This document shows positions 1-64,000 of a stretch of 64,000 bases of DNA, piece after piece (the first letter of the stretch is position 1; the number at the start of each line of letters is the position of its first letter). A program made the translations under genes and the position numbers. The stretch covers positions 1 through 64,000 of the forward strand of contig CALVWI010000013.1 of assembly GCA_944367045.1 (NCBI GenBank). The letters run 5' to 3'. The DNA comes from an uncultured Clostridia bacterium. Lineage in GTDB: Bacteria; Bacillota; Clostridia; Christensenellales; Borkfalkiaceae. Below the pieces are notes generated by a model. It searched no databases. It had not been told where the DNA came from and saw only the letters and a program-made list of their open reading frames with translations.

Positions 1-75
1 GCCGTATCTCTCGGCGATCTTGGTCGCCTGCGTGCCCTTGCCGGCGCCGGGGGCGCCCAGTAGAATGAGATTCAT
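1..75 (-). CDS. adk: adenylate kinase, N-terminal 25 codons (runs off window)
   Basis: Adenylate kinase interconverts ATP + AMP and 2 ADP in the cytoplasm. Only the first 25 codons are in the window. They read MNLILLGAPGAGKGTQATKI, which carries the phosphate-binding loop GAPGAGKGT typical of Adk. The gene begins 18 nt after the secY stop on the same strand, the standard position of adk at the end of the spc operon. The rest lies beyond the left edge. Confidence 0.93.
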   Translation of the reverse strand, partial: MNLILLGAPGAGKGTQATKIAERYG

Positions 76-93
76 ATGCGTTCCTCCGTGTGA

Positions 94-1404
94 TTATTTC
101 AAAAATCCCTTGTAGTTCTTCATCATGATCTGCGACTGGAGCTGCTTATCGAACTCGAGCGCGACAGACACGACGATGAGGATACCGGTGGTGGAGAACA
201 CGTTGATGAGGTCCACCGTGACGAAACTGAATACGAGCGAGGGGATGAACGCGATGAGCGTCAGATAGATGGCGCCGAACAGCGTGATGCGGTTGTTGAT
301 CTTGCGCAGGTACTGAGCCGTGGGCTTGCCGGGGCGGATGCCCTGGATGAAGCCGCCGTTCTGCTGGATGGTGCGGCTGACGTCCTCGGGGTTGAACTGG
401 ATCTGCGCGTAGAAGAAGCTGAACGCGAAGATGAGCACCGCGAGCACGATGACGTAGATCCACGTACCCGAACCGAACACCCCGTTCCACCACTCGAGCG
501 CACCCGACCATGCGGGAACGACGCTCATGATCATGGAAGGGAAGGAGATGATGGCGAACGCGAAGATGAGGGGCATGACGCCGCCGCCCGAGATCTTCAT
601 CGGGATGACGGAGGACTGGCCGCCGTACATCTTGGTGCCGCGCACCTGCTTTGCGTACTGGACGGGGATCTTGCGCTCTGCAAGGTCGACAAAGACGATG
701 CAGAAGAACACCACGACGGCAAGCACGAGGAAGCCGATGACCTCGAAGAGAGGCGTGACGTCGCTTGCCGTGATGGAGGTGAGCTTATCCAGAATGGAGA
801 GGCCCGCCGTGGAGATGATACCCACGAAGATGATGAGCGAGATACCGTTGCCGACGCCGTACTCGGTGATGCGCTCGCCGAGCCACATGACGAGCATCGC
901 GCCGCCCGTATAGATGACCACCATGTAGATGATGGCGAGCCACTGCTGGTTGAAGAAGAGGCCCCAGCTGATGCTGTCGGAATCGGCCATGCCGGAGAAT
1001 CCGCCTGCGAAGTTGACGATGATGCCGATCGCCTGGATGACGGCAAGCACGATGGTGATGATGCGCGTGATGTTGGTGATCTTCTTCCTGCCCTCTTCGC
1101 CCTGTTTGGAGAGACGCTCGAGTGCGGGGATACCCACCGTCAGAAGCTGCACGATAATGGACGCGTTGATGTACGGTCCGATACCGAGGGCAAACAGAGT
1201 GCCGTTCGCGAGCGCACCGCCCGTGACGCCGCTCATGAGCCCGAGGAAATCGTTGGTCGTGACAGCGTCCGTCAGGAGCCCGCGTGCGAGCCCGGGGACG
1301 GGAATATAGCACCCGATGCGGAACACCACAAGGAGAAGAAGCGTGATCAGGATCTTCTTTCGGATGTCCTTATTGGCGAAGGCATTTTTTAATGTTTCAA
1401 TCAT
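94..1404 (-). CDS. secY: protein translocase subunit SecY
   Basis: SecY is the channel-forming subunit of the Sec translocon that exports and inserts proteins at the plasma membrane. The 436-residue product has the usual length and ten hydrophobic segments. The start MIETLKNAFANKDIRKKI and a first membrane span at about residues 17-36 fit SecY. The family signature PGLARG follows that span, and a cytosolic arginine-rich loop lies near residues 355-375 (NGGFIQGIRPGKPTAQYL). It follows rplO in the spc operon after a 76-nt gap that holds a hairpin, and precedes adk, the classical order. Confidence 0.97.
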   Translation of the reverse strand: MIETLKNAFANKDIRKKILITLLLLVVFRIGCYIPVPGLARGLLTDAVTTNDFLGLMSGVTGGALANGTLFALGIGPYINASIIVQLLTVGIPALERLSKQGEEGRKKITNITRIITIVLAVIQAIGIIVNFAGGFSGMADSDSISWGLFFNQQWLAIIYMVVIYTGGAMLVMWLGERITEYGVGNGISLIIFVGIISTAGLSILDKLTSITASDVTPLFEVIGFLVLAVVVFFCIVFVDLAERKIPVQYAKQVRGTKMYGGQSSVIPMKISGGGVMPLIFAFAIISFPSMIMSVVPAWSGALEWWNGVFGSGTWIYVIVLAVLIFAFSFFYAQIQFNPEDVSRTIQQNGGFIQGIRPGKPTAQYLRKINNRITLFGAIYLTLIAFIPSLVFSFVTVDLINVFSTTGILIVVSVALEFDKQLQSQIMMKNYKGFLK

Positions 1405-1449
1405 GTTTTACTCCTGTTCTTAGCTGCAGAAAGGAAGCAAAGCGACGGA

Positions 1450-1475
1450 AGACGCCCCCTCAAACAAGGGCGTCT
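1450..1475 (-). terminator. hairpin between rplO and secY
   Basis: AGACGCCC and GGGCGTCT form an 8-bp stem just after the rplO stop codon. It is followed by TTCCG rather than a T tract, so it looks like a processing or attenuation hairpin rather than a full terminator. It may lower secY-adk expression relative to the ribosomal genes; that effect is inferred. Confidence 0.45.
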
Positions 1476-1480
1476 CATGA

Positions 1481-1930
1481 TCATTCGATCACTTCCGCCG
1501 TGCCGCCTGCCTGCTCGATGGCAGCCTTAGCAGACGCGGAGAATTTTGCGGCCCTCACGGTGAGCGCCACTTTTAGTTCGCCGTTCCCGAGCACCTTGAG
1601 CCCGGAATCGTTCTTGACTGCCTTCGCGAGGCCGTTCTCCATGACGAAACCGTAGTCGACGACGGTCCCGGCGGGAACATCGGCAAGCGCGGAGAGGTTG
1701 ACGATGACGTACTCCTTGCGGAACGCATTGTTGAACCCGCGCTTGGGCACTCTTCTTGCAAGGGGCATCTGGCCGCCTTCGAAGCCCGGCCTTACGCCGC
1801 CGCCCGAACGCGCCCACTGGCCCTTGTGGCCCTTGCCGCTCGTCTTACCGAGGCCGGACCCGATGCCGCGGCCAAGGCGCTTTGCGGAAGTTCTCGCTCC
1901 CTCGGCGGGAGAAATAGTATCGATTCTCAT
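1481..1930 (-). CDS. rplO: 50S ribosomal protein L15
   Basis: L15 is a late-assembling protein of the large subunit. The 149-residue product starts [20 protein letters not shown], and its Gly/Arg-rich N-terminal tail ([19 protein letters not shown]) is the family hallmark. ATG 1930 is preferred over upstream in-frame codons because the upstream ones lie inside rpmD. It follows rpmD by 10 nt. Confidence 0.97.
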
Positions 1931-1940
1931 TGCTGTCTCC

Positions 1941-2114
1941 TTATACGTTCTCGACCTTGACGAGGTGCTCGACCTTCTTGAGCTTGCCGCGAAGGGCGGG
2001 CGTGTCTTCAAACGTGCGCTCGGAACGGATCTTCTTGAGGCCCAGCGAAGCGATCGTCGCCTTGACGGACTCGACCTCGCCGATGGTGCTCTTTACAAGT
2101 GTCACTTTAACCAT
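1941..2114 (-). CDS. rpmD: 50S ribosomal protein L30
   Basis: L30 is a small globular protein of the large ribosomal subunit. Translation from ATG 2114 gives 57 residues beginning [20 protein letters not shown]. The order rpsE-rpmD-rplO, the 57-residue length and the L30 core (KVTLVKS, then LGLKKI) support the call. It has an AGGAGG-type site and sits 12 nt after rpsE. Confidence 0.95.
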
Positions 2115-2126
2115 ATCCGTTCCTCC

Positions 2127-2645
2127 TTAGCCGACGATCTCTTCCACGGCCTTCCCGCGGAGAGAGGCGATCTCCTCCGCCGTCTTGAGCTCCTTCAAGC
2201 CTTCGACGACTGCCTTGATGCAGTTGACGGGGTTCTGCGTGCCGTGGGACTTCGTCCTGATGTTCTTGATGCCTGCGGCTTCCATCACCGCACGCACGGG
2301 GCCGCCCGCAATGACGCCGGTACCGTTGGCAGCGGGCATCATGAGCACCGCGCCCTTCCCGAACTTGCCGAGCACCTCGTGGGGGATGGTGGTATCCACG
2401 ATGGGCACATTGATGAGGTTCTTCTTGGCAGCCTGCGTGGCCTTTTCGATGGCCTCGGGGACTTCCTTCGCCTTGCCCTGGCCGTAGCCGACCTTGCCGT
2501 TGCCGTCACCGACGACGACGAGCGCTGCAAAGCGCATGTTGCGGCCGCCCTTGACCGTCTTGCTGACGCGGTTGATGCCGATCAGCTTCTTGATGAAACC
2601 GTCGTCCTGATCCTGTTTTCTCTGAGGTCTGTTTTCTCTTGCCAT
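2127..2645 (-). CDS. rpsE: 30S ribosomal protein S5
   Basis: S5 is a small-subunit protein involved in decoding accuracy and mRNA unwinding at the entry channel. The 172-residue product has the S5 double-stranded RNA binding half ([20 protein letters not shown]) followed by the C-terminal half with [18 protein letters not shown]. It lies between rplR and rpmD with gaps of about 12 nt, as in other spc operons. Confidence 0.97.
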
Positions 2646-2657
2646 GATGTTCTCCTC

Positions 2658-3026
2658 TTAGAATTCCAGTCCGGCTTCGCGGGCGCCGTCTGCGACTGCC
2701 TTCACGCGGCCCGTGTAGAGGTAACCGCCGCGGTCGAACACGACCGTCTCGATCCCCTTCTCCTTGGCGCGCTCGCCGACGGTCTTGCCGACGATCTTAG
2801 CTGCTTCGGTCTTGGTCTTGCCTGCGACCTCTTCGCGGATGCTCTTCTCGAGCGTGGAGGCGGACGCGAGCGTCACGCCCTTCACGTCGTCGATCACCTG
2901 CACATAGATGTGATTGAGACTTCTGTAAACATTCAGACGGGGCGTTTCTGCCGTGCCCGAAACGTGCTTGCGGACGCGGGCGTGGCGGCGCTGTCTGACC
3001 GAATTTTTATCGATTTTCGTTATCAT
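2658..3026 (-). CDS. rplR: 50S ribosomal protein L18
   Basis: L18 binds 5S rRNA with L5 in the central protuberance. The 122-residue product begins [20 protein letters not shown], with the basic N-terminal tail and the core [18 protein letters not shown] typical of the family. It ends with the conserved [20 protein letters not shown] region. It sits 11 nt after rplF. Confidence 0.97.
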
Positions 3027-3037
3027 GATACGCTCCT

Positions 3038-3586
3038 TTACTTCTTGCCCTTGCCGCTCGTCTTGCCTTCCTTATGCTCGACGTGCTCGCCCTTGTAGCG
3101 GATGCCGTAGCCGTGGTAGGGCTCGGGCACGCGGATGGCGCGAAGGTCTGCCGCGACCTGGCCCACGAGCACCTTGTCGATGCCCGAGACGACGATGTCC
3201 GTCTGCGTGGGGCACTCGATCTTGATGCCTTCGGGCTGCGCGACTTCGACGGGGTGAGAGAAACCGACGTTTAAAACGAGCTTGTTGCCCTGCATAGCCG
3301 CTCTCCAGCCGACGCCCTTGATCTCGAGCGCCTTGGAATAACCTTCGGAAACGCCCTTGACCATGCCTGCGACGAGCGCACGGTAGAGCCCGTGGAGCGC
3401 ACCCGTCTCCTTCTCCTCGTTCTGAGCGACGAGGGTGAGGTGGCCGTTCTCCGTCTTGAATTCGATGGCGCCCTTCATCTCACGGGTGAGCGTCCCTTTG
3501 GGACCCTTGACCGTGATGAGGGAATTTTCACACTTGACATCTACGCCCTGAGGAAGCGCGATGCTCATCTTACCGATTCTCGACAT
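3038..3586 (-). CDS. rplF: 50S ribosomal protein L6
   Basis: L6 lies near the factor-binding region of the large subunit. The 182-residue product shows two tandem L6 folds and the diagnostic C-terminal stretch [18 protein letters not shown]. It starts [15 protein letters not shown]. Spacing to rpsH is 10 nt, inside the spc operon. Confidence 0.97.
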
Positions 3587-3596
3587 ACCTTCCTCC

Positions 3597-3989
3597 TTAA
3601 TAGATGTAGCAGAGCACTTCGCCGCCGACGTTCTTCTGGCGCGCCTGCTTGTCCGTCATGATGCCCTGGTTGGTCGAGACGATGGCGATGCCGTAGCCGC
3701 CCAACACCTTGGGCATGTTGTCGGCGCCGCTGTACGTTCTAAGACCGGGCTTGGAGACGCGCTTCAGGTTGCTGATGACCGAGCGGTTGTCCTCCGTGTA
3801 TTTGAGCGTGAGAACGAGCTTGCCGTTGTAGCCGTCCTCGACGAGCTTCACGTCCTTGAGATACCCCTCTTCGAGCATGATCTGCGCGATGGCAGCCTTC
3901 ATCTTGGAGGAGGGCACCTCCACCGTTTCCTTGTGTACGGTGAGGCCGTTTCTGATTCTAGTGAGCATATCTGCGATGGGATCTGTCAT
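3597..3989 (-). CDS. rpsH: 30S ribosomal protein S8
   Basis: S8 binds the central domain of 16S rRNA and in many bacteria is the translational repressor of the spc operon. The start at ATG 3989 gives 130 residues beginning [21 protein letters not shown] longer in-frame reading upstream runs through rpsN and is rejected. The C-terminus [20 protein letters not shown] is characteristic. Confidence 0.96.
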
Positions 3990-4000
3990 CTCTTGCCTCC

Positions 4001-4186
4001 TTACCAGCTCGACTTCTTCACGCCGGGGATCTGGCCCTTGTATGCGAGGTTTCTGAAGCAGATACGGCAGATGCCATACTTCCTCAGAACGGCGTGGGGT
4101 CTTCCGCAGATCGTGCAACGGGTGTAGGCACGCGTGGAAAACTTGGGCGTCTTTTGCTGCTTATTGATCATTGACTTCTTTGCCAT
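4001..4186 (-). CDS. rpsN: 30S ribosomal protein S14, zinc-binding type
   Basis: This is the short, 61-residue form of S14, with a Cys4 zinc site made of CTICGRP and CRICF. The start at ATG 4186 ([16 protein letters not shown]) has a good ribosome binding site, and it lies between rplE and rpsH as expected. The zinc form (C+) usually dominates under zinc-replete conditions. No zinc-free paralogue is in the window. Confidence 0.96.
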
Positions 4187-4197
4187 GTCGTATCTCC

Positions 4198-4788
4198 TTA
4201 CTTCTTGAAGGGCATCCCGAGTGCCGCCAAAAGTTCTCTCGCTTCCTCGTCGGACTGTGCCGTCGTGACGATGCACACGTCCATGCCGCGGATCTTCTCA
4301 ACCTGATCGTAGGTGATCTCGGGGAAGATGAGCTGCTCCTTAAGGCCGAGGGCGTAGTTGCCTCTGCCGTCGAACGCCTTCGCGGAGACACCGCGGAAGT
4401 CGCGCACGCGGGGAAGGGCGATGGAGACGAGCTTGTCGTAGAAGTCATACATGCGCTTGCCGCGCAGCGTGACCTTGAGGCCGACGTTCATGCCCTCTCT
4501 CACCTTGAAGTTTGCGACAGACTTGGTCGCCTTGCAGTAGATGGGCTTCTGGCCCGTGATGAGCTTGAGCTCGCCCTCGGTGATCTGCATGGACTTCTGA
4601 TTGTCCTTGATGTCGCCGAGGCCCGTGTTGATAACGATCTTTTCGATGCGGGGCACCTGCATGACCGACTTGTAGCCGAACTTCTTCATGAGGTAGGGCA
4701 CGACTTCGGTCGTGTACTGCACTTTCACCCTGCTGGGGGCTGCGGGAACCTTTTCCTCCGTCTTGACGGAGACTTCCTTCTTTGCCAT
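4198..4788 (-). CDS. rplE: 50S ribosomal protein L5
   Basis: L5 binds 5S rRNA and contacts the P-site tRNA. The 196-residue product is slightly longer than the common 180 because of an N-terminal extension of about 17 residues ([20 protein letters not shown]) ahead of the usual [15 protein letters not shown] start. The core contains [13 protein letters not shown] and the C-terminal [19 protein letters not shown]. The extension has its own start and ribosome binding site, so it is probably real. Confidence 0.95.
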
Positions 4789-4810
4789 ATTTACTCCTTA
4801 CCCGCCGGCC

Positions 4811-5257
4811 TTATTCTTCGCCCGTAACAGCGGACGTGCTCTCGGCGGTCTCCTGCTCTTCGGCATTCTTGGCGCTGCGCTTTCTCACCCTCTTCTTGGG
4901 AGCCTCTTCCTTGACGGCCTCGTCTGCCTTGACCTTCTTGGAATAAGCCTTGTCGAGGACGGCGCCGCACTTCTTGCAGACGCGCACCTTCTTGCCGTCG
5001 ACGACGGCGTGAGCGACTCTCGTCGCCTTGCCGCACTTGTCGCACACGACTTCGACGTTGGAAACGTCGATGGGCGCCTCTTCCGTGACGATCTTGCTCG
5101 TCTCGTTGGCCTTTCTTGCCCTCTCGTGCTTGTGGACGATGTTGACGCCCTCGACGATGACGGTGTTGTTCTTGGGGGACGTCGCGAGGACCTTCCCCTC
5201 CTTACCCTTGTATTTGCCCGTTAAAACGCGCACGGTATCGTTGACTTTTACGTTCAT
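4811..5257 (-). CDS. rplX: 50S ribosomal protein L24 with zinc-ribbon-like and charged C-terminal extension
   Basis: L24 is an assembly initiator that binds 23S rRNA. Its KOW motif is visible at the N-terminus (VLTGKYKGKEGKVLATSPKN). The product is 148 residues against the usual 100-110. After the KOW part come two cysteine pairs (CDKCG and CKKCG), which may bind zinc. A Lys/Glu/Ala-rich tail of about 40 residues follows. The gene lies between rplN and rplE as expected; the tail is likely a flexible lineage-specific extension. Confidence 0.95.
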   Translation of the reverse strand: MNVKVNDTVRVLTGKYKGKEGKVLATSPKNNTVIVEGVNIVHKHERARKANETSKIVTEEAPIDVSNVEVVCDKCGKATRVAHAVVDGKKVRVCKKCGAVLDKAYSKKVKADEAVKEEAPKKRVRKRSAKNAEEQETAESTSAVTGEE

Positions 5258-5269
5258 TGCATGGCCTCC

Positions 5270-5638
5270 TTACAGTACCTCGGGAGCAAGGGAGATGATC
5301 CTCATGTAATCCTTCTCTCTCAGCTCTCTCGCAATGGGCCCAAAGATACGCGTGCCCCTGGGCTGCTTCTGGCTGTCGATGATGACGGCAGCGTTGTCGT
5401 CGAAGCGGATGTAGGTGCCGTCCGCACGGCGGATGCCCTTTGCACTTCTGACGATGACCGCCTTCACGACGTCGCCCTTCTTGACGGCGCCGCCGGGGGT
5501 CGCAGTTTTGACGGACGCCACGATGACGTCGCCGATATTGCCGCTTCTGCGGAAGGAGCCGCCCAGAACGCGGATGCACATCAGCTCCTTTGCGCCCGAG
5601 TTGTCCGCCGCTTTCAGCCTGGTCTGAGGTTGTATCAT
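5270..5638 (-). CDS. rplN: 50S ribosomal protein L14
   Basis: L14 is a conserved large-subunit protein at the subunit interface. The 122-residue product begins [20 protein letters not shown], and the motif [19 protein letters not shown] is diagnostic. It is positioned between rpsQ and rplX. Confidence 0.97.
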
Positions 5639-5656
5639 AGTTTGTTCTCCTTCTCC

Positions 5657-5911
5657 TTACTTCGCCTTCTCGACGATCTCGGCGACTCTCCAGTTCTTGT
5701 CCTTGCTGAGCTTTCTCGTCTCGACGATGCGGACCTTGTCGCCGATGCCGCACTCGTTCTCTTCGTCGTGCGCCTTGAAACGGCGGGTCTTGGTGATCGT
5801 CTTCTTGTAGACGGGGTGGATGCTCTTATCCGTCACGGCGACGACGACCGTCTTATCCATCTTGTCGGAAACAACGATCCCGACTCTCTCTTTTCTAAGA
5901 TTTCTTTCCAT
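5657..5911 (-). CDS. rpsQ: 30S ribosomal protein S17
   Basis: S17 is a primary 16S rRNA binder with an OB fold. The start chosen is ATG 5911 ([19 protein letters not shown], 84 residues). An upstream in-frame GTG at 5920 lies inside the ribosome binding site GAGGTG and cannot be used with it. Family motifs MDKTVVVAV and [15 protein letters not shown] are present. The gap to rpmC is 10 nt. Confidence 0.96.
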
Positions 5912-5921
5912 CTTCGTCACC

Positions 5922-6122
5922 TCATGCCTTTGCCTTTAACTCACGCGCACGGATCTCCGTGTTGACGCGCGCGATGTTCCGCTTGCACGTTCTGATCGAG
6001 ACGGGGTTTTCGAGCTGTCCCGATGCGTGACGGAAACGGAGGTTGAAAAGCTCGCTCTTGAGCTCCTTCAGCTTTTCAGCGAGCTCGACGTCGGTCATGT
6101 TATGGAATTCGTTCCCTTTCAT
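5922..6122 (-). CDS. rpmC: 50S ribosomal protein L29
   Basis: L29 sits at the polypeptide exit and helps form the docking site for SRP and trigger factor. The 66-residue product is a helical hairpin with the typical [20 protein letters not shown]. Its ATG overlaps the rplP stop codon by one base (TGATG), implying coupled translation. Confidence 0.97.
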
Positions 6123-6562
6123 CAGACTTCACCGCCTTCTGCAGTATTTTCGAGGTCCGCCTTCTTTACGAACTTGCACTTGACGGGGAGCTTGTGGCCT
6201 GCAAGGCGCATTGCCTCGCGGGCAACGTCCTCGCTCACGCCCGCCATTTCAAACATCACGGTGCCGGGTTTGACGACCGCGATCCAGTATTCCACCGCGC
6301 CCTTACCGGAACCCATACGGGCTTCCGCAGGGTGACGGGTGATGGGCTTGTGGGGGAAGATGTCGATCCAGACCTTGCCGCCGCGCTTGATGAATCTCGT
6401 CATTGCGATACGGGCTGCCTCGATCTGGTTGGACTTGATCCAGCCGCTCTCTTCCGCGACGAGACCGTACTCGCCGTAAGCTACTTTATTGCCCTTATGA
6501 GCGGCGCCCTTCATCGTGGGGCGGTGCTGCTTTCTTCTCTTGACTCTCTTCGGGATTAACAT
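6122..6562 (-). CDS. rplP: 50S ribosomal protein L16
   Basis: L16 shapes the A-site region of the large subunit. The 146-residue product begins at ATG 6562 with [20 protein letters not shown] and contains [20 protein letters not shown] and [17 protein letters not shown], both diagnostic. The start overlaps the rpsC stop by one base (TAATG). Upstream in-frame codons lie inside rpsC. Confidence 0.97.
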
Positions 6563-7221
6563 TACTTGCCTCCTTCCGCTCTCTTCGCGCCCTTGAGCAC
6601 TTCGCCCTTGTAGATCCAGCACTTGACGCCGATCATGCCGAAGGTGGTGTGTGCTTCCGCGAAGCCGTAATCGATGTCGGCGCGCAGCGTCTGAAGCGGG
6701 ATGCTGCCCTCGTGATAGTGCTCGGTGCCCGCGATCTCGCGCCCGTCGAGACGGCCGCTGACCTGCATCTTCACACCCTTCACGCCTGCACGCATGGTCC
6801 TGCCGATCGCCTGCTTCATCGCACGGCGGAAGGACATACGCTTCTCAAGCTGAGCCGCGACGCTCTCTGCAACGAGCTGAGCGTCCGCGTCGACCTTTCT
6901 CACTTCGGTGACGTTGATGATGACCTGCTTGCCCTTGGTGAGCTTGGTGAGGTCCTTCTTGATGACCTCGATCTCGCTGCCCGCCTTGCCGATGAGCACG
7001 CCGGGGCGGCCCGTGTAGACGGTGACGACGATCTTGCCTGCGGCTCTCTCGATGAGGATCTTGCTGATCGCTGCCGCGTAGTACTTCTTCTTGATGAAGG
7101 TACGGATGGAATAGTCCTCCTTGAGGTAGACGGAGAACTCCTTCTTGTCGGCGTACCACTGGGTATCCCAAGGCTTGATGACGCCCACTCTGAGGCCGTG
7201 AGGATTAACTTTCTGTCCCAT
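6562..7221 (-). CDS. rpsC: 30S ribosomal protein S3
   Basis: S3 lines the mRNA entry channel. The 219-residue product starts [19 protein letters not shown] and carries a KH domain with [14 protein letters not shown] and a C-terminal domain with [16 protein letters not shown]. It lies directly after rplV with one intervening base. Confidence 0.98.
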
Positions 7222-7222
7222 G

Positions 7223-7621
7223 TTAGATTCCCTCCGTATGCTTCACATCGAGGATGACCGTGATGTGGCTCGTTCTCTTCAAGATCGCGTGGCCCCTGCC
7301 CTTGGAGACGGGCTGCATTCTCTTGAGCATCGTGCCGCCGTCTGCAAAGCACTCGGCGACGTACAGATCGTTCCTGTCCATGCCCTGGTTATGCTCCGCA
7401 TTTGCGACGGCGCTCATGAGCACCTTCTTCGTGGGAGCCGCACCGCCGTTGGGGCAGTTGTCGAGGATGGCGCCTGCCTCCTGCACGGACTTCCCGCGGA
7501 TGAGATCGAGCACCGTTCTCACCTTGTAGGGGGAGATCCTGATATATTTTGCGACCGCGTAGGGACGTTTCTCCCTTCTCTCTTCCACTCTTGCGGCCTT
7601 CTTCTTCATATTGCCAGCCAT
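7223..7621 (-). CDS. rplV: 50S ribosomal protein L22
   Basis: L22 lines the peptide exit tunnel and is a macrolide-resistance locus. The start at ATG 7621 ([18 protein letters not shown], 132 residues) follows an AGGAGG site at correct spacing. An upstream in-frame GTG is part of that site. The tunnel hairpin region [19 protein letters not shown] is clear. Confidence 0.96.
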
Positions 7622-7632
7622 TGCTTTCCTCC

Positions 7633-7911
7633 TCACTTCTTGGGCGCGGTGGTCTTCGCCGTATGCCCGCGGAACGTTCTCGTGGGAGCGAACTCACCGA
7701 GCTTGCAGCCCACCATGTCCTCCGTGATGTAGACGGGAACGTGCTTCCTGCCGTCGTAGACGGCGATCGTGTGACCGACCATCTGAGGGAAGATCGTAGA
7801 AGCTCTCGACCAGGTCTTGAGCACTTTCTTTTCGTTTGCTTCGTTCATGGCCTCGATGCGCTGCAGAAGCTTGGCTTCTACATAAGGCCCTTTCTTGACA
7901 CTTCTCGACAT
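7633..7911 (-). CDS. rpsS: 30S ribosomal protein S19
   Basis: S19 sits in the 30S head near the A site. The 92-residue product begins [19 protein letters not shown] and includes [19 protein letters not shown] and [17 protein letters not shown] residues ([16 protein letters not shown]). It lies between rplB and rplV. Confidence 0.97.
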
Positions 7912-7925
7912 TTGACCTGTCCTCC

Positions 7926-8756
7926 TCAGTTGATCCTCTTAAGGATGAATTTGCTCGTCGGGTTCTTCTTCTTTCTCGTCTTGTAACCGAGAGCGGGCTT
8001 GCCCCAAGGCGTTTCGGGCCCTGCATGACCGACGGGAGACTTGCCTTCGCCGCCGCCGTGAGGGTGGTCGTTGGGGTTCATGACCGAGCCGCGGACGGTG
8101 GGACGGGTGCCGAGGTGGCGCGTCTTGCCGGCCTTGCCGACGCGGATGATCTCATGCTCGACGTTGCCGACCTGACCGATGGTCGCGCGGCACTCTGCGG
8201 GGATGAGGCGCATTTCGCCCGAAGGCATCTTGATGGTCGCATAGCCGTTCTCGCAGGCCATGATCTGAGCGGAGATGCCCGCTGCCCTTGCGACCTGAGC
8301 GCCGCGGCCGGGCTTCATCTCGATGTTGTGGACCATCGTACCGACGGGGATGTCCTTGAGAGCAAGGCAGTTGCCCACCTTGATGTCGGAGCCCGTACCG
8401 CTCGTCACCTTGTCGCCGACGTTGAGGCCGACGGGTGCGAGGATGTAGCGCTTCTCGCCGTCTGCATAGACGAGGAGGGCGATGTTCGCGCTGCGGTTGG
8501 GATCGTACTGGATGCTCTTGACCGTTGCGGGGATGCCGTCCTTATTGCGCTTGAAGTCGATGATGCGGTACTTGCGCTTGTTGCCGCCGCCGATGTGGCG
8601 GACCGTGATCCTGCCGGCGTTGTTTCTGCCGCCGGACTTGCGCTGATCCTCGAGGAGGGAGCGCTCCGCCTTGTCGCCCGAGAGCTGTTCCTTGTAGTTG
8701 GGAACGGTCATGAAACGGCGCGCCGCGGAGGTAGGTTTATATCTCTTGACTGCCAT
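7926..8756 (-). CDS. rplB: 50S ribosomal protein L2
   Basis: L2 is required for subunit association and peptidyl-transferase activity. The 276-residue product starts [18 protein letters not shown] and ends with the conserved segment [14 protein letters not shown], which contains the histidine important for activity. The length is normal. Confidence 0.98.
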
Positions 8757-8775
8757 AATAGCTTTTTCCTCCTAA

Positions 8776-9066
8776 TTAGGTCAACGAGTTGAAATACTCG
8801 ATGGGTTTGCTTGCTTCCTTGAGCCTGACGACCGCCTTCTTGGTCTTGGGGGTATAGCCCTGATTGCGGCCCATTCTCTTGATCTTGCCGGGGCGGGTGA
8901 CGGTGTTCACGCTCAGAACGTCGACGCCGAACATCTCTTCGACGGCGATCTTGATCTGCGTCTTGTTGGCGGACTTTGCGACGACGAAGGTGTACGTCTT
9001 ATCCGCGATGCCGTCGTAACCCTTCTCGGTCAGGACGGGCTTTAAGATGATATCCTGGGGTGTCAT
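8776..9066 (-). CDS. rplW: 50S ribosomal protein L23
   Basis: L23 is the docking site for trigger factor and SRP at the exit tunnel. The 96-residue product has the typical start MTPQDIILKPVLTEKGYD and the VNTVTRPGKIKRMGRNQGY loop. Its ATG overlaps the rplD stop codon (ATGA), indicating translational coupling. Confidence 0.97.
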   Translation of the reverse strand: MTPQDIILKPVLTEKGYDGIADKTYTFVVAKSANKTQIKIAVEEMFGVDVLSVNTVTRPGKIKRMGRNQGYTPKTKKAVVRLKEASKPIEYFNSLT

Positions 9067-9689
9067 ACAGCGTAAGCCTCCTCGAGTTTTTTCACCGTAC
9101 CCTTGGTGAGCACCACGACTGCGTTTGCGACGATCTCGTAGGTGTTGATCTCATCGACGGAGATCGTGGAGAATTTCTGGATGTTGCGAGCGGCGAGGAT
9201 GACGTCCTTATCGCTCTCGTCGAGCACGACCACGGTGCGCTTTTCAAGGTTGAGCGCCTTGCGGAATGCCTCCATCTCCTTGGTCTTGGGTGCGGAGACC
9301 TTGACCTCGTCCACGACGACGAGCTCGCCGTCTGCGACCTTCTTGGAGAGTGCGGAAAGGAGCGCGCCGCGCTTTGCGGTCTTGTTCATCTTTTTAGAGA
9401 AGTCGCGGGACTTGGGTGCGAACACGACGCCGCCCTTCGTCCACTGGGGTGCGCGGATGGAACCCTGACGCGCACGGCCCGTGCCCTTCTGTCTCCAGGG
9501 CTTTGCGCCGCCGCCGCGCACTTCGGTGCGGGTGAGGGTGGACTTGGTGCCCTGGCGGCCGTTCGCAAGATAGGTGACGACGGCCTGATGGATGAGGGGC
9601 TCGTTGTATTCCACGCCGAACACGCTGTCGTTGAGCTCGATCTCGCCGACCTCGGCGCCCTTCATATTGTAAACTTTCACGTTTGCCAT
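9063..9689 (-). CDS. rplD: 50S ribosomal protein L4
   Basis: L4 lines the exit tunnel, and in some bacteria it represses the S10 operon through the mRNA leader. The start at ATG 9689 gives 208 residues (MANVKVYNMKGAEVGEIEL). The tunnel loop GGGAKPWRQKGTGRARQGS is diagnostic. A longer in-frame reading extends into rplC and is rejected. Confidence 0.97.
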   Translation of the reverse strand: MANVKVYNMKGAEVGEIELNDSVFGVEYNEPLIHQAVVTYLANGRQGTKSTLTRTEVRGGGAKPWRQKGTGRARQGSIRAPQWTKGGVVFAPKSRDFSKKMNKTAKRGALLSALSKKVADGELVVVDEVKVSAPKTKEMEAFRKALNLEKRTVVVLDESDKDVILAARNIQKFSTISVDEINTYEIVANAVVVLTKGTVKKLEEAYAV

Positions 9690-9700
9690 GTCTTTTCTCC

Positions 9701-10351
9701 TTACTTCACCTTGACGCTGTCCGCAAGGGTGACGATGCTGCCCTTGGGGCCGGGGATGGCTCCCTTGATGAGGATGGCGTTTCTTGCGACATCCACTCTC
9801 ACCACTTCGAGGTTCTGGACGGTGACCGTCTCGACGCCCCAGTGGCCTGCGAGGTGCTTGTGCTTGAACACGCGGGAGGGATCGCTGATGGAACCCATGG
9901 AACCGGGCTCGCGGTGGACAGGGCCGACGCCGTGCGTTTCCTTGAGGCGGTGCTGGTTCCACTTCTTGATGACGCCGGTGTAGCCGTGGCCCTTGGAAGT
10001 GCCGTGTGCATCCACCTTGTCGCCCGCGGCAAACACGTCTGCCTTGAGCTCGTCGCCGACCTTGTAAGCCTCGACGTTGTCGATGCGGACCTCTTTGAGG
10101 ACCTTGCAGGGGGTAACGCCCGCCTTCTTGAACTGCCCGAGATCGGGCTTGTTGAAGACGTGCTGGCTCTTCTTTTCGTCCTCGACCTTATCGAAGCCGA
10201 GCTTGAGGGCGCAGTAGCCGTCCGACTCGACCGTCTTGACCTGAACGACGGGGCAGGGACCCGCTTCCACGACGGTGACGGGGATCACCTTGCCGTCTTC
10301 CGCGAAGATCTGCGTCATGCCGACCTTGCGGCCGATGATTGCTTTATTCAT
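9701..10351 (-). CDS. rplC: 50S ribosomal protein L3
   Basis: L3 is an early assembly protein reaching the peptidyl-transferase center. The 216-residue product begins MNKAIIGRKVGMTQIFAEDG. The central tip region GTSKGHGYTGVIKKWNQHR and PGSMGSISDPSRVFKHK match the family. It follows rpsJ by 58 nt. Confidence 0.97.
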   Translation of the reverse strand: MNKAIIGRKVGMTQIFAEDGKVIPVTVVEAGPCPVVQVKTVESDGYCALKLGFDKVEDEKKSQHVFNKPDLGQFKKAGVTPCKVLKEVRIDNVEAYKVGDELKADVFAAGDKVDAHGTSKGHGYTGVIKKWNQHRLKETHGVGPVHREPGSMGSISDPSRVFKHKHLAGHWGVETVTVQNLEVVRVDVARNAILIKGAIPGPKGSIVTLADSVKVK

Positions 10352-10409
10352 GGATAAAGTTCACTCCTTTTACTATTTTCTCAATACCGCTTTCTGCAGT
10401 ATCACTTTG

Positions 10410-10709
10410 TCAAAGTTTAACCTTGATGTCGACGCCCGCGGGGATATGGATGGAATCCAACAGCTTGGCGTTGGGGGAATAGATGTCGATGATGCGCTTG
10501 TAGGTGCGCAGCTCGAACTGCTCGCGCGAATCCTTATACTTATGCGGGCAGCGGAGGATGGTGACCACCTCGCGCTCGGTGGGGAGCGGGATGGGACCGG
10601 AAATTTTAGCTCCGCCCTTCTGCATCGTCTCGACGATGCGCTGCGCCGCCTGATCGACGAGTTCGTGATCGTATGCCGACAGCTTGATCCTGATCTTCTG
10701 ACTTGCCAT
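10410..10709 (-). CDS. rpsJ: 30S ribosomal protein S10
   Basis: S10 is a 30S head protein and also the NusE antitermination factor. The start at ATG 10709 gives 99 residues beginning [20 protein letters not shown]. The motif [15 protein letters not shown] is diagnostic. It is the first gene of the S10-spc transcription unit and follows an AAGGAG site. Confidence 0.97.
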
Positions 10710-10940
10710 GTGATAACTCCTTTTTATACTAACTATGGATTTTTGTGTCAACGTATCCGTGCGTATCGAGGTATCTCCATCAAAAAAACACTTGGTTGGA
10801 GTGCTTTGATGCAAAAGCCTCGGTTAGTCGCAGGAGTCGAGCTCCTACATTTGTCAACGGAAATTATCTGCCGAGGGGCTTTCCGACCTCGCTTTTTCAG
10901 TAACTTCCCGTCTCAACCCTATACGCCGCAATGACACAGC
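10710..10940 (-). ncRNA. S10 operon 5' leader with structured elements
   Basis: From the predicted start of transcription near 10940 to rpsJ there are about 230 nt without a gene. Two stem-loops are visible. One is AGGAG/CTCCT near 10831-10846. The other spans 10778-10811, where CATCAAA pairs with TTTGATG and CACT with AGTG around a run of seven T's on the transcript side. The second looks like an attenuator-like hairpin. Leader control of S10 operons (by L4 in some bacteria) is established, but this leader does not obviously match the E. coli form; function here is inferred. Confidence 0.5.
10723..10751 (-). promoter_or_regulatory. possible second promoter immediately before rpsJ
   Basis: TTGACA (10746-10751), 17 bp, TATAAA (10723-10728) on the minus strand. 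A start near 10716 would fall within the ribosome binding site and leave only about 7 nt ahead of rpsJ. It may be a chance match or a promoter for leaderless rpsJ mRNA. Confidence 0.4.
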
Positions 10941-10946
10941 TTGAAC

Positions 10947-10975
10947 ATTCTACCATAATGTCAAGCTTCTGTCAA
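10947..10975 (-). promoter_or_regulatory. main S10 operon promoter
   Basis: TTGACA at 10970-10975 and TAGAAT at 10947-10952 are separated by 17 bp on the minus strand, a near-consensus sigma-A promoter. It would drive the ribosomal operon with a leader of about 230 nt. Confidence 0.8.
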
Positions 10976-11041
10976 CGATTTAGACGCATCTTTTTTATGA
11001 TTTTTGCCCTTTTTCGCAAAAAATAACCTTCTTTTTCGGCC

Positions 11042-11563
11042 TCAGTTATAGAATCTGGGGATGCGCTCCTTCAAAAATTCGTAATAGCGCTCCTTTGTCA
11101 CTTCCCCGCCCCATACGAGCACTTCATAGGTCACCTTATTATAGGTATAAGTATAGCCCGCGGGCGTAAAGCCGTGCTTTTCATAGAAGCGGTACCTTCT
11201 CTCGCGCTGCTCGGCGTTGGAGGCGGAGGGGTCGCGCTCCTCCATGTCGAGGACGACGGGCCTGCCCTTGTACTCCTCCTTGACGCGCTCCAAAATGCGC
11301 CCGCCGAAGCCCTGCGAGCGCGCGTCCGGGGAAACGGCGAGGAAGAAGAGGTAGACCAAATCGCTCCGCTCGATGGCGACGGTGAGGCCGACGAACGCGC
11401 CGTCCGAATAGCAGCCCGAGAAGGCGCACTCGCCCTTCTTTGCAAGGCGGATGAGATGAAAGAGGGGCGCGCGCTCCGCCTTGGGGAAGGCGGTGCGGTA
11501 GAGTTTCCTGAGCGCACCCTTGTGAGGTGCGCTCGCGTACGGAATGAACTGAATGTCCTGCAT
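11042..11563 (-). CDS. GNAT family N-acetyltransferase
   Basis: The 173-residue product looks like a GCN5-related acetyltransferase. The acetyl-CoA binding region is visible around residues 74-100 (FFLAVSPDARSQGFGGRILE), where R-x-x-G-x-G/A is represented by RSQGFGG. A C-terminal RFYEKHGF element is typical of these enzymes. The substrate is unknown. It starts 30 nt after clpC on the same strand, so it is probably the last gene of the mcsA-mcsB-clpC operon, where a protein-modifying or detoxifying role would be a guess. Confidence 0.85.
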   Translation of the reverse strand: MQDIQFIPYASAPHKGALRKLYRTAFPKAERAPLFHLIRLAKKGECAFSGCYSDGAFVGLTVAIERSDLVYLFFLAVSPDARSQGFGGRILERVKEEYKGRPVVLDMEERDPSASNAEQRERRYRFYEKHGFTPAGYTYTYNKVTYEVLVWGGEVTKERYYEFLKERIPRFYN

Positions 11564-11593
11564 GATAAAACGTTCCTTATGTAGATAGGCGGT

Positions 11594-14104
11594 CTATTCC
11601 TGTTCGAAGGTGAGTTTGCCGTCCTCCTCGTCGACGATGACGGTGCCGCCCGCTTTGACGGTCCCCGCCAAAATTTCCTCGGAGAGGCGGTCCTCGACGA
11701 GCTTCCTGATGACACGCTTTAAAGGCCGCGCGCCGAATTCCTCGCTGTAGCCCTCCTCGACGAGGCGGCTCCTCGCCCGCGAGCTCACCTTGACGGTGAT
11801 GCCCCGCTCCTTGAGCCTTGCCTGCACGGACGCCAAGATCTTCTCGCAGATGCGGGAGGCGTCCTCCTTGGAGAGCTTGTGGAAGATGATGATGTCGTCG
11901 AGACGGTTCAAAAACTCGGGGCGGAACTGCTTTTTGAGCGCCGCGTCGATGTTCTCCTTCATGCGCTCATACTCGCTGTCCGCGTTCTCCGCGCCCTCGC
12001 CGAAGCCCAAGGAGGTATTCTTGACCTCGTGCGCACCGACGTTGGACGTCAGGATGATGACGGTGTTCTTGAAGGAGACGGTGCGCCCCTTGTTGTCGGT
12101 GAGACGGCCGTCGTCGAGGATCTGCAAAAGGATGTTAAAGATGTCGGGGTGCGCCTTCTCGATCTCGTCGAAGAGGACGACGGAGTACGGCTTGCGGCGG
12201 ATGCGCTCGGTGAGGGAGCCCTCGGTGTCCTCGAACCCGACGTATCCGGGCGGCGCGCCGATGAGCTTGGAGACGGAGTACTTCTCCATGAACTCGGACA
12301 TATCGAGGCGCACCATCAGCCGCTCGTCGCCGAAGAGGCTCTCGGCGAGCGCCTTGCAGAGGTCCGTCTTGCCCACGCCCGTGGGGCCGACGAAGATGAA
12401 GGAGCCGATGGGCTTATCGGGCGCATTGAGGCCGGCGCGGGCACGGCGGATGGCGCGGGCGACGGCGGAGACCGCCTCGTCCTGCCCCACGATGCGCTTG
12501 TGGAGGTCGTCCTCGAGGTGCATGAGCCGCTCGCTCTCCTCCTGCGTGAGGCGCACGACGGGCACGCCCGTCCAACTGCTCACGATCTCGGCGACTTCCT
12601 CGCGGCCGATGGACAGGTGCGTCGCATTGCGGCGCTCCAGCCACGCCTCCTTCTTTTCGTTGAGTTCGCGCGTAAGTTTTTCCGCCTTGTCGGTGAGTTC
12701 GGCGGCGCGGGTGTAGTCCTTCCATTTGACGGCCTTCTCGCCCTCCATGCGCGTGCGCTCGAGCTGCTCCTCGAGCTCGTGCAGCTCCTTGGGGCCGTTG
12801 TAGGAGCGCAGCCGCTCGCGCGATGCCGCCTCGTCGATGAGGTCGATGGCCTTGTCGGGAAGATAGCGGTCGGTGATGTAGCGGTCGGAGAGCTTGACCG
12901 CCGCCTCGATGGCCTCCTCGGTGATGACGACGTCGTGATGGGCCTCGTACTTGTCGCGCAGGCCGTTCAAAATGGTGATGGCGTCCTCCACGGAGGGCTG
13001 GTCGACGGTGACGGGCGTAAAGCGGCGCTCCAAGGCGGGGTCCTTCTCGATGAACTTGCGGTACTCCTCGAAGGTGGTCGCGCCGATGGTCTGCAGTTCC
13101 CCGCGGGCGAGCATGGGCTTTAAGATGTTGGAGGCGTCCATGTTGCTGTCCGCCGAGGAGCCCGCCCCCACGATCATGTGTATTTCGTCGATGAAGAGGA
13201 TGATGTTCTTGTCGCGCGTGACGGTATCGATGACCTTCTTGAGGCGCTCCTCGAAGTCGCCGCGGTACTTGGCGCCCGCGACGAGGGAGGTGACGTTCAA
13301 AGAGTACACCATCTTGCCGCGCAGAAGTTCGGGGACTTCCCCCTGCACGATGGCCTGTGCGAGGCCCTCGACGACGGCGCTCTTGCCGACGCCCGGCTCG
13401 CCGATGAGCACGGGGTTGTTTTTCGTGCGGCGGGAGAGGATCTGGATGACCTTCTCGATCTCCTCCCTTCTCCCGATGACGGGGTCGAGCTTGCCGAGGC
13501 GTGCCTTTTCGGTGAGATCCTCGCCGTAGGAGGCAAGGATGGGCGTGAGGGAGAGCTTGCGCGGCTCGCGTTCCTCCTTCTCATCGCCGATGGGAGGTTC
13601 GGGGAACTTCTCCTCGCTCCTCAAGATGCGGCGGAAGTTCTCCGCCTCCTCCTGCGCTTTCTCCCCCTGCTCCTCCCCGGGCGCAAATACGAGGCGCTCG
13701 GTGCGCAGGGCGAGGTTGTAAAGGTCGATATGCATCCGCTTCAAGATGAGCACGGCGAGGCAATTCTTCATGGAGAGGATGGCATAGAGCATGTGCTCGG
13801 TGCCGGGGATGGTCTTGACAGGCCCGTGAAGGGCGACTTCGGCGGCCGTCTCGAACAGCTTCTTGGTGCGGGGCGTGTAGCCGCGCGCCGTCGTCGCGCG
13901 GTCGATGCTTCTTCGGAACTCGTCCTTATATTTGGTGCGGTCGACGCCCATCTCCTTTAAGAGCCTGCCCGCGGCGCTCCCCTCCTCGCAGATGAGCCCG
14001 AAGAGGATGTGCTCGGTGCCGATGTAGCCCGTGTCGTAGGCGTTGGCGATGTCGTTCGCCGTCTCGATGGCGTGTTCAAGATGCTCTGTATAGCGCTGGT
14101 CCAT
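11594..14104 (-). CDS. clpC: ATP-dependent Clp protease ATPase subunit ClpC
   Basis: ClpC is an AAA+ unfoldase that feeds substrates, including arginine-phosphorylated proteins, to ClpP. The 836-residue product has the Clp N-domain (1-150) and AAA-1 with GEPGVGKSA and FIDEIH. A UVR-containing middle region lies near 430-480. AAA-2 has GPTGVGKTD and the ClpP-docking loop NTSLGFGEG. ATG 14104 follows a GGGGGAGG site. It is third in an operon with mcsA and mcsB, the kinase that marks its substrates. No clpP is present in the window. Confidence 0.97.
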   Translation of the reverse strand: MDQRYTEHLEHAIETANDIANAYDTGYIGTEHILFGLICEEGSAAGRLLKEMGVDRTKYKDEFRRSIDRATTARGYTPRTKKLFETAAEVALHGPVKTIPGTEHMLYAILSMKNCLAVLILKRMHIDLYNLALRTERLVFAPGEEQGEKAQEEAENFRRILRSEEKFPEPPIGDEKEEREPRKLSLTPILASYGEDLTEKARLGKLDPVIGRREEIEKVIQILSRRTKNNPVLIGEPGVGKSAVVEGLAQAIVQGEVPELLRGKMVYSLNVTSLVAGAKYRGDFEERLKKVIDTVTRDKNIILFIDEIHMIVGAGSSADSNMDASNILKPMLARGELQTIGATTFEEYRKFIEKDPALERRFTPVTVDQPSVEDAITILNGLRDKYEAHHDVVITEEAIEAAVKLSDRYITDRYLPDKAIDLIDEAASRERLRSYNGPKELHELEEQLERTRMEGEKAVKWKDYTRAAELTDKAEKLTRELNEKKEAWLERRNATHLSIGREEVAEIVSSWTGVPVVRLTQEESERLMHLEDDLHKRIVGQDEAVSAVARAIRRARAGLNAPDKPIGSFIFVGPTGVGKTDLCKALAESLFGDERLMVRLDMSEFMEKYSVSKLIGAPPGYVGFEDTEGSLTERIRRKPYSVVLFDEIEKAHPDIFNILLQILDDGRLTDNKGRTVSFKNTVIILTSNVGAHEVKNTSLGFGEGAENADSEYERMKENIDAALKKQFRPEFLNRLDDIIIFHKLSKEDASRICEKILASVQARLKERGITVKVSSRARSRLVEEGYSEEFGARPLKRVIRKLVEDRLSEEILAGTVKAGGTVIVDEEDGKLTFEQE

Positions 14105-14150
14105 AACTGCCTCCCCCGTTTAAAATAAGTGCCTGCCCGAAGGCGAAAGG

Positions 14151-15275
14151 TCAATCCGTGCCAGAAAGGCGGGCGCGCGCCTCCTCGGAGATGAGCCCCA
14201 TGCGGCGCAGCACGTCGCCCACATAGGCGGCGCGGAAGGTATCGTAACCGCCCTCTTCGAGCGGGCTTCCGTTGATCTGATCGATGTTGGAGGGGCGCAT
14301 GTCGACGATGAGCCCGTCGAGCTCCTCGATGTTCCCATCCAAAAGCCCCAACACGACGCCGAACTTGACGTTCTGCATGTAGCGCATGAACTCCCGCATG
14401 TTGAGCCGCACGCAGTTGGTGAGGATGCCCAGAGAGCGAAGAACGACATCCGCGATGCCGATGCGGTCCTCCTTTAAGATGCGACGGCGCTCCGCGTGCT
14501 CGGTCTCAATGATCCTGCCCACGGCGCTGTCCACCGCGCGCAAAATTTCCTCTTCGGAGCGGCCCAACGTGCGCTCGTTGCTGATCTGATAGAGCGCGCC
14601 CTCCGCCCCGCTGCCCTCGCCGTACGCCCCGCGCACCGTGAGGCCCTCGCGGGCGAGCTCCTCGGCAAACGTCCGCATGAGCCCGCTCCTTGCCATCGCA
14701 GGGAGAAAGAGCATGACGGACGCCCTCAGTCCCGTGCCCAGGTTGGTGGGGCACGCCGTGAGGTAGCCGAACTGTTTATCGTAGGCGAAGGGAATGGCCG
14801 AGGCGATGATGTCGTCGATGCCCGAAAGGCGCTCGTAGGCGGCCTCGAGGTCGAACCCCTTCATGAAGTACTGCTCGCGGATGTGGTCCTCCTCGTTGAT
14901 CATGACGGAGATGCTCTCGTCACTCGAGATGAGGACGGCCGAGATGGCGCGGTTCTTGATGAGGTCCTGGCTGATGAGATTGCTCTCGCGGAGGGAGGAC
15001 GCCTCTTCCGCGGAGAGGTTGTTCATGCGGCGGAGGGTGAAGTCCTCCACGCCGCACAGCTCATCGGTGACGAGCTGCACGATCTCCTGCGCGAGGGAGA
15101 CGTCGGTGAGGCGGTTGGGGAAGGGATAGTCCTCGAAGTTGCGTGCGAGGCGGATCCTCGTGGAGACGGCGACGTCGCCGCCCGCCGCCCTGCCGTAGGG
15201 AACGTCGCGCTCCCGCCGATAGGACTGTTCCGCCCGCTCGGTGCGGGAGACTTGCTTGAATTCGGTGTTCGTCAT
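14151..15275 (-). CDS. mcsB: protein-arginine kinase McsB
   Basis: McsB phosphorylates arginine residues on proteins, tagging them for ClpCP. The 374-residue product resembles phosphagen kinases. It has VSTRIRLARNFEDYPFPNRL at the N-terminus and the nucleotide-binding region with ACPTNLGTGLRASV. Its ATG overlaps the mcsA stop codon (ATGA), so the activator and kinase are translationally coupled. The gene lies 46 nt upstream of clpC. Confidence 0.96.
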   Translation of the reverse strand: MTNTEFKQVSRTERAEQSYRRERDVPYGRAAGGDVAVSTRIRLARNFEDYPFPNRLTDVSLAQEIVQLVTDELCGVEDFTLRRMNNLSAEEASSLRESNLISQDLIKNRAISAVLISSDESISVMINEEDHIREQYFMKGFDLEAAYERLSGIDDIIASAIPFAYDKQFGYLTACPTNLGTGLRASVMLFLPAMARSGLMRTFAEELAREGLTVRGAYGEGSGAEGALYQISNERTLGRSEEEILRAVDSAVGRIIETEHAERRRILKEDRIGIADVVLRSLGILTNCVRLNMREFMRYMQNVKFGVVLGLLDGNIEELDGLIVDMRPSNIDQINGSPLEEGGYDTFRAAYVGDVLRRMGLISEEARARLSGTD

Positions 15276-15700
15276 GCGCGCCCTCCGCGGATGGTCTCGC
15301 TCAGCCCCTTGATCTGGTCGCCCAGCCGCTGCGCCTCCCCGTCGTCTCCCCTGCGGACGGCCTCCTCGAGTCGGCTCCGAAGCCTTGCGCGCTCCAAGAG
15401 AAGTTCATAGTTCTCGCCCGCGTCCTTGCCCGGGGTCTTGCCCGTGTGAGCGGTGCCGCCCTGGATGTCCTTGACGGCGGGCAAGAGCTCGCGGCGGAAG
15501 TAGCGGTAGCACTTGGCGCAGCCCAAAAGGCCGGTGCGCTTGTAGTCCTCGAAGGTCATGCCGCAGGAAGGGCAGCGCCGCGCGTTCGGCCGTCCGTAGA
15601 GCGCCTGATAGCAGGCGGGACAGAGCACCACTTCTCGCTCCTCTCCCCCCGTCACGATCTTATATCTCGATGCGGGCCTGCCGCACTGCGTACAATACAT
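15272..15700 (-). CDS. mcsA: McsA-type activator of protein-arginine kinase
   Basis: McsA activates McsB and binds metal through treble-clef-like cysteine pairs. The 142-residue product shows pairs at CTQCG, CPAC, CPSCG and CAKC. The C-terminal UVR-type helix (LERARLRSRLEEAVRRGDDG) mediates partner contacts. It is the first gene of the operon, directly behind its promoter. The repressor gene ctsR, which usually heads this operon in Bacillota, is absent here. Confidence 0.93.
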   Translation of the reverse strand: MYCTQCGRPASRYKIVTGGEEREVVLCPACYQALYGRPNARRCPSCGMTFEDYKRTGLLGCAKCYRYFRRELLPAVKDIQGGTAHTGKTPGKDAGENYELLLERARLRSRLEEAVRRGDDGEAQRLGDQIKGLSETIRGGRA

Positions 15701-15716
15701 AAAAAGCCTCGTTTTC

Positions 15717-15740
15717 GGGCGCCCTCCGAAAAAGGCGCCC
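15717..15740 (-). promoter_or_regulatory. hairpin in mcsA 5' leader
   Basis: GGGCGCC and GGCGCCC form a 7-bp stem around a 10-nt loop between the promoter and mcsA, about 17 nt before the start. No T tract follows directly, though CTTTTT precedes the ATG. It could stabilise the mRNA or tune translation; this is an inference. Confidence 0.4.
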
Positions 15741-15750
15741 CGTTACCACC

Positions 15751-15778
15751 ATTATAGCATGTTTTTACAAGTTGTCAA
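15751..15778 (-). promoter_or_regulatory. promoter of mcsA-mcsB-clpC
   Basis: TTGACA (15773-15778), 16 bp, TATAAT (15751-15756) on the minus strand, 50 bp ahead of mcsA. I do not see the tandem GGTCAAA heptads of a CtsR operator, matching the absence of ctsR. Confidence 0.8.
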
Positions 15779-15802
15779 CCGCAAGACAGGGCAAAATATA
15801 CG

Positions 15803-15829
15803 CGAAAAGGCGGGCCATGCGCCCGCCTT
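15803..15829 (-). terminator. terminator after the membrane protein/XRE operon
   Basis: AAGGCGGGC and GCCCGCCTT form a 9-bp stem with a 5-nt loop, followed on the minus strand by TTTTC. It lies 15 bp after the stop codon of the 15844-16908 gene. Confidence 0.75.
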
Positions 15830-15843
15830 ACGGCAAAATACGG

Positions 15844-16908
15844 TCATTTTTTACAGAGTTCGGGCCGATGCGCCGCGATGTAGTCGTACGCCTCCTTCAC
15901 GGGCGTGAATCCGTGGTCGCCGTACGCGCAGGTGAGGATGAGCGCGGGCTTTTCCTCGGGCTTCTTGTCCGTTCCCTCCCGCCCCTCGGAGAAGGACACC
16001 GCCGAAATTTCCTCCCAGCGAAGATAGCTGCTCTCGGTCTTCGTCGCCTTCTTGTCCCAGATGCCCTCTTTAAAGAGGATGAGGTCGGTGTGCGCCCGCG
16101 CGAAGTTGACGGTGCCGTGCAGGAGGAGATAGAGACCGAAACAGCTCAGCACGATGCCGATGGTGCGCTCCCACAGAATGGCGACGGGAATGCCCGCGAC
16201 GAGCATCACCGCGCCCAGCAGCATGAGCGGCATGGCCTTCTTGCGCTTCTCCGTGTCGGGCATCACATACCGCTGCACGCGCTTGGGGGTCGACGGCTTC
16301 TCGCCCGAAGGCGTCTCGCCGATGAGTTCCACATTATGCGCCCTGCACGCCTGAACGAGGCGGTCCTTGCCCTGCGTCTCGATGAGCGCGGGCGGCTCTC
16401 CCTTTTGGGGTTTCTTGCTCAGGTACTGCGCGGGAATTTCAAACAAAATGCGCCACTCGCCCCTATCCTTGGGGGCATGGCGGACAATGACGGAGAAAAA
16501 GCGGATCTCCTTGTAAGGCACGCGGATGCGCCGCTCCTTCTTTTCGCGGTCCTGCCCGTGAATGAGGAGGGCGTCCTCCGTGAAGGTCGCGAGCGTTCCC
16601 TCCCCCACCGTGAAGCTCTCCTCGCCGTCCGCACGCTCGGAAAAGTCGCGCTCGGTGTCCTCCGCCCTGACGGCCGCGCGGAAGAGCGCAAACCCGACGC
16701 CGCCGAGGGCAGCCGCTCCCACCATGAAGCCGAGGGCGAGGAAGCCGAGAAGATACACCCTCTCGTTGCCGAGGCCGAGCATGACGAGGCAGACGATCGC
16801 CCCGATGACGAGCGCGAGCGCGAGCGACGCGGCCGTCCACGTCAGGATATTCAGGGCCTTATGCTTTTTCTTAAAGCGTGCGGCCTCATTCAAAAGCTGT
16901 TCATCCAT
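15844..16908 (-). CDS. conserved-looking membrane protein, function unknown
   Basis: The 354-residue product has two pairs of hydrophobic segments. The first pair is at about 20-45 and 55-80, the second at about 225-245 and 250-270. Each pair is followed by a soluble beta-rich stretch ending in an aromatic/charged motif (VPYKEIRFFSV and LRWEEISAVSF). The duplicated layout resembles bacterial PH-like or YcxB-like membrane proteins, but I do not recognise it firmly. It starts 3 nt after the XRE regulator stop, so the two form an operon and probably a regulatory pair. Confidence 0.75.
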   Translation of the reverse strand: MDEQLLNEAARFKKKHKALNILTWTAASLALALVIGAIVCLVMLGLGNERVYLLGFLALGFMVGAAALGGVGFALFRAAVRAEDTERDFSERADGEESFTVGEGTLATFTEDALLIHGQDREKKERRIRVPYKEIRFFSVIVRHAPKDRGEWRILFEIPAQYLSKKPQKGEPPALIETQGKDRLVQACRAHNVELIGETPSGEKPSTPKRVQRYVMPDTEKRKKAMPLMLLGAVMLVAGIPVAILWERTIGIVLSCFGLYLLLHGTVNFARAHTDLILFKEGIWDKKATKTESSYLRWEEISAVSFSEGREGTDKKPEEKPALILTCAYGDHGFTPVKEAYDYIAAHRPELCKK

Positions 16909-16911
16909 AGT

Positions 16912-17526
16912 TTATTCCTTAAAGCGCGCGCCCTTGCGCCAGACGAAGAAGAAGAGCGCGAGAATTTGCAAAGGGATCCCGATGAGGAAGATGAGCCAAA
17001 TGCTCTGCCCGAACACGAACGCGGTGAGATAGATGCACCCGAGGACGCTCCAGATGAGCACGGTGAGCGAGATGATGCGCACCACCTTCCACTTCCACAC
17101 GCAGGCAAAGACCAAGACGACGATGGCGCTTGCCACAATGGCATAGATAAAGACGAGCCAGGTGTGCGGGAGCTCCCCCTTGCCGAAGATGCCCAAAAAG
17201 ACGTAGAGGACGACCGCCGTCAGCCAGCACAGCCCGACGGCGCACAGAAGCGTGATGATGCGCTGCTTGAAGCGGAATCGCTTGGGCATGATGACGGCAC
17301 CCTGCGGCTCATGCACGAGCTCGTCGAGCGTCACGCCGAACAGTTCCGCGAGCCGCATGAGGATGCGCACGTCGGGGATGCCGTTGCCCTGCTCCCACTT
17401 GGAGACCGACTTATCCGAATAGTTGAGCTTTTCGGCAAGTTCGGACTGGGTGAGCCCCTGCATCTTCCTGAGGCGCATGATATTTTTGCCGATAATTTCG
17501 GCGAGGCGGTCCTGATCTTCTTCCAT
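16912..17526 (-). CDS. XRE-family regulator with C-terminal membrane domain
   Basis: The 204-residue protein has an XRE helix-turn-helix at about residues 12-65 (LRKMQGLTQSELAEKL then YSDKSVSKWEQG). Four hydrophobic segments follow between about 85 and 195, so it is a membrane-tethered DNA-binding protein. ATG 17526 is chosen because a TATAAT box ends only 6 nt upstream and there is no ribosome binding site. An in-frame TTG at 17532 would lie upstream of any transcript from that promoter. Translation is probably leaderless. It is followed immediately by a membrane protein gene. Confidence 0.87.
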   Translation of the reverse strand: MEEDQDRLAEIIGKNIMRLRKMQGLTQSELAEKLNYSDKSVSKWEQGNGIPDVRILMRLAELFGVTLDELVHEPQGAVIMPKRFRFKQRIITLLCAVGLCWLTAVVLYVFLGIFGKGELPHTWLVFIYAIVASAIVVLVFACVWKWKVVRIISLTVLIWSVLGCIYLTAFVFGQSIWLIFLIGIPLQILALFFFVWRKGARFKE

Positions 17527-17532
17527 ACCCAA

Positions 17533-17561
17533 ATTATAGTAAAAAAATGTTCAAAAGTCAA
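17533..17561 (-). promoter_or_regulatory. promoter giving a leaderless XRE-regulator mRNA
   Basis: TTGACT (17556-17561), 17 bp, TATAAT (17533-17538). The start codon at 17526 is 6 nt downstream of the -10, so transcription should begin at or within 1-2 nt of the ATG. Confidence 0.8.
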
Positions 17562-17573
17562 TGGTTCTACCGT

Positions 17574-17602
17574 GAGTAGAGTGTGAAAAATGCACTCTAC
17601 TC
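17574..17602. repeat. 10-bp perfect inverted repeat, candidate operator
   Basis: GAGTAGAGTG and CACTCTACTC flank a 9-bp spacer, 12 bp upstream of the -35 box of the XRE gene. No T tract is present, so it is unlikely to be a terminator. The position fits an operator for the XRE regulator itself. Confidence 0.55.
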
Positions 17603-17987
17603 GGGCGGGAGCGGACAATAGAGAAAACTTTTCGACAAGTAGGTTGCATTTTGGGGCAGTTTTTTGTAAGATGAAGTCAGACGGAACGCCGCCTCCCTCC
17701 CCTCGTGCAAGGCGTGTGGCCGCCCTCTCCCAAGTTTCCGAAAGACGTCGGGAGAAGGCGTTTGCCTGCCCGAAAGGAGAGAGAAAGTTTGCGGCTTTGC
17801 GGGGCCTCCCACCCCCGCGCGGACCCGTCAGGCGGCCTATGCGCCGCACCCCGAGGGAGGGCGTCAACTCCCGCTCTCCTTTCTTCTCCATTCTTTGTAG
17901 GGCGCCGCCGCGGCATCTGTCGCGGCGGCGCTTTGCTCATTTCCGCACCGCTCCTCTCCCCCGCAGCGGCGTTTCTCTCCGAAACAC
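17603..17987. other. intergenic region without a supported gene
   Basis: No reading frame here has a ribosome binding site plus credible protein features. Long frames exist on both strands but have the skewed Arg/Pro composition of non-coding GC-rich DNA. The only clear element is a very stable hairpin at 17902-17931 with an 11-bp stem (GCGCCGCCGCG), whose arm also occurs at 58491-58504. Confidence 0.5.
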
Positions 17988-18018
17988 AAAAAAAAGGACC
18001 GAGCAAATCGCCCGGTCC
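17988..18018 (-). terminator. rubrerythrin terminator
   Basis: GGACCGGGC and GCTCGGTCC form a 9-bp stem (one G-T pair) followed on the minus strand by eight T's. A second GCGGGG/CCCCGC hairpin lies between it and the gene at 18031-18047. Confidence 0.9.
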
Positions 18019-18053
18019 CTTGGCACTGATGCGGGGAAAGCCCCCGCGAAGAA

Positions 18054-18581
18054 TTATTTGCCGAAGTATCTCTTGAGAAGGCCCTTGAAGCCTGCGCCGT
18101 GGCGCGCCTCATCCTTCGCCATCTCGTGCACGGTGTCGTGGATGGCGTCGTAGCCGAGCTCCTTCGCGCGCTTTGCGATGGCAAGCTTGCCTGCGCATGC
18201 GCCCGTCTCGGCAGCCACGCGAAGCTCGAGGTTCTTCTCGGTGGAATCGGTGACGACTTCCCCGAGGAGCTCTGCGAACTTGCTTGCGTGCTCTGCTTCC
18301 TCATATGCATAGCGCTTATAAGCCTCTGCGATCTCGGGATAACCCTCGCGCTCTGCGACGCGTGCCATTGCGAGGTACATGCCGACCTCGGTGCACTCGC
18401 CCTCGAAGTTGGCGCGGAGCCCGTCCATCACTTCCTTGTCCTCGACCTTGCCGTCGCCGACGTGGTGCTCGCAAGCGAACCCTGCGTTCTCCTCGATGGG
18501 AACAAACTTCGTTGCCTTGCAGACGGGGCAAACCATAACATCATCCGCGACGATCTCGCCGCAAACTGCACATCTCTTCAT
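18054..18581 (-). CDS. reverse-type rubrerythrin
   Basis: Rubrerythrins reduce hydrogen peroxide (or O2) to water in anaerobes using a diiron site and a rubredoxin-like iron. The 175-residue product has the rubredoxin-like Cys4 site at the N-terminus (CAVCG and CPVCK), so it is the reverse arrangement. The ferritin-like domain follows, with diiron ligands in EEAEH and DEARH. It has its own sigma-A promoter and terminator, so it is monocistronic. Confidence 0.94.
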
Positions 18582-18612
18582 AGAATCTGTATCTCCTTTT
18601 TAGATTTTCGCC

Positions 18613-18641
18613 ATTATAGCATAAATGAGACTAAATATCAA
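18613..18641 (-). promoter_or_regulatory. rubrerythrin promoter
   Basis: TTGATA (18636-18641), 17 bp, TATAAT (18613-18618) on the minus strand, 32 bp before the gene. No obvious PerR-type operator is visible. Confidence 0.8.
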
Positions 18642-18651
18642 TAAGATTTCA

Positions 18652-19308
18652 CTATCTTGTAGCCTCGGACGTGAGAAGCGAGAAAAGTTCGGGATAATTC
18701 GATGCAAACCGCGTCGCCCCCGCCCCTTCGAGCTGCTCTTTCGTGCGGTATCCCCAGAGCACGGAGATGCCGAACATGCCCGCATTCTGCGCGACGTGCG
18801 CGTCCGTCTCGCCGTCGCCGACGAAGGCGCACTCCTCGGGGGAGACGTGAAGGGTGAGCGCCGCGTATCGCGCGAGCGTCGGGTCGGGCTTTTTCGGGAA
18901 GTTGCCGTTGTCGCCGCCCACGAAGTCGAAGAGCCCCTCGGGGAAGAACTTTTGAATGCACCCATCCGTCGCGTCCTGCGGCTTGTTGGTGACGACGCCG
19001 AGCTTGAGCCCGCGCGCCTTCAGCGCCTGCAAACAGCCGAGCTCCCCGTCGTAGAGGTGCGTGCGCTCCTGCGTATTCTTTGCGAAGTGCTCGCGGAAGT
19101 GCTCGTAGCACGCCTCCACGTCCTTTGCCCCCTTGGGGCAGGCGCGCTCGATGAGGTCCCACGCCCCGTCGCCCACATAGCGGCGGGTCTCGTCGAGGGT
19201 GATGGGCGGATAGGAGAAGGCTGCAAGCGCCTCGTTGGTGTAGTAGCGGATATCCTCGAGCGTGTCGAGAAGCGTTCCGTCCAGATCGAGTAAAACTGCC
19301 TTTAACAT
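18652..19308 (-). CDS. HAD-family phosphatase, phosphoglycolate phosphatase-like
   Basis: The 218-residue product is a HAD subfamily IA hydrolase. Motif I is DLDGTLLDT near residue 8 and motif III lysine lies in KPDPTLARY. Motif IV is FVGDGETDAHVAQNAGM. A helical cap lies between motifs I and II. The layout matches Gph/phosphoglycolate phosphatase-type enzymes, though the substrate cannot be read from sequence. It starts 9 nt after argS, so the two are co-transcribed. Confidence 0.87.
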   Translation of the reverse strand: MLKAVLLDLDGTLLDTLEDIRYYTNEALAAFSYPPITLDETRRYVGDGAWDLIERACPKGAKDVEACYEHFREHFAKNTQERTHLYDGELGCLQALKARGLKLGVVTNKPQDATDGCIQKFFPEGLFDFVGGDNGNFPKKPDPTLARYAALTLHVSPEECAFVGDGETDAHVAQNAGMFGISVLWGYRTKEQLEGAGATRFASNYPELFSLLTSEATR

Positions 19309-19317
19309 AGTACTCCT

Positions 19318-21003
19318 TTACATCTTCTCGGGCACGCCGATGCCGAGGAGCGTCAGCCCCGCGGTGAGTGCGGAGAGCGTCGCCTTGGTGAGCGCGAGGC
19401 GGAAGGAGCGCGTCTCCTCCTCCTGCAGAATTTTGCAGTCGAAGTAGAACTTGTTGAACTTCTGCGCCGTGTCCACGCACCAGCGGGCGACGAAGCTGGG
19501 CTCGTACCGCTCGGCCGCCGCCTTGACGGTCTCAGGGAAGTCCGCGAGCGCCTTCACGAGCTCGAACTCCTGATCGCAGGGGGTGTAATTTTCGGGAATG
19601 GCTGCCTCATAGCCCCCCTCCGCCGCCTTGGCAAGCACGGACGAGGCGCGCGCGCAGGTGTATTGGACGTACACGCTCGTCTCGCCGTCGAAGTTGAGCG
19701 CCTTGTCGTAGGAAAAGACGATGTCCTTGATCTTATTGTTATAGAGGGCGGAGAAGATGACAGCGCCGACACCCACCTTTTCGGCGATCTCCTGCTTGTT
19801 CTCGAGCGAGGGGTTCTTCTCGTCGATGACGGAGTACGCCTTCTCGACGCAGCGGTTGAGAACGTCCTCGAGCCACACCACCTTGCCCTTGCGGGTGGAC
19901 ATCGCGCCGTCCTCGAGGGACACCATGCCGTAGGCAACGTGCACGAGGTCCTTCGCCCACTCCTTGCCCATGAGCTCCAGCACCTTGAACACCTGCTTGA
20001 AGTGCAAATTCTGCTGGTAGGCGACGACGTAGAGACACTTGTAGAAGTCGTAGGTGTTCTTGCGGTAGATGGCGGCAGCTAAATCGCGCGTCGCATAGAG
20101 GGAGGCGCCGTCCGAGCGCAGAATGAGGCAGGGCGGCATGCCGTAGGGCTCGAGATCGACGATCTGCGCGCCGTTGCTCTCCTTCAAAAGGCCCTTCTCT
20201 TTGAGTTCCTCGACGACGGGCGCCATCTTGTCGGTATAGAACCGTTCGCCCGCGTACGAATCGAAGGTGACGTGCAGCTTCTCGTAGATGCCCTTCACAT
20301 AGGCGAGCGTGAGCTCCTTGAACCAGTCGAAGAGCTCGTTTGCCTCCTTATCTCCGCTCTCGATGAGGCGGAAGTATTCGCGCGCCTCGGCTTCCATCTC
20401 CTCGGTCGCCTCGTTGTTGAAGCGCACATAGAGGTCGTTGATGGCGTGAATGCCGCCCTTTTGCACTTCCTCGCGATTTCCCCAGTGCTTGTAGGCGGAG
20501 ATGAGCTTGCCGAACTGGGTGCCGTAGTCGCCGAGATGGTTGATGCCCACGGTATGATAGCCGAGGAACTTGAAGATGCGGTAGAGCGCCCCGCCGATGA
20601 CCGTCGTCGAGAGGTGCCCGATGTGGAAGGGCTTGGCGATGTTGACGGAGGAATAGTCGATGCAGATGGTCTTGCCCTCGCCCATCTCGGAGGAGCCGTA
20701 CTTTTCGCCCTCCTTCAGAATGGTGGAGAGGACGTCCTCCGCAAGCCCCGCCCTTGCGATGCGGAAGTTGACGTACCCGTTCAAGGCCTTCGCCTCCGAG
20801 ACGACGCCGTCCGCGGGATATTCCGCCGCAATGTTTTCCGCGATGAGTGCGGGGCTCTTTCTTAAAACTTTCGCAAGTTTGAAGCAGGGGAGCGCATAGT
20901 CCCCCATCGAAGTATCGGGGGGAACGGCGATGAGCCCTTCAAGCTCCTCCTCACTCACCCCTTCCGCCTTGATATGCTGTGCGATATAGCGCTTATAGTC
21001 CAT
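19318..21003 (-). CDS. argS: arginyl-tRNA synthetase
   Basis: ArgRS charges tRNA-Arg. The 561-residue class I synthetase has the HIGH signature FHIGHLSTT near residue 123 and the KMSKS-equivalent MSTRKGKVVWLED near residue 370. Its N-terminal ArgRS-specific domain and C-terminal DALR-type anticodon domain are present, ending LTLLGIGVPEKM. It has its own promoter and is divergent from ychF. Confidence 0.97.
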   Translation of the reverse strand: MDYKRYIAQHIKAEGVSEEELEGLIAVPPDTSMGDYALPCFKLAKVLRKSPALIAENIAAEYPADGVVSEAKALNGYVNFRIARAGLAEDVLSTILKEGEKYGSSEMGEGKTICIDYSSVNIAKPFHIGHLSTTVIGGALYRIFKFLGYHTVGINHLGDYGTQFGKLISAYKHWGNREEVQKGGIHAINDLYVRFNNEATEEMEAEAREYFRLIESGDKEANELFDWFKELTLAYVKGIYEKLHVTFDSYAGERFYTDKMAPVVEELKEKGLLKESNGAQIVDLEPYGMPPCLILRSDGASLYATRDLAAAIYRKNTYDFYKCLYVVAYQQNLHFKQVFKVLELMGKEWAKDLVHVAYGMVSLEDGAMSTRKGKVVWLEDVLNRCVEKAYSVIDEKNPSLENKQEIAEKVGVGAVIFSALYNNKIKDIVFSYDKALNFDGETSVYVQYTCARASSVLAKAAEGGYEAAIPENYTPCDQEFELVKALADFPETVKAAAERYEPSFVARWCVDTAQKFNKFYFDCKILQEEETRSFRLALTKATLSALTAGLTLLGIGVPEKM

Positions 21004-21038
21004 AATGTCCTCACTTTCGGGTCAGTTCTTTCGCTGTC

Positions 21039-21067
21039 ATTTTAGCACATTTCGTTCTAAACGGCAA
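21039..21067 (-). promoter_or_regulatory. argS promoter
   Basis: TTGCCG (21062-21067), 17 bp, TAAAAT (21039-21044) on the minus strand. The -35 lies on one arm of a GGCAAG/CTTGCC inverted repeat shared with the ychF promoter. Confidence 0.7.
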
Positions 21068-21077
21068 GCGAAAAGAC

Positions 21078-21106
21078 TTGCCATTTGCGCCCCGTTCAAG
21101 TATAAT
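21078..21106 (+). promoter_or_regulatory. ychF promoter
   Basis: TTGCCA (21078-21083), 17 bp, TATAAT (21101-21106), 54 bp before the ychF start. Confidence 0.8.
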
Positions 21107-21159
21107 ACTTAAGAATACATCGAGCGCTCCATAAGCGCTTTCTTTTCAGGAGATACGCT

Positions 21160-22257
21160 ATGAAATTAGGTGTCGTAGGGCTCCCCAACGTGGGGAAATC
21201 CACCCTCTTCAACGCCATCACGCACGCGGGGGCCGAGATGGCCAACTACCCGTTCTGCACCATCGAACCCAACGTCGGCGTCGTCGCCGTACCCGATGAG
21301 CGGCTGGATAAGCTCGCCGCCCTCTACTCGAGCAAGAAGGTGACCCCCGCCGTCATCGAATTTGTCGACATCGCGGGCCTTGTCAAGGGCGCAAGCCACG
21401 GCGAAGGCCTCGGCAACAAGTTCCTCTCCCACATCCGCGAGGTGGACGCTATCGTCCACGTCGTAAGATGCTTCGAGGACGAGAACATCACCCACGTTGA
21501 GAGCACCGTTGATCCCGTGCGCGACATCGAGACCATCAATCTGGAGCTCATTTTGGCCGACATCGAGGCCGTGCAGAAGCGCATGGATCGCATCCGCAAC
21601 GCAGCCCGCGGCGGGTCGGACAAGAACGCCGCCGCCGAGTTCGCCTTCCTCGAAAAGCTCCAAAAGCACCTCGAAGAGGAAAAGCCCGCCTCCTCCTTCC
21701 CCCTCACCGAGGACGAGGAGCCCATGATGGACAATCTCTTTTTGCTTTCAAGTAAGCCCGTCATCTACTGCGCGAACATCGCCGAGAGCAGCATGGGGCA
21801 GGAGGATTCGAACCCCTATGTGCAGGCGGTGAAGGAATACGCCGCCAAGCACAACGCGGAGACCATCGTCGTCTGCGCCAAGACGGAGGAGGAGCTCTCC
21901 GAAATGGACGAGGCGGACCGCGAGATGTTCCTTGCAGACTTCGGCCTCAAGGAGAGCGGACTCGACAAGCTCATCAAAGCGTCCTATTCGCTCCTCGGGC
22001 TCATCTCCTACCTCACCGCGGGCGAGAAGGAGACGCGCGCCTGGACCATCAAGAAGGGCACGAAGGCCCCTCAGGCCGCGGGCAAGATCCACTCCGACTT
22101 CGAGAAGGGTTTCATCCGCGCCGAGGTCGTCGAATGGGAGACGCTTTTAGAGTGCGGCGGGCTTGCGGGCGCGCGCGAGAAGGGCAAGGTGCGCTCGGAG
22201 GGCAAGGACTATGTGATGAAAGACGGCGACGTCGTCCTCTTCCGCTTCAATGTGTAA
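21160..22257 (+). CDS. ychF: ribosome-binding ATPase YchF
   Basis: YchF is an Obg-family P-loop protein that hydrolyses ATP and binds ribosomes. The 365-residue product starts MKLGVVGLPNVGKSTLFNAI with the P-loop GLPNVGKS. Switch II is in VDIAGLVKGASHGEGLGNKF. It ends with a TGS domain (AWTIKKGTKAPQAAGKIHSD to YVMKDGDVVLFRFNV). It is monocistronic, with promoter and terminator adjacent. Confidence 0.97.
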   Translation: MKLGVVGLPNVGKSTLFNAITHAGAEMANYPFCTIEPNVGVVAVPDERLDKLAALYSSKKVTPAVIEFVDIAGLVKGASHGEGLGNKFLSHIREVDAIVHVVRCFEDENITHVESTVDPVRDIETINLELILADIEAVQKRMDRIRNAARGGSDKNAAAEFAFLEKLQKHLEEEKPASSFPLTEDEEPMMDNLFLLSSKPVIYCANIAESSMGQEDSNPYVQAVKEYAAKHNAETIVVCAKTEEELSEMDEADREMFLADFGLKESGLDKLIKASYSLLGLISYLTAGEKETRAWTIKKGTKAPQAAGKIHSDFEKGFIRAEVVEWETLLECGGLAGAREKGKVRSEGKDYVMKDGDVVLFRFNV

Positions 22258-22269
22258 AGTATCAAAACG

Positions 22270-22296
22270 GCCGCCCCGAACAGGGGCGGCTTTTTT
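22270..22296 (+). terminator. ychF terminator
   Basis: GCCGCCCC and GGGGCGGC form an 8-bp stem with a 5-nt loop, followed by six T's, 12 bp after the stop codon. Confidence 0.92.
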
Positions 22297-22367
22297 CATG
22301 CTGTTTTATAATCGCCGCCTGCACGGGCGGCTTGTTTGTTTGACGAACGCCTCATACAACGCGGCTT

Positions 22368-22469
22368 TTACGAACTCCCCGTCGAGACGATGTCCTCGTC
22401 GTCGTCCTCGGGGCGGATCATGCAGTAACTGGGGTTATGGGCGTACTTCGTGTCGCTTTTCTCTTTCAT
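22368..22469 (-). CDS. possible 33-residue protein, unknown
   Basis: An ATG at 22469 preceded by GGGGGT opens a 33-codon frame reading MKEKSDTKYAHNPSYCMIRP followed by an acidic EDDDED cluster. The composition looks more protein-like than the surrounding shadow frames. However, the site-to-ATG spacing is very short and a terminator lies just upstream, so expression would need read-through. I do not recognise it. Confidence 0.35.
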   Translation of the reverse strand: MKEKSDTKYAHNPSYCMIRPEDDDEDIVSTGSS

Positions 22470-22484
22470 ACCCCCATTGTGCGC

Positions 22485-22510
22485 AAAAAGCGGAGGGGTT
22501 ATTCCTCCGC
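22485..22510 (-). terminator. terminator overlapping the stop codon of the 48-residue gene
   Basis: GCGGAGG and CCTCCGC flank a loop that contains the TAA stop of the 22499-22645 gene. A run of five T's follows on the minus strand. Confidence 0.85.
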
Positions 22511-22645
22511 CTTTTTCTCGTCTTCGGATTCGGGCGCCGTTTCGCCGGACATCTCCGCGATGGCCTCCCGTTCGCGCCGTTTGAACGCCTCGCGGCGCTC
22601 CTCCGCGTCCTTGTCGACGCGGCCTTCGTTTTCCTGATCCTTCAT
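22499..22645 (-). CDS. 48-residue highly charged small protein, unknown
   Basis: The frame MKDQENEGRVDKDAEERR continues as a Lys/Glu/Arg-rich, probably helical and soluble polypeptide of 48 residues. It has a consensus promoter 40 bp upstream (TTGACA-17-TATAAT), a ribosome binding site AGGGGG, and a terminator whose loop holds the stop codon. It is therefore very likely an expressed gene despite its size. No family is recognised. Confidence 0.7.
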   Translation of the reverse strand: MKDQENEGRVDKDAEERREAFKRREREAIAEMSGETAPESEDEKKAEE

Positions 22646-22684
22646 AAGCCGCCCCCTTCGGGCATTTTTCGCCCTTTTGCTCAA

Positions 22685-22713
22685 ATTATAGCACGGAACA
22701 GGCGGCTTGTCAA
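22685..22713 (-). promoter_or_regulatory. promoter of the 48-residue gene
   Basis: TTGACA (22708-22713), 17 bp, TATAAT (22685-22690) on the minus strand, starting 5 bp after the alpha-galactosidase stop codon. Confidence 0.85.
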
Positions 22714-22717
22714 GACC

Positions 22718-24850
22718 TTATAGTTTCTGCAGCACGAACATCCGCGTAAAGACGGGGTTGGCGCTCCTTGCGTCCTGCTCGTCGAAGATACCGTCGAGCC
22801 GCAAGCCTGCCATCAGCAGCCCGCCCGTCGAGAGGCCGATCTCCTTGACGCCCGCCCCCTCGCGCACCGAGACGCGGTAGAGCGCCCCTTCGTCGAGGCC
22901 CCTCAAATACGCGCGCACATTCTGCACGCCCGTGCGCTTCTTGAGGACGGCGACGGTCGCAACGGCGGTGTCCTTCTCGGGAGAGACGGTGATATACCCC
23001 GCCCATTCGCCCGAAACGTCGCCGAGGGAGTAGTAAGTGCCGAACTGCATGGTCTCGCGGTACTGCTTGTAGAAGGCGATCTGCTCCTTGATGGCCGCGC
23101 GCTCCTCTTCGGGGAGAGCACTAAGGTCGCACTCATATCCCAACACCCCGCCCGCCGCGACGGCGAAGCGAACGGAGAGCGCGCTCGCATTGCCCGTCTG
23201 ATGGTTGGGAGAGGCGGAGACGTGCGCGCCCATCGTGCTCTGCGGGTAAGCGGCCGCCGTGCCCGCCTGAATGGCGATGCGCTCGCGGGCGTCCGTGTTG
23301 TCGCTCGTCCAAATTTGGGGAGAATAGCACAGAATGCCCAAATCGAACCGCGCCCCGCCCGAAGCGCAGCCCTCGAAGAGCACCTCGGGGAAGGCCGCCG
23401 TCAGCCGCTCCATGACCGCATACAATCCGAGGATATAGCGGTGGTAGTACTCGCCGCCGACGGCCTGCCCGAAGGTGTCCGTCATATGGCGGTTGTAGTC
23501 CCACTTGAGATAGGCCGCCTTGGTTTGGGTGAGCACCTTCGAGACGCTCTCCACGATGTAGTCCTGCACGGCGGGCGAAGTCAAATCGAGCATGAGCTGA
23601 TGGCGCATCTCCACGGGCGCTCTCCCGGGGATCTTCATCGCCCATTCGGGGTGCGCCCCGTAGAGTTCGCTCTCTTCGGAGATCATCTCGGGCTCCATCC
23701 AGATGCCGAAGGAAAGCCCCATCGCGCGCACCTCGTCGGCAAGGGAGGCGATGCCGCCCGTCTTTTCCTCGTAGTCCGTCCAGTCGCCGAGGGAAGTCGT
23801 ATCGGTGTCCCTGCGGCCGAACCAGCCGTCGTCGAGCACGAACAGCTCCGCGCCCGCCTCCTTCGCCGCCCTTGCAATGTTTAGGATGCGCTCGCGCGTG
23901 AAGGAGAAGTACGTCCCCTCCCAGTTATTGACGAGCACGGGGCGCGCCCTCTTCTTCCACACGCCGCGGACGATGTGCTCCTGCACGAACTTGCGCATAT
24001 GAAGGCCCACCTCGCGGTCGGAATGGCCGAAAGAAAACACCGCTTCGGGCGCGAAGAAGGTCTCTCCCTTCTCCAATTTCCACGCGAAGTTGAAGGGGTT
24101 GATGCCCGTGATCAAGCGGGTGCGGCCCGAATCGTCGCTCTCGGCGATCGTCCTGTGATTGCCCGAATAGACGAGGTTGACCCCCACCGCCATGCCGGGA
24201 CGGGTGAGCAGGGTAAACGGGTTATGGAATGCCGACGACGAGCCCGTATAGGACGCATTCTCGCACTTTCCGCCATTCAAGGGGCGGGTATGGCGCTGAC
24301 GCTCGCACGCCCACGCGCCGTCGAAGGTGGTGAAGGAGAAGTCCTTCCCCCACAGCTCGAGCTGCAGCGACGCAAACTCCTCGATCGTCACCCCTTCGCC
24401 CCTCTCATTGGTGAGGAAGGTGAGGCAGGAATAGGTATCGCTGTCCTCGTAGGGGGTGAACTCCAAGACGAGCGTAAGGCCGAGGCGCTTTTCCCCATAG
24501 GCAAGCCGCAGGCAGCTATCTTCCCCGTACGAGACGGGAAGGCCGTTTGGCTTCGTCCGCTCCGCTTCCCCGAAGGAGCGCAGGCAAAAGTCGGCGGCGA
24601 CGGAGCCGTCCTCCGCGCGAATGAGAAGGGAGGGTTCGCGGAAGTCGGTGCCTCCCCACGGTGAAAAGAGCGAGCAGGGCGCCTCAAAGCCCGTGCCGTC
24701 GTATTCGGGGGCGATGAGAGAGGCGTTCTCCCACGCGCCCGTGAGTTTTTTGCCGAGATACAGAAGTTTGGGCTGCCGCTCATCGGCGCGAATGAGAAGG
24801 CTTGTATGCGCCGTCGAGAGCAGCGCGAGATTTCCTTTGCAAGTGATCAT
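22718..24850 (-). CDS. alpha-galactosidase, glycoside hydrolase family 36
   Basis: GH36 alpha-galactosidases release terminal galactose from melibiose- and raffinose-type sugars. The 710-residue product has the N-terminal beta-sandwich domain, a barrel domain and a C-terminal beta domain. The nucleophile is the aspartate of LKWDYNR. The acid/base aspartate lies in WTSDNTDARERI. WEGTYFSFT and DDGWFGRRD are also family motifs. There is no signal peptide, so it is cytoplasmic. ATG 24850 follows GGAGG. No sugar transporter is adjacent; the MsmX-like ATPase at 37990 could serve one elsewhere. Confidence 0.95.
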   Translation of the reverse strand: MITCKGNLALLSTAHTSLLIRADERQPKLLYLGKKLTGAWENASLIAPEYDGTGFEAPCSLFSPWGGTDFREPSLLIRAEDGSVAADFCLRSFGEAERTKPNGLPVSYGEDSCLRLAYGEKRLGLTLVLEFTPYEDSDTYSCLTFLTNERGEGVTIEEFASLQLELWGKDFSFTTFDGAWACERQRHTRPLNGGKCENASYTGSSSAFHNPFTLLTRPGMAVGVNLVYSGNHRTIAESDDSGRTRLITGINPFNFAWKLEKGETFFAPEAVFSFGHSDREVGLHMRKFVQEHIVRGVWKKRARPVLVNNWEGTYFSFTRERILNIARAAKEAGAELFVLDDGWFGRRDTDTTSLGDWTDYEEKTGGIASLADEVRAMGLSFGIWMEPEMISEESELYGAHPEWAMKIPGRAPVEMRHQLMLDLTSPAVQDYIVESVSKVLTQTKAAYLKWDYNRHMTDTFGQAVGGEYYHRYILGLYAVMERLTAAFPEVLFEGCASGGARFDLGILCYSPQIWTSDNTDARERIAIQAGTAAAYPQSTMGAHVSASPNHQTGNASALSVRFAVAAGGVLGYECDLSALPEEERAAIKEQIAFYKQYRETMQFGTYYSLGDVSGEWAGYITVSPEKDTAVATVAVLKKRTGVQNVRAYLRGLDEGALYRVSVREGAGVKEIGLSTGGLLMAGLRLDGIFDEQDARSANPVFTRMFVLQKL

Positions 24851-24868
24851 AATTCCTCCATTGGGGGA

Positions 24869-24874
24869 ATTATA
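24869..24874 (-). promoter_or_regulatory. alpha-galactosidase promoter (-10)
   Basis: TATAAT with an upstream TGC gives an extended -10 box. The -35 region (TATACA at 17 bp) is weak, which suggests dependence on an activator or on the extended -10. Confidence 0.65.
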
Positions 24875-24915
24875 GCATAAAGCCCGCCGTTTGTATAGTG
24901 CGGACGCGAAAAAAT

Positions 24916-25200
24916 TTATTTTTCCGAGAGGCCCGCAAGCTCCTTCCCCGCCTTTTTGGCGGCGGAGAGCGCCTCCTTCTCCCCCTCGGGCGGCTTCAGA
25001 ATGTCCCGCGCAAGCTCCCTTGCAAAGGCGAGCGTGCCGAGCGCCCCCGAAAAGAGCTCCAAAAGTTCCCGCCTTAAATCGTGGCTCTCTGCCGCAAGCA
25101 GCGCCCCGTGCAGCCGAAAAAGCTGTTCCCGCTCCGAGAAAAGCACTTCCTTCAAGGTATCCCGCTCGTTCAAGCTCATCTCCTGTTTGCTGTACTTCAT
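24916..25200 (-). CDS. small helical protein, CotF/ferritin-like, possible spore coat protein
   Basis: The 94-residue product is predicted all-helical. It has a stretch SLNERDTLKEVLFSEREQLF followed by a second helix with ALLAAESHDLRRELLELF. This pattern (a lead helix with D-x-L-x-x-x-L-x-x-E, then the next helix) resembles CotF-type spore coat proteins. The match is by eye only. It overlaps the stop of the preceding gene by 4 nt (ATGA), so they form a pair. Confidence 0.55.
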   Translation of the reverse strand: MKYSKQEMSLNERDTLKEVLFSEREQLFRLHGALLAAESHDLRRELLELFSGALGTLAFARELARDILKPPEGEKEALSAAKKAGKELAGLSEK

Positions 25201-25388
25201 GCCCGCGCCTCCAAAAGAGCGAGGAGCCGCCCGTGCCGTGCGATGTGCTCCTCCATGATGTGCGCCATGCCCTCCGCAAGCGCGCCGTCCGTCAGCAAGC
25301 CCGCGTAGAGATGCGCCTTCTTCGCAAGCAGCGCCTCCCCCTCCGCCGCAAGGAGCAGCGCCGAAAATTCTTCCCTGTCAAGCCCCAT
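25197..25388 (-). CDS. 63-residue helical protein, partner of the CotF-like gene
   Basis: The 63-residue product (MGLDREEFSALLLAAEGEAL...) is one or two amphipathic helices with MAHIMEEHIARHGRLLALLE at the end, reminiscent of the C-terminal half of coat proteins with ferritin-like folds. Its ribosome binding site GGGAGG is the 3' arm of the nth terminator hairpin, with the T tract forming the spacer to ATG. Expression may therefore respond to that hairpin. Confidence 0.6.
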   Translation of the reverse strand: MGLDREEFSALLLAAEGEALLAKKAHLYAGLLTDGALAEGMAHIMEEHIARHGRLLALLEARA

Positions 25389-25421
25389 AAAAAACCTCCC
25401 GCCAAGAGGTTGTGCGGGAGG
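25389..25421 (-). terminator. nth terminator that also holds the ribosome binding site of the next gene
   Basis: CCTCCCGC and GCGGGAGG form an 8-bp stem around an 11-nt loop, followed by six T's and then directly by the ATG of the 63-residue gene. The same hairpin can end nth transcription and mask the downstream GGGAGG. Confidence 0.85.
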
Positions 25422-25428
25422 AAACGTT

Positions 25429-26079
25429 TTATGCGTGTTCGGGGGAAGCGTTCCCCTTCGTCTGTTGAAAGTATGGGCAATACTTGCGGAGCGTGCAGGC
25501 GGGGCAGTCGGGCCGCTGCGAATGGCACACCCTGCGCCCGTGCCAGATGAGCCAGTGGTGCGCCTTCGACCAATCTTCCTCGGGAATGGCCTTCATGAGC
25601 CCCTTCTCGACTTCGAGGGGCGTCTTTCCGACGGCGATGCCCAGCCTGTTTGCAACGCGAAAGACGTGCGTATCGACGGCGATGGCGTTGCCCCCGAACG
25701 CGACCGCATACACGACGTTGGCGGTCTTTCTCCCCACGCCCGCGAGCGTCTCGAGCTCCTCGCGCGTCGACGGCACTTCGCCCCCGAAGCGCTCCAAAAT
25801 ATCTCTCGACGCCGAGAGAATGTGCGCCGCCTTGTTGTGATAGAACCCGCACGAGAAGATGTACTTTTCAAGCTCCTCTTGGCTCAGCGAGAGCATCGTC
25901 TCGGGCGTATTGTGTCTTTCAAAGAGCACCTTCGTGACCTTGTTGACGCGCTCGTCCGTGCACTGCGCCGAGAGAATGACGGCGACGAGGAGCTCGTAAG
26001 GGCTCCCGTATTCGAGGGCGGGCTTGGCGTCCGGGTAGAGGCGGGCAAGCTCCTTTAAAATTTCTTCCTTGGTATCCAT
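25429..26079 (-). CDS. nth: endonuclease III
   Basis: Nth is a bifunctional glycosylase/AP lyase for oxidised pyrimidines. The 216-residue product has the helix-hairpin-helix with catalytic lysine (LAGVGRKTANVV) and the catalytic aspartate in VDTHVFRVANR. The 4Fe-4S loop is C-x6-C-x2-C-x5-C in CHSQRPDCPACTLRKYC. ATG 26079 is preferred. The TATAAT box overlaps the earlier ATG at 26088, leaving only 7 nt before ATG 26079, so translation may be leaderless. Confidence 0.95.
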   Translation of the reverse strand: MDTKEEILKELARLYPDAKPALEYGSPYELLVAVILSAQCTDERVNKVTKVLFERHNTPETMLSLSQEELEKYIFSCGFYHNKAAHILSASRDILERFGGEVPSTREELETLAGVGRKTANVVYAVAFGGNAIAVDTHVFRVANRLGIAVGKTPLEVEKGLMKAIPEEDWSKAHHWLIWHGRRVCHSQRPDCPACTLRKYCPYFQQTKGNASPEHA

Positions 26080-26086
26080 CTCCCCC

Positions 26087-26116
26087 ATTATAGCACAACG
26101 CGGGCGAAAAAGGCAA
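26087..26116 (-). promoter_or_regulatory. nth promoter, 7 nt from the start codon
   Basis: TTGCCT (26111-26116), 18 bp, TATAAT (26087-26092) with an extended TGC. GGGGGAG directly abuts the ATG, too close for a normal ribosome binding site. Confidence 0.7.
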
Positions 26117-26127
26117 GCGGTAACGGC

Positions 26128-26370
26128 TCAGAGGTACTCAAAGGAGCGCCCCGAACGCCGCATGAACCCCGCAAACGAGGCATAGCGCCCCGCCTGCAGC
26201 GCCCTTCTTGCGCGCGGGAGGAAGCCGTCCTCGAAGCGTGCGGAGATGCCGCACCCCACGCCCGCCTCCTTGGGGGTATTCACCGCCTGGACGGGCGCGC
26301 CCAAATTGCGGAGCGCGGCGGTGAAGGCGAGCGTCTCCGAGCGGGAGCGAAAAACTGCCAAAATTGTCAT
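26128..26370 (-). CDS. DUF3343 family protein, putative Se/S carrier-like
   Basis: The 80-residue product (MTILAVFRSRSETLAFTAAL...) has the pattern of the DUF3343 family, described as putative selenium or sulfur carrier-like. The shared features are a beta-alpha start, VQAVNTPKEAGVGCGISARF with one central cysteine, and the closing SFAGFMRR. ATG 26370 follows AGGGGA. It is divergent from a cysteine desulfurase at 26439, the enzyme class that would supply sulfur or selenium. That partnership is an inference from the family and position. Confidence 0.75.
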   Translation of the reverse strand: MTILAVFRSRSETLAFTAALRNLGAPVQAVNTPKEAGVGCGISARFEDGFLPRARRALQAGRYASFAGFMRRSGRSFEYL

Positions 26371-26438
26371 ATTCTGTCCCCTTGCGTTCGTAAAATGATG
26401 GTACGCCCCCATGCGGGCGAAGTTTCAGGAGGTGAATT

Positions 26439-27563
26439 TTGATCTATCTCGACCATGCCGCCACGGGAGGGAGCAAGGCGCCCTCCGTTTTGAGCGCCGT
26501 CCTCGCCGCCCTGCGCTGCTGCGCCAACCCCGGCCGCAGCGGGCACACGCTCTCCCTCGCCGCCGCCGAACGCGTCTTTGCGGCGAGAAGGCTGATATGC
26601 GATCTCTTCGAGGGGTACGGCCTGGAGCGCGTCGTCTTTACCAAGAACTGCACCGAGGCGCTCAATTTGACCATTCTCGGCGTCCTTCAAAAGGGCGACC
26701 ACGCGGTGACGACCTGCCTCGAACACAACTCCGTGCTGCGCCCCTTGGAGGCGCTGAGGAGGGCGGGCGTCATCACCTACGACGTCGCGCCGCTCACGGA
26801 CGGAAAACTCATGCCCGAGAGTATCGCCGCGCTTATAAAGCCCAACACGCGCATGGCCATCGTGACGACGGCCTCCAACGTGACGGGAGAAGTGCCCGAT
26901 TTAGCCAAAATACGCGCGCTTTTGCCCGAAAAAGTGCTGCTTGTTGCGGACGGAGCGCAGGGAGCGGGGCACATCGCCCTCTCGATGAAGGGAATGGGGC
27001 TCGACGCGCTCGCCCTCGCGGGGCACAAGGGCATGGGCGGCATGCAGGGCTCGGGAGCGCTGCTCTTTTCCGAACGCATGGAGATAAAGCCGCTCCTTTT
27101 CGGCGGCACGGGCAGCGAAAGCCGCTCGCTCGAGATGCCCTCTTTCTACCCCGACCGCCTCGAGAGCGGCACGCTCTCGTATCCTGCCATCTGTTCGCTG
27201 TATGAGGGCGCATTGCTCGTGAAGGCGCACCGCGCGGAGTGGGAGAAAAAACTCTTCAAGACCACCGCGTTCGTCAAAAAGGGTCTTGCCTCGCTCAAGG
27301 GATATAGGGCGTATTTCGAGCCAAACCCCGTCGGCATCTGCTCCTTCTCGCACGAGCGCATCCCCTCCGAGGAGATCGCGGGCGAACTTTCCGAAAGGTA
27401 CCGCATCTGCGTTCGGGGAGGTCTCCACTGCGCGCCGCTCATCCACAAGGCCCTCGGAGACTTTCCCGACGGCTTGGTGCGCGCGTCCTTCTCCCCCGAG
27501 CAGGGAAAAAAGGAGGCAAAGGCATTGCTTGCTGCCCTTTCGGAGATCGAAAAGACGCTCTAA
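26439..27563 (+). CDS. cysteine desulfurase-family class V aminotransferase
   Basis: The 374-residue PLP enzyme begins MIYLDHAATGGSKAPSVLSA. The PLP aspartate region is LLVADGAQGAGHI and the Schiff-base lysine is in LALAGHKGMGGMQGSG. The catalytic cysteine region is GICVRGGLHCAPL-like (YRICVRGGLHCAPLIHK). It fits the desulfurase subgroup found next to selenium or DUF3343 genes. The start is TTG 26439, supported by AGGAGGTG five bases upstream; no ATG is usable in that window. Confidence 0.9.
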   Translation: MIYLDHAATGGSKAPSVLSAVLAALRCCANPGRSGHTLSLAAAERVFAARRLICDLFEGYGLERVVFTKNCTEALNLTILGVLQKGDHAVTTCLEHNSVLRPLEALRRAGVITYDVAPLTDGKLMPESIAALIKPNTRMAIVTTASNVTGEVPDLAKIRALLPEKVLLVADGAQGAGHIALSMKGMGLDALALAGHKGMGGMQGSGALLFSERMEIKPLLFGGTGSESRSLEMPSFYPDRLESGTLSYPAICSLYEGALLVKAHRAEWEKKLFKTTAFVKKGLASLKGYRAYFEPNPVGICSFSHERIPSEEIAGELSERYRICVRGGLHCAPLIHKALGDFPDGLVRASFSPEQGKKEAKALLAALSEIEKTL

Positions 27564-27611
27564 ATTGCCCGTTTGGGCCGATTTTTGCCGATTTTCGCCC
27601 GAAACCGCCCG

Positions 27612-27905
27612 TTAAATGCGCTTTAAGCGCGCGGCAAGTTTTGCAAGTTTTTTCCGCTGCTTTTCATCGAGCATGGGGGAAATTTGCGTGAGGAACGCGT
27701 CGATCTCGGCGTTTGAGAGCGTTCCCGCGCGCTTTGCGGCCTCGGCACGCGCGTAAATTTCCTTCAAAACGTCCTCCTCTCCCTTATTTTCGAGGGCGGA
27801 GGCCGCCTTTTTCACTTCCTTCTCCCATTCGGGCGGGAGCGCCTTCCCTGAAACACCTTGTTCGGGCGATTTTTTGCCGCCCATAAAACTTTTAAAGTCG
27901 TTCAT
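27612..27905 (-). CDS. 97-residue protein of unknown function
   Basis: The product begins MNDFKSFMGGKKSPEQGVSG, then forms two predicted helices (EVKKAASALENKGEEDVLKE and the basic C-terminus KQRKKLAKLAARLKRI). It is soluble, lysine-rich and not recognised. There is no ribosome binding site. The start lies in one arm of a 17-bp inverted repeat shared with the divergent gene at 27966, and both genes begin with the same upstream sequence. Confidence 0.65.
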   Translation of the reverse strand: MNDFKSFMGGKKSPEQGVSGKALPPEWEKEVKKAASALENKGEEDVLKEIYARAEAAKRAGTLSNAEIDAFLTQISPMLDEKQRKKLAKLAARLKRI

Positions 27906-27968
27906 ACGCCATCGTATGCAAAAACGCGGCCGCACGTCACCTCTGCGCCGCGCATAGGATGGCGTATG
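27903..27968. repeat. 17-bp inverted repeat containing both divergent start codons
   Basis: The arms are 27903-27919 and 27952-27968, differing at one base, with a 32-bp spacer. Each arm ends in an ATG start, and each has a -10-like hexamer (TACGAT, TAGGAT) 5 nt before it. A shared regulator or sigma factor could read both. Confidence 0.7.
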
Positions 27969-28295
27969 GACCAAAAAGACGCACTTCTTCTCATTCTGCT
28001 CTTTGCCGCGGCCGAGGACAGAGGCATCCGCGAGACGCTCTCCTCCGCCCTCTCCTTCTACCGCGAGAACCGCGACATGCTCGCTCTCCTCTTTGCGCCA
28101 AACAAAAAGGACGGCGCTTCCACGCCGTCCGATGCCCGAAATGGGGCTGAAAATCACGCAAATTGTGCTGACACCGTGTCAGAATCGGGCGAAAGTGCCC
28201 CCAAAACGGCTGACAGTGTGTCAGAATTCCCCGAAGGGCTGACCATCGACCCGAAGGTGCTTACCGCCTTCCTCAGACTGCAACAGAGGGGATAG
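27966..28295 (+). CDS. 109-residue protein of unknown function
   Basis: The product starts MDQKDALLLILLFAAAEDRG, a hydrophobic helix-rich segment. A serine/alanine/acid-rich linker follows, containing two similar units (ADTVSES and ADSVSEF). A short C-terminal helix (LTIDPKVLTAFLRLQQ) ends it. It has no clear signal peptide cleavage site and no recognised family. It overlaps the convergent S41 peptidase gene by 23 bp. The start has no ribosome binding site. Confidence 0.65.
   Translation: MDQKDALLLILLFAAAEDRGIRETLSSALSFYRENRDMLALLFAPNKKDGASTPSDARNGAENHANCADTVSESGESAPKTADSVSEFPEGLTIDPKVLTAFLRLQQRG
28168..28224. repeat. two 15-bp palindromes 42 bp apart inside the 27966 gene
   Basis: CTGACACCGTGTCAG (28168-28182) and CTGACAGTGTGTCAG (28210-28224) are each palindromic. 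Their centers are 42 bp apart, four helical turns. They could be paired operators or simply a repeated peptide code. Confidence 0.45.
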
Positions 28296-29745
28296 AACTG
28301 CCTGAAATATTCTTGAGGAGCGCGTCGAGCATCACGTCCTCCTCCCCCCAGACGAGGGGCGCGGAGACGGCGATGCAGCCGTCTTCGGGCGTGACGCCCG
28401 TGCCGTGGATGCTCTTATCGCTCACCGGCCAATAGATGCCCGCCACGGTGAGCTTCATCGCCGCGCCGTTTGCCGCGACAAAGCTCGTCTGCATGATGCC
28501 CTTGCCGTAAGTGGACGCGGTGCCGTCCTCCGCCTCGCGCAGATAGATATGATCGTAGGAGAGCGTGCCGTAATCGACGAGCACGCCGATGAGGCACTCG
28601 GAAGCGGACGCCGTATGCTCGTCCGCGAGGAGATACACCTCAGAATCTGCCGAGAAATAGTCGGAAAAGTCGTTCTCGTAGGCGTAGTAGACTTCCTCGA
28701 GGCCGCCCTTGTAGCGTGCGACGGCGACGGGAGGCTGCTTCCCCTCGGCGCTGCGCATGAGGTGGGAGGCGATATTCTGCAGATCGTCCAGATACCCCCC
28801 GCCGTTGCTGCGCAGATCGAGGATGAGATGCGTCCTTCCCCGCGACTCCATGGTCCGGAGGCAGCGTTCAAACTCCTCCGAGACGTTGCCGCTGAACTCG
28901 TCGATGCGGATGTAGGCGGTGTCTTCGTCGAGGGAGGAGAGGCGGTCCTCTTCGTGAAAACTCATCGCGCCGTTTGTCGTAAAGACGGCGCCCGTTTCGC
29001 TGTCGCGGTAGAGGCAGTACGTCCGCTGATATTCTTCGGGCGTGATGTAGTAATACCCGTACCCGCTGTACGTCGTCTCATACCCCAGGAGCAGGACAAG
29101 CTCCCCGCCCGGAACGGCGGAAACATCGGATGCGAACTGTTCGTACGTCGTGAAGGGGATCTCGGGCCCCGAGACAGTGGCATCCGCCCGCACGAAGTAG
29201 GAAAAGATGCGCATCCCCTGCCGCACCCCCGCGTGATAGGCGGGAGAATTGTAGGAGACCGAGGCGATCGTTCCCGAATCGTCGCCGACGAAGAAGGAGA
29301 TGCCGTAGTCGTAGTTCTGCCCTTCGCCCGCGCGGACGTACGCCGCATACTCCTCGGGCGAATAGTACTGCGAATAGTCATCGAGGGTCTCGTTGAGCGC
29401 GGAAAGAAGCTCTGCGCCCGTCGCGTCCTCGCCCGCGCTTTCAAGTACCTTCTCGCGCGAGAAATCTTCGGGATAGTAGTAGCGTTCGGTGACGTCGAGC
29501 GCCCACAAAAAGGAGCGCATGTCCGCGTCGATCGCATAATAGCGGACGAACCAGCCGACAAGGAAGCCCGCGGCGAGCAGTACGAGCGCCAGGAGAAGGG
29601 AGATGAGGCGGCGCTGCCACGACTGTTTGCGCGTGGGGCGGGGAGAGGACAAGTTCTCCCTCTCGTCGGGGCGTTCTTCGGGAACGGGATCGAAAAATTC
29701 GTCCTTTTCCTCGGGGCGGTTGCGGTTATCAAATTCGGGGTCCAT
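28273..29745 (-). CDS. S41 family (C-terminal processing) peptidase, membrane-anchored
   Basis: S41 peptidases cleave unfolded or C-terminally tagged envelope proteins. The 490-residue product has a charged cytoplasmic start, one membrane span at about 42-65 (LISLLLALVLLAAGFLVGWF), a PDZ-like region and the peptidase core. The probable nucleophile is in EHTASASECLIGVLVDYG and the general-base lysine in STYGKGIMQTSF. ATG 29745 is chosen over GTG 29751 because GTG is inside the GGAGGTG site. It lies 17 nt after the PucR-type regulator. Confidence 0.9.
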   Translation of the reverse strand: MDPEFDNRNRPEEKDEFFDPVPEERPDERENLSSPRPTRKQSWQRRLISLLLALVLLAAGFLVGWFVRYYAIDADMRSFLWALDVTERYYYPEDFSREKVLESAGEDATGAELLSALNETLDDYSQYYSPEEYAAYVRAGEGQNYDYGISFFVGDDSGTIASVSYNSPAYHAGVRQGMRIFSYFVRADATVSGPEIPFTTYEQFASDVSAVPGGELVLLLGYETTYSGYGYYYITPEEYQRTYCLYRDSETGAVFTTNGAMSFHEEDRLSSLDEDTAYIRIDEFSGNVSEEFERCLRTMESRGRTHLILDLRSNGGGYLDDLQNIASHLMRSAEGKQPPVAVARYKGGLEEVYYAYENDFSDYFSADSEVYLLADEHTASASECLIGVLVDYGTLSYDHIYLREAEDGTASTYGKGIMQTSFVAANGAAMKLTVAGIYWPVSDKSIHGTGVTPEDGCIAVSAPLVWGEEDVMLDALLKNISGSSIPSVAV

Positions 29746-29762
29746 AGACACCTCCTGAAAGT

Positions 29763-30725
29763 TTAGGGATTGAGCAGTTTATAGAGAATGGTGATGACGC
29801 GGAAGGTGACCGCATCGGAGAACTTGCGGATGTTGAGCCCGGTGATGCGCTCGATCTTATCCAGCCGATACATGAGCGTGTTGCGGTGCATAAAGAGATC
29901 GCGCGACGTCTCGGAGATGTTCAGGCTGTTTTCGAGGAAGCGTTCGGCCGTCTCCATCATGTCGGGGTCCTCGAAGACTTCGTCGGCGCTCTCCACATAG
30001 AACTGCTCCATGTACTCCTTGAGCCTGTCCTTGGGAAGGTCCTCAAGCATCTTGACGAGCAGGTACTCGCGGTAGGTATGCACCTTGAAGTCGGAGCGGA
30101 AGAGCGTACTCACCCGAACGGCCGTGGAGGCCTGGCGGTAGGAGGAGGCGATGTCCAAAAAGCTCTTCATCTCGCAGCCGATGCCGATGCTTGCCTTGAC
30201 GCCCAGCTCCTCGTAGAGGGACTGGCTCAGAAAGCGGCCGAACTCGAGCGGGGTCTCGTCCGCCTCCATGAACTTGACGACGACGAGGTGCATATCGTCC
30301 ATGCGGACGACCATGTCGGGAGAGTCGGAAAGGCAGTTCTCGATGTGGGCGAGCGCCTCTTCGATGCGCTTGGGGATGAGGAGCTCCACGGCAAAGCAGG
30401 GGGCGTCCGTCAAGTTAAACTTGGTGAGGAAGCGGTAGATGTACCAGCCCGTGCCCTCGCCCAAGAGGATGTTCCTGAGGTACTCCGCCTTGTCGGGCAA
30501 TACCTCGCGGGCGTCCGAATTGGAGACGAGGTAGCCCACAAGTTTTGCCTTGCTCTCGGCCTCCTCGCCCGTGCCGTCGAGGTAGGCGTCCACGGTGTCT
30601 CCGCAATAGGAGAGCGGGAACTTGGTCTCCTCGCCGCCGCGGGGGGTGAGGCGCACAACGGTGCCTGTCTTTTCCGCGACGTCCTTCAAAAGGCGGGAAA
30701 GCTCCGCCTTGGTCTGATGTGTCAT
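29763..30725 (-). CDS. PucR/CdaR-type transcriptional regulator
   Basis: The 320-residue protein has an N-terminal sensor-like part with no recognised ligand domain. Its C-terminus is a PucR-type helix-turn-helix (SLNISETSRDLFMHRNTLMY then RLDKIERITGL). Family members are activators of metabolic or diadenylate-cyclase-linked genes. ATG 30725 follows AGGGGAG. The gene is followed by the S41 peptidase and preceded by a palindrome in its leader, which may be its own operator. Confidence 0.85.
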   Translation of the reverse strand: MTHQTKAELSRLLKDVAEKTGTVVRLTPRGGEETKFPLSYCGDTVDAYLDGTGEEAESKAKLVGYLVSNSDAREVLPDKAEYLRNILLGEGTGWYIYRFLTKFNLTDAPCFAVELLIPKRIEEALAHIENCLSDSPDMVVRMDDMHLVVVKFMEADETPLEFGRFLSQSLYEELGVKASIGIGCEMKSFLDIASSYRQASTAVRVSTLFRSDFKVHTYREYLLVKMLEDLPKDRLKEYMEQFYVESADEVFEDPDMMETAERFLENSLNISETSRDLFMHRNTLMYRLDKIERITGLNIRKFSDAVTFRVITILYKLLNP

Positions 30726-30743
30726 AAGTATTCTCCCCTTATG

Positions 30744-30759
30744 GCGGAACATTCCGCCT
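30744..30759. promoter_or_regulatory. 16-bp palindrome in the PucR-type gene leader
   Basis: GGCGGAACATTCCGCC reads as a 7-bp inverted repeat with a 2-bp center, between the promoter and the start codon. It fits an autoregulatory operator; a small RNA hairpin is the alternative. Confidence 0.5.
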
Positions 30760-30772
30760 GTCATATGCTTCA

Positions 30773-30801
30773 ATTATATCAAATCGCGGCGGAAAATTCA
30801 A
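30773..30801 (-). promoter_or_regulatory. promoter of the PucR-type gene
   Basis: TTGAAT (30796-30801), 17 bp, TATAAT (30773-30778) on the minus strand. Confidence 0.75.
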
Positions 30802-30939
30802 GGCTTTTCACGAGAACGGCACCAAAATCACACGGCGCGGGCAAGCAGGACGCGGAGAGGGGCGGCTTTTCCGCGCTCAGCGCCCAAACCATGCCAAAAT
30901 GCGACAAGCTCTCCCCTCCCCCATTCTGCCGCAAGGTGC

Positions 30940-30945
30940 TATAAT
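30940..30945 (+). promoter_or_regulatory. promoter (-10) of the 30977 membrane protein gene
   Basis: TATAAT preceded by TGC (extended -10), 31 bp before the ATG at 30977. The -35 region has no match to consensus. Confidence 0.6.
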
Positions 30946-30976
30946 GGGGGCAATTTCAATGCAAGGAGGGGAGTTT

Positions 30977-31960
30977 ATGCAATATGCGGCGATCGAGGGC
31001 GCGATCGAGCGTGCGCCCGTGAGCGTGAGACGAAATACGGAGGTGCGCATCGAACAGAGGGCGCGCGAAAAACTGAAGACAAAGCCGCTCACCTTTGCCT
31101 GCCTGACGGGCGCGGGGGCGGCGGCTGCCGTGTTCGGGCTGTTTGCGGGGATGCTCCTCCCTCATTCCGCGGCGGCGTGGGCCGTGGCGGGGCGGGATAC
31201 GCTGATGGGAAATTCCCTCTTCGGCATGGCCGTGGAAGCCGTGCGCGGGAGCCTGCCCGCCACGAACAGCCTGTATGCGGGCGCGCTGCAGCTCTTCTTA
31301 TTGCTGATGGCGGCCTCGGCGGCGCTTTCGTTGGCCTGCTCCGTTTTAGCGTTTGCGGCCGGCAGGACGGCGAGAAAGCTCTCCGCCTTCACGCTGACCC
31401 TTCACATGCTCACGTTCGGGGGATTTGCGGGGCTCGTCTATTTGGGCGGAGAAACATTGGAACGGGCGCTTGCCTTGGACGCGCTCTTCGTGTTCGCGGC
31501 GGTGATGCTGCTGCGCGTACTGCATGCGGCGGCAAGGCGCGGGAGCAAGGGGCTCTTCGGGAGCGCGTTCCTGCTGCTCGCCGTCGGCGCGTTCGCGGGG
31601 GTGTGCCTGCCCGGGACAGCCGTGAAGCGCGAGCTGACTGCGGCGCTCTCCGTGAGCATGCGGGCATGGGAGGGAACGGACATCGCCCTCGTCGTGCTGC
31701 TCGGGTTAGCCGGCCTCAACCTTCTCTTCGCCGTCCTGAGAATGGGCGCGGGCAAGGGGTTCGCGTTTGAGCTCGTGCGCTTCCTCCTCGTCCTGTCGGC
31801 GGCGGGCGCGGTCGTCGCCTGCTATGCGGCGGAGGAGATGAGCCTTGCCCCGTTCACGCCCCTCCCCTCCCTGCTCGTCCTCGTCCCGGCGGGCGCGGGT
31901 CTGGTGCTTTCGGCGGGGCTTGTCGCGGCAAGAGCGGTCAAGAAGAAGCCCAAACAATAA
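30977..31960 (+). CDS. polytopic membrane protein of unknown function
   Basis: The 327-residue product has a short basic cytoplasmic start (MQYAAIEGAIERAPVSVRR), then about eight hydrophobic segments rich in Ala/Leu/Gly. Examples are LTFACLTGAGAAAAVFGLFA and LVVLLGLAGLNLLFAVL. A KKKPK tail ends it. Start ATG 30977 follows GGAGGGGAG. No transport motif is recognised. It is monocistronic and convergent with the sigma operon, sharing a bidirectional terminator. Confidence 0.8.
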   Translation: MQYAAIEGAIERAPVSVRRNTEVRIEQRAREKLKTKPLTFACLTGAGAAAAVFGLFAGMLLPHSAAAWAVAGRDTLMGNSLFGMAVEAVRGSLPATNSLYAGALQLFLLLMAASAALSLACSVLAFAAGRTARKLSAFTLTLHMLTFGGFAGLVYLGGETLERALALDALFVFAAVMLLRVLHAAARRGSKGLFGSAFLLLAVGAFAGVCLPGTAVKRELTAALSVSMRAWEGTDIALVVLLGLAGLNLLFAVLRMGAGKGFAFELVRFLLVLSAAGAVVACYAAEEMSLAPFTPLPSLLVLVPAGAGLVLSAGLVAARAVKKKPKQ

Positions 31961-31966
31961 AAAATC

Positions 31967-31999
31967 GCCCTCGGGAATGCCCGAGGGTTTTATTTTTTG
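31967..31999. terminator. bidirectional terminator
   Basis: GCCCTCGGG and CCCGAGGG pair around a 4-nt loop. T's follow on the plus strand (TTTTATTTTTT), and AAAAAA before the stem gives T's on the minus strand. It ends both the 30977 gene and the sigma operon; the 31990 stop codon lies within it. Confidence 0.88.
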
Positions 32000-32355
32000 A
32001 CGTTGATGTAGACGGTGATGCCGTCCTTTTGGGAGTACTCGCGGCGGGAGCAGACGGCGTCGACGAGGAAGAGGCCGCGGCCGCACTCGTCGCCCACCGA
32101 AGAGCAGCAGCTGACGGCGGGGGGCTGAAAGTCGTTCTCCCCGCGCACGCAGAGGAGAAGTTCGTCCCCCAAAAGTTCCGCGCGGAAAAACGCCCTGCCG
32201 CCGCCGTGGCGCAGTACGTTGATGACGAGCTCATTCGCAACGAGCTTGCTGTCGAATACGACGCCCTCGGGCACCTTCTCGGCTTCGAGGCCGCCCGTCA
32301 GACTGTCAAGCGCACGCGCAAGTTCCGCGTGGTCGCCGATCTCAAAGTACATCAT
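31990..32355 (-). CDS. HATPase anti-sigma kinase-like protein (RsbW/SpoIIAB class)
   Basis: The 121-residue protein has the GHKL fold: the N-box SKLVANELVINVLRHGG with its asparagine, and a glycine-rich lid (ECGRGLFLVDAVCSRR). Such proteins bind sigma factors and phosphorylate a STAS partner using ATP. Its ATG overlaps the sigma gene stop (ATGA). Uniquely in this operon it follows the sigma gene, while a second, degenerate HATPase precedes it. Confidence 0.83.
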   Translation of the reverse strand: MMYFEIGDHAELARALDSLTGGLEAEKVPEGVVFDSKLVANELVINVLRHGGGRAFFRAELLGDELLLCVRGENDFQPPAVSCCSSVGDECGRGLFLVDAVCSRREYSQKDGITVYINVKK

Positions 32356-33077
32356 TCTGCCATGCCCTGTTTTAAGTCATCCCGAAGTTTCTGTAAGATC
32401 TTGCGCTCCATGCGCGAGACATACATCTGCGAAACGTTCATCCTTCTTGCCGTCTCCGCCTGCGAGAGCTCCTGCCCGAAGCGGTAGGAAACGAGCTTCT
32501 TCTCCGTGTCGCTGAGCGTGGAGAGGGCGCGGCGCACCGCGTCGTTCTCCATGATGCGCTCGAAGTCGTCCTCGCCCGCAGGCAAGACGTCGTAAAAGCT
32601 CGCGCCGTCCTCGTCGTCGACGGGTTTGTCCAAAGAGACGACGCTGCCCGCCTCCATGCAGCTTAAGACGTCCTCTTCGGGGACGCCCAATTTCTCCGCA
32701 ATTTCCTTCGCGGTGGGGTTCTTGCCGTTCTGAAGGGCGAGCTCCTCCTCCGCCTTCTTGACGCTCACCCTCAGCTCCGCGACGCGGCGGGGCAGATGGA
32801 TGAGGCGGGAGCGGTCGCGGAAGTAGTTCTTGATCTCCCCCGTGATGGTGGGTGTGATGAAGGTGGAAAACTTGAGGCCCTTCGTCTCGTCGAAGCGGTC
32901 GATGCCCTTTAAGAGCGCAAGCGAGGCGACCTGATACAAGTCGTCGTAGTCGACACCGCGCCCCACGAACTTCTTGGCGATCATCGAGGCGATGAAGAGA
33001 TACTTCTCCGCGATCTCGTTGCGGAGCTTGACGTCATGCGTCTCGCGGTATTTTTTGAAGAGTTCCTGTTCGTCCAT
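32352..33077 (-). CDS. SigB/SigF/SigG-class RNA polymerase sigma factor
   Basis: The 241-residue sigma factor has region 2 (AEKYLFIASMIAKKFVGRGV, DLYQVASLALLKGIDRFD) and region 2.4-3 (RLIHLPRRVAELRVSV). Region 4 has a helix-turn-helix (LSQAETARRMNVSQMYVSRM). The size and order resemble SigB, SigF and SigG. It starts with a one-base overlap on the preceding HATPase-like gene. Being embedded with STAS and HATPase genes, it is very likely held inactive by partner switching. Which stress or stage releases it is unknown. Confidence 0.92.
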   Translation of the reverse strand: MDEQELFKKYRETHDVKLRNEIAEKYLFIASMIAKKFVGRGVDYDDLYQVASLALLKGIDRFDETKGLKFSTFITPTITGEIKNYFRDRSRLIHLPRRVAELRVSVKKAEEELALQNGKNPTAKEIAEKLGVPEEDVLSCMEAGSVVSLDKPVDDEDGASFYDVLPAGEDDFERIMENDAVRRALSTLSDTEKKLVSYRFGQELSQAETARRMNVSQMYVSRMERKILQKLRDDLKQGMAE

Positions 33078-33445
33078 CAGTCAATTTCAAATCCAAAGGA
33101 AATGCAGGATGCCCCCGCTTCCGTCTTGTTCATCGTAAGATCCTTGACGAGCGCCTGAAGGAGCGCAACCGAAATTTCTTCCTCCATCGAGGAGACCTTC
33201 TCGCCGCCGCCATCTTCGCCCTCGATAGTGACGTGCACGCCCTTTTCGCGCGTGAAAATGAGGCGCGCCGAGGTATAGCCGCCGTGTTTTAAAAGGAGCA
33301 GACTCTCGGTGACGCACACCTTGCAGTCCTCGCTCTCTTCAAGGCCGAGGCCGACGAGGGAGCAGACGCCGCCCGTCAGAAGGCGCACGGTCGTCATGAG
33401 TTCGCTCTGAAGGGGTACTTTTAAGTCGATGAGTGCATTCATCAT
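33077..33445 (-). CDS. degenerate HATPase-fold protein in the sigma operon
   Basis: The 122-residue product (MMNALIDLKVPLQSELMTTV...) follows the SpoIIAB/RsbW outline. A lead strand-helix, then CKVCVTESLLLLKHGGYTSA at the place of the N-box and EGEDGGGEK at the place of the ATP lid start are visible. The N-box asparagine is replaced by leucine and no GxG lid follows, so ATP binding is doubtful. It lies between the STAS gene and the sigma gene, with overlaps at both ends. It may be a pseudokinase that binds sigma or STAS. Confidence 0.7.
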   Translation of the reverse strand: MMNALIDLKVPLQSELMTTVRLLTGGVCSLVGLGLEESEDCKVCVTESLLLLKHGGYTSARLIFTREKGVHVTIEGEDGGGEKVSSMEEEISVALLQALVKDLTMNKTEAGASCISFGFEID

Positions 33446-33747
33446 TGTATCTCCATGATGGTGTCGAGCGCGCAGATGACGAAGAGCTTCTTGATGTGGG
33501 CGTTGAGGCCCTTCAAGGTCATCTTGTGGCCGTCCGTCTTGACGTGCTTCAAAATTTTGACAAAGGTGCCCAGCGTCGTCGAGTCGATGAACTCGAGCTT
33601 CTCGCACGAAAAGCAGATGTCGCCCTTGGCGGAGTCGTAGGCAGCGAGCACTTCCGCGCCGAATTCTTCGGCATTGCCCGAGTCGATGGTGCCCGAAAGC
33701 TCGATCTGGATCTCGGGCGTGAGCGATAAAACGTTGACTTCTTTCAT
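33442..33747 (-). CDS. STAS-domain anti-sigma factor antagonist (RsbV/SpoIIAA class)
   Basis: The 101-residue STAS protein ends its central helix with KLEFIDSTTLGTFVKILKH. The serine in DST aligns with the one phosphorylated in SpoIIAA/RsbV. ATG 33747 follows GGAGGAAC. Its stop overlaps the next start (ATGATG). Dephosphorylated STAS protein normally frees sigma from the anti-sigma kinase, and here it is the first gene of a four-gene module. Confidence 0.9.
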   Translation of the reverse strand: MKEVNVLSLTPEIQIELSGTIDSGNAEEFGAEVLAAYDSAKGDICFSCEKLEFIDSTTLGTFVKILKHVKTDGHKMTLKGLNAHIKKLFVICALDTIMEIQ

Positions 33748-33804
33748 GTGTTCCTCCGCGCCCTGCGGCGCTGAAATTCGCCCCCCCATGGGGGCTTCTA
33801 TCTA

Positions 33805-33834
33805 TTTATACCCGTCAGACACGGGGTATCAAAC
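33805..33834 (-). promoter_or_regulatory. promoter of the sigma operon, SigB-like and sigma-A-like overlap
   Basis: GTTTGA (33829-33834), 15 bp, GGGTAT (33808-33813) resembles the SigB consensus GTTTAA/GGGTAT with a spacer one base long. The same stretch reads as TTGATA, 16 bp, TATAAA for sigma-A. The operon may therefore be autoregulated. Confidence 0.55.
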
Positions 33835-33836
33835 GC

Positions 33837-34616
33837 TCAAATGAGTGCGTTGACGTCGGGAAGGATGAGGGTGGGGACGTCGGGGTAGTTTTTCATCGTC
33901 TCCCGCGTCGTCTCGCCGCTCAAGACGAGCACCGTGTGCATGCCGCAGTTGTTGCCGAAGCGGATATCCGTGTGCAGCCGATCCCCCGCCATCGCCATGC
34001 GGGAGCAGGGAATGTGGAGGCGATGCGAAAGGCTCTCCCCCATCGTTTTTTCGGGCTTTCCGATGATGAGGTCGGGCCGCCTTCCCGAACTCATTGCAAA
34101 GAGTTCGATGAAGGAGCCGACGTCGGGCATGGGCACGCCCTTCGTGGGGCAGACGGCGTCGGGATGCGTCGCGAGGTACACGACGCCCGCCGCCAAAAAT
34201 TCGTTGAACTTCTTCATCTTGGGAAAGTCGAGCGTCACGTCGTAGGCGAGGATGACGACGTCGGGCTCCTCCTCGACGAGGGGCACAGTGCGGGAAAATT
34301 CCGCTTTCACCGCGTCCGTCGCAAGGAGACAGACGCGCTTTTCGGGGAAATGTGCCGCCGCGTACTCCGCCGCCGCCATCGCCGAGGTGTAGATGAGATC
34401 TCCCTCCCCCAAGATGCCGATGCGGGTGAGCTTTTGGCGGTATTCCTCCTCCGTCTTGGAGGAATTGTTGGTGAGAAAGACGATGCGCTTTTTCCTAGCG
34501 CGGAGCGCGGCGAGGGTCTCCTTCACGTTCCCGATGGGCGTCTCGTCGAGGTACACCGTGCCGTCGAGGTCGAAGAGGAAGGCGTCGGTTGCTTGTAAAA
34601 GTTCCTGTGTCGTCAT
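33837..34616 (-). CDS. HAD-IIA phosphatase (NagD/AraL-like)
   Basis: The 259-residue product has motif I FDLDGTVYLDETPIGNV, the HAD-IIA aspartate/serine pattern TNNSSKTEEEY, and the cap and motif IV MAGDRLHTDIRFGNNCGM. These enzymes dephosphorylate small sugar or nucleoside phosphates. It follows the gene at 34629 by 12 nt; in Bacillus subtilis a HAD (AraL) and a dehydrogenase-fold protein (AraM) are neighbours too. Confidence 0.9.
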   Translation of the reverse strand: MTTQELLQATDAFLFDLDGTVYLDETPIGNVKETLAALRARKKRIVFLTNNSSKTEEEYRQKLTRIGILGEGDLIYTSAMAAAEYAAAHFPEKRVCLLATDAVKAEFSRTVPLVEEEPDVVILAYDVTLDFPKMKKFNEFLAAGVVYLATHPDAVCPTKGVPMPDVGSFIELFAMSSGRRPDLIIGKPEKTMGESLSHRLHIPCSRMAMAGDRLHTDIRFGNNCGMHTVLVLSGETTRETMKNYPDVPTLILPDVNALI

Positions 34617-34628
34617 AAGAGTCCTTCG

Positions 34629-35672
34629 TTAAAAGTCGGTGAGGCCGAAGTCGCGCACGACGGAGGAAAGGCCGTTGGGCGCGTATTCGGGCAGAAATTT
34701 GAGGCGGGTGCGGTCACCGCGCGTATTGACGGGCGAGAGGGCAGAGATGCGCTGCTCTTCCATGTCGCGCTCATTAAGGAGACGGACAGCCTCGGCGGCA
34801 AACGGGCCGCGGATGCGTTCGAGCGCGAGGGCGCGGGCGGCGTATTCCTCGGGCGTGGGAACGTAGGCCGAGAGCGGGCTTTTCGAGCGCTGCAATCGAA
34901 GGGCGTAGTCGGGAACGAAGTGCTTGCGCGGCTTGCCCTTGAGGAAGAACGCGGCATACAGCGCGAGAAGTTCGTGATACGCCCGCACGTTGGGCGTTTT
35001 TTCGCCGTCCTTTTTCAGGAGCGAGGCGAGCGTGAAACATTCCCCCTCTTTGAGCTCTTCGGGGAGCGCAAAGAGCGCCGAAAAGACGGGGCGGAAGGAG
35101 AGCTCGGGAAGCGTGACCGCGGGGCGAACTTCCCCCATGCCGAATTCCGCAAGCGCGCGGCTCTCGAAATGCGAGAGGCGGGCAAGGAGCAGGGCGGCAT
35201 AGCCTTCGCCGAGCGCGGGTGAGAGCAGGCTCTCGTCGCAGCACACCGCGGCGGGCGCGAGGGCGTGGGAGGAGAGGTCGCCGCCGACGGGAAGGAGTGC
35301 GCTCTCTTCCGTTGCGCCCGCAAGCAGCGCGTCCGAGGGGTAGACGGCGCAGGGGAGGCGTCTCACTTCCGCAAAACAGCGCGCTGAAAGGAGCGTCTCT
35401 CTTCCGCCCGCCGCCAGCACGCAGCACACCCCCTCGGGGAGGGAGAAGAGCGGGAGCGCGTCGTCCTCTAAGATGAGGCAGATGGCGCGCGGGGAGAGGG
35501 CGAAGTCGCGGAAGAGCGAGAAGCGCCCCTGATCGCTCACGAGGGCGATCTTCCCGCCCGAAAAGAGCTTGAAGCGCGTGGCGATGTCCTCCTTCGCGCT
35601 CGTAAAGATGAGCTTTTTTTCCGCGCCGAGAGGCGGGTTCTTCTTTGGTACGGACGAAAACACTTGCTGCAT
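34629..35672 (-). CDS. degenerate dehydroquinate synthase/iron alcohol dehydrogenase-fold protein, unknown
   Basis: The 347-residue product has the outline of the DHQS/glycerol-1-phosphate dehydrogenase fold. GGKIALVSDQGRFS is at the first Rossmann strand and VCCVLAAGGRETLLSARCFA is at the usual GGG nucleotide site. CAVYPSDALLAGATEESAL and PAAVCCDESLLSPALGEGY follow at the substrate and metal region. The expected GGG and the metal-binding histidine pair are not conserved. It may be a non-catalytic or altered enzyme. It shares an operon with the HAD-IIA phosphatase. Confidence 0.6.
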   Translation of the reverse strand: MQQVFSSVPKKNPPLGAEKKLIFTSAKEDIATRFKLFSGGKIALVSDQGRFSLFRDFALSPRAICLILEDDALPLFSLPEGVCCVLAAGGRETLLSARCFAEVRRLPCAVYPSDALLAGATEESALLPVGGDLSSHALAPAAVCCDESLLSPALGEGYAALLLARLSHFESRALAEFGMGEVRPAVTLPELSFRPVFSALFALPEELKEGECFTLASLLKKDGEKTPNVRAYHELLALYAAFFLKGKPRKHFVPDYALRLQRSKSPLSAYVPTPEEYAARALALERIRGPFAAEAVRLLNERDMEEQRISALSPVNTRGDRTRLKFLPEYAPNGLSSVVRDFGLTDF

Positions 35673-35694
35673 AAGCTCTCCCGTCCGTACGGCC

Positions 35695-35734
35695 CGAAAA
35701 GGGGCGCCGGAAACGGCAATGCCGCGTGCGCCCC
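35695..35734 (-). terminator. hisC terminator
   Basis: GGGGCGC and GCGCCCC pair with an inner CGGCATTGCCG hairpin, followed on the minus strand by CTTTTC. Confidence 0.7.
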
Positions 35735-35742
35735 TTCCGAAG

Positions 35743-36810
35743 TCAACGGAGAATGAATTTTAATTTTTCAAGGAGCGCGTCGTTCTCCGCGGGCGTGCCC
35801 ACGGTGATGCGCAGAAACTCCTTTAAGATGGGTTTGTTCCAGAAGCGCACGAGGACGCCCTCGCGCTTCAAGGCGGTGTAGAGTTCCTCGCCGCTCATCT
35901 TCACCCTTCCCGCGAAGAGGAAGTTGGCGCCAGACTTGGGCACCGTGAAGCCGAGGGAGAGAAGCTCCCCCCGGAGGCGTTCGCGCTCGCTCTTGACGAG
36001 GGCACACGTCTTTTCGCGGTACTCCTTATCCTCGACCGCGGCGGCGCAGACAGCCTGACAGACGGCGTCGACGGGGTAGGAATTGAAGCAGTCCTTCATG
36101 CGGAAGAGGGCGGAGACCAGCTCCTCGTCCCCCACCGCGTAGCCGCAGCGGATGCCCGCGAGCGAGTAGCTCTTGGAGAACGTCTTGACGACGAGAAGGT
36201 TATCGTACTTCTTCGTGAGCGGCACGGCCGACTCGCCGAAGAAGTCCATATAGGCCTCGTCCGCAATGACGACCCGCCCCTTCTCTTTCGCCGCGGAGAC
36301 GAAGGCTTCCACCGTTTGAAGGGGCAGGGCGATGCCCGTCGGCGCGTTGGGGTTGCAGAGATAGTACCCCGCGCAGTCGGCGTTGAGCATGCCCTCCAAA
36401 TCGAAGGTGAAGTCCTCTTTGAGCGGCACGATGTGGGTGTTCACCCCGAAGAAGGAGGCGAATACCTCGTAGAAGCTGTATGTAAGATCAGCAAAGCACG
36501 CGGGGAGGCCGCCCTCGTCGAAAAAGGCGGGGAAGGAGAGGGCGAGCACTTCATCCGAGCCGTTCCCGCAGAACACGTTTTGGGGAGAAACGCCCTCCGC
36601 ACGGGCGATGGCCTCGCGCAGGGGATCGGCGTCGGGGCGGGGATAGAGGCGGAGCGTGTCCGTCTCGAAGGCCTTGAGCACTTCCCTGACGCGCGGCGAG
36701 GGCGGGTACGGATTCTCGTTGGTGTTGAGCTTGATATACGACTTGTCCTTGGGCTGTTCGCCCGCCGTGTAGGGAGCGATGCATAAAGCGCGGCGGCTGA
36801 GATAGGTCAT
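35743..36810 (-). CDS. hisC: histidinol-phosphate aminotransferase
   Basis: HisC transfers an amino group to imidazole acetol phosphate in histidine synthesis; members also act in aromatic amino acid routes. The 355-residue PLP enzyme has KLNTNENPYPPSPRV at the start and GNGSDEVLALSFPAF. The PLP site is NPNAPTGIALP and DEAYMDFFGES, with the lysine in TFSKSYSLAGIRCGYAVG. ATG 36810 follows AGGAAC; longer frames upstream are inside the transporter. No other his genes are nearby, so the exact role is inferred. Confidence 0.88.
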   Translation of the reverse strand: MTYLSRRALCIAPYTAGEQPKDKSYIKLNTNENPYPPSPRVREVLKAFETDTLRLYPRPDADPLREAIARAEGVSPQNVFCGNGSDEVLALSFPAFFDEGGLPACFADLTYSFYEVFASFFGVNTHIVPLKEDFTFDLEGMLNADCAGYYLCNPNAPTGIALPLQTVEAFVSAAKEKGRVVIADEAYMDFFGESAVPLTKKYDNLLVVKTFSKSYSLAGIRCGYAVGDEELVSALFRMKDCFNSYPVDAVCQAVCAAAVEDKEYREKTCALVKSERERLRGELLSLGFTVPKSGANFLFAGRVKMSGEELYTALKREGVLVRFWNKPILKEFLRITVGTPAENDALLEKLKFILR

Positions 36811-36821
36811 AAGTTCCTCCT

Positions 36822-37775
36822 TCAGAACAAAAGCAGAAGGGCGTTGCCCGCATACCCGACGACAAGCCCCAGAAGGGCGAGCACGCCGAGCAGCACGAGA
36901 CCGCGCTTCCATGTTTTGGAATTTTTCAACAGCACTAAGATGCCGAGGCCGGTGTTGGTGACGAGGCCCGCGAGGCAGCTTGCGAAGGTGAGGCCGCCCA
37001 TCGAGAAGGTCTCGGCAAGGACGACGCTCGAGGCGCAGTTGGGCACCATGCCGATGAGGACGGAGACGAGCGGCTGGAACCAGTAGCCCGCGCCCGTCAG
37101 AAAGCCGACGACCTTGTCCTCGCCGATGAGGAAGAACAGCGTGCCGAACACGAAGTTGACGGCAAGCACCGCCGCCGCCACTTGCAGGGCATGCAGGAGC
37201 GGGGACCAAAGATAAAGCGTGAGCGCGCCGTGGTGCTTGTGCTCGCAGACGTGGAACTCCTCCTCTTCATCGTGATCGTGGTGATGTTCGTGTTCGTCAT
37301 GCTCGTCGTGGTCATGCTCATGCTCGTGATGTTCATGCTCATGCGGGGCGGGCATGGGCGCGAGGGGCTGCGCTCTCTTGCGGAGCAGGAAGTCGGCAAG
37401 ATACCCCGCCGCAACGGCAAAGACGAGCTTGAAGACGCAGAGAAGAGCGATGTATAAAATCTTCTGCTGCCAGGTGAGCGACGAGAGCGCGAGGACGAGG
37501 AGGGCCTCGTCGTTGGTCGCAATGAACACGGCGAGCAGCGTGCCGACGGTGACGAGGCCGCGCTCGAAGAGCTTTGCCGCCATCACCGAAAAGCCGCACA
37601 GGGGGATGAGGCCGGTCGCCGCGCCGAGGAAGGGCGCAGCCTTCCCCGAAAGAGCGCGCGAAGGCGCCCCCACCCGCGTGCGGTGCTCCAAAAGTTCGAT
37701 GAGCACATACAGCACGAACAGGAAGGGAAAGAGCTTTAATGTATCCAAAAGGGCGTCTAAGATGACGTCTCCCAT
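36822..37775 (-). CDS. putative heavy-metal exporter with His-rich loop (ArsP_2/DUF2899-like)
   Basis: The 317-residue product has about ten hydrophobic segments. Its central loop near 140-185 is a run of His, Glu and Asp (EHEHHEHEHDHDEHDEHEHH and more). Metal-binding cysteine and histidine residues follow (FHVCEHKHH). Motifs GLIPLCGFSVMAAKLFERG and GMVPNCASSVVLAETFSMGG are repeated halves, as in the proposed manganese/arsenic exporter family. The His-rich loop fits a transition metal substrate. It shares an operon with hisC after an 11-nt gap. Confidence 0.8.
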   Translation of the reverse strand: MGDVILDALLDTLKLFPFLFVLYVLIELLEHRTRVGAPSRALSGKAAPFLGAATGLIPLCGFSVMAAKLFERGLVTVGTLLAVFIATNDEALLVLALSSLTWQQKILYIALLCVFKLVFAVAAGYLADFLLRKRAQPLAPMPAPHEHEHHEHEHDHDEHDEHEHHHDHDEEEEFHVCEHKHHGALTLYLWSPLLHALQVAAAVLAVNFVFGTLFFLIGEDKVVGFLTGAGYWFQPLVSVLIGMVPNCASSVVLAETFSMGGLTFASCLAGLVTNTGLGILVLLKNSKTWKRGLVLLGVLALLGLVVGYAGNALLLLF

Positions 37776-37825
37776 GCGGCCTCCTTTTCGGGAAAGGGCG
37801 GCGCGCCCCTCCCGTGACGGGGAAA

Positions 37826-37854
37826 AGTATACTTCTTTTGCGGCAGTTTGTCAA
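37826..37854 (-). promoter_or_regulatory. promoter of the metal exporter-hisC operon
   Basis: TTGACA (37849-37854), 17 bp, TATACT (37826-37831) on the minus strand. A short leader of about 45 nt follows, too small for a Mn riboswitch. Confidence 0.8.
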
Positions 37855-37937
37855 ATTTTTCTTATCGTTCGCGGGAAATTCCGGCTTTTATGCCCTCTCC
37901 CCTCGCTTGCGGCCGCCCCTCTCCCCCGAAAAAAGGC

Positions 37938-37970
37938 AAAAAGAAACGCCCGAACATTCGAGCGTCTCTT
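37938..37970 (-). terminator. terminator after the MsmX-like gene
   Basis: An imperfect stem pairs ACGCTCGA with TTCGGGCGT around a short loop, followed on the minus strand by TTTCTTTTTG. It lies 20 bp after the stop. Confidence 0.7.
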
Positions 37971-37989
37971 TTGTAGGTTGATTGAAAGA

Positions 37990-39339
37990 TCACTTCTCGT
38001 CTTTCTTCTCTGCAGCAGCCGCCTTCTTCTTCTCCATCTTGGCGTTCTGCTTCTCGAGCTTCTTCATTTCCTTCGTGACGACTCTTGCCGCCTCGATCTG
38101 AGCCTGCATCTCCTGAGGTGTAGGAGGCACGAATGCCGCACCCTCTGCGTTCTCGGGGATGACGTCGTAGTGCTCATCGCGCTCAAGCATCGTCGCTTCG
38201 GTGTAGCCGTCGAAGAGGTGGATGTGCTTTGCATCGAATGCAAGCTCAACGATCTCGCCGAGGCTGACGACGGCACGCGAGCTGATCCTTGCGATCATCT
38301 GCGATGCGTTGTCGACAATGGTGTTCTTGTCGTTCTCGTACTCAAGGTCGCAGTAAATCTGCGTCTCGGCACCGAGTTTTTCGATGACGTCGATCTTCGC
38401 CTTGACGATGGTGTCGGGCGAGTTGGAGATGAAGAGGTCATCCTCGTGGATATCCTCGGGACGGACGCCGAGCGTCACCGTCTTGCCGGTGTTGATGTAC
38501 TCGTCGACGTTCTTGATCTTGGAGACGACGGACTTCGGGAGCACGATCTTGTTGCCGCCGACGAAGTTGACGTAGACCTTGCCGTCCTCCTGCGTGAGGG
38601 TGGAGTTCTTGAAGAAGTTCATCTGAGGCGTGCCGATGAAGCCCGCGACGAACAGGTTGATGGGATAGTCGTAGAGGTTCTGAGGGGTATCGACCTGCTG
38701 CATGAAGCCGTCCTTCATGACGACGATACGCGTACCCATCGTCATAGCCTCGATCTGGTCGTGCGTGACGTAGATGAACGTGGTGGCGAGACGGGCGTGG
38801 AGCTTGGAGATTTCCGTTCTCATCTGAGCACGGAGCTTTGCATCCAAGTTGGACAGAGGCTCGTCGAGCAGGAAGACCTTGGGCTCACGGACGATGGTAC
38901 GGCCGAGCGCGACACGCTGGCGCTGACCACCCGAAAGAGCCTTGGGCTTACGCGAAAGGTAATCGGTGATGCCGAGGATCTCGGCTGCTGCCTTGACCTT
39001 CTCGTCGATGACTTCCTTGGGCACCTTGCGGAGCTTGAGGCCGAATGCCATGTTGTCGTAGACGGACATGTGGGGATAGAGTGCGTAGTTCTGGAAGACC
39101 ATCGCGATATCTCTGTCCTTAGGGACGACGTCGTTGACGAGCTTGCCGTCGATGTAAAGTTCACCGGAGGAAATTTCCTCGAGGCCTGCGATCATACGCA
39201 GCGTGGTGGACTTACCGCAGCCAGAGGGGCCGACGAAGACGATGAATTCCTTATCCCTGATGTCGAGGCAGAAGTTGAACACTGCCTGGTTGCCGCCGGG
39301 ATAGATCTTGTTGATGCCTTTAAGTAAAAGACCGGACAT
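37990..39339 (-). CDS. multi-sugar ABC transporter ATPase, MsmX/UgpC-type
   Basis: The 449-residue ATPase has Walker A GPSGCGKSTT, signature LSGGQRQRVALGR and Walker B VFLLDEPLSNLD, with the H-loop in YVTHDQIEAM. A C-terminal OB-fold regulatory domain follows, as in MalK/UgpC, ending in a Lys/Ala/Glu-rich tail. ATG 39339 follows GGAGGAAA. No permease genes adjoin it, the usual state for a shared energizing ATPase; it may serve sugar importers encoded elsewhere. Confidence 0.9.
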   Translation of the reverse strand: MSGLLLKGINKIYPGGNQAVFNFCLDIRDKEFIVFVGPSGCGKSTTLRMIAGLEEISSGELYIDGKLVNDVVPKDRDIAMVFQNYALYPHMSVYDNMAFGLKLRKVPKEVIDEKVKAAAEILGITDYLSRKPKALSGGQRQRVALGRTIVREPKVFLLDEPLSNLDAKLRAQMRTEISKLHARLATTFIYVTHDQIEAMTMGTRIVVMKDGFMQQVDTPQNLYDYPINLFVAGFIGTPQMNFFKNSTLTQEDGKVYVNFVGGNKIVLPKSVVSKIKNVDEYINTGKTVTLGVRPEDIHEDDLFISNSPDTIVKAKIDVIEKLGAETQIYCDLEYENDKNTIVDNASQMIARISSRAVVSLGEIVELAFDAKHIHLFDGYTEATMLERDEHYDVIPENAEGAAFVPPTPQEMQAQIEAARVVTKEMKKLEKQNAKMEKKKAAAAEKKDEK

Positions 39340-39367
39340 AATTTCCTCCAAACCATGTTTTGAGGAT

Positions 39368-39396
39368 ATTTTACACGAAAATGTCCGATTTTGCAA
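39368..39396 (-). promoter_or_regulatory. promoter of the MsmX-like gene
   Basis: TTGCAA (39391-39396), 17 bp, TAAAAT (39368-39373) on the minus strand. Confidence 0.7.
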
Positions 39397-39528
39397 TAGG
39401 CAATCATAACAAAGTTTGCCTATGAGACTGTATAGATTGCCCAAAAAACCAAAATATACCTGCGGACAGAGTGTTTTTCGGGAGCTTTCAGCCGCATTTT
39501 GGGGGATTTTGAGAGGGATCAGCACCTT

Positions 39529-39816
39529 TCAGAGCAGTACCGCCTGCGTCGGATACAGCCGCTTTGTGCAGTTTTTCTCCTCGAATTTTTCCTCGCTGCC
39601 CGAAAGCAGGGCCTTCGTCTCCCCTCCCCGCACGGTATAGAGGTTGCCCCCTTCGGGAAGAAAGAGCACGCTGCCTTCCTCGGGTTCGCACGTCAAACGG
39701 TTTTTTGCGGCGAGGACGCGGGACGGGAGCGAGAAGGCGCGGGCGATCGTATCCAGCGTCTGCCCTCTTTTGACGCGGTAGTAGGCGGGACGGTGAAGGC
39801 GGAGAACATATTCCAT
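39529..39816 (-). CDS. small LysM-domain protein
   Basis: The 95-residue product has one LysM peptidoglycan-binding domain at about 12-56 (YYRVKRGQTLDTIARAFSLP then LTCEPEEGSVLFLP). There is no signal peptide, so it could be cytoplasmic or a spore/wall protein loaded by other routes. The -10 sequence TAAAAT lies 6 nt before the ATG, suggesting a leaderless mRNA. It is divergent from the flippase gene. Confidence 0.85.
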   Translation of the reverse strand: MEYVLRLHRPAYYRVKRGQTLDTIARAFSLPSRVLAAKNRLTCEPEEGSVLFLPEGGNLYTVRGGETKALLSGSEEKFEEKNCTKRLYPTQAVLL

Positions 39817-39822
39817 ATCTCT

Positions 39823-39828
39823 ATTTTA
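39823..39828 (-). promoter_or_regulatory. -10 box 6 nt from the LysM gene start
   Basis: TAAAAT on the minus strand, followed by AGAGAT and then ATGGA. The -35 region is weak (TGCGCT at 17 bp). Confidence 0.5.
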
Positions 39829-39876
39829 TGCGGCGGAGGGCAAAAAGCGCACACATAAGAAAAAGGACAGGCCGAA

Positions 39877-39882
39877 TACAAT
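39877..39882 (+). promoter_or_regulatory. -10 box 7 nt from the flippase gene start
   Basis: TACAAT followed by AGAGGGT and ATGGA. AGAGGG is only one base from ATG, too close to act as a normal ribosome binding site. The -35 is weak. Confidence 0.5.
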
Positions 39883-39889
39883 AGAGGGT

Positions 39890-41407
39890 ATGGACCTTGT
39901 ACGCACCGCCTCGCTCATCACCGCCCTCTCGGCCGCCGAGCACTGCCTCGGCTTTCTATACCGCATCCTGCTCTCCCGCGTGCTCGGCTCGGAGGGGCTG
40001 GGGCGGTACCAGATGGCGCTCACCGTCTTTTCCGTGCTTTCGACGCTCTCCGCAAGCGGGCTGCCCGTGACGCTCTCACGGACGCTCTCCTCCCACCGCG
40101 CAAGGGGAAATGTGCGCGCCGCCGAGGCCGCCCGCACCGCCGCCGTCTGCATCGCGCTCGGCGTGTCGCTCCTTTTGACCGCCCTGCTCTTTGCCCTGCG
40201 GCCGCTCATGGGCTCCGTATTTTCGGACAGCGGCGCCGAGAGCCTCTTTTACATTCTCCTCTTGGGGCTCCCCTTCACGGCCGCCTACGCCGTCCTGCGG
40301 GGCGGATTCTGGGGGGAGAAGCGGTTCTTCCTCTATTCCTTCACCGAGCTTGCCGAGGAGATCGCCATGATCGCGGCGGGGGTCGTACTGCTCGTTCTGA
40401 CGTCGCTCGCGCTCCCCAAAGAAAACTTGGCGGCGGGAGCGGTGCTTTTGTCTCACCTCGTCTCCTTCGGCATTGCCTTCGGGTGCTTTTGGGCGAGAGG
40501 CGGGAAGTTCGTCTCGCCGGGGCGCGAAATCAAACCCCTCGCCCTTGCGGCGCTGCCCGTGACTGCGGTGCGCGCGCTCTCGTCGCTGGCGGGAACGCTC
40601 GTCTCCGTGCTCTTTCCCCTGCGGCTGATGGCGGCGGGGGCGACGTCCGCGACGGCAATGGCGGAGTACGGCGTCGTCTGCGGCATGGTGATGCCCGTCA
40701 TGCACATTCCCTCGGCGGTGTTGAGCTCCATCGCGCTCGTCATGGTGCCCTCCTTCTCGGAGTGCGCCGCGCGGGGGGAGAGGGAGAAGCTCGCCGCCCT
40801 CACCGAGAAGGCCCTGAACGCCGCCCTGCTCGTTGCGGGGGCGCTCATTCCCCTCTACGCCGTGTGCGGGGAGGACATCGGCATTTTGCTCTTCGACAGC
40901 CCCAAGAGCGGGCAGATGATCGCGTTCGGGTCGCTGCTTTTGATCCCCATGAGCCTCACGATGATCGCGGGGAGCCTTCTCAATTCCCTGCACTGCGAGA
41001 GGCAGTCCCTTCTCATCTTCCTTGCGGGCGCGGGGGCGATGCTCCTTTCGGTGTTCTTTTTAACGGGCAAGCTCTCGGGCGGGGCGCTGCTCGTCGGCAC
41101 GGGGGCGGAGTATGCCCTCTCCGCCGCGCTCTCCCTTCTCGTCCTGAGGAAGCGGACGGGGCGGCTGCGCTCGGGGAAGTACGCCCTCAAAGTGCTGCTC
41201 GCGGCGGGCGGGGCGGCGCTTATAGGGCACTTCGTGCGGGAGCTGCTCTTTTTGCACCTGAGCTTCCTGCCCGCGCTCATTCTCACCTTCCTTTTCGTGG
41301 CGGGAACGGAGGCGGGGCTCATCGCGCTCTTTAAGCTCACCGACTTCAAGGCGCTGCTTCGCCGCTTCCTCCCCAAACGGAGAAAGAGCGGCCGAAAGAC
41401 GGCGTGA
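39890..41407 (+). CDS. SpoVB/MVF-type polysaccharide flippase
   Basis: The 505-residue membrane protein has about 14 hydrophobic segments and the MATE/MVF-like start SLITALSAAEHCLGFLYRIL then LGSEGLGRYQMALTVFSVL. The family includes SpoVB and lipid II or teichoic precursor flippases. It ends in a basic cytoplasmic tail (RRFLPKRRKSGRKTA). Divergence from a LysM protein suggests a cell-wall or spore-cortex role, which is an inference. Translation is probably leaderless. Confidence 0.88.
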   Translation: MDLVRTASLITALSAAEHCLGFLYRILLSRVLGSEGLGRYQMALTVFSVLSTLSASGLPVTLSRTLSSHRARGNVRAAEAARTAAVCIALGVSLLLTALLFALRPLMGSVFSDSGAESLFYILLLGLPFTAAYAVLRGGFWGEKRFFLYSFTELAEEIAMIAAGVVLLVLTSLALPKENLAAGAVLLSHLVSFGIAFGCFWARGGKFVSPGREIKPLALAALPVTAVRALSSLAGTLVSVLFPLRLMAAGATSATAMAEYGVVCGMVMPVMHIPSAVLSSIALVMVPSFSECAARGEREKLAALTEKALNAALLVAGALIPLYAVCGEDIGILLFDSPKSGQMIAFGSLLLIPMSLTMIAGSLLNSLHCERQSLLIFLAGAGAMLLSVFFLTGKLSGGALLVGTGAEYALSAALSLLVLRKRTGRLRSGKYALKVLLAAGGAALIGHFVRELLFLHLSFLPALILTFLFVAGTEAGLIALFKLTDFKALLRRFLPKRRKSGRKTA

Positions 41408-41462
41408 AGGGGGAAATTTCAGAAAAAATTTGCTTTTCGCGCCTCTTTTTGCGGGCGTACTA

Positions 41463-41491
41463 TTGACATTGGCGCAAAAGTGTTTTACAAT
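41463..41491 (+). promoter_or_regulatory. pgi promoter
   Basis: TTGACA (41463-41468), 17 bp, TACAAT (41486-41491), followed by a leader of about 35 nt. Confidence 0.85.
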
Positions 41492-41530
41492 ATGAGCGTT
41501 GGCAAATTTGCCGAAAACGGAGGAAATTAT

Positions 41531-42958
41531 ATGAGAATGACGGACGAACTGCGCAAGGCGCTCCGCGTGCGCGTGGACTACACCAACATGACGGACAAGT
41601 ACCTCGGCGACAAGGGCATCTCGCAGAAGACGCTGGATGCGCACAAGAAACTCGCCAAGGCGGCGCACGCCTATGTTGCGGAAAACAGGGGCAAGGACGA
41701 GCTCTTCATGGGCTGGACGGAACTTCCCTATAATCAGGACGAGATCGTCGCGGATATCCTGGAAGAGGCCAAGAAGATCCGCCGCAATTTCGATAACTTC
41801 GTGGTGCTCGGCATCGGCGGTTCGGCGCTCGGCCCCATCATGGCCTTCAATGCCCTCTGCCACCTGCACTACAACGATCTGCCCAAGTCCAAGCGCAAGG
41901 GCCCCAAGTTCTTCGTGGAGGACAACGTTGACCCCGTCCGCATGAAGGAACTTCTCGACGTCATCGACGTCAAGAAGACGTGCTTCAACGTCATCTCCAA
42001 GTCGGGCGCGACGAGCGAGACGATGACGCAGTACCTCATCATCTCCGACCTTCTCGAGAAGGCGGGCGAGAACGTGAAGGACCACGTCGTGTTCACGACG
42101 GACGCCGCAAAGGGCAACCTCGTGAAAATTTCCAAGAAGCTCGGCGGCGTGAAGAGCTATGTGCTTCCCGACGGCGTGGGCGGGAGATTCTCCGAACTCT
42201 CCCCCGTTGGCCTGCTTCCCGCAGCCGTGCTCGGCATCGACATCAAGCTGCTTTTAAAGGGCGCTGCCTACATGGACAAGCTGTGCAAGACGTCCGATCT
42301 CAAGAAGAACCCCGCGCTCATGTGCGCGACGCTGCAGTATATCGCCATGAACGACGGCAAGAACATCGGCGTGCTCATGCCGTACTCGGATAACCTGCGC
42401 ACCGTCTCCGACTGGTACGCACAGCTGTGGGCGGAGTCGCTCGGCAAGAACGTGACGCTCGACGGTACTCCCTGCAACGTCGGCCAGACGCCCGTCAAGG
42501 CGCTCGGCGTTACCGACCAGCACTCGCAGGTGCAGCTCTACACCGAAGGCCCCTATGACAAGGTGGTGACCTTCCTCTCCGTCGGGAGCTACAAGGAGAA
42601 GTCCCCCATTCCCCACGGCTGCGAGGACATCCCCGACGTCGGCTTCCTCGGCGGGCACACGATGGAGGAGCTCATTCAGGCGGAGAACAAGGCGACGGCG
42701 TATGCCCTCACCAAGGCGGGAAGGCTCAACTACACCATCACCCTGCCCGAGGTCAACGAGTTCACGCTCGGCCAGCTTCTCTTCCTCTTCGAGCTGCAGA
42801 CCGCCTATGCGGGTGCGATGTTCAACATCAACACCTTCAACCAGCCCGGCGTCGAGGCGGGCAAGAAGGCGACGTTCGCCCTTCTCGGCAAGCCCGGCTA
42901 TGCAGAGCAGAAGGCAGAGCTCGACAAGGCGGCGAGCGATCCCGCTTACGTCATCTGA
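41531..42958 (+). CDS. pgi: glucose-6-phosphate isomerase
   Basis: Pgi interconverts glucose-6-phosphate and fructose-6-phosphate. The 475-residue product has the sugar-phosphate contact regions VVLGIGGSALGPIMAFNAL and ISKSGATSETMTQYLII. The end motifs are GVTDQHSQVQLYTEGPYDKV and NINTFNQPGVEAGKK. ATG 41531 follows GGAGG at 7-nt spacing. It is monocistronic, between its promoter and a strong terminator. Confidence 0.96.
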   Translation: MRMTDELRKALRVRVDYTNMTDKYLGDKGISQKTLDAHKKLAKAAHAYVAENRGKDELFMGWTELPYNQDEIVADILEEAKKIRRNFDNFVVLGIGGSALGPIMAFNALCHLHYNDLPKSKRKGPKFFVEDNVDPVRMKELLDVIDVKKTCFNVISKSGATSETMTQYLIISDLLEKAGENVKDHVVFTTDAAKGNLVKISKKLGGVKSYVLPDGVGGRFSELSPVGLLPAAVLGIDIKLLLKGAAYMDKLCKTSDLKKNPALMCATLQYIAMNDGKNIGVLMPYSDNLRTVSDWYAQLWAESLGKNVTLDGTPCNVGQTPVKALGVTDQHSQVQLYTEGPYDKVVTFLSVGSYKEKSPIPHGCEDIPDVGFLGGHTMEELIQAENKATAYALTKAGRLNYTITLPEVNEFTLGQLLFLFELQTAYAGAMFNINTFNQPGVEAGKKATFALLGKPGYAEQKAELDKAASDPAYVI

Positions 42959-42978
42959 ATGTAACTGAAAATGTGGAA

Positions 42979-43009
42979 GGCGCGCGGCCATTCGGCCGCG
43001 CGCCTTTTG
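42979..43009 (+). terminator. pgi terminator
   Basis: GGCGCGCGGCC and GGCCGCGCGCC form an 11-bp stem with a 4-nt loop, followed by TTTTG. Confidence 0.85.
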
Positions 43010-43019
43010 TTTCGGGAGC

Positions 43020-43051
43020 GCCCGCGGGGCGGCAACTGCCGCCCCGCGGGC
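43020..43051. repeat. 14-bp perfect hairpin without T tract
   Basis: GCCCGCGGGGCGGC and its complement flank AACT between the pgi terminator and the next gene's terminator. Neither strand has a T tract after it, so its role is not clear. Confidence 0.6.
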
Positions 43052-43067
43052 GCCTCTCCTTTTGAGC

Positions 43068-43102
43068 ACAAAGAAAGAGCGGAGGGAATTTCCCTCCGCT
43101 CT
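43068..43102 (-). terminator. terminator of the cysteine-rich repeat gene
   Basis: AGAGCGGAGGGA pairs with TCCCTCCGCTCT (12 bp) around ATT, followed on the minus strand by TTTCTTTG, 24 bp past the stop. Confidence 0.85.
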
Positions 43103-43125
43103 CTGCATTTCATCAATTTTTCCGA

Positions 43126-45075
43126 TCAGCCGACGACTGCGGGGTTCTTCGTCCAATCGTACTGAAGGTAGGTCTCCTTGAAGAGCACGGCTGCCTGCAT
43201 GGGATCGCCGAGCTGCTCGCTGTCGACGGAAGTGCCCGCCTCGCCTGCGGCGCGGGCGACCGACCAGCCCTCCGGCGTGCTCTCAAAGCGGACGGAGGTG
43301 AGGCTCTCGCAGCCCATGAACGCGGTAGAGCCGATCGTGGTGACGGCTGCGCCGAACTTGACGGTTTCAAGGCTCGTGCAATTCATGAACGCGTTGGTAC
43401 CGACGCTCGTGACGGTGTAAGGAATACTGATGGAGACGACGCTGCTTGCGCCGTAGAACGCCATGTTGGCGATGCCCGTGACGGGCAGTGCGCCAAGGCC
43501 GCTTGCTTCATCGGTATAGCTGTCGGGGATGAGGATATCGGTATCCGTGCAAGTGCCGAGCCCGATGAGCGTGTAGCTTGCGCCGTCGCTGCCGAGCGCG
43601 AACAGAAGACCCGTGCTTGCCGGCGTGTTGCAGACAACGCACACGTTGTTGCTGACGGTGTGGCCGTAAGGTGCGATGACTGTGCCCTCGTTCTGCACAT
43701 CATCGCAGCGGCTGCAGACCGTCCTGCCCTCGAGGCCCGCTTCGGTGCAAGTCGCATCGTAGTTGCCTTCCAGGACATAATCGTGACCAAGCGCCGCCAC
43801 ATCCTGTTCGATGGTCGTGTTGCAGCGTACGCAGACATAGGACTCTCTGCCCGTTTGGGTGCACGTGGGTTCCACGATGATGGTAGGACCCTCTTCGGGG
43901 ATCTGGTGACCGAGACGAGGGCGCGTCTGACGCTGCTCGAGCACGGTGTTGCAGCGGGTGCAGATGACTTCACCGTAATAACCGTCCTCGGTGCAGGTAG
44001 GTTCCACGCTGGGCTGACGCTCAGGCGTATGACCGAGTGCGGGAAGCACTTCACGTTCCTTGACTATCTCGCCGCAGCGCTCGCAGACAACTTCGCCCGT
44101 GTAACCCGTCTCAGTGCAGGTGGGCGCCTTGCCCTCGCGCTGAACTTCCTTGTGGCCGAGCGCGGCGACGGTGGCCTCGAGCTCTTCATGGCAGCGGGTG
44201 CACTCGTACGTCATGCTGCCCGCTTCGGTGCAGGTGGGCTCCGCCGTGATCGAATAGCCCGCTTCGGGCGCGCTGTGGCCGAGCGCGGGGATGACCTGCT
44301 GTTCGGCAAAGACTTCGTTGCAGACGGAGCAGTGCAGGCCTGCCGAAAGGCCCGTCTCGGTACAGGTGGGTGCAACGTATTTGTCCTCAACGAAGGTATG
44401 CGCCGCAAGGGGAAGCGTGAGGTCATGAAGTTCCTCGTCGCCCTCTTCATCGGCAAAGTTCTTGTCGCAGACGGAGCAGTGCCAATATTCTGCCGTGCCC
44501 GCTACGACGCAGGTGGATGCAACTTCCTCCACGTGGGTCAAGGTATGCGCTGCAAGAGGAAGGGCAAGGTCGGAAAGCTCCTCTTCGCCCGCTTCGTCGG
44601 CGTAGTCCTTGCCGCACTCGTCGCAGTGCCAGTGCGCGACGGTACCCGCCTCGGTACAGGTCGAGGCGACTTCTTCCACATAGCTCATCGTGTGGCGGTG
44701 CGTGCAGGAGCCGATGAGGCAGAGCAGCACGATGATAAAGACGACGATGATCGCCGCGACGACGCTCACGCCGATGATGACCTTTCTCTTCTTGTCATCC
44801 TCTTCGGCGGGCTCGTCCTCCACATCATCGGGTGCAGGCTCGGGAGCCGCTTCATGCGTCACGTCCTCGGACGGATCCTCGGGCTCCTCTTCGGAAGGTT
44901 CGCTCTCGGCTTCCTCAGCTTCGGAAGGCGTCTCTTCTGCAGCCTCTTCCGTCACGTCTTCGGGCGCCTCTTCGGGCATGTCCTCGGGCTCGGAAGCAGA
45001 CACGTCGCCGACGCTCACTTCTTCATCGGGAACCGGTTGGGGGTTCTCCCCGGTCTTTTTTTCTTCTTCTGACAT
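43126..45075 (-). CDS. membrane protein with cysteine-rich repeats and BspA-type leucine-rich repeats
   Basis: The 649-residue protein has four parts. Residues 1-98 are an acidic low-complexity Glu/Pro/Ser segment without signal peptide. One membrane helix follows near 100-125 (VIIGVSVVAAIIVVFIIVLL). Eight repeats at about 130-490 each have a TCTE/Q-x-G pattern, a C-x-x-C pair, and an ALGH or LAAH end. A short C-x-x-C half-repeat and an LRR_5-like stretch (GIANMAFYGASSVVSISIPY) end it. The repeats likely face outside and may bind metal or form disulfides. It is monocistronic. Function unknown. Confidence 0.85.
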   Translation of the reverse strand: MSEEEKKTGENPQPVPDEEVSVGDVSASEPEDMPEEAPEDVTEEAAEETPSEAEEAESEPSEEEPEDPSEDVTHEAAPEPAPDDVEDEPAEEDDKKRKVIIGVSVVAAIIVVFIIVLLCLIGSCTHRHTMSYVEEVASTCTEAGTVAHWHCDECGKDYADEAGEEELSDLALPLAAHTLTHVEEVASTCVVAGTAEYWHCSVCDKNFADEEGDEELHDLTLPLAAHTFVEDKYVAPTCTETGLSAGLHCSVCNEVFAEQQVIPALGHSAPEAGYSITAEPTCTEAGSMTYECTRCHEELEATVAALGHKEVQREGKAPTCTETGYTGEVVCERCGEIVKEREVLPALGHTPERQPSVEPTCTEDGYYGEVICTRCNTVLEQRQTRPRLGHQIPEEGPTIIVEPTCTQTGRESYVCVRCNTTIEQDVAALGHDYVLEGNYDATCTEAGLEGRTVCSRCDDVQNEGTVIAPYGHTVSNNVCVVCNTPASTGLLFALGSDGASYTLIGLGTCTDTDILIPDSYTDEASGLGALPVTGIANMAFYGASSVVSISIPYTVTSVGTNAFMNCTSLETVKFGAAVTTIGSTAFMGCESLTSVRFESTPEGWSVARAAGEAGTSVDSEQLGDPMQAAVLFKETYLQYDWTKNPAVVG

Positions 45076-45212
45076 AGTCCCTCCTTCGTTTCGTTTTTGC
45101 GAGGATGATGCGCGAACGGCATGCCGCCTCCCCGGAGCTGCCGCTCGGATCGTCCGCACGGAACAGGATAGAGGCGGTCGGACAAACGCTTCGCGCCCCT
45201 TATTTGTTTAGG

Positions 45213-45241
45213 ATTATATCACAGAAAAAACGCTTTTGCAA
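45213..45241 (-). promoter_or_regulatory. promoter of the cysteine-rich repeat gene
   Basis: TTGCAA (45236-45241), 17 bp, TATAAT (45213-45218) on the minus strand, with a leader of about 130 nt. Confidence 0.75.
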
Positions 45242-45399
45242 CTCTTTCCCCGAAAAAAATTCCACAGCGTTCGTCATTTTTTTGTATAATTTGCGAACGT
45301 TTTACGGCGCGAAAACATCGTTTTTGCACAAAAAACCGCATTTTGGGCTTTTCTTTCGACGATTTTTTAAAAATTTTCCGCCGAGAATTCCACAAAATC
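45242..45399. other. AT-rich intergenic spacer
   Basis: This stretch between two minus-strand units is markedly AT-rich compared with its neighbours, with repeated runs of A or T. A TATAAT at 45285-45290 on the plus strand lacks a good -35. I see no protein-coding frame; it is probably a promoter-proximal spacer. Confidence 0.5.
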
Positions 45400-45437
45400 G
45401 CCAAAAAATAAGCCCCGCGGAATTTTTGCCGCGGGGC
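45400..45437 (-). terminator. terminator of the ylxM-ffh-rpsP-khpA operon
   Basis: GCCCCGCGG and CCGCGGGGC form a 9-bp stem (8-nt loop), followed on the minus strand by TTATTTTTTGG. Confidence 0.9.
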
Positions 45438-45451
45438 GGGTTTGGAGGGCC

Positions 45452-45694
45452 TCAGTCCTGAGGACGCTCCTTGATCTCTACATTGTACTTCTTGCTGCCC
45501 TTGGGCGTCGCCGCACGGACGAGCGTGCGCAGCGCCTTGGCGATCTTGCCCTGTTTGCCGATGACCTTGCCCATGTCCGACTCCGCAAGGAGCACGGTGA
45601 CGGTGATCGCGTCGTCCGTCTCTTCGACGTCGTACGAGATGGCAGCCTTGTCCTCGGCGAACTGTTCGACGATATACTTGATGAGTTCCAGCAT
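45452..45694 (-). CDS. khpA: KH-domain RNA-binding protein KhpA
   Basis: KhpA (YlqC) is a small KH-fold RNA chaperone partner of KhpB in Bacillota. The 80-residue product has the KH motif SDMGKVIGKQGKIAKALRTL. It follows rpsP and ends the operon. The usual downstream rimM-trmD-rplS genes are not here: a terminator follows directly. Confidence 0.94.
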   Translation of the reverse strand: MLELIKYIVEQFAEDKAAISYDVEETDDAITVTVLLAESDMGKVIGKQGKIAKALRTLVRAATPKGSKKYNVEIKERPQD

Positions 45695-45740
45695 GGTGTC
45701 TCCTTTGGCCGTGGGGCCGCGGCTTCAGGCCGCAAAGTGC

Positions 45741-46031
45741 TTACTTCTTTTTCTTCGTCTTGGTCTTGGACGGGGAGAGCTTGTCGCTCTTCTCCATCGC
45801 GCCCGATGCGACGAGGAGGGACTTGACCGTCTCGGTGGGCTGAACGCCCTTCGAGAGCCAATCCTTCGCCTTCTCGACGTCCACGGTGAGCGTGACGGGG
45901 TTGGATCTGGGATCGTAGAAGCCGACCTTGTCCAGATACTCACCCGTGGCCGCCTTGCGCGCGTCCACGACGACGATACGGTAGACGGGGGACTTCTTGT
46001 CGCCCATTCTGACCAATCTCATTTTGACCAT
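45741..46031 (-). CDS. rpsP: 30S ribosomal protein S16
   Basis: S16 is an early 30S assembly protein. The 96-residue product starts MVKMRLVRMGDKKSPVYRIV and has DPRSNPVTLTVDVEKAKDWL and the Lys-rich tail of the family. It lies between ffh and khpA, the common order. Confidence 0.96.
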   Translation of the reverse strand: MVKMRLVRMGDKKSPVYRIVVVDARKAATGEYLDKVGFYDPRSNPVTLTVDVEKAKDWLSKGVQPTETVKSLLVASGAMEKSDKLSPSKTKTKKKK

Positions 46032-46071
46032 AGTATTTGACCTCCGAAATTTTTCGTGATTTTAACTTATC

Positions 46072-47391
46072 TCAGAAGGGAAGCCGAAGTTTCCCTTTGC
46101 CGCCCTTTAATTGCTTCATGAGCTGCTTTGCCTGGTCGAACTGCTTTAAAAGCTGGTTGACTTCCTGCACGCTCGTGCCCGAACCGAGGGCGATGCGGCG
46201 CTTTCTCGGCGAGTTGATGATCTGCGGATTGTCGCGCTCCTTGGGCGTCATGGAAAGAATGATGGCCTTGGTGCGCTCGAGGCGCTTCTCGTCGACGTCC
46301 GCTTCGCTGAGCTTGAGCTTGCCGGCGCCCGGGAGCATATTCATGAGCGCGCCCGCGCCGCCCATCTTCTTGAGCGTCTCGAACTGCGCCAGATAATCGG
46401 TGAGCGTGAAGGAACTCTCGCGCATCTTGCGCTCCATGTCCTTCATCTGCTGCTCGGTGACGGCCTCCTGCGCCTTCTCGATGAGGGACAAAACGTCGCC
46501 CATGCCGAGGATGCGGGACGCCATGCGGTCGGGAAAGAAGGGTTCGAGGTCGGTGAGCTTCTCGCCCACGCCGATGAACTTGATGGGCTTGCCCGTGACC
46601 GCCTTGATGGAGAGGCACGCGCCGCCGCGGGTGTCGCCGTCCAGCTTCGTCAAAATGACGCCCGTGATGCCGACGCGCTCGTTGAACGTCTTGGCGACGT
46701 TGACGGCGTCCTGACCCGTCATGGCGTCGACGGTCAAGAGGACTTCCGTGACCGTGACCGTCTTTTCGATGTCCTCCAGCTCCTTCATGAGGGCGTCGTC
46801 GAGGTGCAACCGGCCCGCCGTATCGAGGATGACGGTGTCGTAGCCCATTTTGAGGGCGTATTCGACGGCCTGTTTCGCCGTCTTGGGGGGCGCCTGCGTG
46901 CCCTTTTCGAAGACCTCAGTGTCCGCCTTCTCGCCCACGATCTGCAGCTGTTTGATGGCCGCGGGGCGGTAGATGTCGCACGCGACGAGGAGGGACCGCT
47001 TGCCCTGCTTCTTGAGCTGAAGGGCGAGCTTGCCGCACAGCGTTGTCTTGCCCGCGCCCTGCAGGCCGCACATCATGATGACAGTCGGGGGCTTGGGAGC
47101 GACCTCTAATTTGGCGTTCGCGGGGCCCATCAGGGCGATGAGCTCCTCGTTGACGATCTTGATGACCTGCTGCGCGGGGTTGAGGGAGGCGAGCACCTCC
47201 TGCCCCACCGCCTTCTCCGAGACGCTTGCAATGAACTGCTTGGCGACGGAGAGGTTGACGTCTGCCTCCAAAAGGGCGACGCGGACTTCGCGCATCGCCG
47301 AGCGGATCTCGAGCTCGGTGAGCTTCCCGCGCTTGGTGAGCTTGGAAAAGATGTGATTGAGCCGCTCCGAGAGCGTGCCGAAGAGTGCCAT
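46072..47391 (-). CDS. ffh: signal recognition particle protein Ffh
   Basis: Ffh binds signal sequences and SRP RNA and, with FtsY, delivers ribosomes to SecYEG. The 439-residue product has an N domain, the GTPase motifs GLQGAGKTTLCGKLA, DTAGRLHLDD and TKLDGDTRGG, and a methionine-rich M domain with the SRP RNA-binding end SPRKRRIALGSGTSVQEVNQ. ATG 47391 is preferred; a longer reading enters ylxM. Its SRP RNA gene is not recognised in this window. Confidence 0.97.
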   Translation of the reverse strand: MALFGTLSERLNHIFSKLTKRGKLTELEIRSAMREVRVALLEADVNLSVAKQFIASVSEKAVGQEVLASLNPAQQVIKIVNEELIALMGPANAKLEVAPKPPTVIMMCGLQGAGKTTLCGKLALQLKKQGKRSLLVACDIYRPAAIKQLQIVGEKADTEVFEKGTQAPPKTAKQAVEYALKMGYDTVILDTAGRLHLDDALMKELEDIEKTVTVTEVLLTVDAMTGQDAVNVAKTFNERVGITGVILTKLDGDTRGGACLSIKAVTGKPIKFIGVGEKLTDLEPFFPDRMASRILGMGDVLSLIEKAQEAVTEQQMKDMERKMRESSFTLTDYLAQFETLKKMGGAGALMNMLPGAGKLKLSEADVDEKRLERTKAIILSMTPKERDNPQIINSPRKRRIALGSGTSVQEVNQLLKQFDQAKQLMKQLKGGKGKLRLPF

Positions 47392-47401
47392 GGGGCCTCC
47401 T

Positions 47402-47728
47402 TTATGCGTTGCCTTCCCCGCGTTCGAGGATGGATAAGAGGGCGGTGCGCTGCTCGTCGGGGAGCGTCTTTGCAAACTCCACAAGGGCCTCGTGCTCCCT
47501 TGTGCGCTTTGAAAGGAGAGCGGAGAGGTGCAGCGCCGCCTCGTATTGAAGAAGTTTTGTGCGGACCGACGCGAGGGTATCGGAAATGCTCTGCCGCGAG
47601 CAGCCCTTCTCCTCGGCGATCTCCTGAAGGGAGAGGTCGTAGTTATAGTAGAGCGTGGCGACTTCCCGCTTGTTCTCGGTGAGAAGTGCGCCGTAGACGT
47701 CGATGAGCCGTGAGATGGTAAGGTCCAT
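47402..47728 (-). CDS. ylxM: YlxM/p13 family helix-turn-helix protein
   Basis: YlxM is a small DNA-binding-fold protein that stimulates Ffh-FtsY in some species. The 108-residue product has MDLTISRLIDVYGALLTENK and the helix-turn-helix LSLQEIAEEKGCSRQSISDT. ATG 47728 follows GGGAGG. It is immediately upstream of ffh, its conserved place. Confidence 0.93.
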   Translation of the reverse strand: MDLTISRLIDVYGALLTENKREVATLYYNYDLSLQEIAEEKGCSRQSISDTLASVRTKLLQYEAALHLSALLSKRTREHEALVEFAKTLPDEQRTALLSILERGEGNA

Positions 47729-47750
47729 ATGCGCCCTCCCGATATGCCGC

Positions 47751-47779
47751 ATTATAGCAGATGCGACCGCTACTGTCAA
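47751..47779 (-). promoter_or_regulatory. ylxM-ffh promoter
   Basis: TTGACA (47774-47779), 17 bp, TATAAT (47751-47756) on the minus strand. The -35 is part of a 9-bp inverted repeat at 47773-47796 (CTGTCAAGT and ACTTGACAG). Confidence 0.85.
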
Positions 47780-47909
47780 GTGTTTTTACTTGACAGAAGG
47801 GTTTCGCGAAAATCTTTTTTCGTTCCGAAAAAATCTTTCCGCGAGGGGTGGGGTTAATTCATATCACAGCTTTATCGCCCGCGCACTTATTTGTACTCAA
47901 AGACAATAA

Positions 47910-48009
47910 GCCTCAGGTATGAGGCAAATTGGGTGCCGCACCGCAGGGCAACCCTGCTCGCGGCAGTAGATTTAAAAAAGAACGCCCGTCAGTCAGACAG
48001 GCGTTTTCA
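47910..48009 (+). ncRNA. structured RNA element, copy A (unrecognised family)
   Basis: On the plus strand there are three parts in order. P1 is GCCTCA-GGTA-TGAGGC (47910-47925). A linker AAATTGGG follows. A two-part hairpin then pairs TGCCGC with GCGGCA outside (47934-47939 and 47960-47965) and GCAGGG with CCCTGC inside, separated by ACC and TC. It ends at a hairpin AACGCC/GGCGTT (47981-48005) plus TTTTC. Copy B on the minus strand repeats the same plan with different bases in the stems. The promoter is not obvious. Confidence 0.72.
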
Positions 48010-48072
48010 TTTTAATTGCGCGAGCAAAATCACACTTTTGCGCTGCGCACCCCAATTTGCGCATACCTGCGC
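47972..48072 (-). ncRNA. structured RNA element, copy B (unrecognised family)
   Basis: On the minus strand P1 is GCGCA-GGTA-TGCGC (48059-48072), then AAATTGGGG. The outer stem TGCGC/GCGCA carries an inner stem GCAAAA/TTTTGC, with AGC and TC at the junctions, as in copy A (ACC and TC). It ends at the shared hairpin, followed here by CTTTTTT. It is preceded by a 10-bp hairpin TGCGGGCGCA/TGCGCCCGCA (48091-48132). Confidence 0.72.
47981..48005. terminator. bidirectional terminator shared by the two RNA elements
   Basis: AACGCC and GGCGTT pair with an inner GTC/GAC stem around AGTCA. TTTTC follows on the plus strand and CTTTTTT on the minus strand. Confidence 0.75.
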
Positions 48073-48090
48073 TTCTGGGGGAAAAGTGAA

Positions 48091-48276
48091 TGCGGGCGCA
48101 GTAAATTCGAAAGCCCCGAAAGTGCGCCCGCAGATGAAAAACGAGCCGCAGTCTTGTCGCGGCGGTGTTTTTCTCAAAATCACGGCAAAGATTTTTGGTC
48201 TCAAACGGCGCAAGGGAAACGCCGTTTTCGGTCACCGCTCGCGCGGGGAGAATGCGCTCGCTCATCTCGCAAGGGG
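48091..48276. other. hairpin-rich intergenic stretch
   Basis: Besides the 10-bp hairpin at 48091-48132, there are terminator-like hairpins on the plus strand. One is GCCGC/GCGGC near 48144-48165, followed by GTTTTTC. The other is AAACGGCG/CGCCGTTT at 48203-48227, followed by TTC. Open frames here are Arg-rich and lack ribosome binding sites. The region may belong to the RNA elements' 5' portion. Confidence 0.45.
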
Positions 48277-48299
48277 AAAACAGCACACCGTGCTGTTTT
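48277..48299 (-). terminator. ftsY terminator
   Basis: AAAACAGCAC and GTGCTGTTTT form a 10-bp stem with a 3-nt loop. T's lie at both ends, so it can act on either strand. Confidence 0.82.
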
Positions 48300-48346
48300 A
48301 AGAACTCCCTTGCTCGTCCTTTGCAAAAAGATTTGCGTGAACTATA

Positions 48347-49243
48347 TTATACAAATCCCTCTACAAACTGCTCGGCGTCGAAGGGGACGAGGTCGTCGAT
48401 CTTTTCGCCGACGCCCGTAAAGACGACGGGAATATTCAATTCGCTGCACAGCGAGAACACGAAGCCGCCCTTCGCGGTGCCGTCCAATTTCGTGAGGACG
48501 ATGCCGTCCAGCTCCACCGCCTCGTCAAACACGCGCGCCTGCGAGACGGCGTTCTGCCCTGTCGTCGCGTCGAGGACCAAAAACTTGAGAAACTGCGCCT
48601 CGGGCCACTCGCGCGTCACGACGCGGTCCATCTTCTGAAGCTCCTTCATCAGGTTCTCCTTGACGTGCAGCCGCCCCGCCGTGTCGACGAGGACGACGTC
48701 CGTCTTGCGCGCCTTCGCCGACGAGACCGCGTCGAAGATGACCGCCGAGGGGTCGCTCCCCTCCTCGTGCTTGACGATGCGCACATTTGCGCGCTCCGCC
48801 CAGACGGTGAGCTGCTCGCCCGCCGCCGCACGGAAGGTGTCCGCCGCCGCCACGGTGACGCTCTTCTTCTCCTTGACGAAGTAGTTGGCGACCTTGCCGA
48901 TGGTCGTCGTCTTGCCGACGCCGTTGACGCCCACAAACATGATGACGACGGGATATTTAAATTCGGGCACGGGGGCCTCCTCGAGCTTCTCCTCGAGGAT
49001 GTCCTTCAGAAGGTCGGTGACGAATTGCTCGTCCTTCACTTTGTTGCCGATGGCCTCCTCCTTGACTTCCTCGATGATCTCCTCGGCGGTGCGCACGGAG
49101 ACATCGGCGGAGATGAGGATCTCCTCAAGCTCGTCGTAGAACTCGTCGCCCAGCTTATTTTTGGCAAACAGAAGGCGCAATTTGTGCGAGACGCCCTCCC
49201 TGGTCTTTTTGAGTGCGTCCTTGATCTTTCCGAATAAACTCAT
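48347..49243 (-). CDS. ftsY: SRP receptor FtsY
   Basis: FtsY is the membrane receptor GTPase for SRP. The 298-residue NG-domain protein has GVNGVGKTTTIGKVANYF, DTAGRLHVKENL and TKLDGTAKGGFVFSLCSEL. It lacks the long acidic N-terminal region of E. coli FtsY, as in other Bacillota. It follows smc by 12 nt in the plsX-rnc-smc-ftsY operon. Confidence 0.97.
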   Translation of the reverse strand: MSLFGKIKDALKKTREGVSHKLRLLFAKNKLGDEFYDELEEILISADVSVRTAEEIIEEVKEEAIGNKVKDEQFVTDLLKDILEEKLEEAPVPEFKYPVVIMFVGVNGVGKTTTIGKVANYFVKEKKSVTVAAADTFRAAAGEQLTVWAERANVRIVKHEEGSDPSAVIFDAVSSAKARKTDVVLVDTAGRLHVKENLMKELQKMDRVVTREWPEAQFLKFLVLDATTGQNAVSQARVFDEAVELDGIVLTKLDGTAKGGFVFSLCSELNIPVVFTGVGEKIDDLVPFDAEQFVEGFV

Positions 49244-49255
49244 AGTCGTTCCTTT

Positions 49256-52200
49256 TTATGCGATGACGGTGTCGCCGCCCAGGCGCTCCTCCACTTCGGA
49301 GAGCTTGACGGAGACGATCTTGCTCACGCCCTTTTCCTCCATCGTGACGCCGAAGAGGGTGTCTGCCCTGTTCATGGTGGGCTTTCTGTGCGTGATGACG
49401 ATGAACTGCGTCTCCTTGGAGAACTTCTGCAGGTACTTGGCAAAGCGGTCGACGTTGGCCTCGTCGAGCGCCGCCTCGATCTCGTCGAGGATACAGAAGG
49501 GCATGGGACGGGACTTTAAGATAGCGAAGAGGATGGCGATGGCCGTGAACGCGCGCTCGCCGCCCGAAAGCAGGGAAATTTTCGTGAGCTTCTTCCCGGG
49601 CGGGCAGGCGACGATCTCGATGCCGGCGTTCAAGGGGTCGTCGCAGTCGGTGTAGTCGAGCTGCATCTCCGCCTTGCCGCCGCCGAACAGCTCCTTGAAG
49701 ATGACGGTGAAGTTGCGGTTTATCTCATTGAAGCCGTCGTCGAACTGCTTCTGCATGGCGTCGCGGAGGTCGTTGAGGACGGTCGTGAGGTCGAAGATGC
49801 CCTTTTCGAGGTCCTCCTTCTGCGTCTGCATCTCGGAATAGCGGCCGAAAAGGAGCTCGTAGTCCTCCTCGGCGTTCATGTTGACGGGCCCGAGCGCCGA
49901 AATTTTGCGCTTCAGGGAGTTGATGTTGTTGTAGGACTGCGAGACGTCGTAGTGCTCGTCGCGGAGGTCCTGCGCGCTCTCGTAGGAGAGGCCGTACGCC
50001 TCGTCGATGCGCTGTTTCATGTTCTCGAGCGCAGCCTCCGCCTTGCCGATCTCGAGCTCGCTCTTGTGGCGCTTGTCGTCCTCCTGCTGCTGCTCTTCGA
50101 GAAGGGCCCTCTGGCGGGCGGAGCGCTCCTCCTGCTCCTTGGAGGTCTGTCTCTTTTTTTCCTCGGCGCGGTCGATGTCGCTTCGCACGGCATTGACGGC
50201 GGCGCGGTCCTCGTCGGAGAGGGCGACTTTCTCGGCCTCGGCTTTGAGGGAGGCGAGTTCACGCTCGGTGTTCTCGGTCTCTGCCCTGTCGGACGCGATG
50301 CGGGCGGTGAGCGTCTCCTTCTCCTCCATGAGGCGGCGGGCGCTCTCCTCCTCGGCGGCGCGGGCGGAGACGATGGCGGCGCTCTCCACGCGAAGGGCGG
50401 CGATCTGCTCATTGAGGCGGTCGCGTTCCTCGCGCAATTTGCCCGCTTCCTGCTGCCTTGCGGCGGCTTCGGCGGCGGCTTCCGAGCGGATGCGGTTCAA
50501 AACGTCCTCGCTCTCGGCGGCGGAGAGGGCCTCGCTTTCGAGCCCCTGCACCTTCTGTTCGAGCTGCGTTAAAAGGGCGGTGTACTCCTTGATGTCGCGG
50601 TCTGCGTCCGAGATGAGATCGGAGAGCGCGAGCTCCTTCTGCGTGAGGGCGGCGCGGGAGGCGGTCTCCCTCTGCACTTCATTGCGGAAGGCGGCGATGG
50701 CTGCCTCGGCCTTAGAGCGTTCCTGTTCGCACGCGTCGGCTGCCGCCTTGAGTTTTTCGGCCGTGAGGCGCTTGCGGGCGATGGCGTCCTCGCACTCCTT
50801 GATGCGGCGCTCCCCCGCGAGAAGGTTGCCGCTCTCCTTGCGCTTGGAGCCGCCCGTCATGGCGCCGCTCGTTGCGATGATGTCGCCGTCCAGCGTGACG
50901 ATGCGGAAGGCGCGGGGGTACTTCTTGGCGATGGACGTCGCGCTTGCGATGGTGTCGCACACGAGGGTGTTGCCGAGAAGGTTGCCGATGACGTTGCCGT
51001 AGTAGGGGTTGTACTTGACGAGCTCGTCGGCAAGGCCCAGAGCCCCCTCTTCGCGGCGGGCGCGGCGGATGTCCCCGCTGTTGGGACGGGGACGGATGGC
51101 GGCGACGGGCAGGAAGGTGACGACGCCCCCGCCCGTGCGCTTCAGGTATTCGATGAGGTAGCGCGCATCGTCCGCCGTGGCGGTGACGAGGTTCTGCATC
51201 GCTCCGCCGAACGCCGTCTCGATGGCGACTTCGTACTTCTGCTCGGTGGAGACAATGTCCGCAATGGCGCCCTTGATGCGCTTGCCGAGCTCCTCGTCCT
51301 TCTGCGCCTTCAGCTGAAGGTTGCGGACGGAATCGCGGTAGCCGTCGAAACGGTTCTTGAGGTTGCGGTAAAATTCGAGGTTGTTGGTGTAGTTGGCGAT
51401 GGAGGTGTTGCAGTCGATGTACTCCTGCGAGAGCTTCTGGCCGGAGCGGGCGAGCTCGCGCAAATTTTCGGTGAGCTCGGCTTCCCGCTCCTCCTGCTCG
51501 GAGAAGAACTTTTCGACCTGCTCCTTCTCCTTTCGGCAGGCGGAGAGCTGGTCGGTAAACTCCCGCTTGCGCGCTTCGGCGCGCTCGAGGGCGGCGCGCA
51601 CCTCTTCGATGCGTTCGCTCGCGGCCGTCTTCTGCGCGGAGAGGCTCCCCGCGCTCGCACGCACATCGGCGAGGTCCTCGACGGACGAGAGCTCGCTGGC
51701 GCGCTTTTCGTCGGAAATTTTTTCGTATGCCGCGAGGTGGGCCTCCGCCTCCGTCACCTGCTTCTGAAGGGCGGCGCACTGCTTTTCGAGCTCCTTCGCG
51801 CGCTGGGTGCCCTCCTGCGTCTTCTTTTGACCCGCGTCGAGAAGGCGGGCGATCTCCGAAATGCGGTTCTGCGAGGCCTCCTCGTCCACCTTGGCCTGTT
51901 CCCCGCGGCGGCGGACGGAGGCGATGCGCTCGCCGATGACCTTGGCTTCCCCGCTCTTGTGCTCGAGGCTGACTTCGAAGGCGCGGAGACGCTCGTTGAG
52001 GCTTCTTATCTCCTCGTCGGCGCGGGCGATCTCCTCGCGGGCGAGGCGCTCCTTCTCGTCGAGCTCGTCCGTCTCCTTGCGAATCTCTGCAAGGCGCTTC
52101 TCTGCCTTCTTGATGCGCTCGCGGTGCTTGCCCGTCTCGTAGGCGAAGTTGTCGCAGCGGAGAAGGTAGGTGTTGACTTCCTCGTACTTGAGCTGGTCGG

Positions 52201-52855
52201 AATAGGCGCGGTACTTTCTCGCCGTCTCCGCCTGCTTTTCGAGGGGGCGCAGCTGCTTCTCCGCCTCGTCCATGCGCTGGACGAATACGGTGAGGTTGTC
52301 CTTGGCGTTCTCGAGCTTGCGCTCGATCTCCCCCTTCTGCGACTTGAACTTCATGACGCCCGTCGCCTCTTCAAAGATCGAACGCCTGTCCTCGGGCTTG
52401 GCGTTCATGATCTGCTCGACCTTGCCCTGCCCGATGATGGAATAGCCCTCCTTGCCGATGCCGACGCCGTGCAAAAGAGCGACGATGTCTTTGAGGCGGC
52501 AGGGCTGCTTGTTTAAAAGGTATTCGCTCTCGCCCGAGCGATAGAGGCGGCGCGTCATGGCGACTTCCTCGTAGTCGATGTCGAACATGCGCGAGGAATT
52601 GTCGAAGACGAGCGTCACTTCGCAATAGGAGAGGGCGCGGCGCGTCTCGGTGCCGTTGAAGATGACGTCCTGCATGGAGGAGCCGCGCAGGGACTTGGCC
52701 GACTGCTCGCCCAGCACCCAGCGCACGGCGTCCGCGACGTTGCTCTTGCCGCAGCCGTTGGGGCCGACGATGCAGGTGACGCCGTCGTCGAATTTGATGG
52801 AAGTTCTGTCGGCAAACGACTTGAAGCCGACGAGCTGGATCTCCTTAAAGTTCAA
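49256..52855 (-). CDS. smc: chromosome segregation protein SMC
   Basis: SMC is the condensin ATPase that loops and organises the chromosome. The 1199-residue product has Walker A GPNGCGKSN near residue 32, two long coiled coils and a hinge around 510-620 (FGGAMQNLVTATADDARYLI). The C-terminal signature is LSGGERAFTAIAILFAIL and Walker B is FCILDEIEAALDEANV. The start is TTG 52855 with GAGGGA upstream, overlapping rnc by 11 nt. No ATG gives the required LNFKEIQLVGFKSF start. Confidence 0.96.
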   Translation of the reverse strand: MNFKEIQLVGFKSFADRTSIKFDDGVTCIVGPNGCGKSNVADAVRWVLGEQSAKSLRGSSMQDVIFNGTETRRALSYCEVTLVFDNSSRMFDIDYEEVAMTRRLYRSGESEYLLNKQPCRLKDIVALLHGVGIGKEGYSIIGQGKVEQIMNAKPEDRRSIFEEATGVMKFKSQKGEIERKLENAKDNLTVFVQRMDEAEKQLRPLEKQAETARKYRAYSDQLKYEEVNTYLLRCDNFAYETGKHRERIKKAEKRLAEIRKETDELDEKERLAREEIARADEEIRSLNERLRAFEVSLEHKSGEAKVIGERIASVRRRGEQAKVDEEASQNRISEIARLLDAGQKKTQEGTQRAKELEKQCAALQKQVTEAEAHLAAYEKISDEKRASELSSVEDLADVRASAGSLSAQKTAASERIEEVRAALERAEARKREFTDQLSACRKEKEQVEKFFSEQEEREAELTENLRELARSGQKLSQEYIDCNTSIANYTNNLEFYRNLKNRFDGYRDSVRNLQLKAQKDEELGKRIKGAIADIVSTEQKYEVAIETAFGGAMQNLVTATADDARYLIEYLKRTGGGVVTFLPVAAIRPRPNSGDIRRARREEGALGLADELVKYNPYYGNVIGNLLGNTLVCDTIASATSIAKKYPRAFRIVTLDGDIIATSGAMTGGSKRKESGNLLAGERRIKECEDAIARKRLTAEKLKAAADACEQERSKAEAAIAAFRNEVQRETASRAALTQKELALSDLISDADRDIKEYTALLTQLEQKVQGLESEALSAAESEDVLNRIRSEAAAEAAARQQEAGKLREERDRLNEQIAALRVESAAIVSARAAEEESARRLMEEKETLTARIASDRAETENTERELASLKAEAEKVALSDEDRAAVNAVRSDIDRAEEKKRQTSKEQEERSARQRALLEEQQQEDDKRHKSELEIGKAEAALENMKQRIDEAYGLSYESAQDLRDEHYDVSQSYNNINSLKRKISALGPVNMNAEEDYELLFGRYSEMQTQKEDLEKGIFDLTTVLNDLRDAMQKQFDDGFNEINRNFTVIFKELFGGGKAEMQLDYTDCDDPLNAGIEIVACPPGKKLTKISLLSGGERAFTAIAILFAILKSRPMPFCILDEIEAALDEANVDRFAKYLQKFSKETQFIVITHRKPTMNRADTLFGVTMEEKGVSKIVSVKLSEVEERLGGDTVIA

Positions 52856-53513
52856 TGCTGTCCCTCGCAATGAGTATTTGATAGAGCTGTTCTGCGGCCG
52901 ACGTTTCCGCCGCCTTCTTGCTCTCGCCGCGGCCCTCGGCGCGTCTTTCGAGGGCGGAGACGGTGCAGACGTACCCCTCTCCCTCGGCGTGCGTCTCGTA
53001 AACGGGGCGAGACTTGGTGCGCTCCTGCACGAATTCCTGGAGGAGCGTCTTATAGTTGGCGGGGGCGATGAGCGAGAGGTTGCGAAGCAGAAACGGGCGC
53101 ACTTCCTCCATGCCGCCGTCGAGGTAGATGCCCCCGACGACCGCCTCGAAGAGGTTGGAGCTCGTCTTGCCGCCCAGATTGCTCTCCCCGCCCGAGTGGC
53201 GAAGATAGCGCATGAGCCCGAGGCGCTCGCTCGCCCGCTCCAACGCCGACTGCGAGACGAGGCGCTGACGAAGTTCGGTGAGCGCGCCCTCGCCCTCCCC
53301 CTCGCGCGTGCGGAAGAGCTGCTCGGTGACGGCGAGCTCGAGGACGGCGTCGCCCAAAAATTCGAGGCGCTCGTTGTCCTTGCATTCAAAGAGGTTGGAA
53401 TAGGAGCGGTGCGTAAAGCACGCCTTCAAAAGTTCCCTGTTTTTAAAGGTATAGCCGAGGATGCGCTCGGCCTCCTCCAGTTCCCCCGCTGCGAAGTCCT
53501 CGCCGTTACGCAT
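52845..53513 (-). CDS. rnc: ribonuclease III
   Basis: RNase III cuts double-stranded RNA, including rRNA precursors. The 222-residue product has the signature NERLEFLGDAVLELAVTEQL with catalytic acidic residues, a second acidic site in NLFEAVVGGIYLDGG, and a C-terminal dsRNA-binding domain. It overlaps plsX by 8 nt and smc by 11 nt, so the genes are likely translationally coupled. Confidence 0.97.
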   Translation of the reverse strand: MRNGEDFAAGELEEAERILGYTFKNRELLKACFTHRSYSNLFECKDNERLEFLGDAVLELAVTEQLFRTREGEGEGALTELRQRLVSQSALERASERLGLMRYLRHSGGESNLGGKTSSNLFEAVVGGIYLDGGMEEVRPFLLRNLSLIAPANYKTLLQEFVQERTKSRPVYETHAEGEGYVCTVSALERRAEGRGESKKAAETSAAEQLYQILIARDSIEL

Positions 53514-54528
53514 TATGTTCCTCGGAAGGAAGCGTGAGCATTCCTTCGATGGTCTCGACGAGGTGATTGTTGTACGCGTCGAGCGCCTGAATGACGGACG
53601 GGCAGATACTGTTCGCCTTGGAGGAGCCGTGGCTCTTCACGACGACCTTCTTGAGCCCCAAAAAGACGGAGCCGCCCAGTTTCGCATAGTCGAGCATATT
53701 GGCAAGGCCCGAGATCTGCTTCCTCGCGCAGAGGTAGGCAAGTTTGGAGGCGAGGTTCTTCTTGAATTCGCGCTTTAAGATGGTGGAGACCGTCTTGCCG
53801 CAGCCCTCCATCGACTTTAGAGCGATGTTGCCCGAGAAGCCGTCCGCGACGGCGACGTCCACATCGCCGAACATGATGTCGCGGCCCTCGATGTTGCCCG
53901 CGAACTCGATGTTGGGGTTGTTCTTGAGAAGTTCATGCGCCTGCTGGTGCAGGGGATCGCCCTTGTGCTCCTCGGTGCCGTTGGTGAGAAGGCCGACGCG
54001 GGGGTGCTCCATGTGGAAGGCGGCCTTGCCGTAGGCGGAGGCCATGATGGCGAACTGCTCCAAATACTGCGGCTTGCACTCGGCATTGGCGCCGCAGTCG
54101 CAAAGGAGCGTCCTTCCCCCTCTCACGTTGGGGATACCCGGGCAGAGCGCGGGGCGCATGACGCCCTTGATGCGGCCGATGAGCATGATGCCGCCCGTGA
54201 GGACTGCGCCCGTCGAGCCGGCCGAGACGAACGCCGCCGCCTCGGGGTCCTCCTTGAGAATATTCATGCCGACGACGAGCGAGGAGTCGCGCTTCGTTCG
54301 AATGGCGTGCGTGGGCACGTCGTCGTTGGTGATCTCCTCGGTGCAGTGGCGTATCTCCACGCGGGACTTGTCGTGCGGGGTCTTTGCAAGTTCTTCCTTG
54401 ATGCGCTTTTCGTCCCCCGTGAAGAGAATGGAGAAATTGCTGCGTTCCTGAAGGGCCAAAAGCGCGCCCTTTACGATCTCCTGCGGGGCGTTGTCGCCGC
54501 CCATCGCGTCTACGATGACTTTTACCAT
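53506..54528 (-). CDS. plsX: phosphate acyltransferase PlsX
   Basis: PlsX makes acyl-phosphate from acyl-ACP for phospholipid synthesis. The 340-residue product starts MVKVIVDAMGGDNAPQEIVK and has VSAGSTGAVLTGGIMLIGRI and ALCPGIPNVRGGRTLLCDCG. ATG 54528 follows AGGGAG; an in-frame ATG 30 nt upstream has none. It is the first gene in the operon with rnc, smc and ftsY. acpP, often between plsX and rnc, is absent. Confidence 0.96.
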   Translation of the reverse strand: MVKVIVDAMGGDNAPQEIVKGALLALQERSNFSILFTGDEKRIKEELAKTPHDKSRVEIRHCTEEITNDDVPTHAIRTKRDSSLVVGMNILKEDPEAAAFVSAGSTGAVLTGGIMLIGRIKGVMRPALCPGIPNVRGGRTLLCDCGANAECKPQYLEQFAIMASAYGKAAFHMEHPRVGLLTNGTEEHKGDPLHQQAHELLKNNPNIEFAGNIEGRDIMFGDVDVAVADGFSGNIALKSMEGCGKTVSTILKREFKKNLASKLAYLCARKQISGLANMLDYAKLGGSVFLGLKKVVVKSHGSSKANSICPSVIQALDAYNNHLVETIEGMLTLPSEEHNA

Positions 54529-54580
54529 ATCGTTCTCCCTTTGCTTTAATAAGGACAAATGTTCCCAGCTTATTATGGAT

Positions 54581-54609
54581 ATTATATCATTTCTTTTTCA
54601 AAAAGACAA
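54581..54609 (-). promoter_or_regulatory. plsX operon promoter
   Basis: TTGTCT (54604-54609), 17 bp, TATAAT (54581-54586) on the minus strand, about 50 bp before plsX. Confidence 0.7.
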
Positions 54610-54647
54610 ATAAAACGCACCGCAAAGAGCGCTGCGGCGCGTTTTTT
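54607..54647 (-). terminator. terminator of the CDF transporter
   Basis: ACGCGCCGCA and TGCGGTGCGT pair around a 7-nt loop with one mismatch, followed on the minus strand by TTTATTTG. It overlaps the plsX -35 region. Confidence 0.75.
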
Positions 54648-54673
54648 ACGCGGAAAGGGTGCATCGGGGGCGC

Positions 54674-55798
54674 TCATTCGCGCTCCACCCAGACGGAGCA
54701 GTCAAGATCGCCCAGCTCCTTGACGGTCTTTGAAAGCTTTGCTGCGATCTCCTTGTCCTTTGCCTTGCAGTCGAAGGGCACGGCCGCCTCAAAGACGAGC
54801 GTCTTCTTCGCCCCGCGGACGAGGCGGAAATCGTGCAGGTCGAGCCCCTCGTAGAGCCCCTTCGTCTTTTCGCGCACTTCGTGCTCGAGGTGCTGCGCTT
54901 CCTCGTCGTTGAGGTCCACGGGGTCGAGGTGGCTCGTCAAATCGATGCCGAGCTCCTTCCTGACTTCCCGTTCGAGGCGGTCGAGGGCCTCGTGGGAGAG
55001 CATCGCGGGTTCGCTCGAGTCGCGCTCGACATGGGCGGTCGCAAACAGGTGCTGCGGGCCGTAGCTGAAGAGGCGCACGTCGTGGACGCCGAGGACGCCC
55101 TCGCCCTTCAAGATGCAGGCGCGGAGGTCGTCGAGCTGCGCGCGGTCGGGGGCCTGTCCCAAAAGTTTGGAGCCCGCCTCTTTCAAGACGCCCACGCCCT
55201 GCCACATGATGAAGAGCGCGACGAGAATGCCCGCCCAGCCGTCCGCCGAGGGGATGTCGCCGTACATCGAGACGAGGGTGCCGACGATGGCCGCGAGCGT
55301 TGCGATGCAGTCGCAGGCGCTGTCCTTTGCGGCGCTTACAAGGGGATCGCTTCCCCCCATCGCCTTCGCCATCGCGCGGTAGAAGAAGTACATGCCCGCC
55401 TTGACGGCGACGGACGCCCCCAAGACCGCAAAGACGATGGGAGAGGCCTCCGCGCGCGCGCCCTCGATGACAGTGTCGATGGATTCGCGGAGAAGCTCGA
55501 CGCCGAGCGCCAGGATGATGCAGCCGATGATCATGGAGGCGACGTACTCCGCCCGCTGATGGCCGAAGGGGTGCTCCTTGTCGGCGGGCTTTGCCGCGAT
55601 GCGGAAGGAGACGAGCGCCACCGCGCTCGAACCGCAGTCGCTCAAGTTGTTGATGCCGTCCGCGAGCACGGAGACGAGCCCGAACACAAGCCCTGCGGCG
55701 ATCTTCGCCCCCGCCAAGACGAGGTTGAGAAACATGCCGATGACGCTTGCGAGGGTGCCCCTCTTCGCCCGTGCGGCGGTCTTTTCTGTTAAGTCCAT
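54674..55798 (-). CDS. cation diffusion facilitator (CDF) family metal exporter
   Basis: The 374-residue product has about six membrane segments and CDF motifs. SVLADGINNLSDCGSSAVAL is a TM2 metal site (DxxxD) and HPFGHQRAEYVASM follows. SAAKDSACDCIATLAAIVGT is the second DxxxD-like site. The C-terminal cytoplasmic domain is longer than usual, with a second half resembling a repeat of the CDF cytoplasmic fold. The substrate is probably zinc, iron or manganese. ATG 55798 lies 6 nt from a TATAAT box, so translation is probably leaderless. Confidence 0.9.
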   Translation of the reverse strand: MDLTEKTAARAKRGTLASVIGMFLNLVLAGAKIAAGLVFGLVSVLADGINNLSDCGSSAVALVSFRIAAKPADKEHPFGHQRAEYVASMIIGCIILALGVELLRESIDTVIEGARAEASPIVFAVLGASVAVKAGMYFFYRAMAKAMGGSDPLVSAAKDSACDCIATLAAIVGTLVSMYGDIPSADGWAGILVALFIMWQGVGVLKEAGSKLLGQAPDRAQLDDLRACILKGEGVLGVHDVRLFSYGPQHLFATAHVERDSSEPAMLSHEALDRLEREVRKELGIDLTSHLDPVDLNDEEAQHLEHEVREKTKGLYEGLDLHDFRLVRGAKKTLVFEAAVPFDCKAKDKEIAAKLSKTVKELGDLDCSVWVERE

Positions 55799-55804
55799 GC
55801 CTCT

Positions 55805-55833
55805 ATTATAACACGGGGAATGCGTTCTGTCAC
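55805..55833 (-). promoter_or_regulatory. promoter of the CDF gene, 6 nt from its start
   Basis: GTGACA (55828-55833), 17 bp, TATAAT (55805-55810), extended by TGT. AGAGGC separates the -10 box from ATGGA. Confidence 0.7.
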
Positions 55834-55972
55834 GCAGGAGCGCGGAGAAATTGCACGAAATCGGGTATAAGGGACGCGTTTTCCGTCAACCATCTCAAAG
55901 GCGGCGGACACCCGTGTTCGGGCAGCTACATACAATGATAGCGGAGACAGTCCGACGCAAAAGAGGGACGAT

Positions 55973-56332
55973 ATGAACGTGAAACGCGGTGAACTTTACT
56001 ATGCCGACCTTTCGCCCGTGGTGGGCAGCGAACAGGGGGGCGTGCGGCCCGTGCTCGTCGTGCAGAACGATACGGGCAACAAGTACTCCCCCACCATCAT
56101 CGCCGCCGCCGTGACGAGCCGCATCCACAAGGCAAAGCTCCCCACGCACATCGAGCTCCCCCACGCCTTCGGCCTTGCAAAGGACTCCGTCATTCTGCTC
56201 GAACAGATCCGCACCATCGACAAGAAGCGGCTGATGTCGCGCATCGGCGAGCTTCCCCCCTCCACCATGAGCCGCGTCGACAGGGCGATCTTGATAAGTC
56301 TCGGCTTTGAGCCGCGTTCGGTGCGGCCGTAA
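55973..56332 (+). CDS. MazF/PemK-family endoribonuclease toxin (NdoA-like)
   Basis: The 119-residue product starts [20 protein letters not shown] and has [19 protein letters not shown], both typical of MazF/EndoA. These toxins cut mRNA at specific sequences. The SGRRPVL-like loop is replaced by GVRPVL, the usual form. No antitoxin gene of MazE or ribbon-helix-helix type lies in the 170 bp upstream or just downstream. It may be an orphan or use a distant antitoxin. ATG follows AGAGGGAC. Confidence 0.9.
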
Positions 56333-56358
56333 GTTTGCGTGCGCCGCGGCCCGCGCGC

Positions 56359-56387
56359 TTGACTTTTGCGCCCGTTTTCGATACAAT
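56359..56387 (+). promoter_or_regulatory. promoter giving a leaderless GNAT mRNA
   Basis: TTGACT (56359-56364), 17 bp, TACAAT (56382-56387). The ATG at 56395 is 7 nt downstream of the -10, and the preceding GGCGGGT is too close to act as a normal ribosome binding site. Confidence 0.8.
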
Positions 56388-56394
56388 GGCGGGT

Positions 56395-56880
56395 ATGGAA
56401 GTTGTTTTGGCAAAGGAGAGCGATTTAGGGCTTCTCGAAGGCCTATATGCAAGGGCGCGCGCGAAGATGAAAACGGCGGGCAACCCGACGCAGTGGAAGG
56501 ACTCCTATCCCCCGCGCGAACTGCTCCTTGAAGATATCAAAAGAGAGCGGCTGTATCTCATGCGGGAAAAGGGCGAGCTGTTGGGTGCGTTCGTGTTTTT
56601 CACGGGCGAAGACCCAGCGTATCGACACATCGACGGCAAGTGGCTGACGGAGAACCGAGAGTACGGCGTCGTCCACCGCGTGGCGGCGAACGAAAAGCGC
56701 GGCTTTTTGCGGCGGGTGATGGACTACTGCTCCGAACGGGCGAAGGACATCCGCATCGATACGCATGAGGACAATGCGCCCATGCGCGGCGCGCTCGAAA
56801 AGCTGGGCTTTACCGCCTGCGGAACCGTCATTGTGGACGACGGCACCGAGCGCATCGCCTTTGAAAAAGTTTATGAGTAA
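56395..56880 (+). CDS. GNAT family N-acetyltransferase
   Basis: The 161-residue product has the GNAT core: MEVVLAKESDLGLLEGLYAR, then VVHRVAANEKRGFLRRVMDY at the acetyl-CoA site and DTHEDNAPMRGALEKLGF at the usual C-terminal helix. The substrate is unknown. ATG 56395 is chosen since an earlier in-frame ATG (56386) sits in the -10 box. It follows mazF by 62 nt but has its own promoter. Confidence 0.86.
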   Translation: MEVVLAKESDLGLLEGLYARARAKMKTAGNPTQWKDSYPPRELLLEDIKRERLYLMREKGELLGAFVFFTGEDPAYRHIDGKWLTENREYGVVHRVAANEKRGFLRRVMDYCSERAKDIRIDTHEDNAPMRGALEKLGFTACGTVIVDDGTERIAFEKVYE

Positions 56881-56883
56881 CGG

Positions 56884-56929
56884 AACGCGCCCCGCCGAGG
56901 CTGTGCCTCGGCGGGGCGCGTTCTCTTTT
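56884..56929 (+). terminator. very long GNAT terminator
   Basis: AACGCGCCCCGCCGAGGC and its 18-base complement form a perfect stem with a 3-nt loop, followed by CTCTTTT. Its strength suggests it blocks read-through toward gltA. Confidence 0.85.
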
Positions 56930-56968
56930 AGGCGGCAGCCCGACGGGCGGCCGCCTCTCTATATTGCC

Positions 56969-58330
56969 TTATTTTCTGTCCTTCATGGGAACGTACTCGC
57001 GGCGGGGCGCGACGGACTTGTAGGCAGGGCGGATGATCTTGCCCGCGCTGACGAGCTCCTCCATGCGGTGGGCGCTCCAGCCCGCAACGCGCGCGATGGC
57101 GAAGATGGGCGTGAAGAGCTCGGTGGGAAGGCCGAGCATGCGATAGGCGAAGCCGCTGTAGAAGTCGACGTTCGCCGAGACGCCCTTGTAGATCTTGCGG
57201 CGCTTTGCGATGATCTCGGGCGCGAGCTCCTCCACCTTCGCATAGAGGGCGTACTCCTTCTCGAGCCCCTTCTCCTTGGCGAGCTGCTCGACGGAGCCCT
57301 TGAAGATGCGGGCGCGCGGGTCGGAGATGCTGTAGACGGCGTGGCCCATGCCGTAGATGAGCCCCGCGCCGTCGAACGCCTTTCCGTCGAGAAGGTCCTC
57401 CAAATACTGTGCGATCGCCTTGTCGCTCGAGGTGTCGATGTTCTTCTTCATGTCCTGGAACATCTGGTCGACGCGGATGTTCGCGCCGCCGTGGCGGGGG
57501 CCCTTGAGAGAGGCGAGCGCGGCCGCCATTGCGGAATAGGTGTCCGTGCCCGAAGACGTGACGACGTGCATCGTGAACGACGAGTTGTTGCCGCCGCCGT
57601 GCTCGGCGTGGAGGATGAGCGCCATATCCAAAACCTTCGCCTCGAGACGGGAGAACTGCATATCCTGACGGAGCATGTGGAGAATGTTCTCCGCCGTCGA
57701 ATAGTCGGCGCGGGGGCGGTGGATGACGAGGGAATCGTTGTTGTTGTAGAAGCTGGACGCCGCGTAGCTGTAGACGGAGAAAATGGGGAACTCCGCTAAA
57801 AGCTGCAGGCACTGGCGCATGACGTTACTGAGCGAGGTGTCGTTGGGGTTGGGGTCGTACGGGAAGAGGGAGAGCACGCACCGCATGAGGGTGTTCATCA
57901 TGTCCTCCGAAGGGGTCTTCATGATGACGTCACGGACGAAGTTCTTGGGGAGCGTGTGAAATTCGGCGAGAAGGTCGCAAAAGTCGTTGAACTCCTGCTC
58001 GGTGGGAAGTTCGCCCATGATGAGGAGGTACGCCGCCTCCTCGAAGCCGAAGCGCCCCTCGCGGAAGGAGCCGCGCACGAGGTCCTTCACGTTGTAGCCG
58101 CGGTAGTAGAGCTCGCCGTCGGCGGGGACCGTCTTGCCGTCCACTTCCTTCGTCGAGTTGACTTCGGAGATCTCGGTGAGGCCCGCCAGAACGCCCCTGC
58201 CGTTGATGTCGCGAAGGCCCTTCTTGACGTCGTACTTGGTGTAGAGCTCGGGGTCGATGCGCGAGGTCGTCGCACACTTTTCGGTGAGTTCTTCCACCTT
58301 CTTTTGGATGTATTCTGCATTCAATGCCAT
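56969..58330 (-). CDS. gltA: citrate synthase
   Basis: Citrate synthase condenses oxaloacetate and acetyl-CoA. The 453-residue product has the catalytic histidine region ALILHAEHGGGNNSSFTMHV and GLIYGMGHAVYSISDPRARI, and ANVDFYSGFAYRMLGLPTEL at the substrate region. The overall layout fits the longer bacterial enzymes. ATG 58330 follows GGAGG. It is monocistronic; a GGCGGC/GCCGCC hairpin follows the stop, before the shared 18-bp stem. No other TCA genes adjoin. Confidence 0.93.
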   Translation of the reverse strand: MALNAEYIQKKVEELTEKCATTSRIDPELYTKYDVKKGLRDINGRGVLAGLTEISEVNSTKEVDGKTVPADGELYYRGYNVKDLVRGSFREGRFGFEEAAYLLIMGELPTEQEFNDFCDLLAEFHTLPKNFVRDVIMKTPSEDMMNTLMRCVLSLFPYDPNPNDTSLSNVMRQCLQLLAEFPIFSVYSYAASSFYNNNDSLVIHRPRADYSTAENILHMLRQDMQFSRLEAKVLDMALILHAEHGGGNNSSFTMHVVTSSGTDTYSAMAAALASLKGPRHGGANIRVDQMFQDMKKNIDTSSDKAIAQYLEDLLDGKAFDGAGLIYGMGHAVYSISDPRARIFKGSVEQLAKEKGLEKEYALYAKVEELAPEIIAKRRKIYKGVSANVDFYSGFAYRMLGLPTELFTPIFAIARVAGWSAHRMEELVSAGKIIRPAYKSVAPRREYVPMKDRK

Positions 58331-58396
58331 GAGTTTGCCTCCTTTTTTTCGCGCAATGCGGCCGAACTGCCGCCGCCGAAAAGGGTATTTTTGTTC

Positions 58397-58426
58397 ATGA
58401 TAGCACATTTTTTGCGATAAAGTCAA
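58397..58426 (-). promoter_or_regulatory. gltA promoter
   Basis: TTGACT (58421-58426), 18 bp, TATCAT (58397-58402) with an extended TGC, on the minus strand. Confidence 0.7.
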
Positions 58427-58489
58427 GCCATGAACATGGAAAGCAGGTGAAAATTGCCGGATAGGATACCACAAAATATTGTAGAAAGA

Positions 58490-58525
58490 GGGCGCCGCCG
58501 CGGCAGATATGCCGCGGCGGCGCCC
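58490..58525 (-). terminator. terminator of the ABC transporter operon
   Basis: GGGCGCCGCCGCGGC and its 15-base complement form a perfect stem with a 6-nt loop, followed on the minus strand by TCTTTCT. Its arm is also found at 17901-17914. Confidence 0.75.
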
Positions 58526-58541
58526 CAGAATTATTCATTGT

Positions 58542-59696
58542 TTACCAAGCGAAATAGATGACGCCCCAGACGTTCTGGCAGATGCCGAACAGGATATAGG
58601 CATACACGATGCCGCCGAGCATAGAGAAGACGACGGACAGCACATCGCTCTTCTTGAGACGGAAGGAATGGCGGTAGACGAAGTAGAGAACGAACGCTCC
58701 CACCGCGATGAGCGCGGTGAAGAAGAGGATCTCCACCTCGAAGGTGCCGATGGCAAAGATGCGGAAGAGGATCGCATACGCAACGCCCGTATAGGCGGGA
58801 ATGAGCGTTCGGTACCCCCACCACGAGGAGGAGACCTGCGAGGCGTTCTCCGCCTTGTCCTTCTCCGCAAACAGCGTGAGCCCGAGGAAGGCGAGGACGC
58901 CCTCGACGACGGGAAGGATGAGCGCGACGATGAGCACGATCTTCCCTTCCAGCTCGCCCTCGCCGCCCGAGGGGAGGAAGTAGAAGGAGAGGCTGTCGAA
59001 GGGATCCTTTAAAACAAAGTCGGAAAAGACGTTGGTGAGCAGCACGGCGGGGCTGTAGCTGAAGAGGAAGGTGCCTAGGGTATCGAAATTGATGCGGTTG
59101 TCGCCGTGGTAATAGAGGTAGTTTTTCTCGAAGCCGAGGTTGAGGCTCGTGAACACGACGGGCAGCAAACAGCACCATAAGAGCATGAAGAAGATGCCGT
59201 CGAACACCGAATTGCCGCGCGTGAAGAGGAAGGCGTTCACCAAAAAGAGCGCTGCGCCCGCAAGGAGAAGCGCAAAGAAGGCGGGAAGATACCAGATGTA
59301 ATCAAAGTGCGCGCCGCGGATGGCGACGACGGCGATGCCCAGCCAATAGGCAAGCGCGAAGGGCGCGAGCGTCATCACGAGCCCGCCGATGATGCGCACG
59401 AGGGTGAGCTGCTTCCTTGTGATGGGGAGCGAATACCAAAGATCGACGCTCCGCTGCTTCATGCGGTAGGAAAATTGCAGCACGGGCGCGACCGTCGCCA
59501 AGATGCACAGAATGGCACAGTAAACGCCCAGCGTGGAATCGTAGAGGCGGGTAGCGCTCGAGACGATATGGCCGTAGCCGGGCGACTCGAGATCGGCTAT
59601 GGCGCAGTAGGCGACCGCGATGACGGCGGCGCACGCCAAAAAGACGACGAGGGGCAGCAAAATTCGCTTGAGTTCGTAACGGATGGCACTTTTCAT
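58542..59696 (-). CDS. ABC-2 type transporter permease
   Basis: The 384-residue product has about ten hydrophobic segments. It starts with MKSAIRYELKRILLPLVVFL and a large first extracytoplasmic stretch, like ABC-2 permeases of YtrC/D type. ATG 59696 overlaps the ATPase stop by 4 nt (ATGA). It forms the membrane part of a GntR-controlled exporter. Confidence 0.86.
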   Translation of the reverse strand: MKSAIRYELKRILLPLVVFLACAAVIAVAYCAIADLESPGYGHIVSSATRLYDSTLGVYCAILCILATVAPVLQFSYRMKQRSVDLWYSLPITRKQLTLVRIIGGLVMTLAPFALAYWLGIAVVAIRGAHFDYIWYLPAFFALLLAGAALFLVNAFLFTRGNSVFDGIFFMLLWCCLLPVVFTSLNLGFEKNYLYYHGDNRINFDTLGTFLFSYSPAVLLTNVFSDFVLKDPFDSLSFYFLPSGGEGELEGKIVLIVALILPVVEGVLAFLGLTLFAEKDKAENASQVSSSWWGYRTLIPAYTGVAYAILFRIFAIGTFEVEILFFTALIAVGAFVLYFVYRHSFRLKKSDVLSVVFSMLGGIVYAYILFGICQNVWGVIYFAW

Positions 59697-60562
59697 TTGA
59701 GATACCCCCTGCTCTTGACTTCGCATAAGAAGAGTTCTTCAAAGTCCACCTTGATCTCCTCGACAAAGAGCGGCTTTAAGGCCGAGAGCGCGGCGATGAT
59801 CCTGTCTCTGTCTCCCCGTGCGACGAAGCGCACGACGCGGCCCTCCTGCTCAAATGTGAGGCACTCGAAGGGGAACGCCTCGCGCGCGAGCGGGAACTCG
59901 AACGCCGCCTGAAATTTGTGCACCTTGCCGAGCGTCTCCGAAATGTCGCCCGCGTCGGCGACGGTGCCCTTGTCGAGGAGCGCAAAGTTCGAACAGATGT
60001 CCTCGAGCTCGCGCAGCGAGTGGCTGGAGATGATGACGGACGTCTCCTCGAGCGCGATGATGCCGCGCTTGAGTTCGAGGCGGGCGAGCGGGTCCAGCCC
60101 GTCGAAGGCCTCGTCCAAGAGAAGGTACTTCGGGCGCGTTGCGAGCGCGAGCGCCGCGAAGGCCTGCCGCTTCATGCCCTTGGAGAAGTTGCGAAGCGGC
60201 ACTCTCATTTCGAGGGAGAACACCTCGCGAAATCGGTCGAAGAGCTTTTCGTCGAAGGAATAGAAGCTCTTGTACAGCGATTTGAGCCCCTCCACCGTCG
60301 TGCCCGCCGTGTAGTAGGGCTCGTCGGGCAGGAAGAAGAGCTCCTTCCGCTTCTTGGCGTTGCCCAGGATGTTCTCGCCGTCGTAGAGGACTTCGCCCGC
60401 GTCGGGGCGCAGGACATCCGCCATCAGGCGCAGGAGCGTCGACTTGCCCGCGCCGTTGATGCCGACGAGGCCGAATACAGCCCCGTCTCCTACACTGAAT
60501 GAAATGTTTTCAAGGACCTTTTTCGGCCCGTAACTCTTTGTGATCCCCTTGATCTCGATCAT
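59693..60562 (-). CDS. ABC transporter ATP-binding protein (YtrB-type)
   Basis: The 289-residue ATPase has Walker A GINGAGKSTLLRLM near residue 36, a signature-like NFSKGMKRQAFAALALATRP and Walker B YLLLDEAFDGLDP, with the H-loop in VIISSHSLRELEDIC. A C-terminal accessory segment follows. ATG 60562 follows GGAG. It works with the permease at 58542, and the GntR protein upstream is its probable repressor. Confidence 0.92.
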   Translation of the reverse strand: MIEIKGITKSYGPKKVLENISFSVGDGAVFGLVGINGAGKSTLLRLMADVLRPDAGEVLYDGENILGNAKKRKELFFLPDEPYYTAGTTVEGLKSLYKSFYSFDEKLFDRFREVFSLEMRVPLRNFSKGMKRQAFAALALATRPKYLLLDEAFDGLDPLARLELKRGIIALEETSVIISSHSLRELEDICSNFALLDKGTVADAGDISETLGKVHKFQAAFEFPLAREAFPFECLTFEQEGRVVRFVARGDRDRIIAALSALKPLFVEEIKVDFEELFLCEVKSRGYLK

Positions 60563-60574
60563 AACTGCTCCGAA

Positions 60575-60922
60575 TCAACGTTCTTGGTACACATCCTCGA
60601 TGAGAGCGAGCACATCCGCCTTGGAAAGGCCCGCGTCGCGGTAGAGGATGAGCTGAGAGCGCGCCTCCTCGCGGACGGGGTCGTGCTTTTTCGGTCCGCA
60701 GGCGAACACGCCCTTCTTCGGAATGGAGCGCAGGATCCCCTCGTCCTCGAGGGCATAGTACGCCCGTGCGACGGTGTTGGGGTTGACGCCCAGCTTCATT
60801 CCAAGCGTGCGGACACTCGGAAGGCGTTCGCCCTCCTTGATGACACCGAGCGTGATGTAGCGCTCGACGGTGTCCTTGATCTCTTCGTAAATACTCTTTT
60901 TTCCGGTCAGAATGATTTCCAT
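60575..60922 (-). CDS. GntR family regulator, YtrA type
   Basis: The 115-residue protein has a winged helix (IYEEIKDTVERYITLGVIKE then LPSVRTLGMKLGVNPNTVAR) and a short dimerisation tail, the YtrA subfamily form without a ligand domain. These often repress the ABC transporter genes that follow, as here with a 12-nt gap. ATG 60922 is chosen; a GTG two codons upstream is possible. Confidence 0.9.
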   Translation of the reverse strand: MEIILTGKKSIYEEIKDTVERYITLGVIKEGERLPSVRTLGMKLGVNPNTVARAYYALEDEGILRSIPKKGVFACGPKKHDPVREEARSQLILYRDAGLSKADVLALIEDVYQER

Positions 60923-60959
60923 GTGCACATTTCTCTGTTTTATCTGTACCTTTGTCTGC

Positions 60960-60988
60960 ATTGTATCATACAGATGGTACTTTGTCAA
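60960..60988 (-). promoter_or_regulatory. gntR-ABC transporter promoter with operator
   Basis: TTGACA (60983-60988), 17 bp, TACAAT (60960-60965). An inverted repeat TGTATCATACA (60962-60972) covers the -10 region and is a candidate YtrA-type operator. Confidence 0.75.
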
Positions 60989-61021
60989 GGGGTTTTGAAA
61001 AAGTTTTTTCGATAAATTTTT

Positions 61022-61047
61022 CGGCGCCGCAGAGAGGTGCGGCGCCG
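61022..61047 (-). terminator. hairpin after leuA
   Basis: CGGCGCCGCA and TGCGGCGCCG form a 10-bp stem around CTCTC-type residues. AAAAATTT follows on the minus strand instead of T's, so termination would be weak or need another factor. Confidence 0.4.
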
Positions 61048-61063
61048 TTCGGAGCAAAAGTTA

Positions 61064-62725
61064 TCAGCCGCGGCTCTCGAAATAGTTGTTGAGGGCGGAG
61101 ACGAGGGCATAGACGGAGGAGCGGATGATGTCGCTGTTCTCCCCTGCGCCCCAATAGAGCTTGCCGTCCTTCTCGACGGCGACGTACGAGAGCGCCTGCG
61201 CGAAGGAGCCCGACGCGAGCGCGTGCTGCTCGTAGCCCGTGAGGATATAATCGATGCCGAAGTACTGTTTGAGGGCATTGGAGACGGCGTCGAGGCGGCC
61301 GTTGCCCGTCGCGGTGACGGTGACACTGTCCTTGCCGTCTTTGATCTCGACGAAGGCGGTGATGCCGTTCTCCTGCTTGTAGTGCACCTCGCCGATGTCG
61401 AAGCGGGAGCGGGCGCTCAGGAACTTATCGCAGAACAGCTTGAAGAGCGCCTGCGGCTTGAGTTCCTTGTGTTGGATGTCCGAGATGTGCTTGGCGAGCG
61501 CGCTCATCGCCTCGCGCATCTTGGAGGGGAGCTTGATGTCGTAGCACTGCTCGAGGACGTACCCCACGCCGCCCTTGCCCGACTGCGAGTTGATGCGGAT
61601 GACGTCCGAATCGTAGATGCGGCCGACGTCGCGCGGGTCGATGGGAAGATAGGGAACGTCCCAGATGCCGCCGCCGTGCTCGGCGCGCCAGTGCATGCCC
61701 TTGGCGATGGCGTCCTGATGGGAGCCCGAGAAAGCTGCAAAGACGAGCTCGCCCGCATACGGCTGACGGGGAGACACCTTGAGCCCCGTGAACTGCTCGT
61801 AGGCGTCGGCGATATCGGGCATATCGGAGAAGTCGAGGCCGGGGTCGACGCCCTGCGAATACATATTCATCGCGAGGGTGACGACGTCGCAGTTGCCCGT
61901 GCGCTCGCCGTTGCCGAAGAGGGTGCCCTCGACGCGGTCGGCGCCCGCGAGGAGCCCGAACTCCGCCGTCGCAACGCCCGTGCCGCGGTCGTTGTGGGGG
62001 TGCAGCGAGAGGACGACGTTCTCGCGGTACTTCATGTGCTTGTGCATGTACTCGATCTGCTGCGCGTAGACGTGCGGCATGGCGTTCTCCACCGTGGCGG
62101 GAAGGTTGATGATGGCCTTCCTGTCCGCCGTGGGCTGCCAGACGTCCAAGACGGCGTTGCAGACCTCGAGCGCGTAGTCTGGCTCGGTGCCCGTGAAGCT
62201 CTCGGGCGAGTACTCAAAGCGGTAGTTCTCCCCCGCCTGCTCGGTGAGCTCCTTTAAAAGTTTCGCGCCGTCGACGGCGATCTGCTTGACTTCCTCTTTG
62301 GATTTCTTGAAGACCTGCTCGCGCTGGGCGACGGACGTCGAATTGTAGACGTGGACGATGACGTTCTTGGCGCCCTTGACGGCCTCGAACGTGCGGCGGA
62401 TGATGTGCTCGCGCGCCTGCGTCAGCACCTGAATGGTCACGTCGTCGGGGATGAGATTTTTTTCGATGAGGGCGCGCAGGAAGGCGTACTCCGTCTCGCT
62501 TGCGGCGGGGAAGCCCACCTCGATCTCCTTGAAGCCGACGCGAAGGAGCAGCTTGAAGAAGTCGAGCTTGGTCTCGAGCGACATCGGCTCGATGAGCGCC
62601 TGATTGCCGTCGCGCAGATCGACGCTGCACCACACGGGCGCGGACGTGATCATGTCCTTCTCCGCCCAGTCCATGCAGCGCTCGGGCGGCAGAATAAACT
62701 GTTTCGTATACTTATTGCTCTCCAT
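61064..62725 (-). CDS. leuA: 2-isopropylmalate synthase
   Basis: LeuA condenses 2-ketoisovalerate and acetyl-CoA, the first step of leucine synthesis. The 553-residue product is the long type (type 2-like), with CSVDLRDGNQALIEPMSLE and SLHPHNDRGTGVATAEFGL. Catalytic/metal histidine residues lie near FSGSHQDAIAKGMHWRAE, and a C-terminal leucine-sensing domain follows. ATG 62725 follows GGAGGG. It is controlled by a T-box leader with a leucine CTC specifier. No leuB-D genes are adjacent. Confidence 0.95.
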   Translation of the reverse strand: MESNKYTKQFILPPERCMDWAEKDMITSAPVWCSVDLRDGNQALIEPMSLETKLDFFKLLLRVGFKEIEVGFPAASETEYAFLRALIEKNLIPDDVTIQVLTQAREHIIRRTFEAVKGAKNVIVHVYNSTSVAQREQVFKKSKEEVKQIAVDGAKLLKELTEQAGENYRFEYSPESFTGTEPDYALEVCNAVLDVWQPTADRKAIINLPATVENAMPHVYAQQIEYMHKHMKYRENVVLSLHPHNDRGTGVATAEFGLLAGADRVEGTLFGNGERTGNCDVVTLAMNMYSQGVDPGLDFSDMPDIADAYEQFTGLKVSPRQPYAGELVFAAFSGSHQDAIAKGMHWRAEHGGGIWDVPYLPIDPRDVGRIYDSDVIRINSQSGKGGVGYVLEQCYDIKLPSKMREAMSALAKHISDIQHKELKPQALFKLFCDKFLSARSRFDIGEVHYKQENGITAFVEIKDGKDSVTVTATGNGRLDAVSNALKQYFGIDYILTGYEQHALASGSFAQALSYVAVEKDGKLYWGAGENSDIIRSSVYALVSALNNYFESRG

Positions 62726-62734
62726 AATCCCTCC

Positions 62735-62995
62735 TCTAAAAATAAAACCGCGTCTCTTAAGGTTAAGAGACGCGGAATACGCGCGGTACCACTCTTATTG
62801 CGGGGAAGACCCCGCCGCTTGACGGATACTTTCATATCCTCTCCCTGTAACGGGGGACGCCGTTCCGCCTTACTCTCTGTTCGGGCGGACCGCTCGGCGG
62901 TGAGTTCGCCTCTACCCCTCTGCCGCCTCGCACCGAACGGCGGCTCTCTGAAAGCAGGAAAGAAAGGTTACTGCTCCGCGTCATTGCGTTATCTT
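62735..62995 (-). promoter_or_regulatory. T-box riboswitch upstream of leuA
   Basis: The leader has the T-box sequence AGAGTGGTACCGCG (complement at 62782-62795). A Stem I region has GAACTCACC with specifier CTC for leucine. The terminator CCGCGTCTCTTAA paired with TTAAGAGACGCGG (62748-62775) is followed by TTTTATTTTT. Uncharged leucyl-tRNA should switch on leuA. Confidence 0.93.
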
Positions 62996-63001
62996 TGTTT
63001 T

Positions 63002-63030
63002 ATCATAACAGATGCAGGCGAAAAAGGCAA
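63002..63030 (-). promoter_or_regulatory. leuA T-box promoter
   Basis: TTGCCT (63025-63030), 17 bp, TATGAT (63002-63007), extended by TGT, on the minus strand. Confidence 0.7.
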
Positions 63031-63080
63031 GCATTTTTCGGACTTTTTTGTGAAAATTTGCATTTGCCCGAGCTTGCCCC

Positions 63081-63446
63081 CTATTTTGCCCTGCAGGCGG
63101 CGCAGATGCCCGAGACCTCCAGCTCGCTCTCCTCGGGGGAAAAGCCCTCGGGAAGGACGGGAGAGACGGCACTCTCGATGTCCCACACCCGCCCGCAGAC
63201 GCGGCAGCGCGCATGGGCGTGCGGAGAAGTGTTGAAGTCGTAGTGCGCCTCGTCGCCGAGAAGGTGCAGCTTTCTGAGCTTGCCGCTCTCGGAGAAGGCG
63301 GAGAGCACGCGAAAGACCGTCCCGCGGCTGACCGCAGGCTCCTTGTCCTTCAGATACGCATAGACCTCCGTCGCCGAAGGGTGGTCGAGCGCGCAGACGG
63401 CCGAAAAGACGGCCTCCTTCTGCGCGGTGCGGCGGCCTTTCGTCAT
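63081..63446 (-). CDS. Fur family transcriptional regulator (Fur/PerR type)
   Basis: The 121-residue protein has the winged helix with HPSATEVYAYLKDKEPAVSRGTVFRVLSAF and the C-terminal dimer domain with metal-binding HYDFNTSPHAHARCRVCG and CAAC. It may sense peroxide, iron or zinc. It follows DUF1292 by 27 nt, as ruvX-DUF1292-fur often do in Clostridia. It may control rubrerythrin, but no binding site was seen there. Confidence 0.9.
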   Translation of the reverse strand: MTKGRRTAQKEAVFSAVCALDHPSATEVYAYLKDKEPAVSRGTVFRVLSAFSESGKLRKLHLLGDEAHYDFNTSPHAHARCRVCGRVWDIESAVSPVLPEGFSPEESELEVSGICAACRAK

Positions 63447-63473
63447 GTGCTCCTCCTGCAGGCAAACCGCCCC

Positions 63474-63818
63474 TTAGTCCTCTTCGTCCGGCTCGAGCAT
63501 CGCCGCTTCGTCGGCGTCCTCGGAATCTTCGTACTGGTTGCAGAACTCGGCGAACACCTCATCGAGAAGGGCATCGTCGTCGATGATCTCGAGGCGTTCC
63601 TCGTCCTCATCGCCCACGAGACGGAACACGGCGACTTCCTCGCCCTCGTCCTCGTCCGCTTCCTCCACATTGAGAATGGGCGTGAAGAAGCAGTACCACT
63701 CGCCCTTGTATTCGATGGTGCCGACGTGCTCGTAGCGCAGCGTGTTGCCATCTTCGTCGATGAGCTCGACGATGTTCTCGCCGTCCTCGTAGTCGTTGTT
63801 CTCTTCCTTCAGACTCAT
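63474..63818 (-). CDS. DUF1292 family acidic protein (YrzB-like), possibly fused to RuvX
   Basis: The 114-residue product starts MSLKEENNDYEDGENIVELI. It has the DUF1292 pattern (IVELIDEDGNTLRYEHVGTI, then VAVFRLVGDEDEERLEIIDD) and a very acidic C-terminal tail. The function is unknown. An AAGGAG site lies 9-10 nt upstream. However, the reading frame is open in the upstream direction into ruvX, so a fused RuvX-DUF1292 product is possible. Confidence 0.87.
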   Translation of the reverse strand: MSLKEENNDYEDGENIVELIDEDGNTLRYEHVGTIEYKGEWYCFFTPILNVEEADEDEGEEVAVFRLVGDEDEERLEIIDDDALLDEVFAEFCNQYEDSEDADEAAMLEPDEED

Positions 63819-64000
63819 CGTTTTTTTCTCCTTTTTGCGTTTTGCAAGGTACCCTTCGAGGATGTACGCCGCCGCGAGCGAATCGATGTGCTTGGTGCCC
63901 TTGTCCTTCTTGGTGCTGACGCCCGTAAATACAAGGTCGCGCCGCGCCTCACGCGTCGTATAGCGTTCGTCCTCCTCAAAAACGGGGATGGAGAGCGCCT
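63819..64000 (-). CDS. ruvX: Holliday junction resolvase RuvX/YqgF C-terminus (partial)
   Basis: The 60 codons within the window translate to TTREARRDLVFTGVSTKKDK, then THIDS-type residues KHIDSLAAAYILEGYLAKRK. The last part matches the RuvX C-terminus (D-x-x-A-A-x-x-I-L-x-x-Y-L). RuvX resolves recombination or processes 16S rRNA ends. The frame has no stop before the DUF1292 ATG; a run of seven A's (63821-63827) is in between. The N-terminal part is beyond the right edge. Confidence 0.8.

Follow-up and report, generated by a model that had tools for sequence, protein, structure and literature searches.

The gap between ftsY and ylxM in the window analysed here, a 64,000-nt stretch from an uncultured Clostridia bacterium of the Borkfalkiaceae, contains two convergent copies of a hairpin-rich feature, and the question that it raises is whether these are copies of an RNA selected for its structure or parts of something else. 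The first-pass annotation had described an anatomy common to copy A (47910–47965, plus strand) and copy B (48072–48017, minus strand). This was borne out by the sequence, and direct reading found the stems to have been given correctly in both copies; the observation is therefore confirmed, whilst its interpretation as a selected RNA structure is only partly supported. The view of the locus as that of a two-copy RNA, with a duplication remnant argued against, found no support: A and B each form the 3′ portion of a larger repeat (A 47801–47979, B 48342–48008), the two being convergent and of a dispersed, lineage-restricted kind, and the feature that they share is probably the 3′ half of a non-coding mobile repeat, here named E. 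In what follows, G000 is the genome of this window, other G-numbers are related genomes, C-numbers are contigs and L-numbers are fetched loci.

Elements A and B together occupy the gap from the ftsY stop to the ylxM promoter (47779–47751, minus strand), which matches the consensus at 12 of 12 positions. Element A (47801–47979, plus strand) lies between this promoter and element B and was recognized from its sequence as a whole repeat copy of a subtype without clear H2 and H3, on the same plan as the 165-nt tandem unit of the relative G071. Its hairpin H1 (TTTCGCGAAAATCTTTTTTCG/CGAAAAAATCTTTCCGCGA; 47802–47844, plus strand), the 5′ end of which was placed from relatives, corresponds to inverted repeat I4 and is 84 % complementary. 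The 3′ part of A comprises, all on the plus strand, hairpin H4 (GCCTCA-GGTA-TGAGGC, with a GGTA loop; 47910–47925), the linker AAATTGGG (47926–47933), which falls in conserved alignment columns, and the two-part hairpin H5 (47934–47965), supported by sequence and alignments; a match of 69.5 bits to the covariance model R1 (see below) spans 47908–47977. In H5 of A the outer stem TGCCGC/GCGGCA encloses the tip GCAGGG-CAA-CCCTGC, the layout being TGCCGC (47934–47939), ACC, GCAGGG (47943–47948), CAA, CCCTGC (47952–47957), TC and GCGGCA (47960–47965).

Element B (48008–48342, minus strand), delimited from its sequence, from BLAST matches within G000 and by comparison with other copies, is a whole repeat copy with hairpins H1 to H5 and an inserted module, M. 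This module (~120 nt; 48197–48319, plus strand) belongs to a second dispersed hairpin family, is 91–97 % identical to 12 other places in G000 and sits in the tip of H1. The core of H2 (48145–48163, minus strand) was found by the terminator scan as a stem of six pairs, and H3 (TGCGGGCGCA/TGCGCCCGCA; 48091–48132, minus strand) corresponds to inverted repeat I15, with 10 of 10 positions complementary. They are followed, again on the minus strand, by H4 (GCGCA-GGTA-TGCGC, with a GGTA loop; 48059–48072), the linker AAATTGGGG in conserved alignment columns (48050–48058) and H5 (48017–48049), likewise supported by sequence and alignments; R1 matched 48004–48075 with 81.5 bits, including H4. In H5 of B the outer stem is TGCGC/GCGCA and the tip GCAAAA-GTGTGA-TTTTGC, laid out on the minus strand as TGCGC (48049–48045), AGC, GCAAAA (48041–48036), GTGTGA, TTTTGC (48029–48024), TC and GCGCA (48021–48017). 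Inverted repeats I1 and I2 were recovered by a mechanical inverted-repeat search.

A terminator-like hairpin (47981–48005) lies where A and B meet at their 3′ ends, the place at which a bidirectional terminator had been proposed. The hairpin is present, but the consensus terminator scan called it on the minus strand only, and the plus-strand reading contains a C-A mismatch. Similar hairpins come after several other copies in G000. H5 itself was rejected as a terminator, because the scan called the hairpin at 47981–48005 and, on the minus strand, H4 of A and H2 of B, and never H5. On the other side of element A, at 47751–47800, the ylxM–ffh promoter (minus strand) overlaps an inverted repeat, CTGTCAAGT..ACTTGACAG, which is kept, with changes, in the relatives compared at ftsY–ylxM and looks like an operator.

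In relatives E was found as a complete unit with the five hairpins H1–H5, and its size was 165–200 nt, or about 335 nt with module M. There the 5′ start reads GTTCACG or TTAACG and opens H1. H2 is, by inspection, of the GAGGGGC..GCCCCTC type, H3 has a conserved loop on a stem of, in most copies, 10 bp, and after it come a conserved TTCACCC, H4 with its GGTA loop, the linker, H5, which has a variable, swappable tip besides an internal loop, and an A+T-rich 3′ end. Five units stand in tandem in G071, their starts 165 nt apart. Module M, of which 21 distinct copies were seen across two or more genera, has conserved unpaired stretches of its own; the copies at the 12 places in G000 cover all or most of it. 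Its positions were the tip of H1, behind H1, or between H2 and H3, one copy in G236 lies inside H2, and three tandem copies occur at C6:95558–95927. The E copies at C11:16148, C9:13742 and C16:16493 have no M, and H1 is closed at that point. By inspection, E is often followed by yet another family of repeats, whose hairpins read CTCCCT..GGGAG or CCTCCCC..GGGGAGG (L146, L147, L149 and the flanks of the G236 copies).

The abundance of E was determined by several searches. The exact motif of the GGTA hairpin plus linker matched eight times in G000, against none for the reversed control pattern, and the segment 47760–48350 gave 87 BLAST matches within that genome. R1 (72 positions, 17 pairs) was built from 34 copies, alignment A3, which took in 34 of 36 non-redundant copies (the two left out were L048 and a truncated copy in L097). 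It identified 47 copies in G000 among the best 48 matches; 47 of the 48 hits in the fetched G000 stretches had E ≤ 1.1e-9 and the 48th had an E of 0.17. Homologues with conserved pairing, which the first-pass annotation had proposed to seek with such a model, are abundant. R1 matched 91 of 101 sampled congeners, with none in the other 10 and a range from 0 to at least 48 per genome. Matches were obtained in 74 of 201 genomes of the family (6 of 18 genera), in 21 of 297 genomes of the order, where the three that belong to other families gave one or two weak matches each (best E 2e-5 to 8e-4), and in 8 of 341 genomes of the class, where four lay outside the order with one weak match each; these many-genome searches used stricter filters, at which weak matches are lost. 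A motif search gave 64 stretches in named records, several of them from Candidatus Coproplasma, and the carriers that could be named include four Candidatus Coproplasma species together with Clostridia MAGs. E is of high copy number, dispersed and restricted to a lineage.

The claim that A and B belong to no known family is supported as far as Rfam 15 goes, in which their plan had no match. A riboswitch or another known RNA was rejected on this ground: no Rfam 15 family rose above its gathering cut-off, and the three hits in 47700–48360 (E up to 10) were at chance level and far below it. The sole match in the window was a T-box leader away from A and B (62763–62993, minus strand, 142 bits). 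A phage origin was also rejected, since viral contigs, the set searched for this purpose, gave no match to one exact E motif. No description of E was found among the matches listed in the literature searched, the scope of which excluded subscription papers and preprints.

Covariation of the stems, which had been seen between two copies, was confirmed across the copies of the alignments. In A3, doubly changed cells numbered 117 against a shuffled mean of 36.9 (reached by 0 of 500 shuffles), and 81.7 % of cells were paired, against 39.1–45.5 % when partners were slid by one to three columns. The corresponding counts were 259 against 84.6 in A5 and 159 against 52.6 in A4 (0 of 500 shuffles in each), both of these alignments having been fitted to R1 and leaning towards the model. 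The number of further pair types was less telling, being reached by 99, 8 and 91 of 500 shuffles in A3, A5 and A4, respectively. As a check outside R1, the arms of H1 and H3 were compared in 57 distinct copies, those near a stretch end or repeated having been dropped, with at least eight Watson–Crick pairs as the criterion. Own arms paired in 52 of 57 copies for H3, against 30 of 285 swapped arms, and in 33 of 57 for H1, against 22 of 285; under the same rule H5 gave 11 of 57 against 9 of 285. Among the H3 arms 30 different 8-mers were counted, of which a few are probably spurious. Stems compensated across copies, as sought in a selected structured RNA, were found for H1, H3, H4 and H5.

Such covariation was by itself insufficient here for the step from covarying stems to a selected RNA, given that G-U pairs are nearly absent from the well-defined stems and that tips differ two-sidedly between similar copies. 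Stems defined by the strict rule contained no G-U in 567 pairs of H3, none in 556 pairs of H1 and one in 439 pairs of H5. The strict rule itself disfavours G-U, and the count was therefore repeated with G-U allowed and with A-C allowed as its mirror, which gave 64 G-U against 67 A-C in H1, 9 against 37 in H3 and 89 against 34 in H5, that is, an excess of G-U in H5 and none in H1 or H3. In the inner H5 helix of 171 distinct copies (18 rows were dropped), 1008 of 1016 pairs were Watson–Crick, five were G-U and three A-C; a tRNA control from the same stretches, of only 10 genes, had 23 G-U among 222 pairs. T-G occupied 18 cells of one outer H5 pair, and H4 of six G000 copies contained a G-U (GCGTA/TGCGC).

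Copies in the same genome that were at least 80 % identical outside the tip differed in their H5 tip pairs two-sidedly 146 times and one-sidedly nine times, a comparison of 156 copy pairs that are not independent and come nearly all from G000 and G236. Within the G071 array the tip changes as a block between units (GAAGAA/TTCTTC versus GCAAAA/TTTTGC). Tips also reassort with H4 and the outer stem: sets showing all four combinations numbered one for the outer stem and 22 for H4 in G000, and four for the outer stem in relatives. The tip GCAGGG/CCCTGC is common to G000 (genus g1) and G236 (genus g8), and GCAAAA/TTTTGC to G000 and G272 (genus g8). Stepwise compensation selected in RNA should leave both G-U and one-sided states behind, and the rarity of both suggests copying at the DNA level.

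The placement of E was examined within and between genomes. Copies occur in both orientations and in tandem and nested arrangements, and G236 has six near-identical elements at unrelated sites. The gap between FtsY and YlxM, measurable in 22 of 30 fetched loci, is 610 nt in G000 compared with 74–94 nt in G039, G092, G097 and G004, where little besides the ylxM promoter is left. G028 and G050 have gaps of 483 and 573 nt without an R1 match, so other sequences also lengthen this gap. At queA–tgt, 30 best-match loci and 20 picked for short or long spacers were compared (four genomes occurring twice and three being unmeasurable). In G236 the spacer is 409 nt, with E beginning a few bases behind the queA stop, and it was at most 17 nt in 12 of the 43 measured genomes, some of which had been chosen for short spacers. 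R1 found E in one of these 50 stretches, and many other spacers open, by inspection, with a different repeated sequence; spacer length at both loci is a matter of more than E alone. At the 3′ ends of queA in L218 and L221, and at the end of the gene upstream of the array in L187, inspection found other repeats followed by a second copy of the last ~18–39 nt of the gene, as if insertion or duplication had restored the gene end.

It was considered whether E is a functional structured RNA, such as a 3′-UTR element, a terminator companion or a small RNA, selected in the transcript and copied to many genes because it is useful. Such a role would agree with covariation alongside the conserved unpaired GGTA and AAATTGGG, with the RNA fold z-scores of element A (−3.98) and of the element B region (48008–48344; −5.61), and with placement in relatives. 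Among 66 usable copies of 82 there (those near a stretch end or repeated were dropped, and genes were called by a simple longest-ORF rule), the upstream gene was in the sense orientation in 35, and the 5′ end of E lay within about 15 nt of its stop codon in 22 of these 35; divergent starts were equally close in 6 of 31, and at the 3′ end of E equally close convergent stops and starts numbered 3 of 29 and 3 of 35. An RNA role could be the cause of this preference in relatives, but it is weak in G000, where repeats are nested and sense stops lay near the 5′ end in 5 of 28 cases (44 of 48 copies counted). Divergent upstream neighbours, at 31 against 35, were almost as common as sense ones, congeners have anything from no copy to 48 or more, spacers are short in some relatives, and the strict H1 and H3 stems and the inner H5 helix nearly lack G-U. 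On this evidence we regard selection as an RNA as unlikely to be the explanation for E, and the conserved loops and linker, with the sense position at stops in relatives, may leave room for an RNA function.

The mode of movement was sought in the ends of E and in four transposase or polymerase families (Y1_Tnp, RVT_1, TnpB and IS110). With inferred exact ends, target-site matches of at least 6 nt were seen in 6 of 50 copies against 4.2 by shuffling, and their mean length was slightly above that of the shuffles, 9 of 300 of which reached it. Terminal inverted repeats were not found in 49 copies, where the longest shared word averaged 5.16 compared with 5.06 for shuffled partners and reached 8 or more in one copy. 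A chain of perfect hairpins that lacks terminal inverted repeats and clear target duplication would fit single-strand transposition, as of a REP/REPIN-like or IS200/IS605-derived element moved as folded ssDNA, the Y1 (HUH) transposase responsible having since been lost or having diverged too far. Y1_Tnp, however, was detected in 24 of 101 congeners and not found in G000, median copy numbers with and without it were 15 and 19 (P=0.51), 25 genomes with at least 30 copies lacked it against six that had it, and the TnpB zinc domain was present in 3 of 101 congeners (over the cut-off in one) and not found in G000; an origin of this kind appears improbable. Less probable still, and by some distance, is an RNA-mediated, SINE-like retroelement copied in trans by a reverse transcriptase. 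The unit is structured and transcript-like, it stands in sense orientation at gene ends in relatives, and a polymerase that switches templates could account for tip exchange, but RVT_1, detected in 23 of the 101 congeners and not found in G000, was not associated with copy number (medians 21 and 17, P=0.69). The IS110 domain occurred in 4 of 101 genomes, including a partial match in G000 (C4:100950–101084), on a contig that carries several E copies. A cognate IS110 recombinase or TnpB nuclease, as a bridge RNA or omega RNA reading of E would call for in the genomes that carry the repeat, was not found there beyond these few domains. All four families were rejected as the driver, since each turned up in less than half of the genus as sampled and copy number did not vary with Y1_Tnp or RVT_1. 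A gene missing from G000 is not proven absent, the genome being 93 % complete. Against mobility itself it may be held that movement is read from comparison, with no clear target duplication, no terminal inverted repeats and no partner enzyme among the four families sought.

Known small repeats provided a further comparison. REP palindromes are extragenic and clustered, and some REPs are RAYT-associated, which links them to Y1 transposases. E shares with REP/BIME and REPIN sequences, palindromic repeats outside genes and in clusters (PMC3733652), both of these properties, but differs from REP and REPIN in being a hairpin chain of about 200 nt and from RAYT-associated REPs in that no Y1 transposase was found in G000 and none was associated with copy number in the genus. 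MITEs such as Bcr1, ERIC and NEMIS are described as non-coding, strongly folding sequences of 70–300 bp beside coding sequences (PMC3733652, PMC10969869), all features in which E is like them, its size class included. Terminal inverted repeats and target duplication are given as MITE features in PMC3049150, PMC10969869 and PMC3733652; in E the former were not found in 49 copies, and the latter had no clear case in 50. With neither the terminal inverted repeats that mark MITEs nor the Y1 association of REPs that go with RAYT, E was not assigned to a named family. The BOX element of Streptococcus pneumoniae (with RUP and SPRITE) is presented in PMC3049150 as a small interspersed, non-coding, modular repeat of stem-loops; compared by description, BOX and E are alike in their stem-loop modules, which vary in number, and in that copies cluster and insert into one another. 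E differs from BOX in its restriction to one clostridial family apart from weak hits, in its lack of terminal inverted repeats and in its two-sided tip differences. By analogy, E would resemble BOX and other small interspersed repeats in its working.

The reading that we favour, as the likeliest though by no means a certain one, is that E is a mobile, non-coding, BOX/MITE-like hairpin mosaic, in which pairing is kept largely by copying at the DNA level; it is suggested by the signs of such copying together with the dispersal of the copies. Its spread would proceed through events resembling transposition, with a putative enzyme probably acting in trans. The arms would stay complementary mainly through events in the DNA: during replication the template would be switched inside a hairpin, a process that can make and keep perfect hairpins according to a published account (PMC8794818), and conversion of whole hairpin tips between copies would help to keep the arms complementary. 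Recognition of the folded strand as the element moves, or else a host factor, might keep the loops and linker conserved. E in relatives tends to adjoin the stop of a sense upstream gene, and copies are therefore probably co-transcribed as structured 3′ UTRs, so that mRNA ends may be affected as a side effect.

A bolder form of the mobile-mosaic reading, put forward as a tentative possibility that we consider rather doubtful, is that E and M represent mobile bacterial DNA made of exchangeable hairpin cassettes. Tips would be swapped whole between copies, a second element would lodge at hairpin tips and junctions, each arm would be recopied from the other, which would keep pairing perfect with no passage through G-U, and a putative enzyme reading the folded strand would move the whole. 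A functional RNA is usually proved by covariation. If the cassette reading is true, repeat families can come to covary strongly with no selection acting on an RNA. E is a large natural family with seemingly two-sided, cassette-like stem changes and almost no G-U intermediates, which makes it a test case for RNA selection versus DNA-level hairpin copying, and it points to a putative mobilizing enzyme. At the two loci examined, E accounts for part of the swollen intergenic DNA of a poorly known clostridial family.
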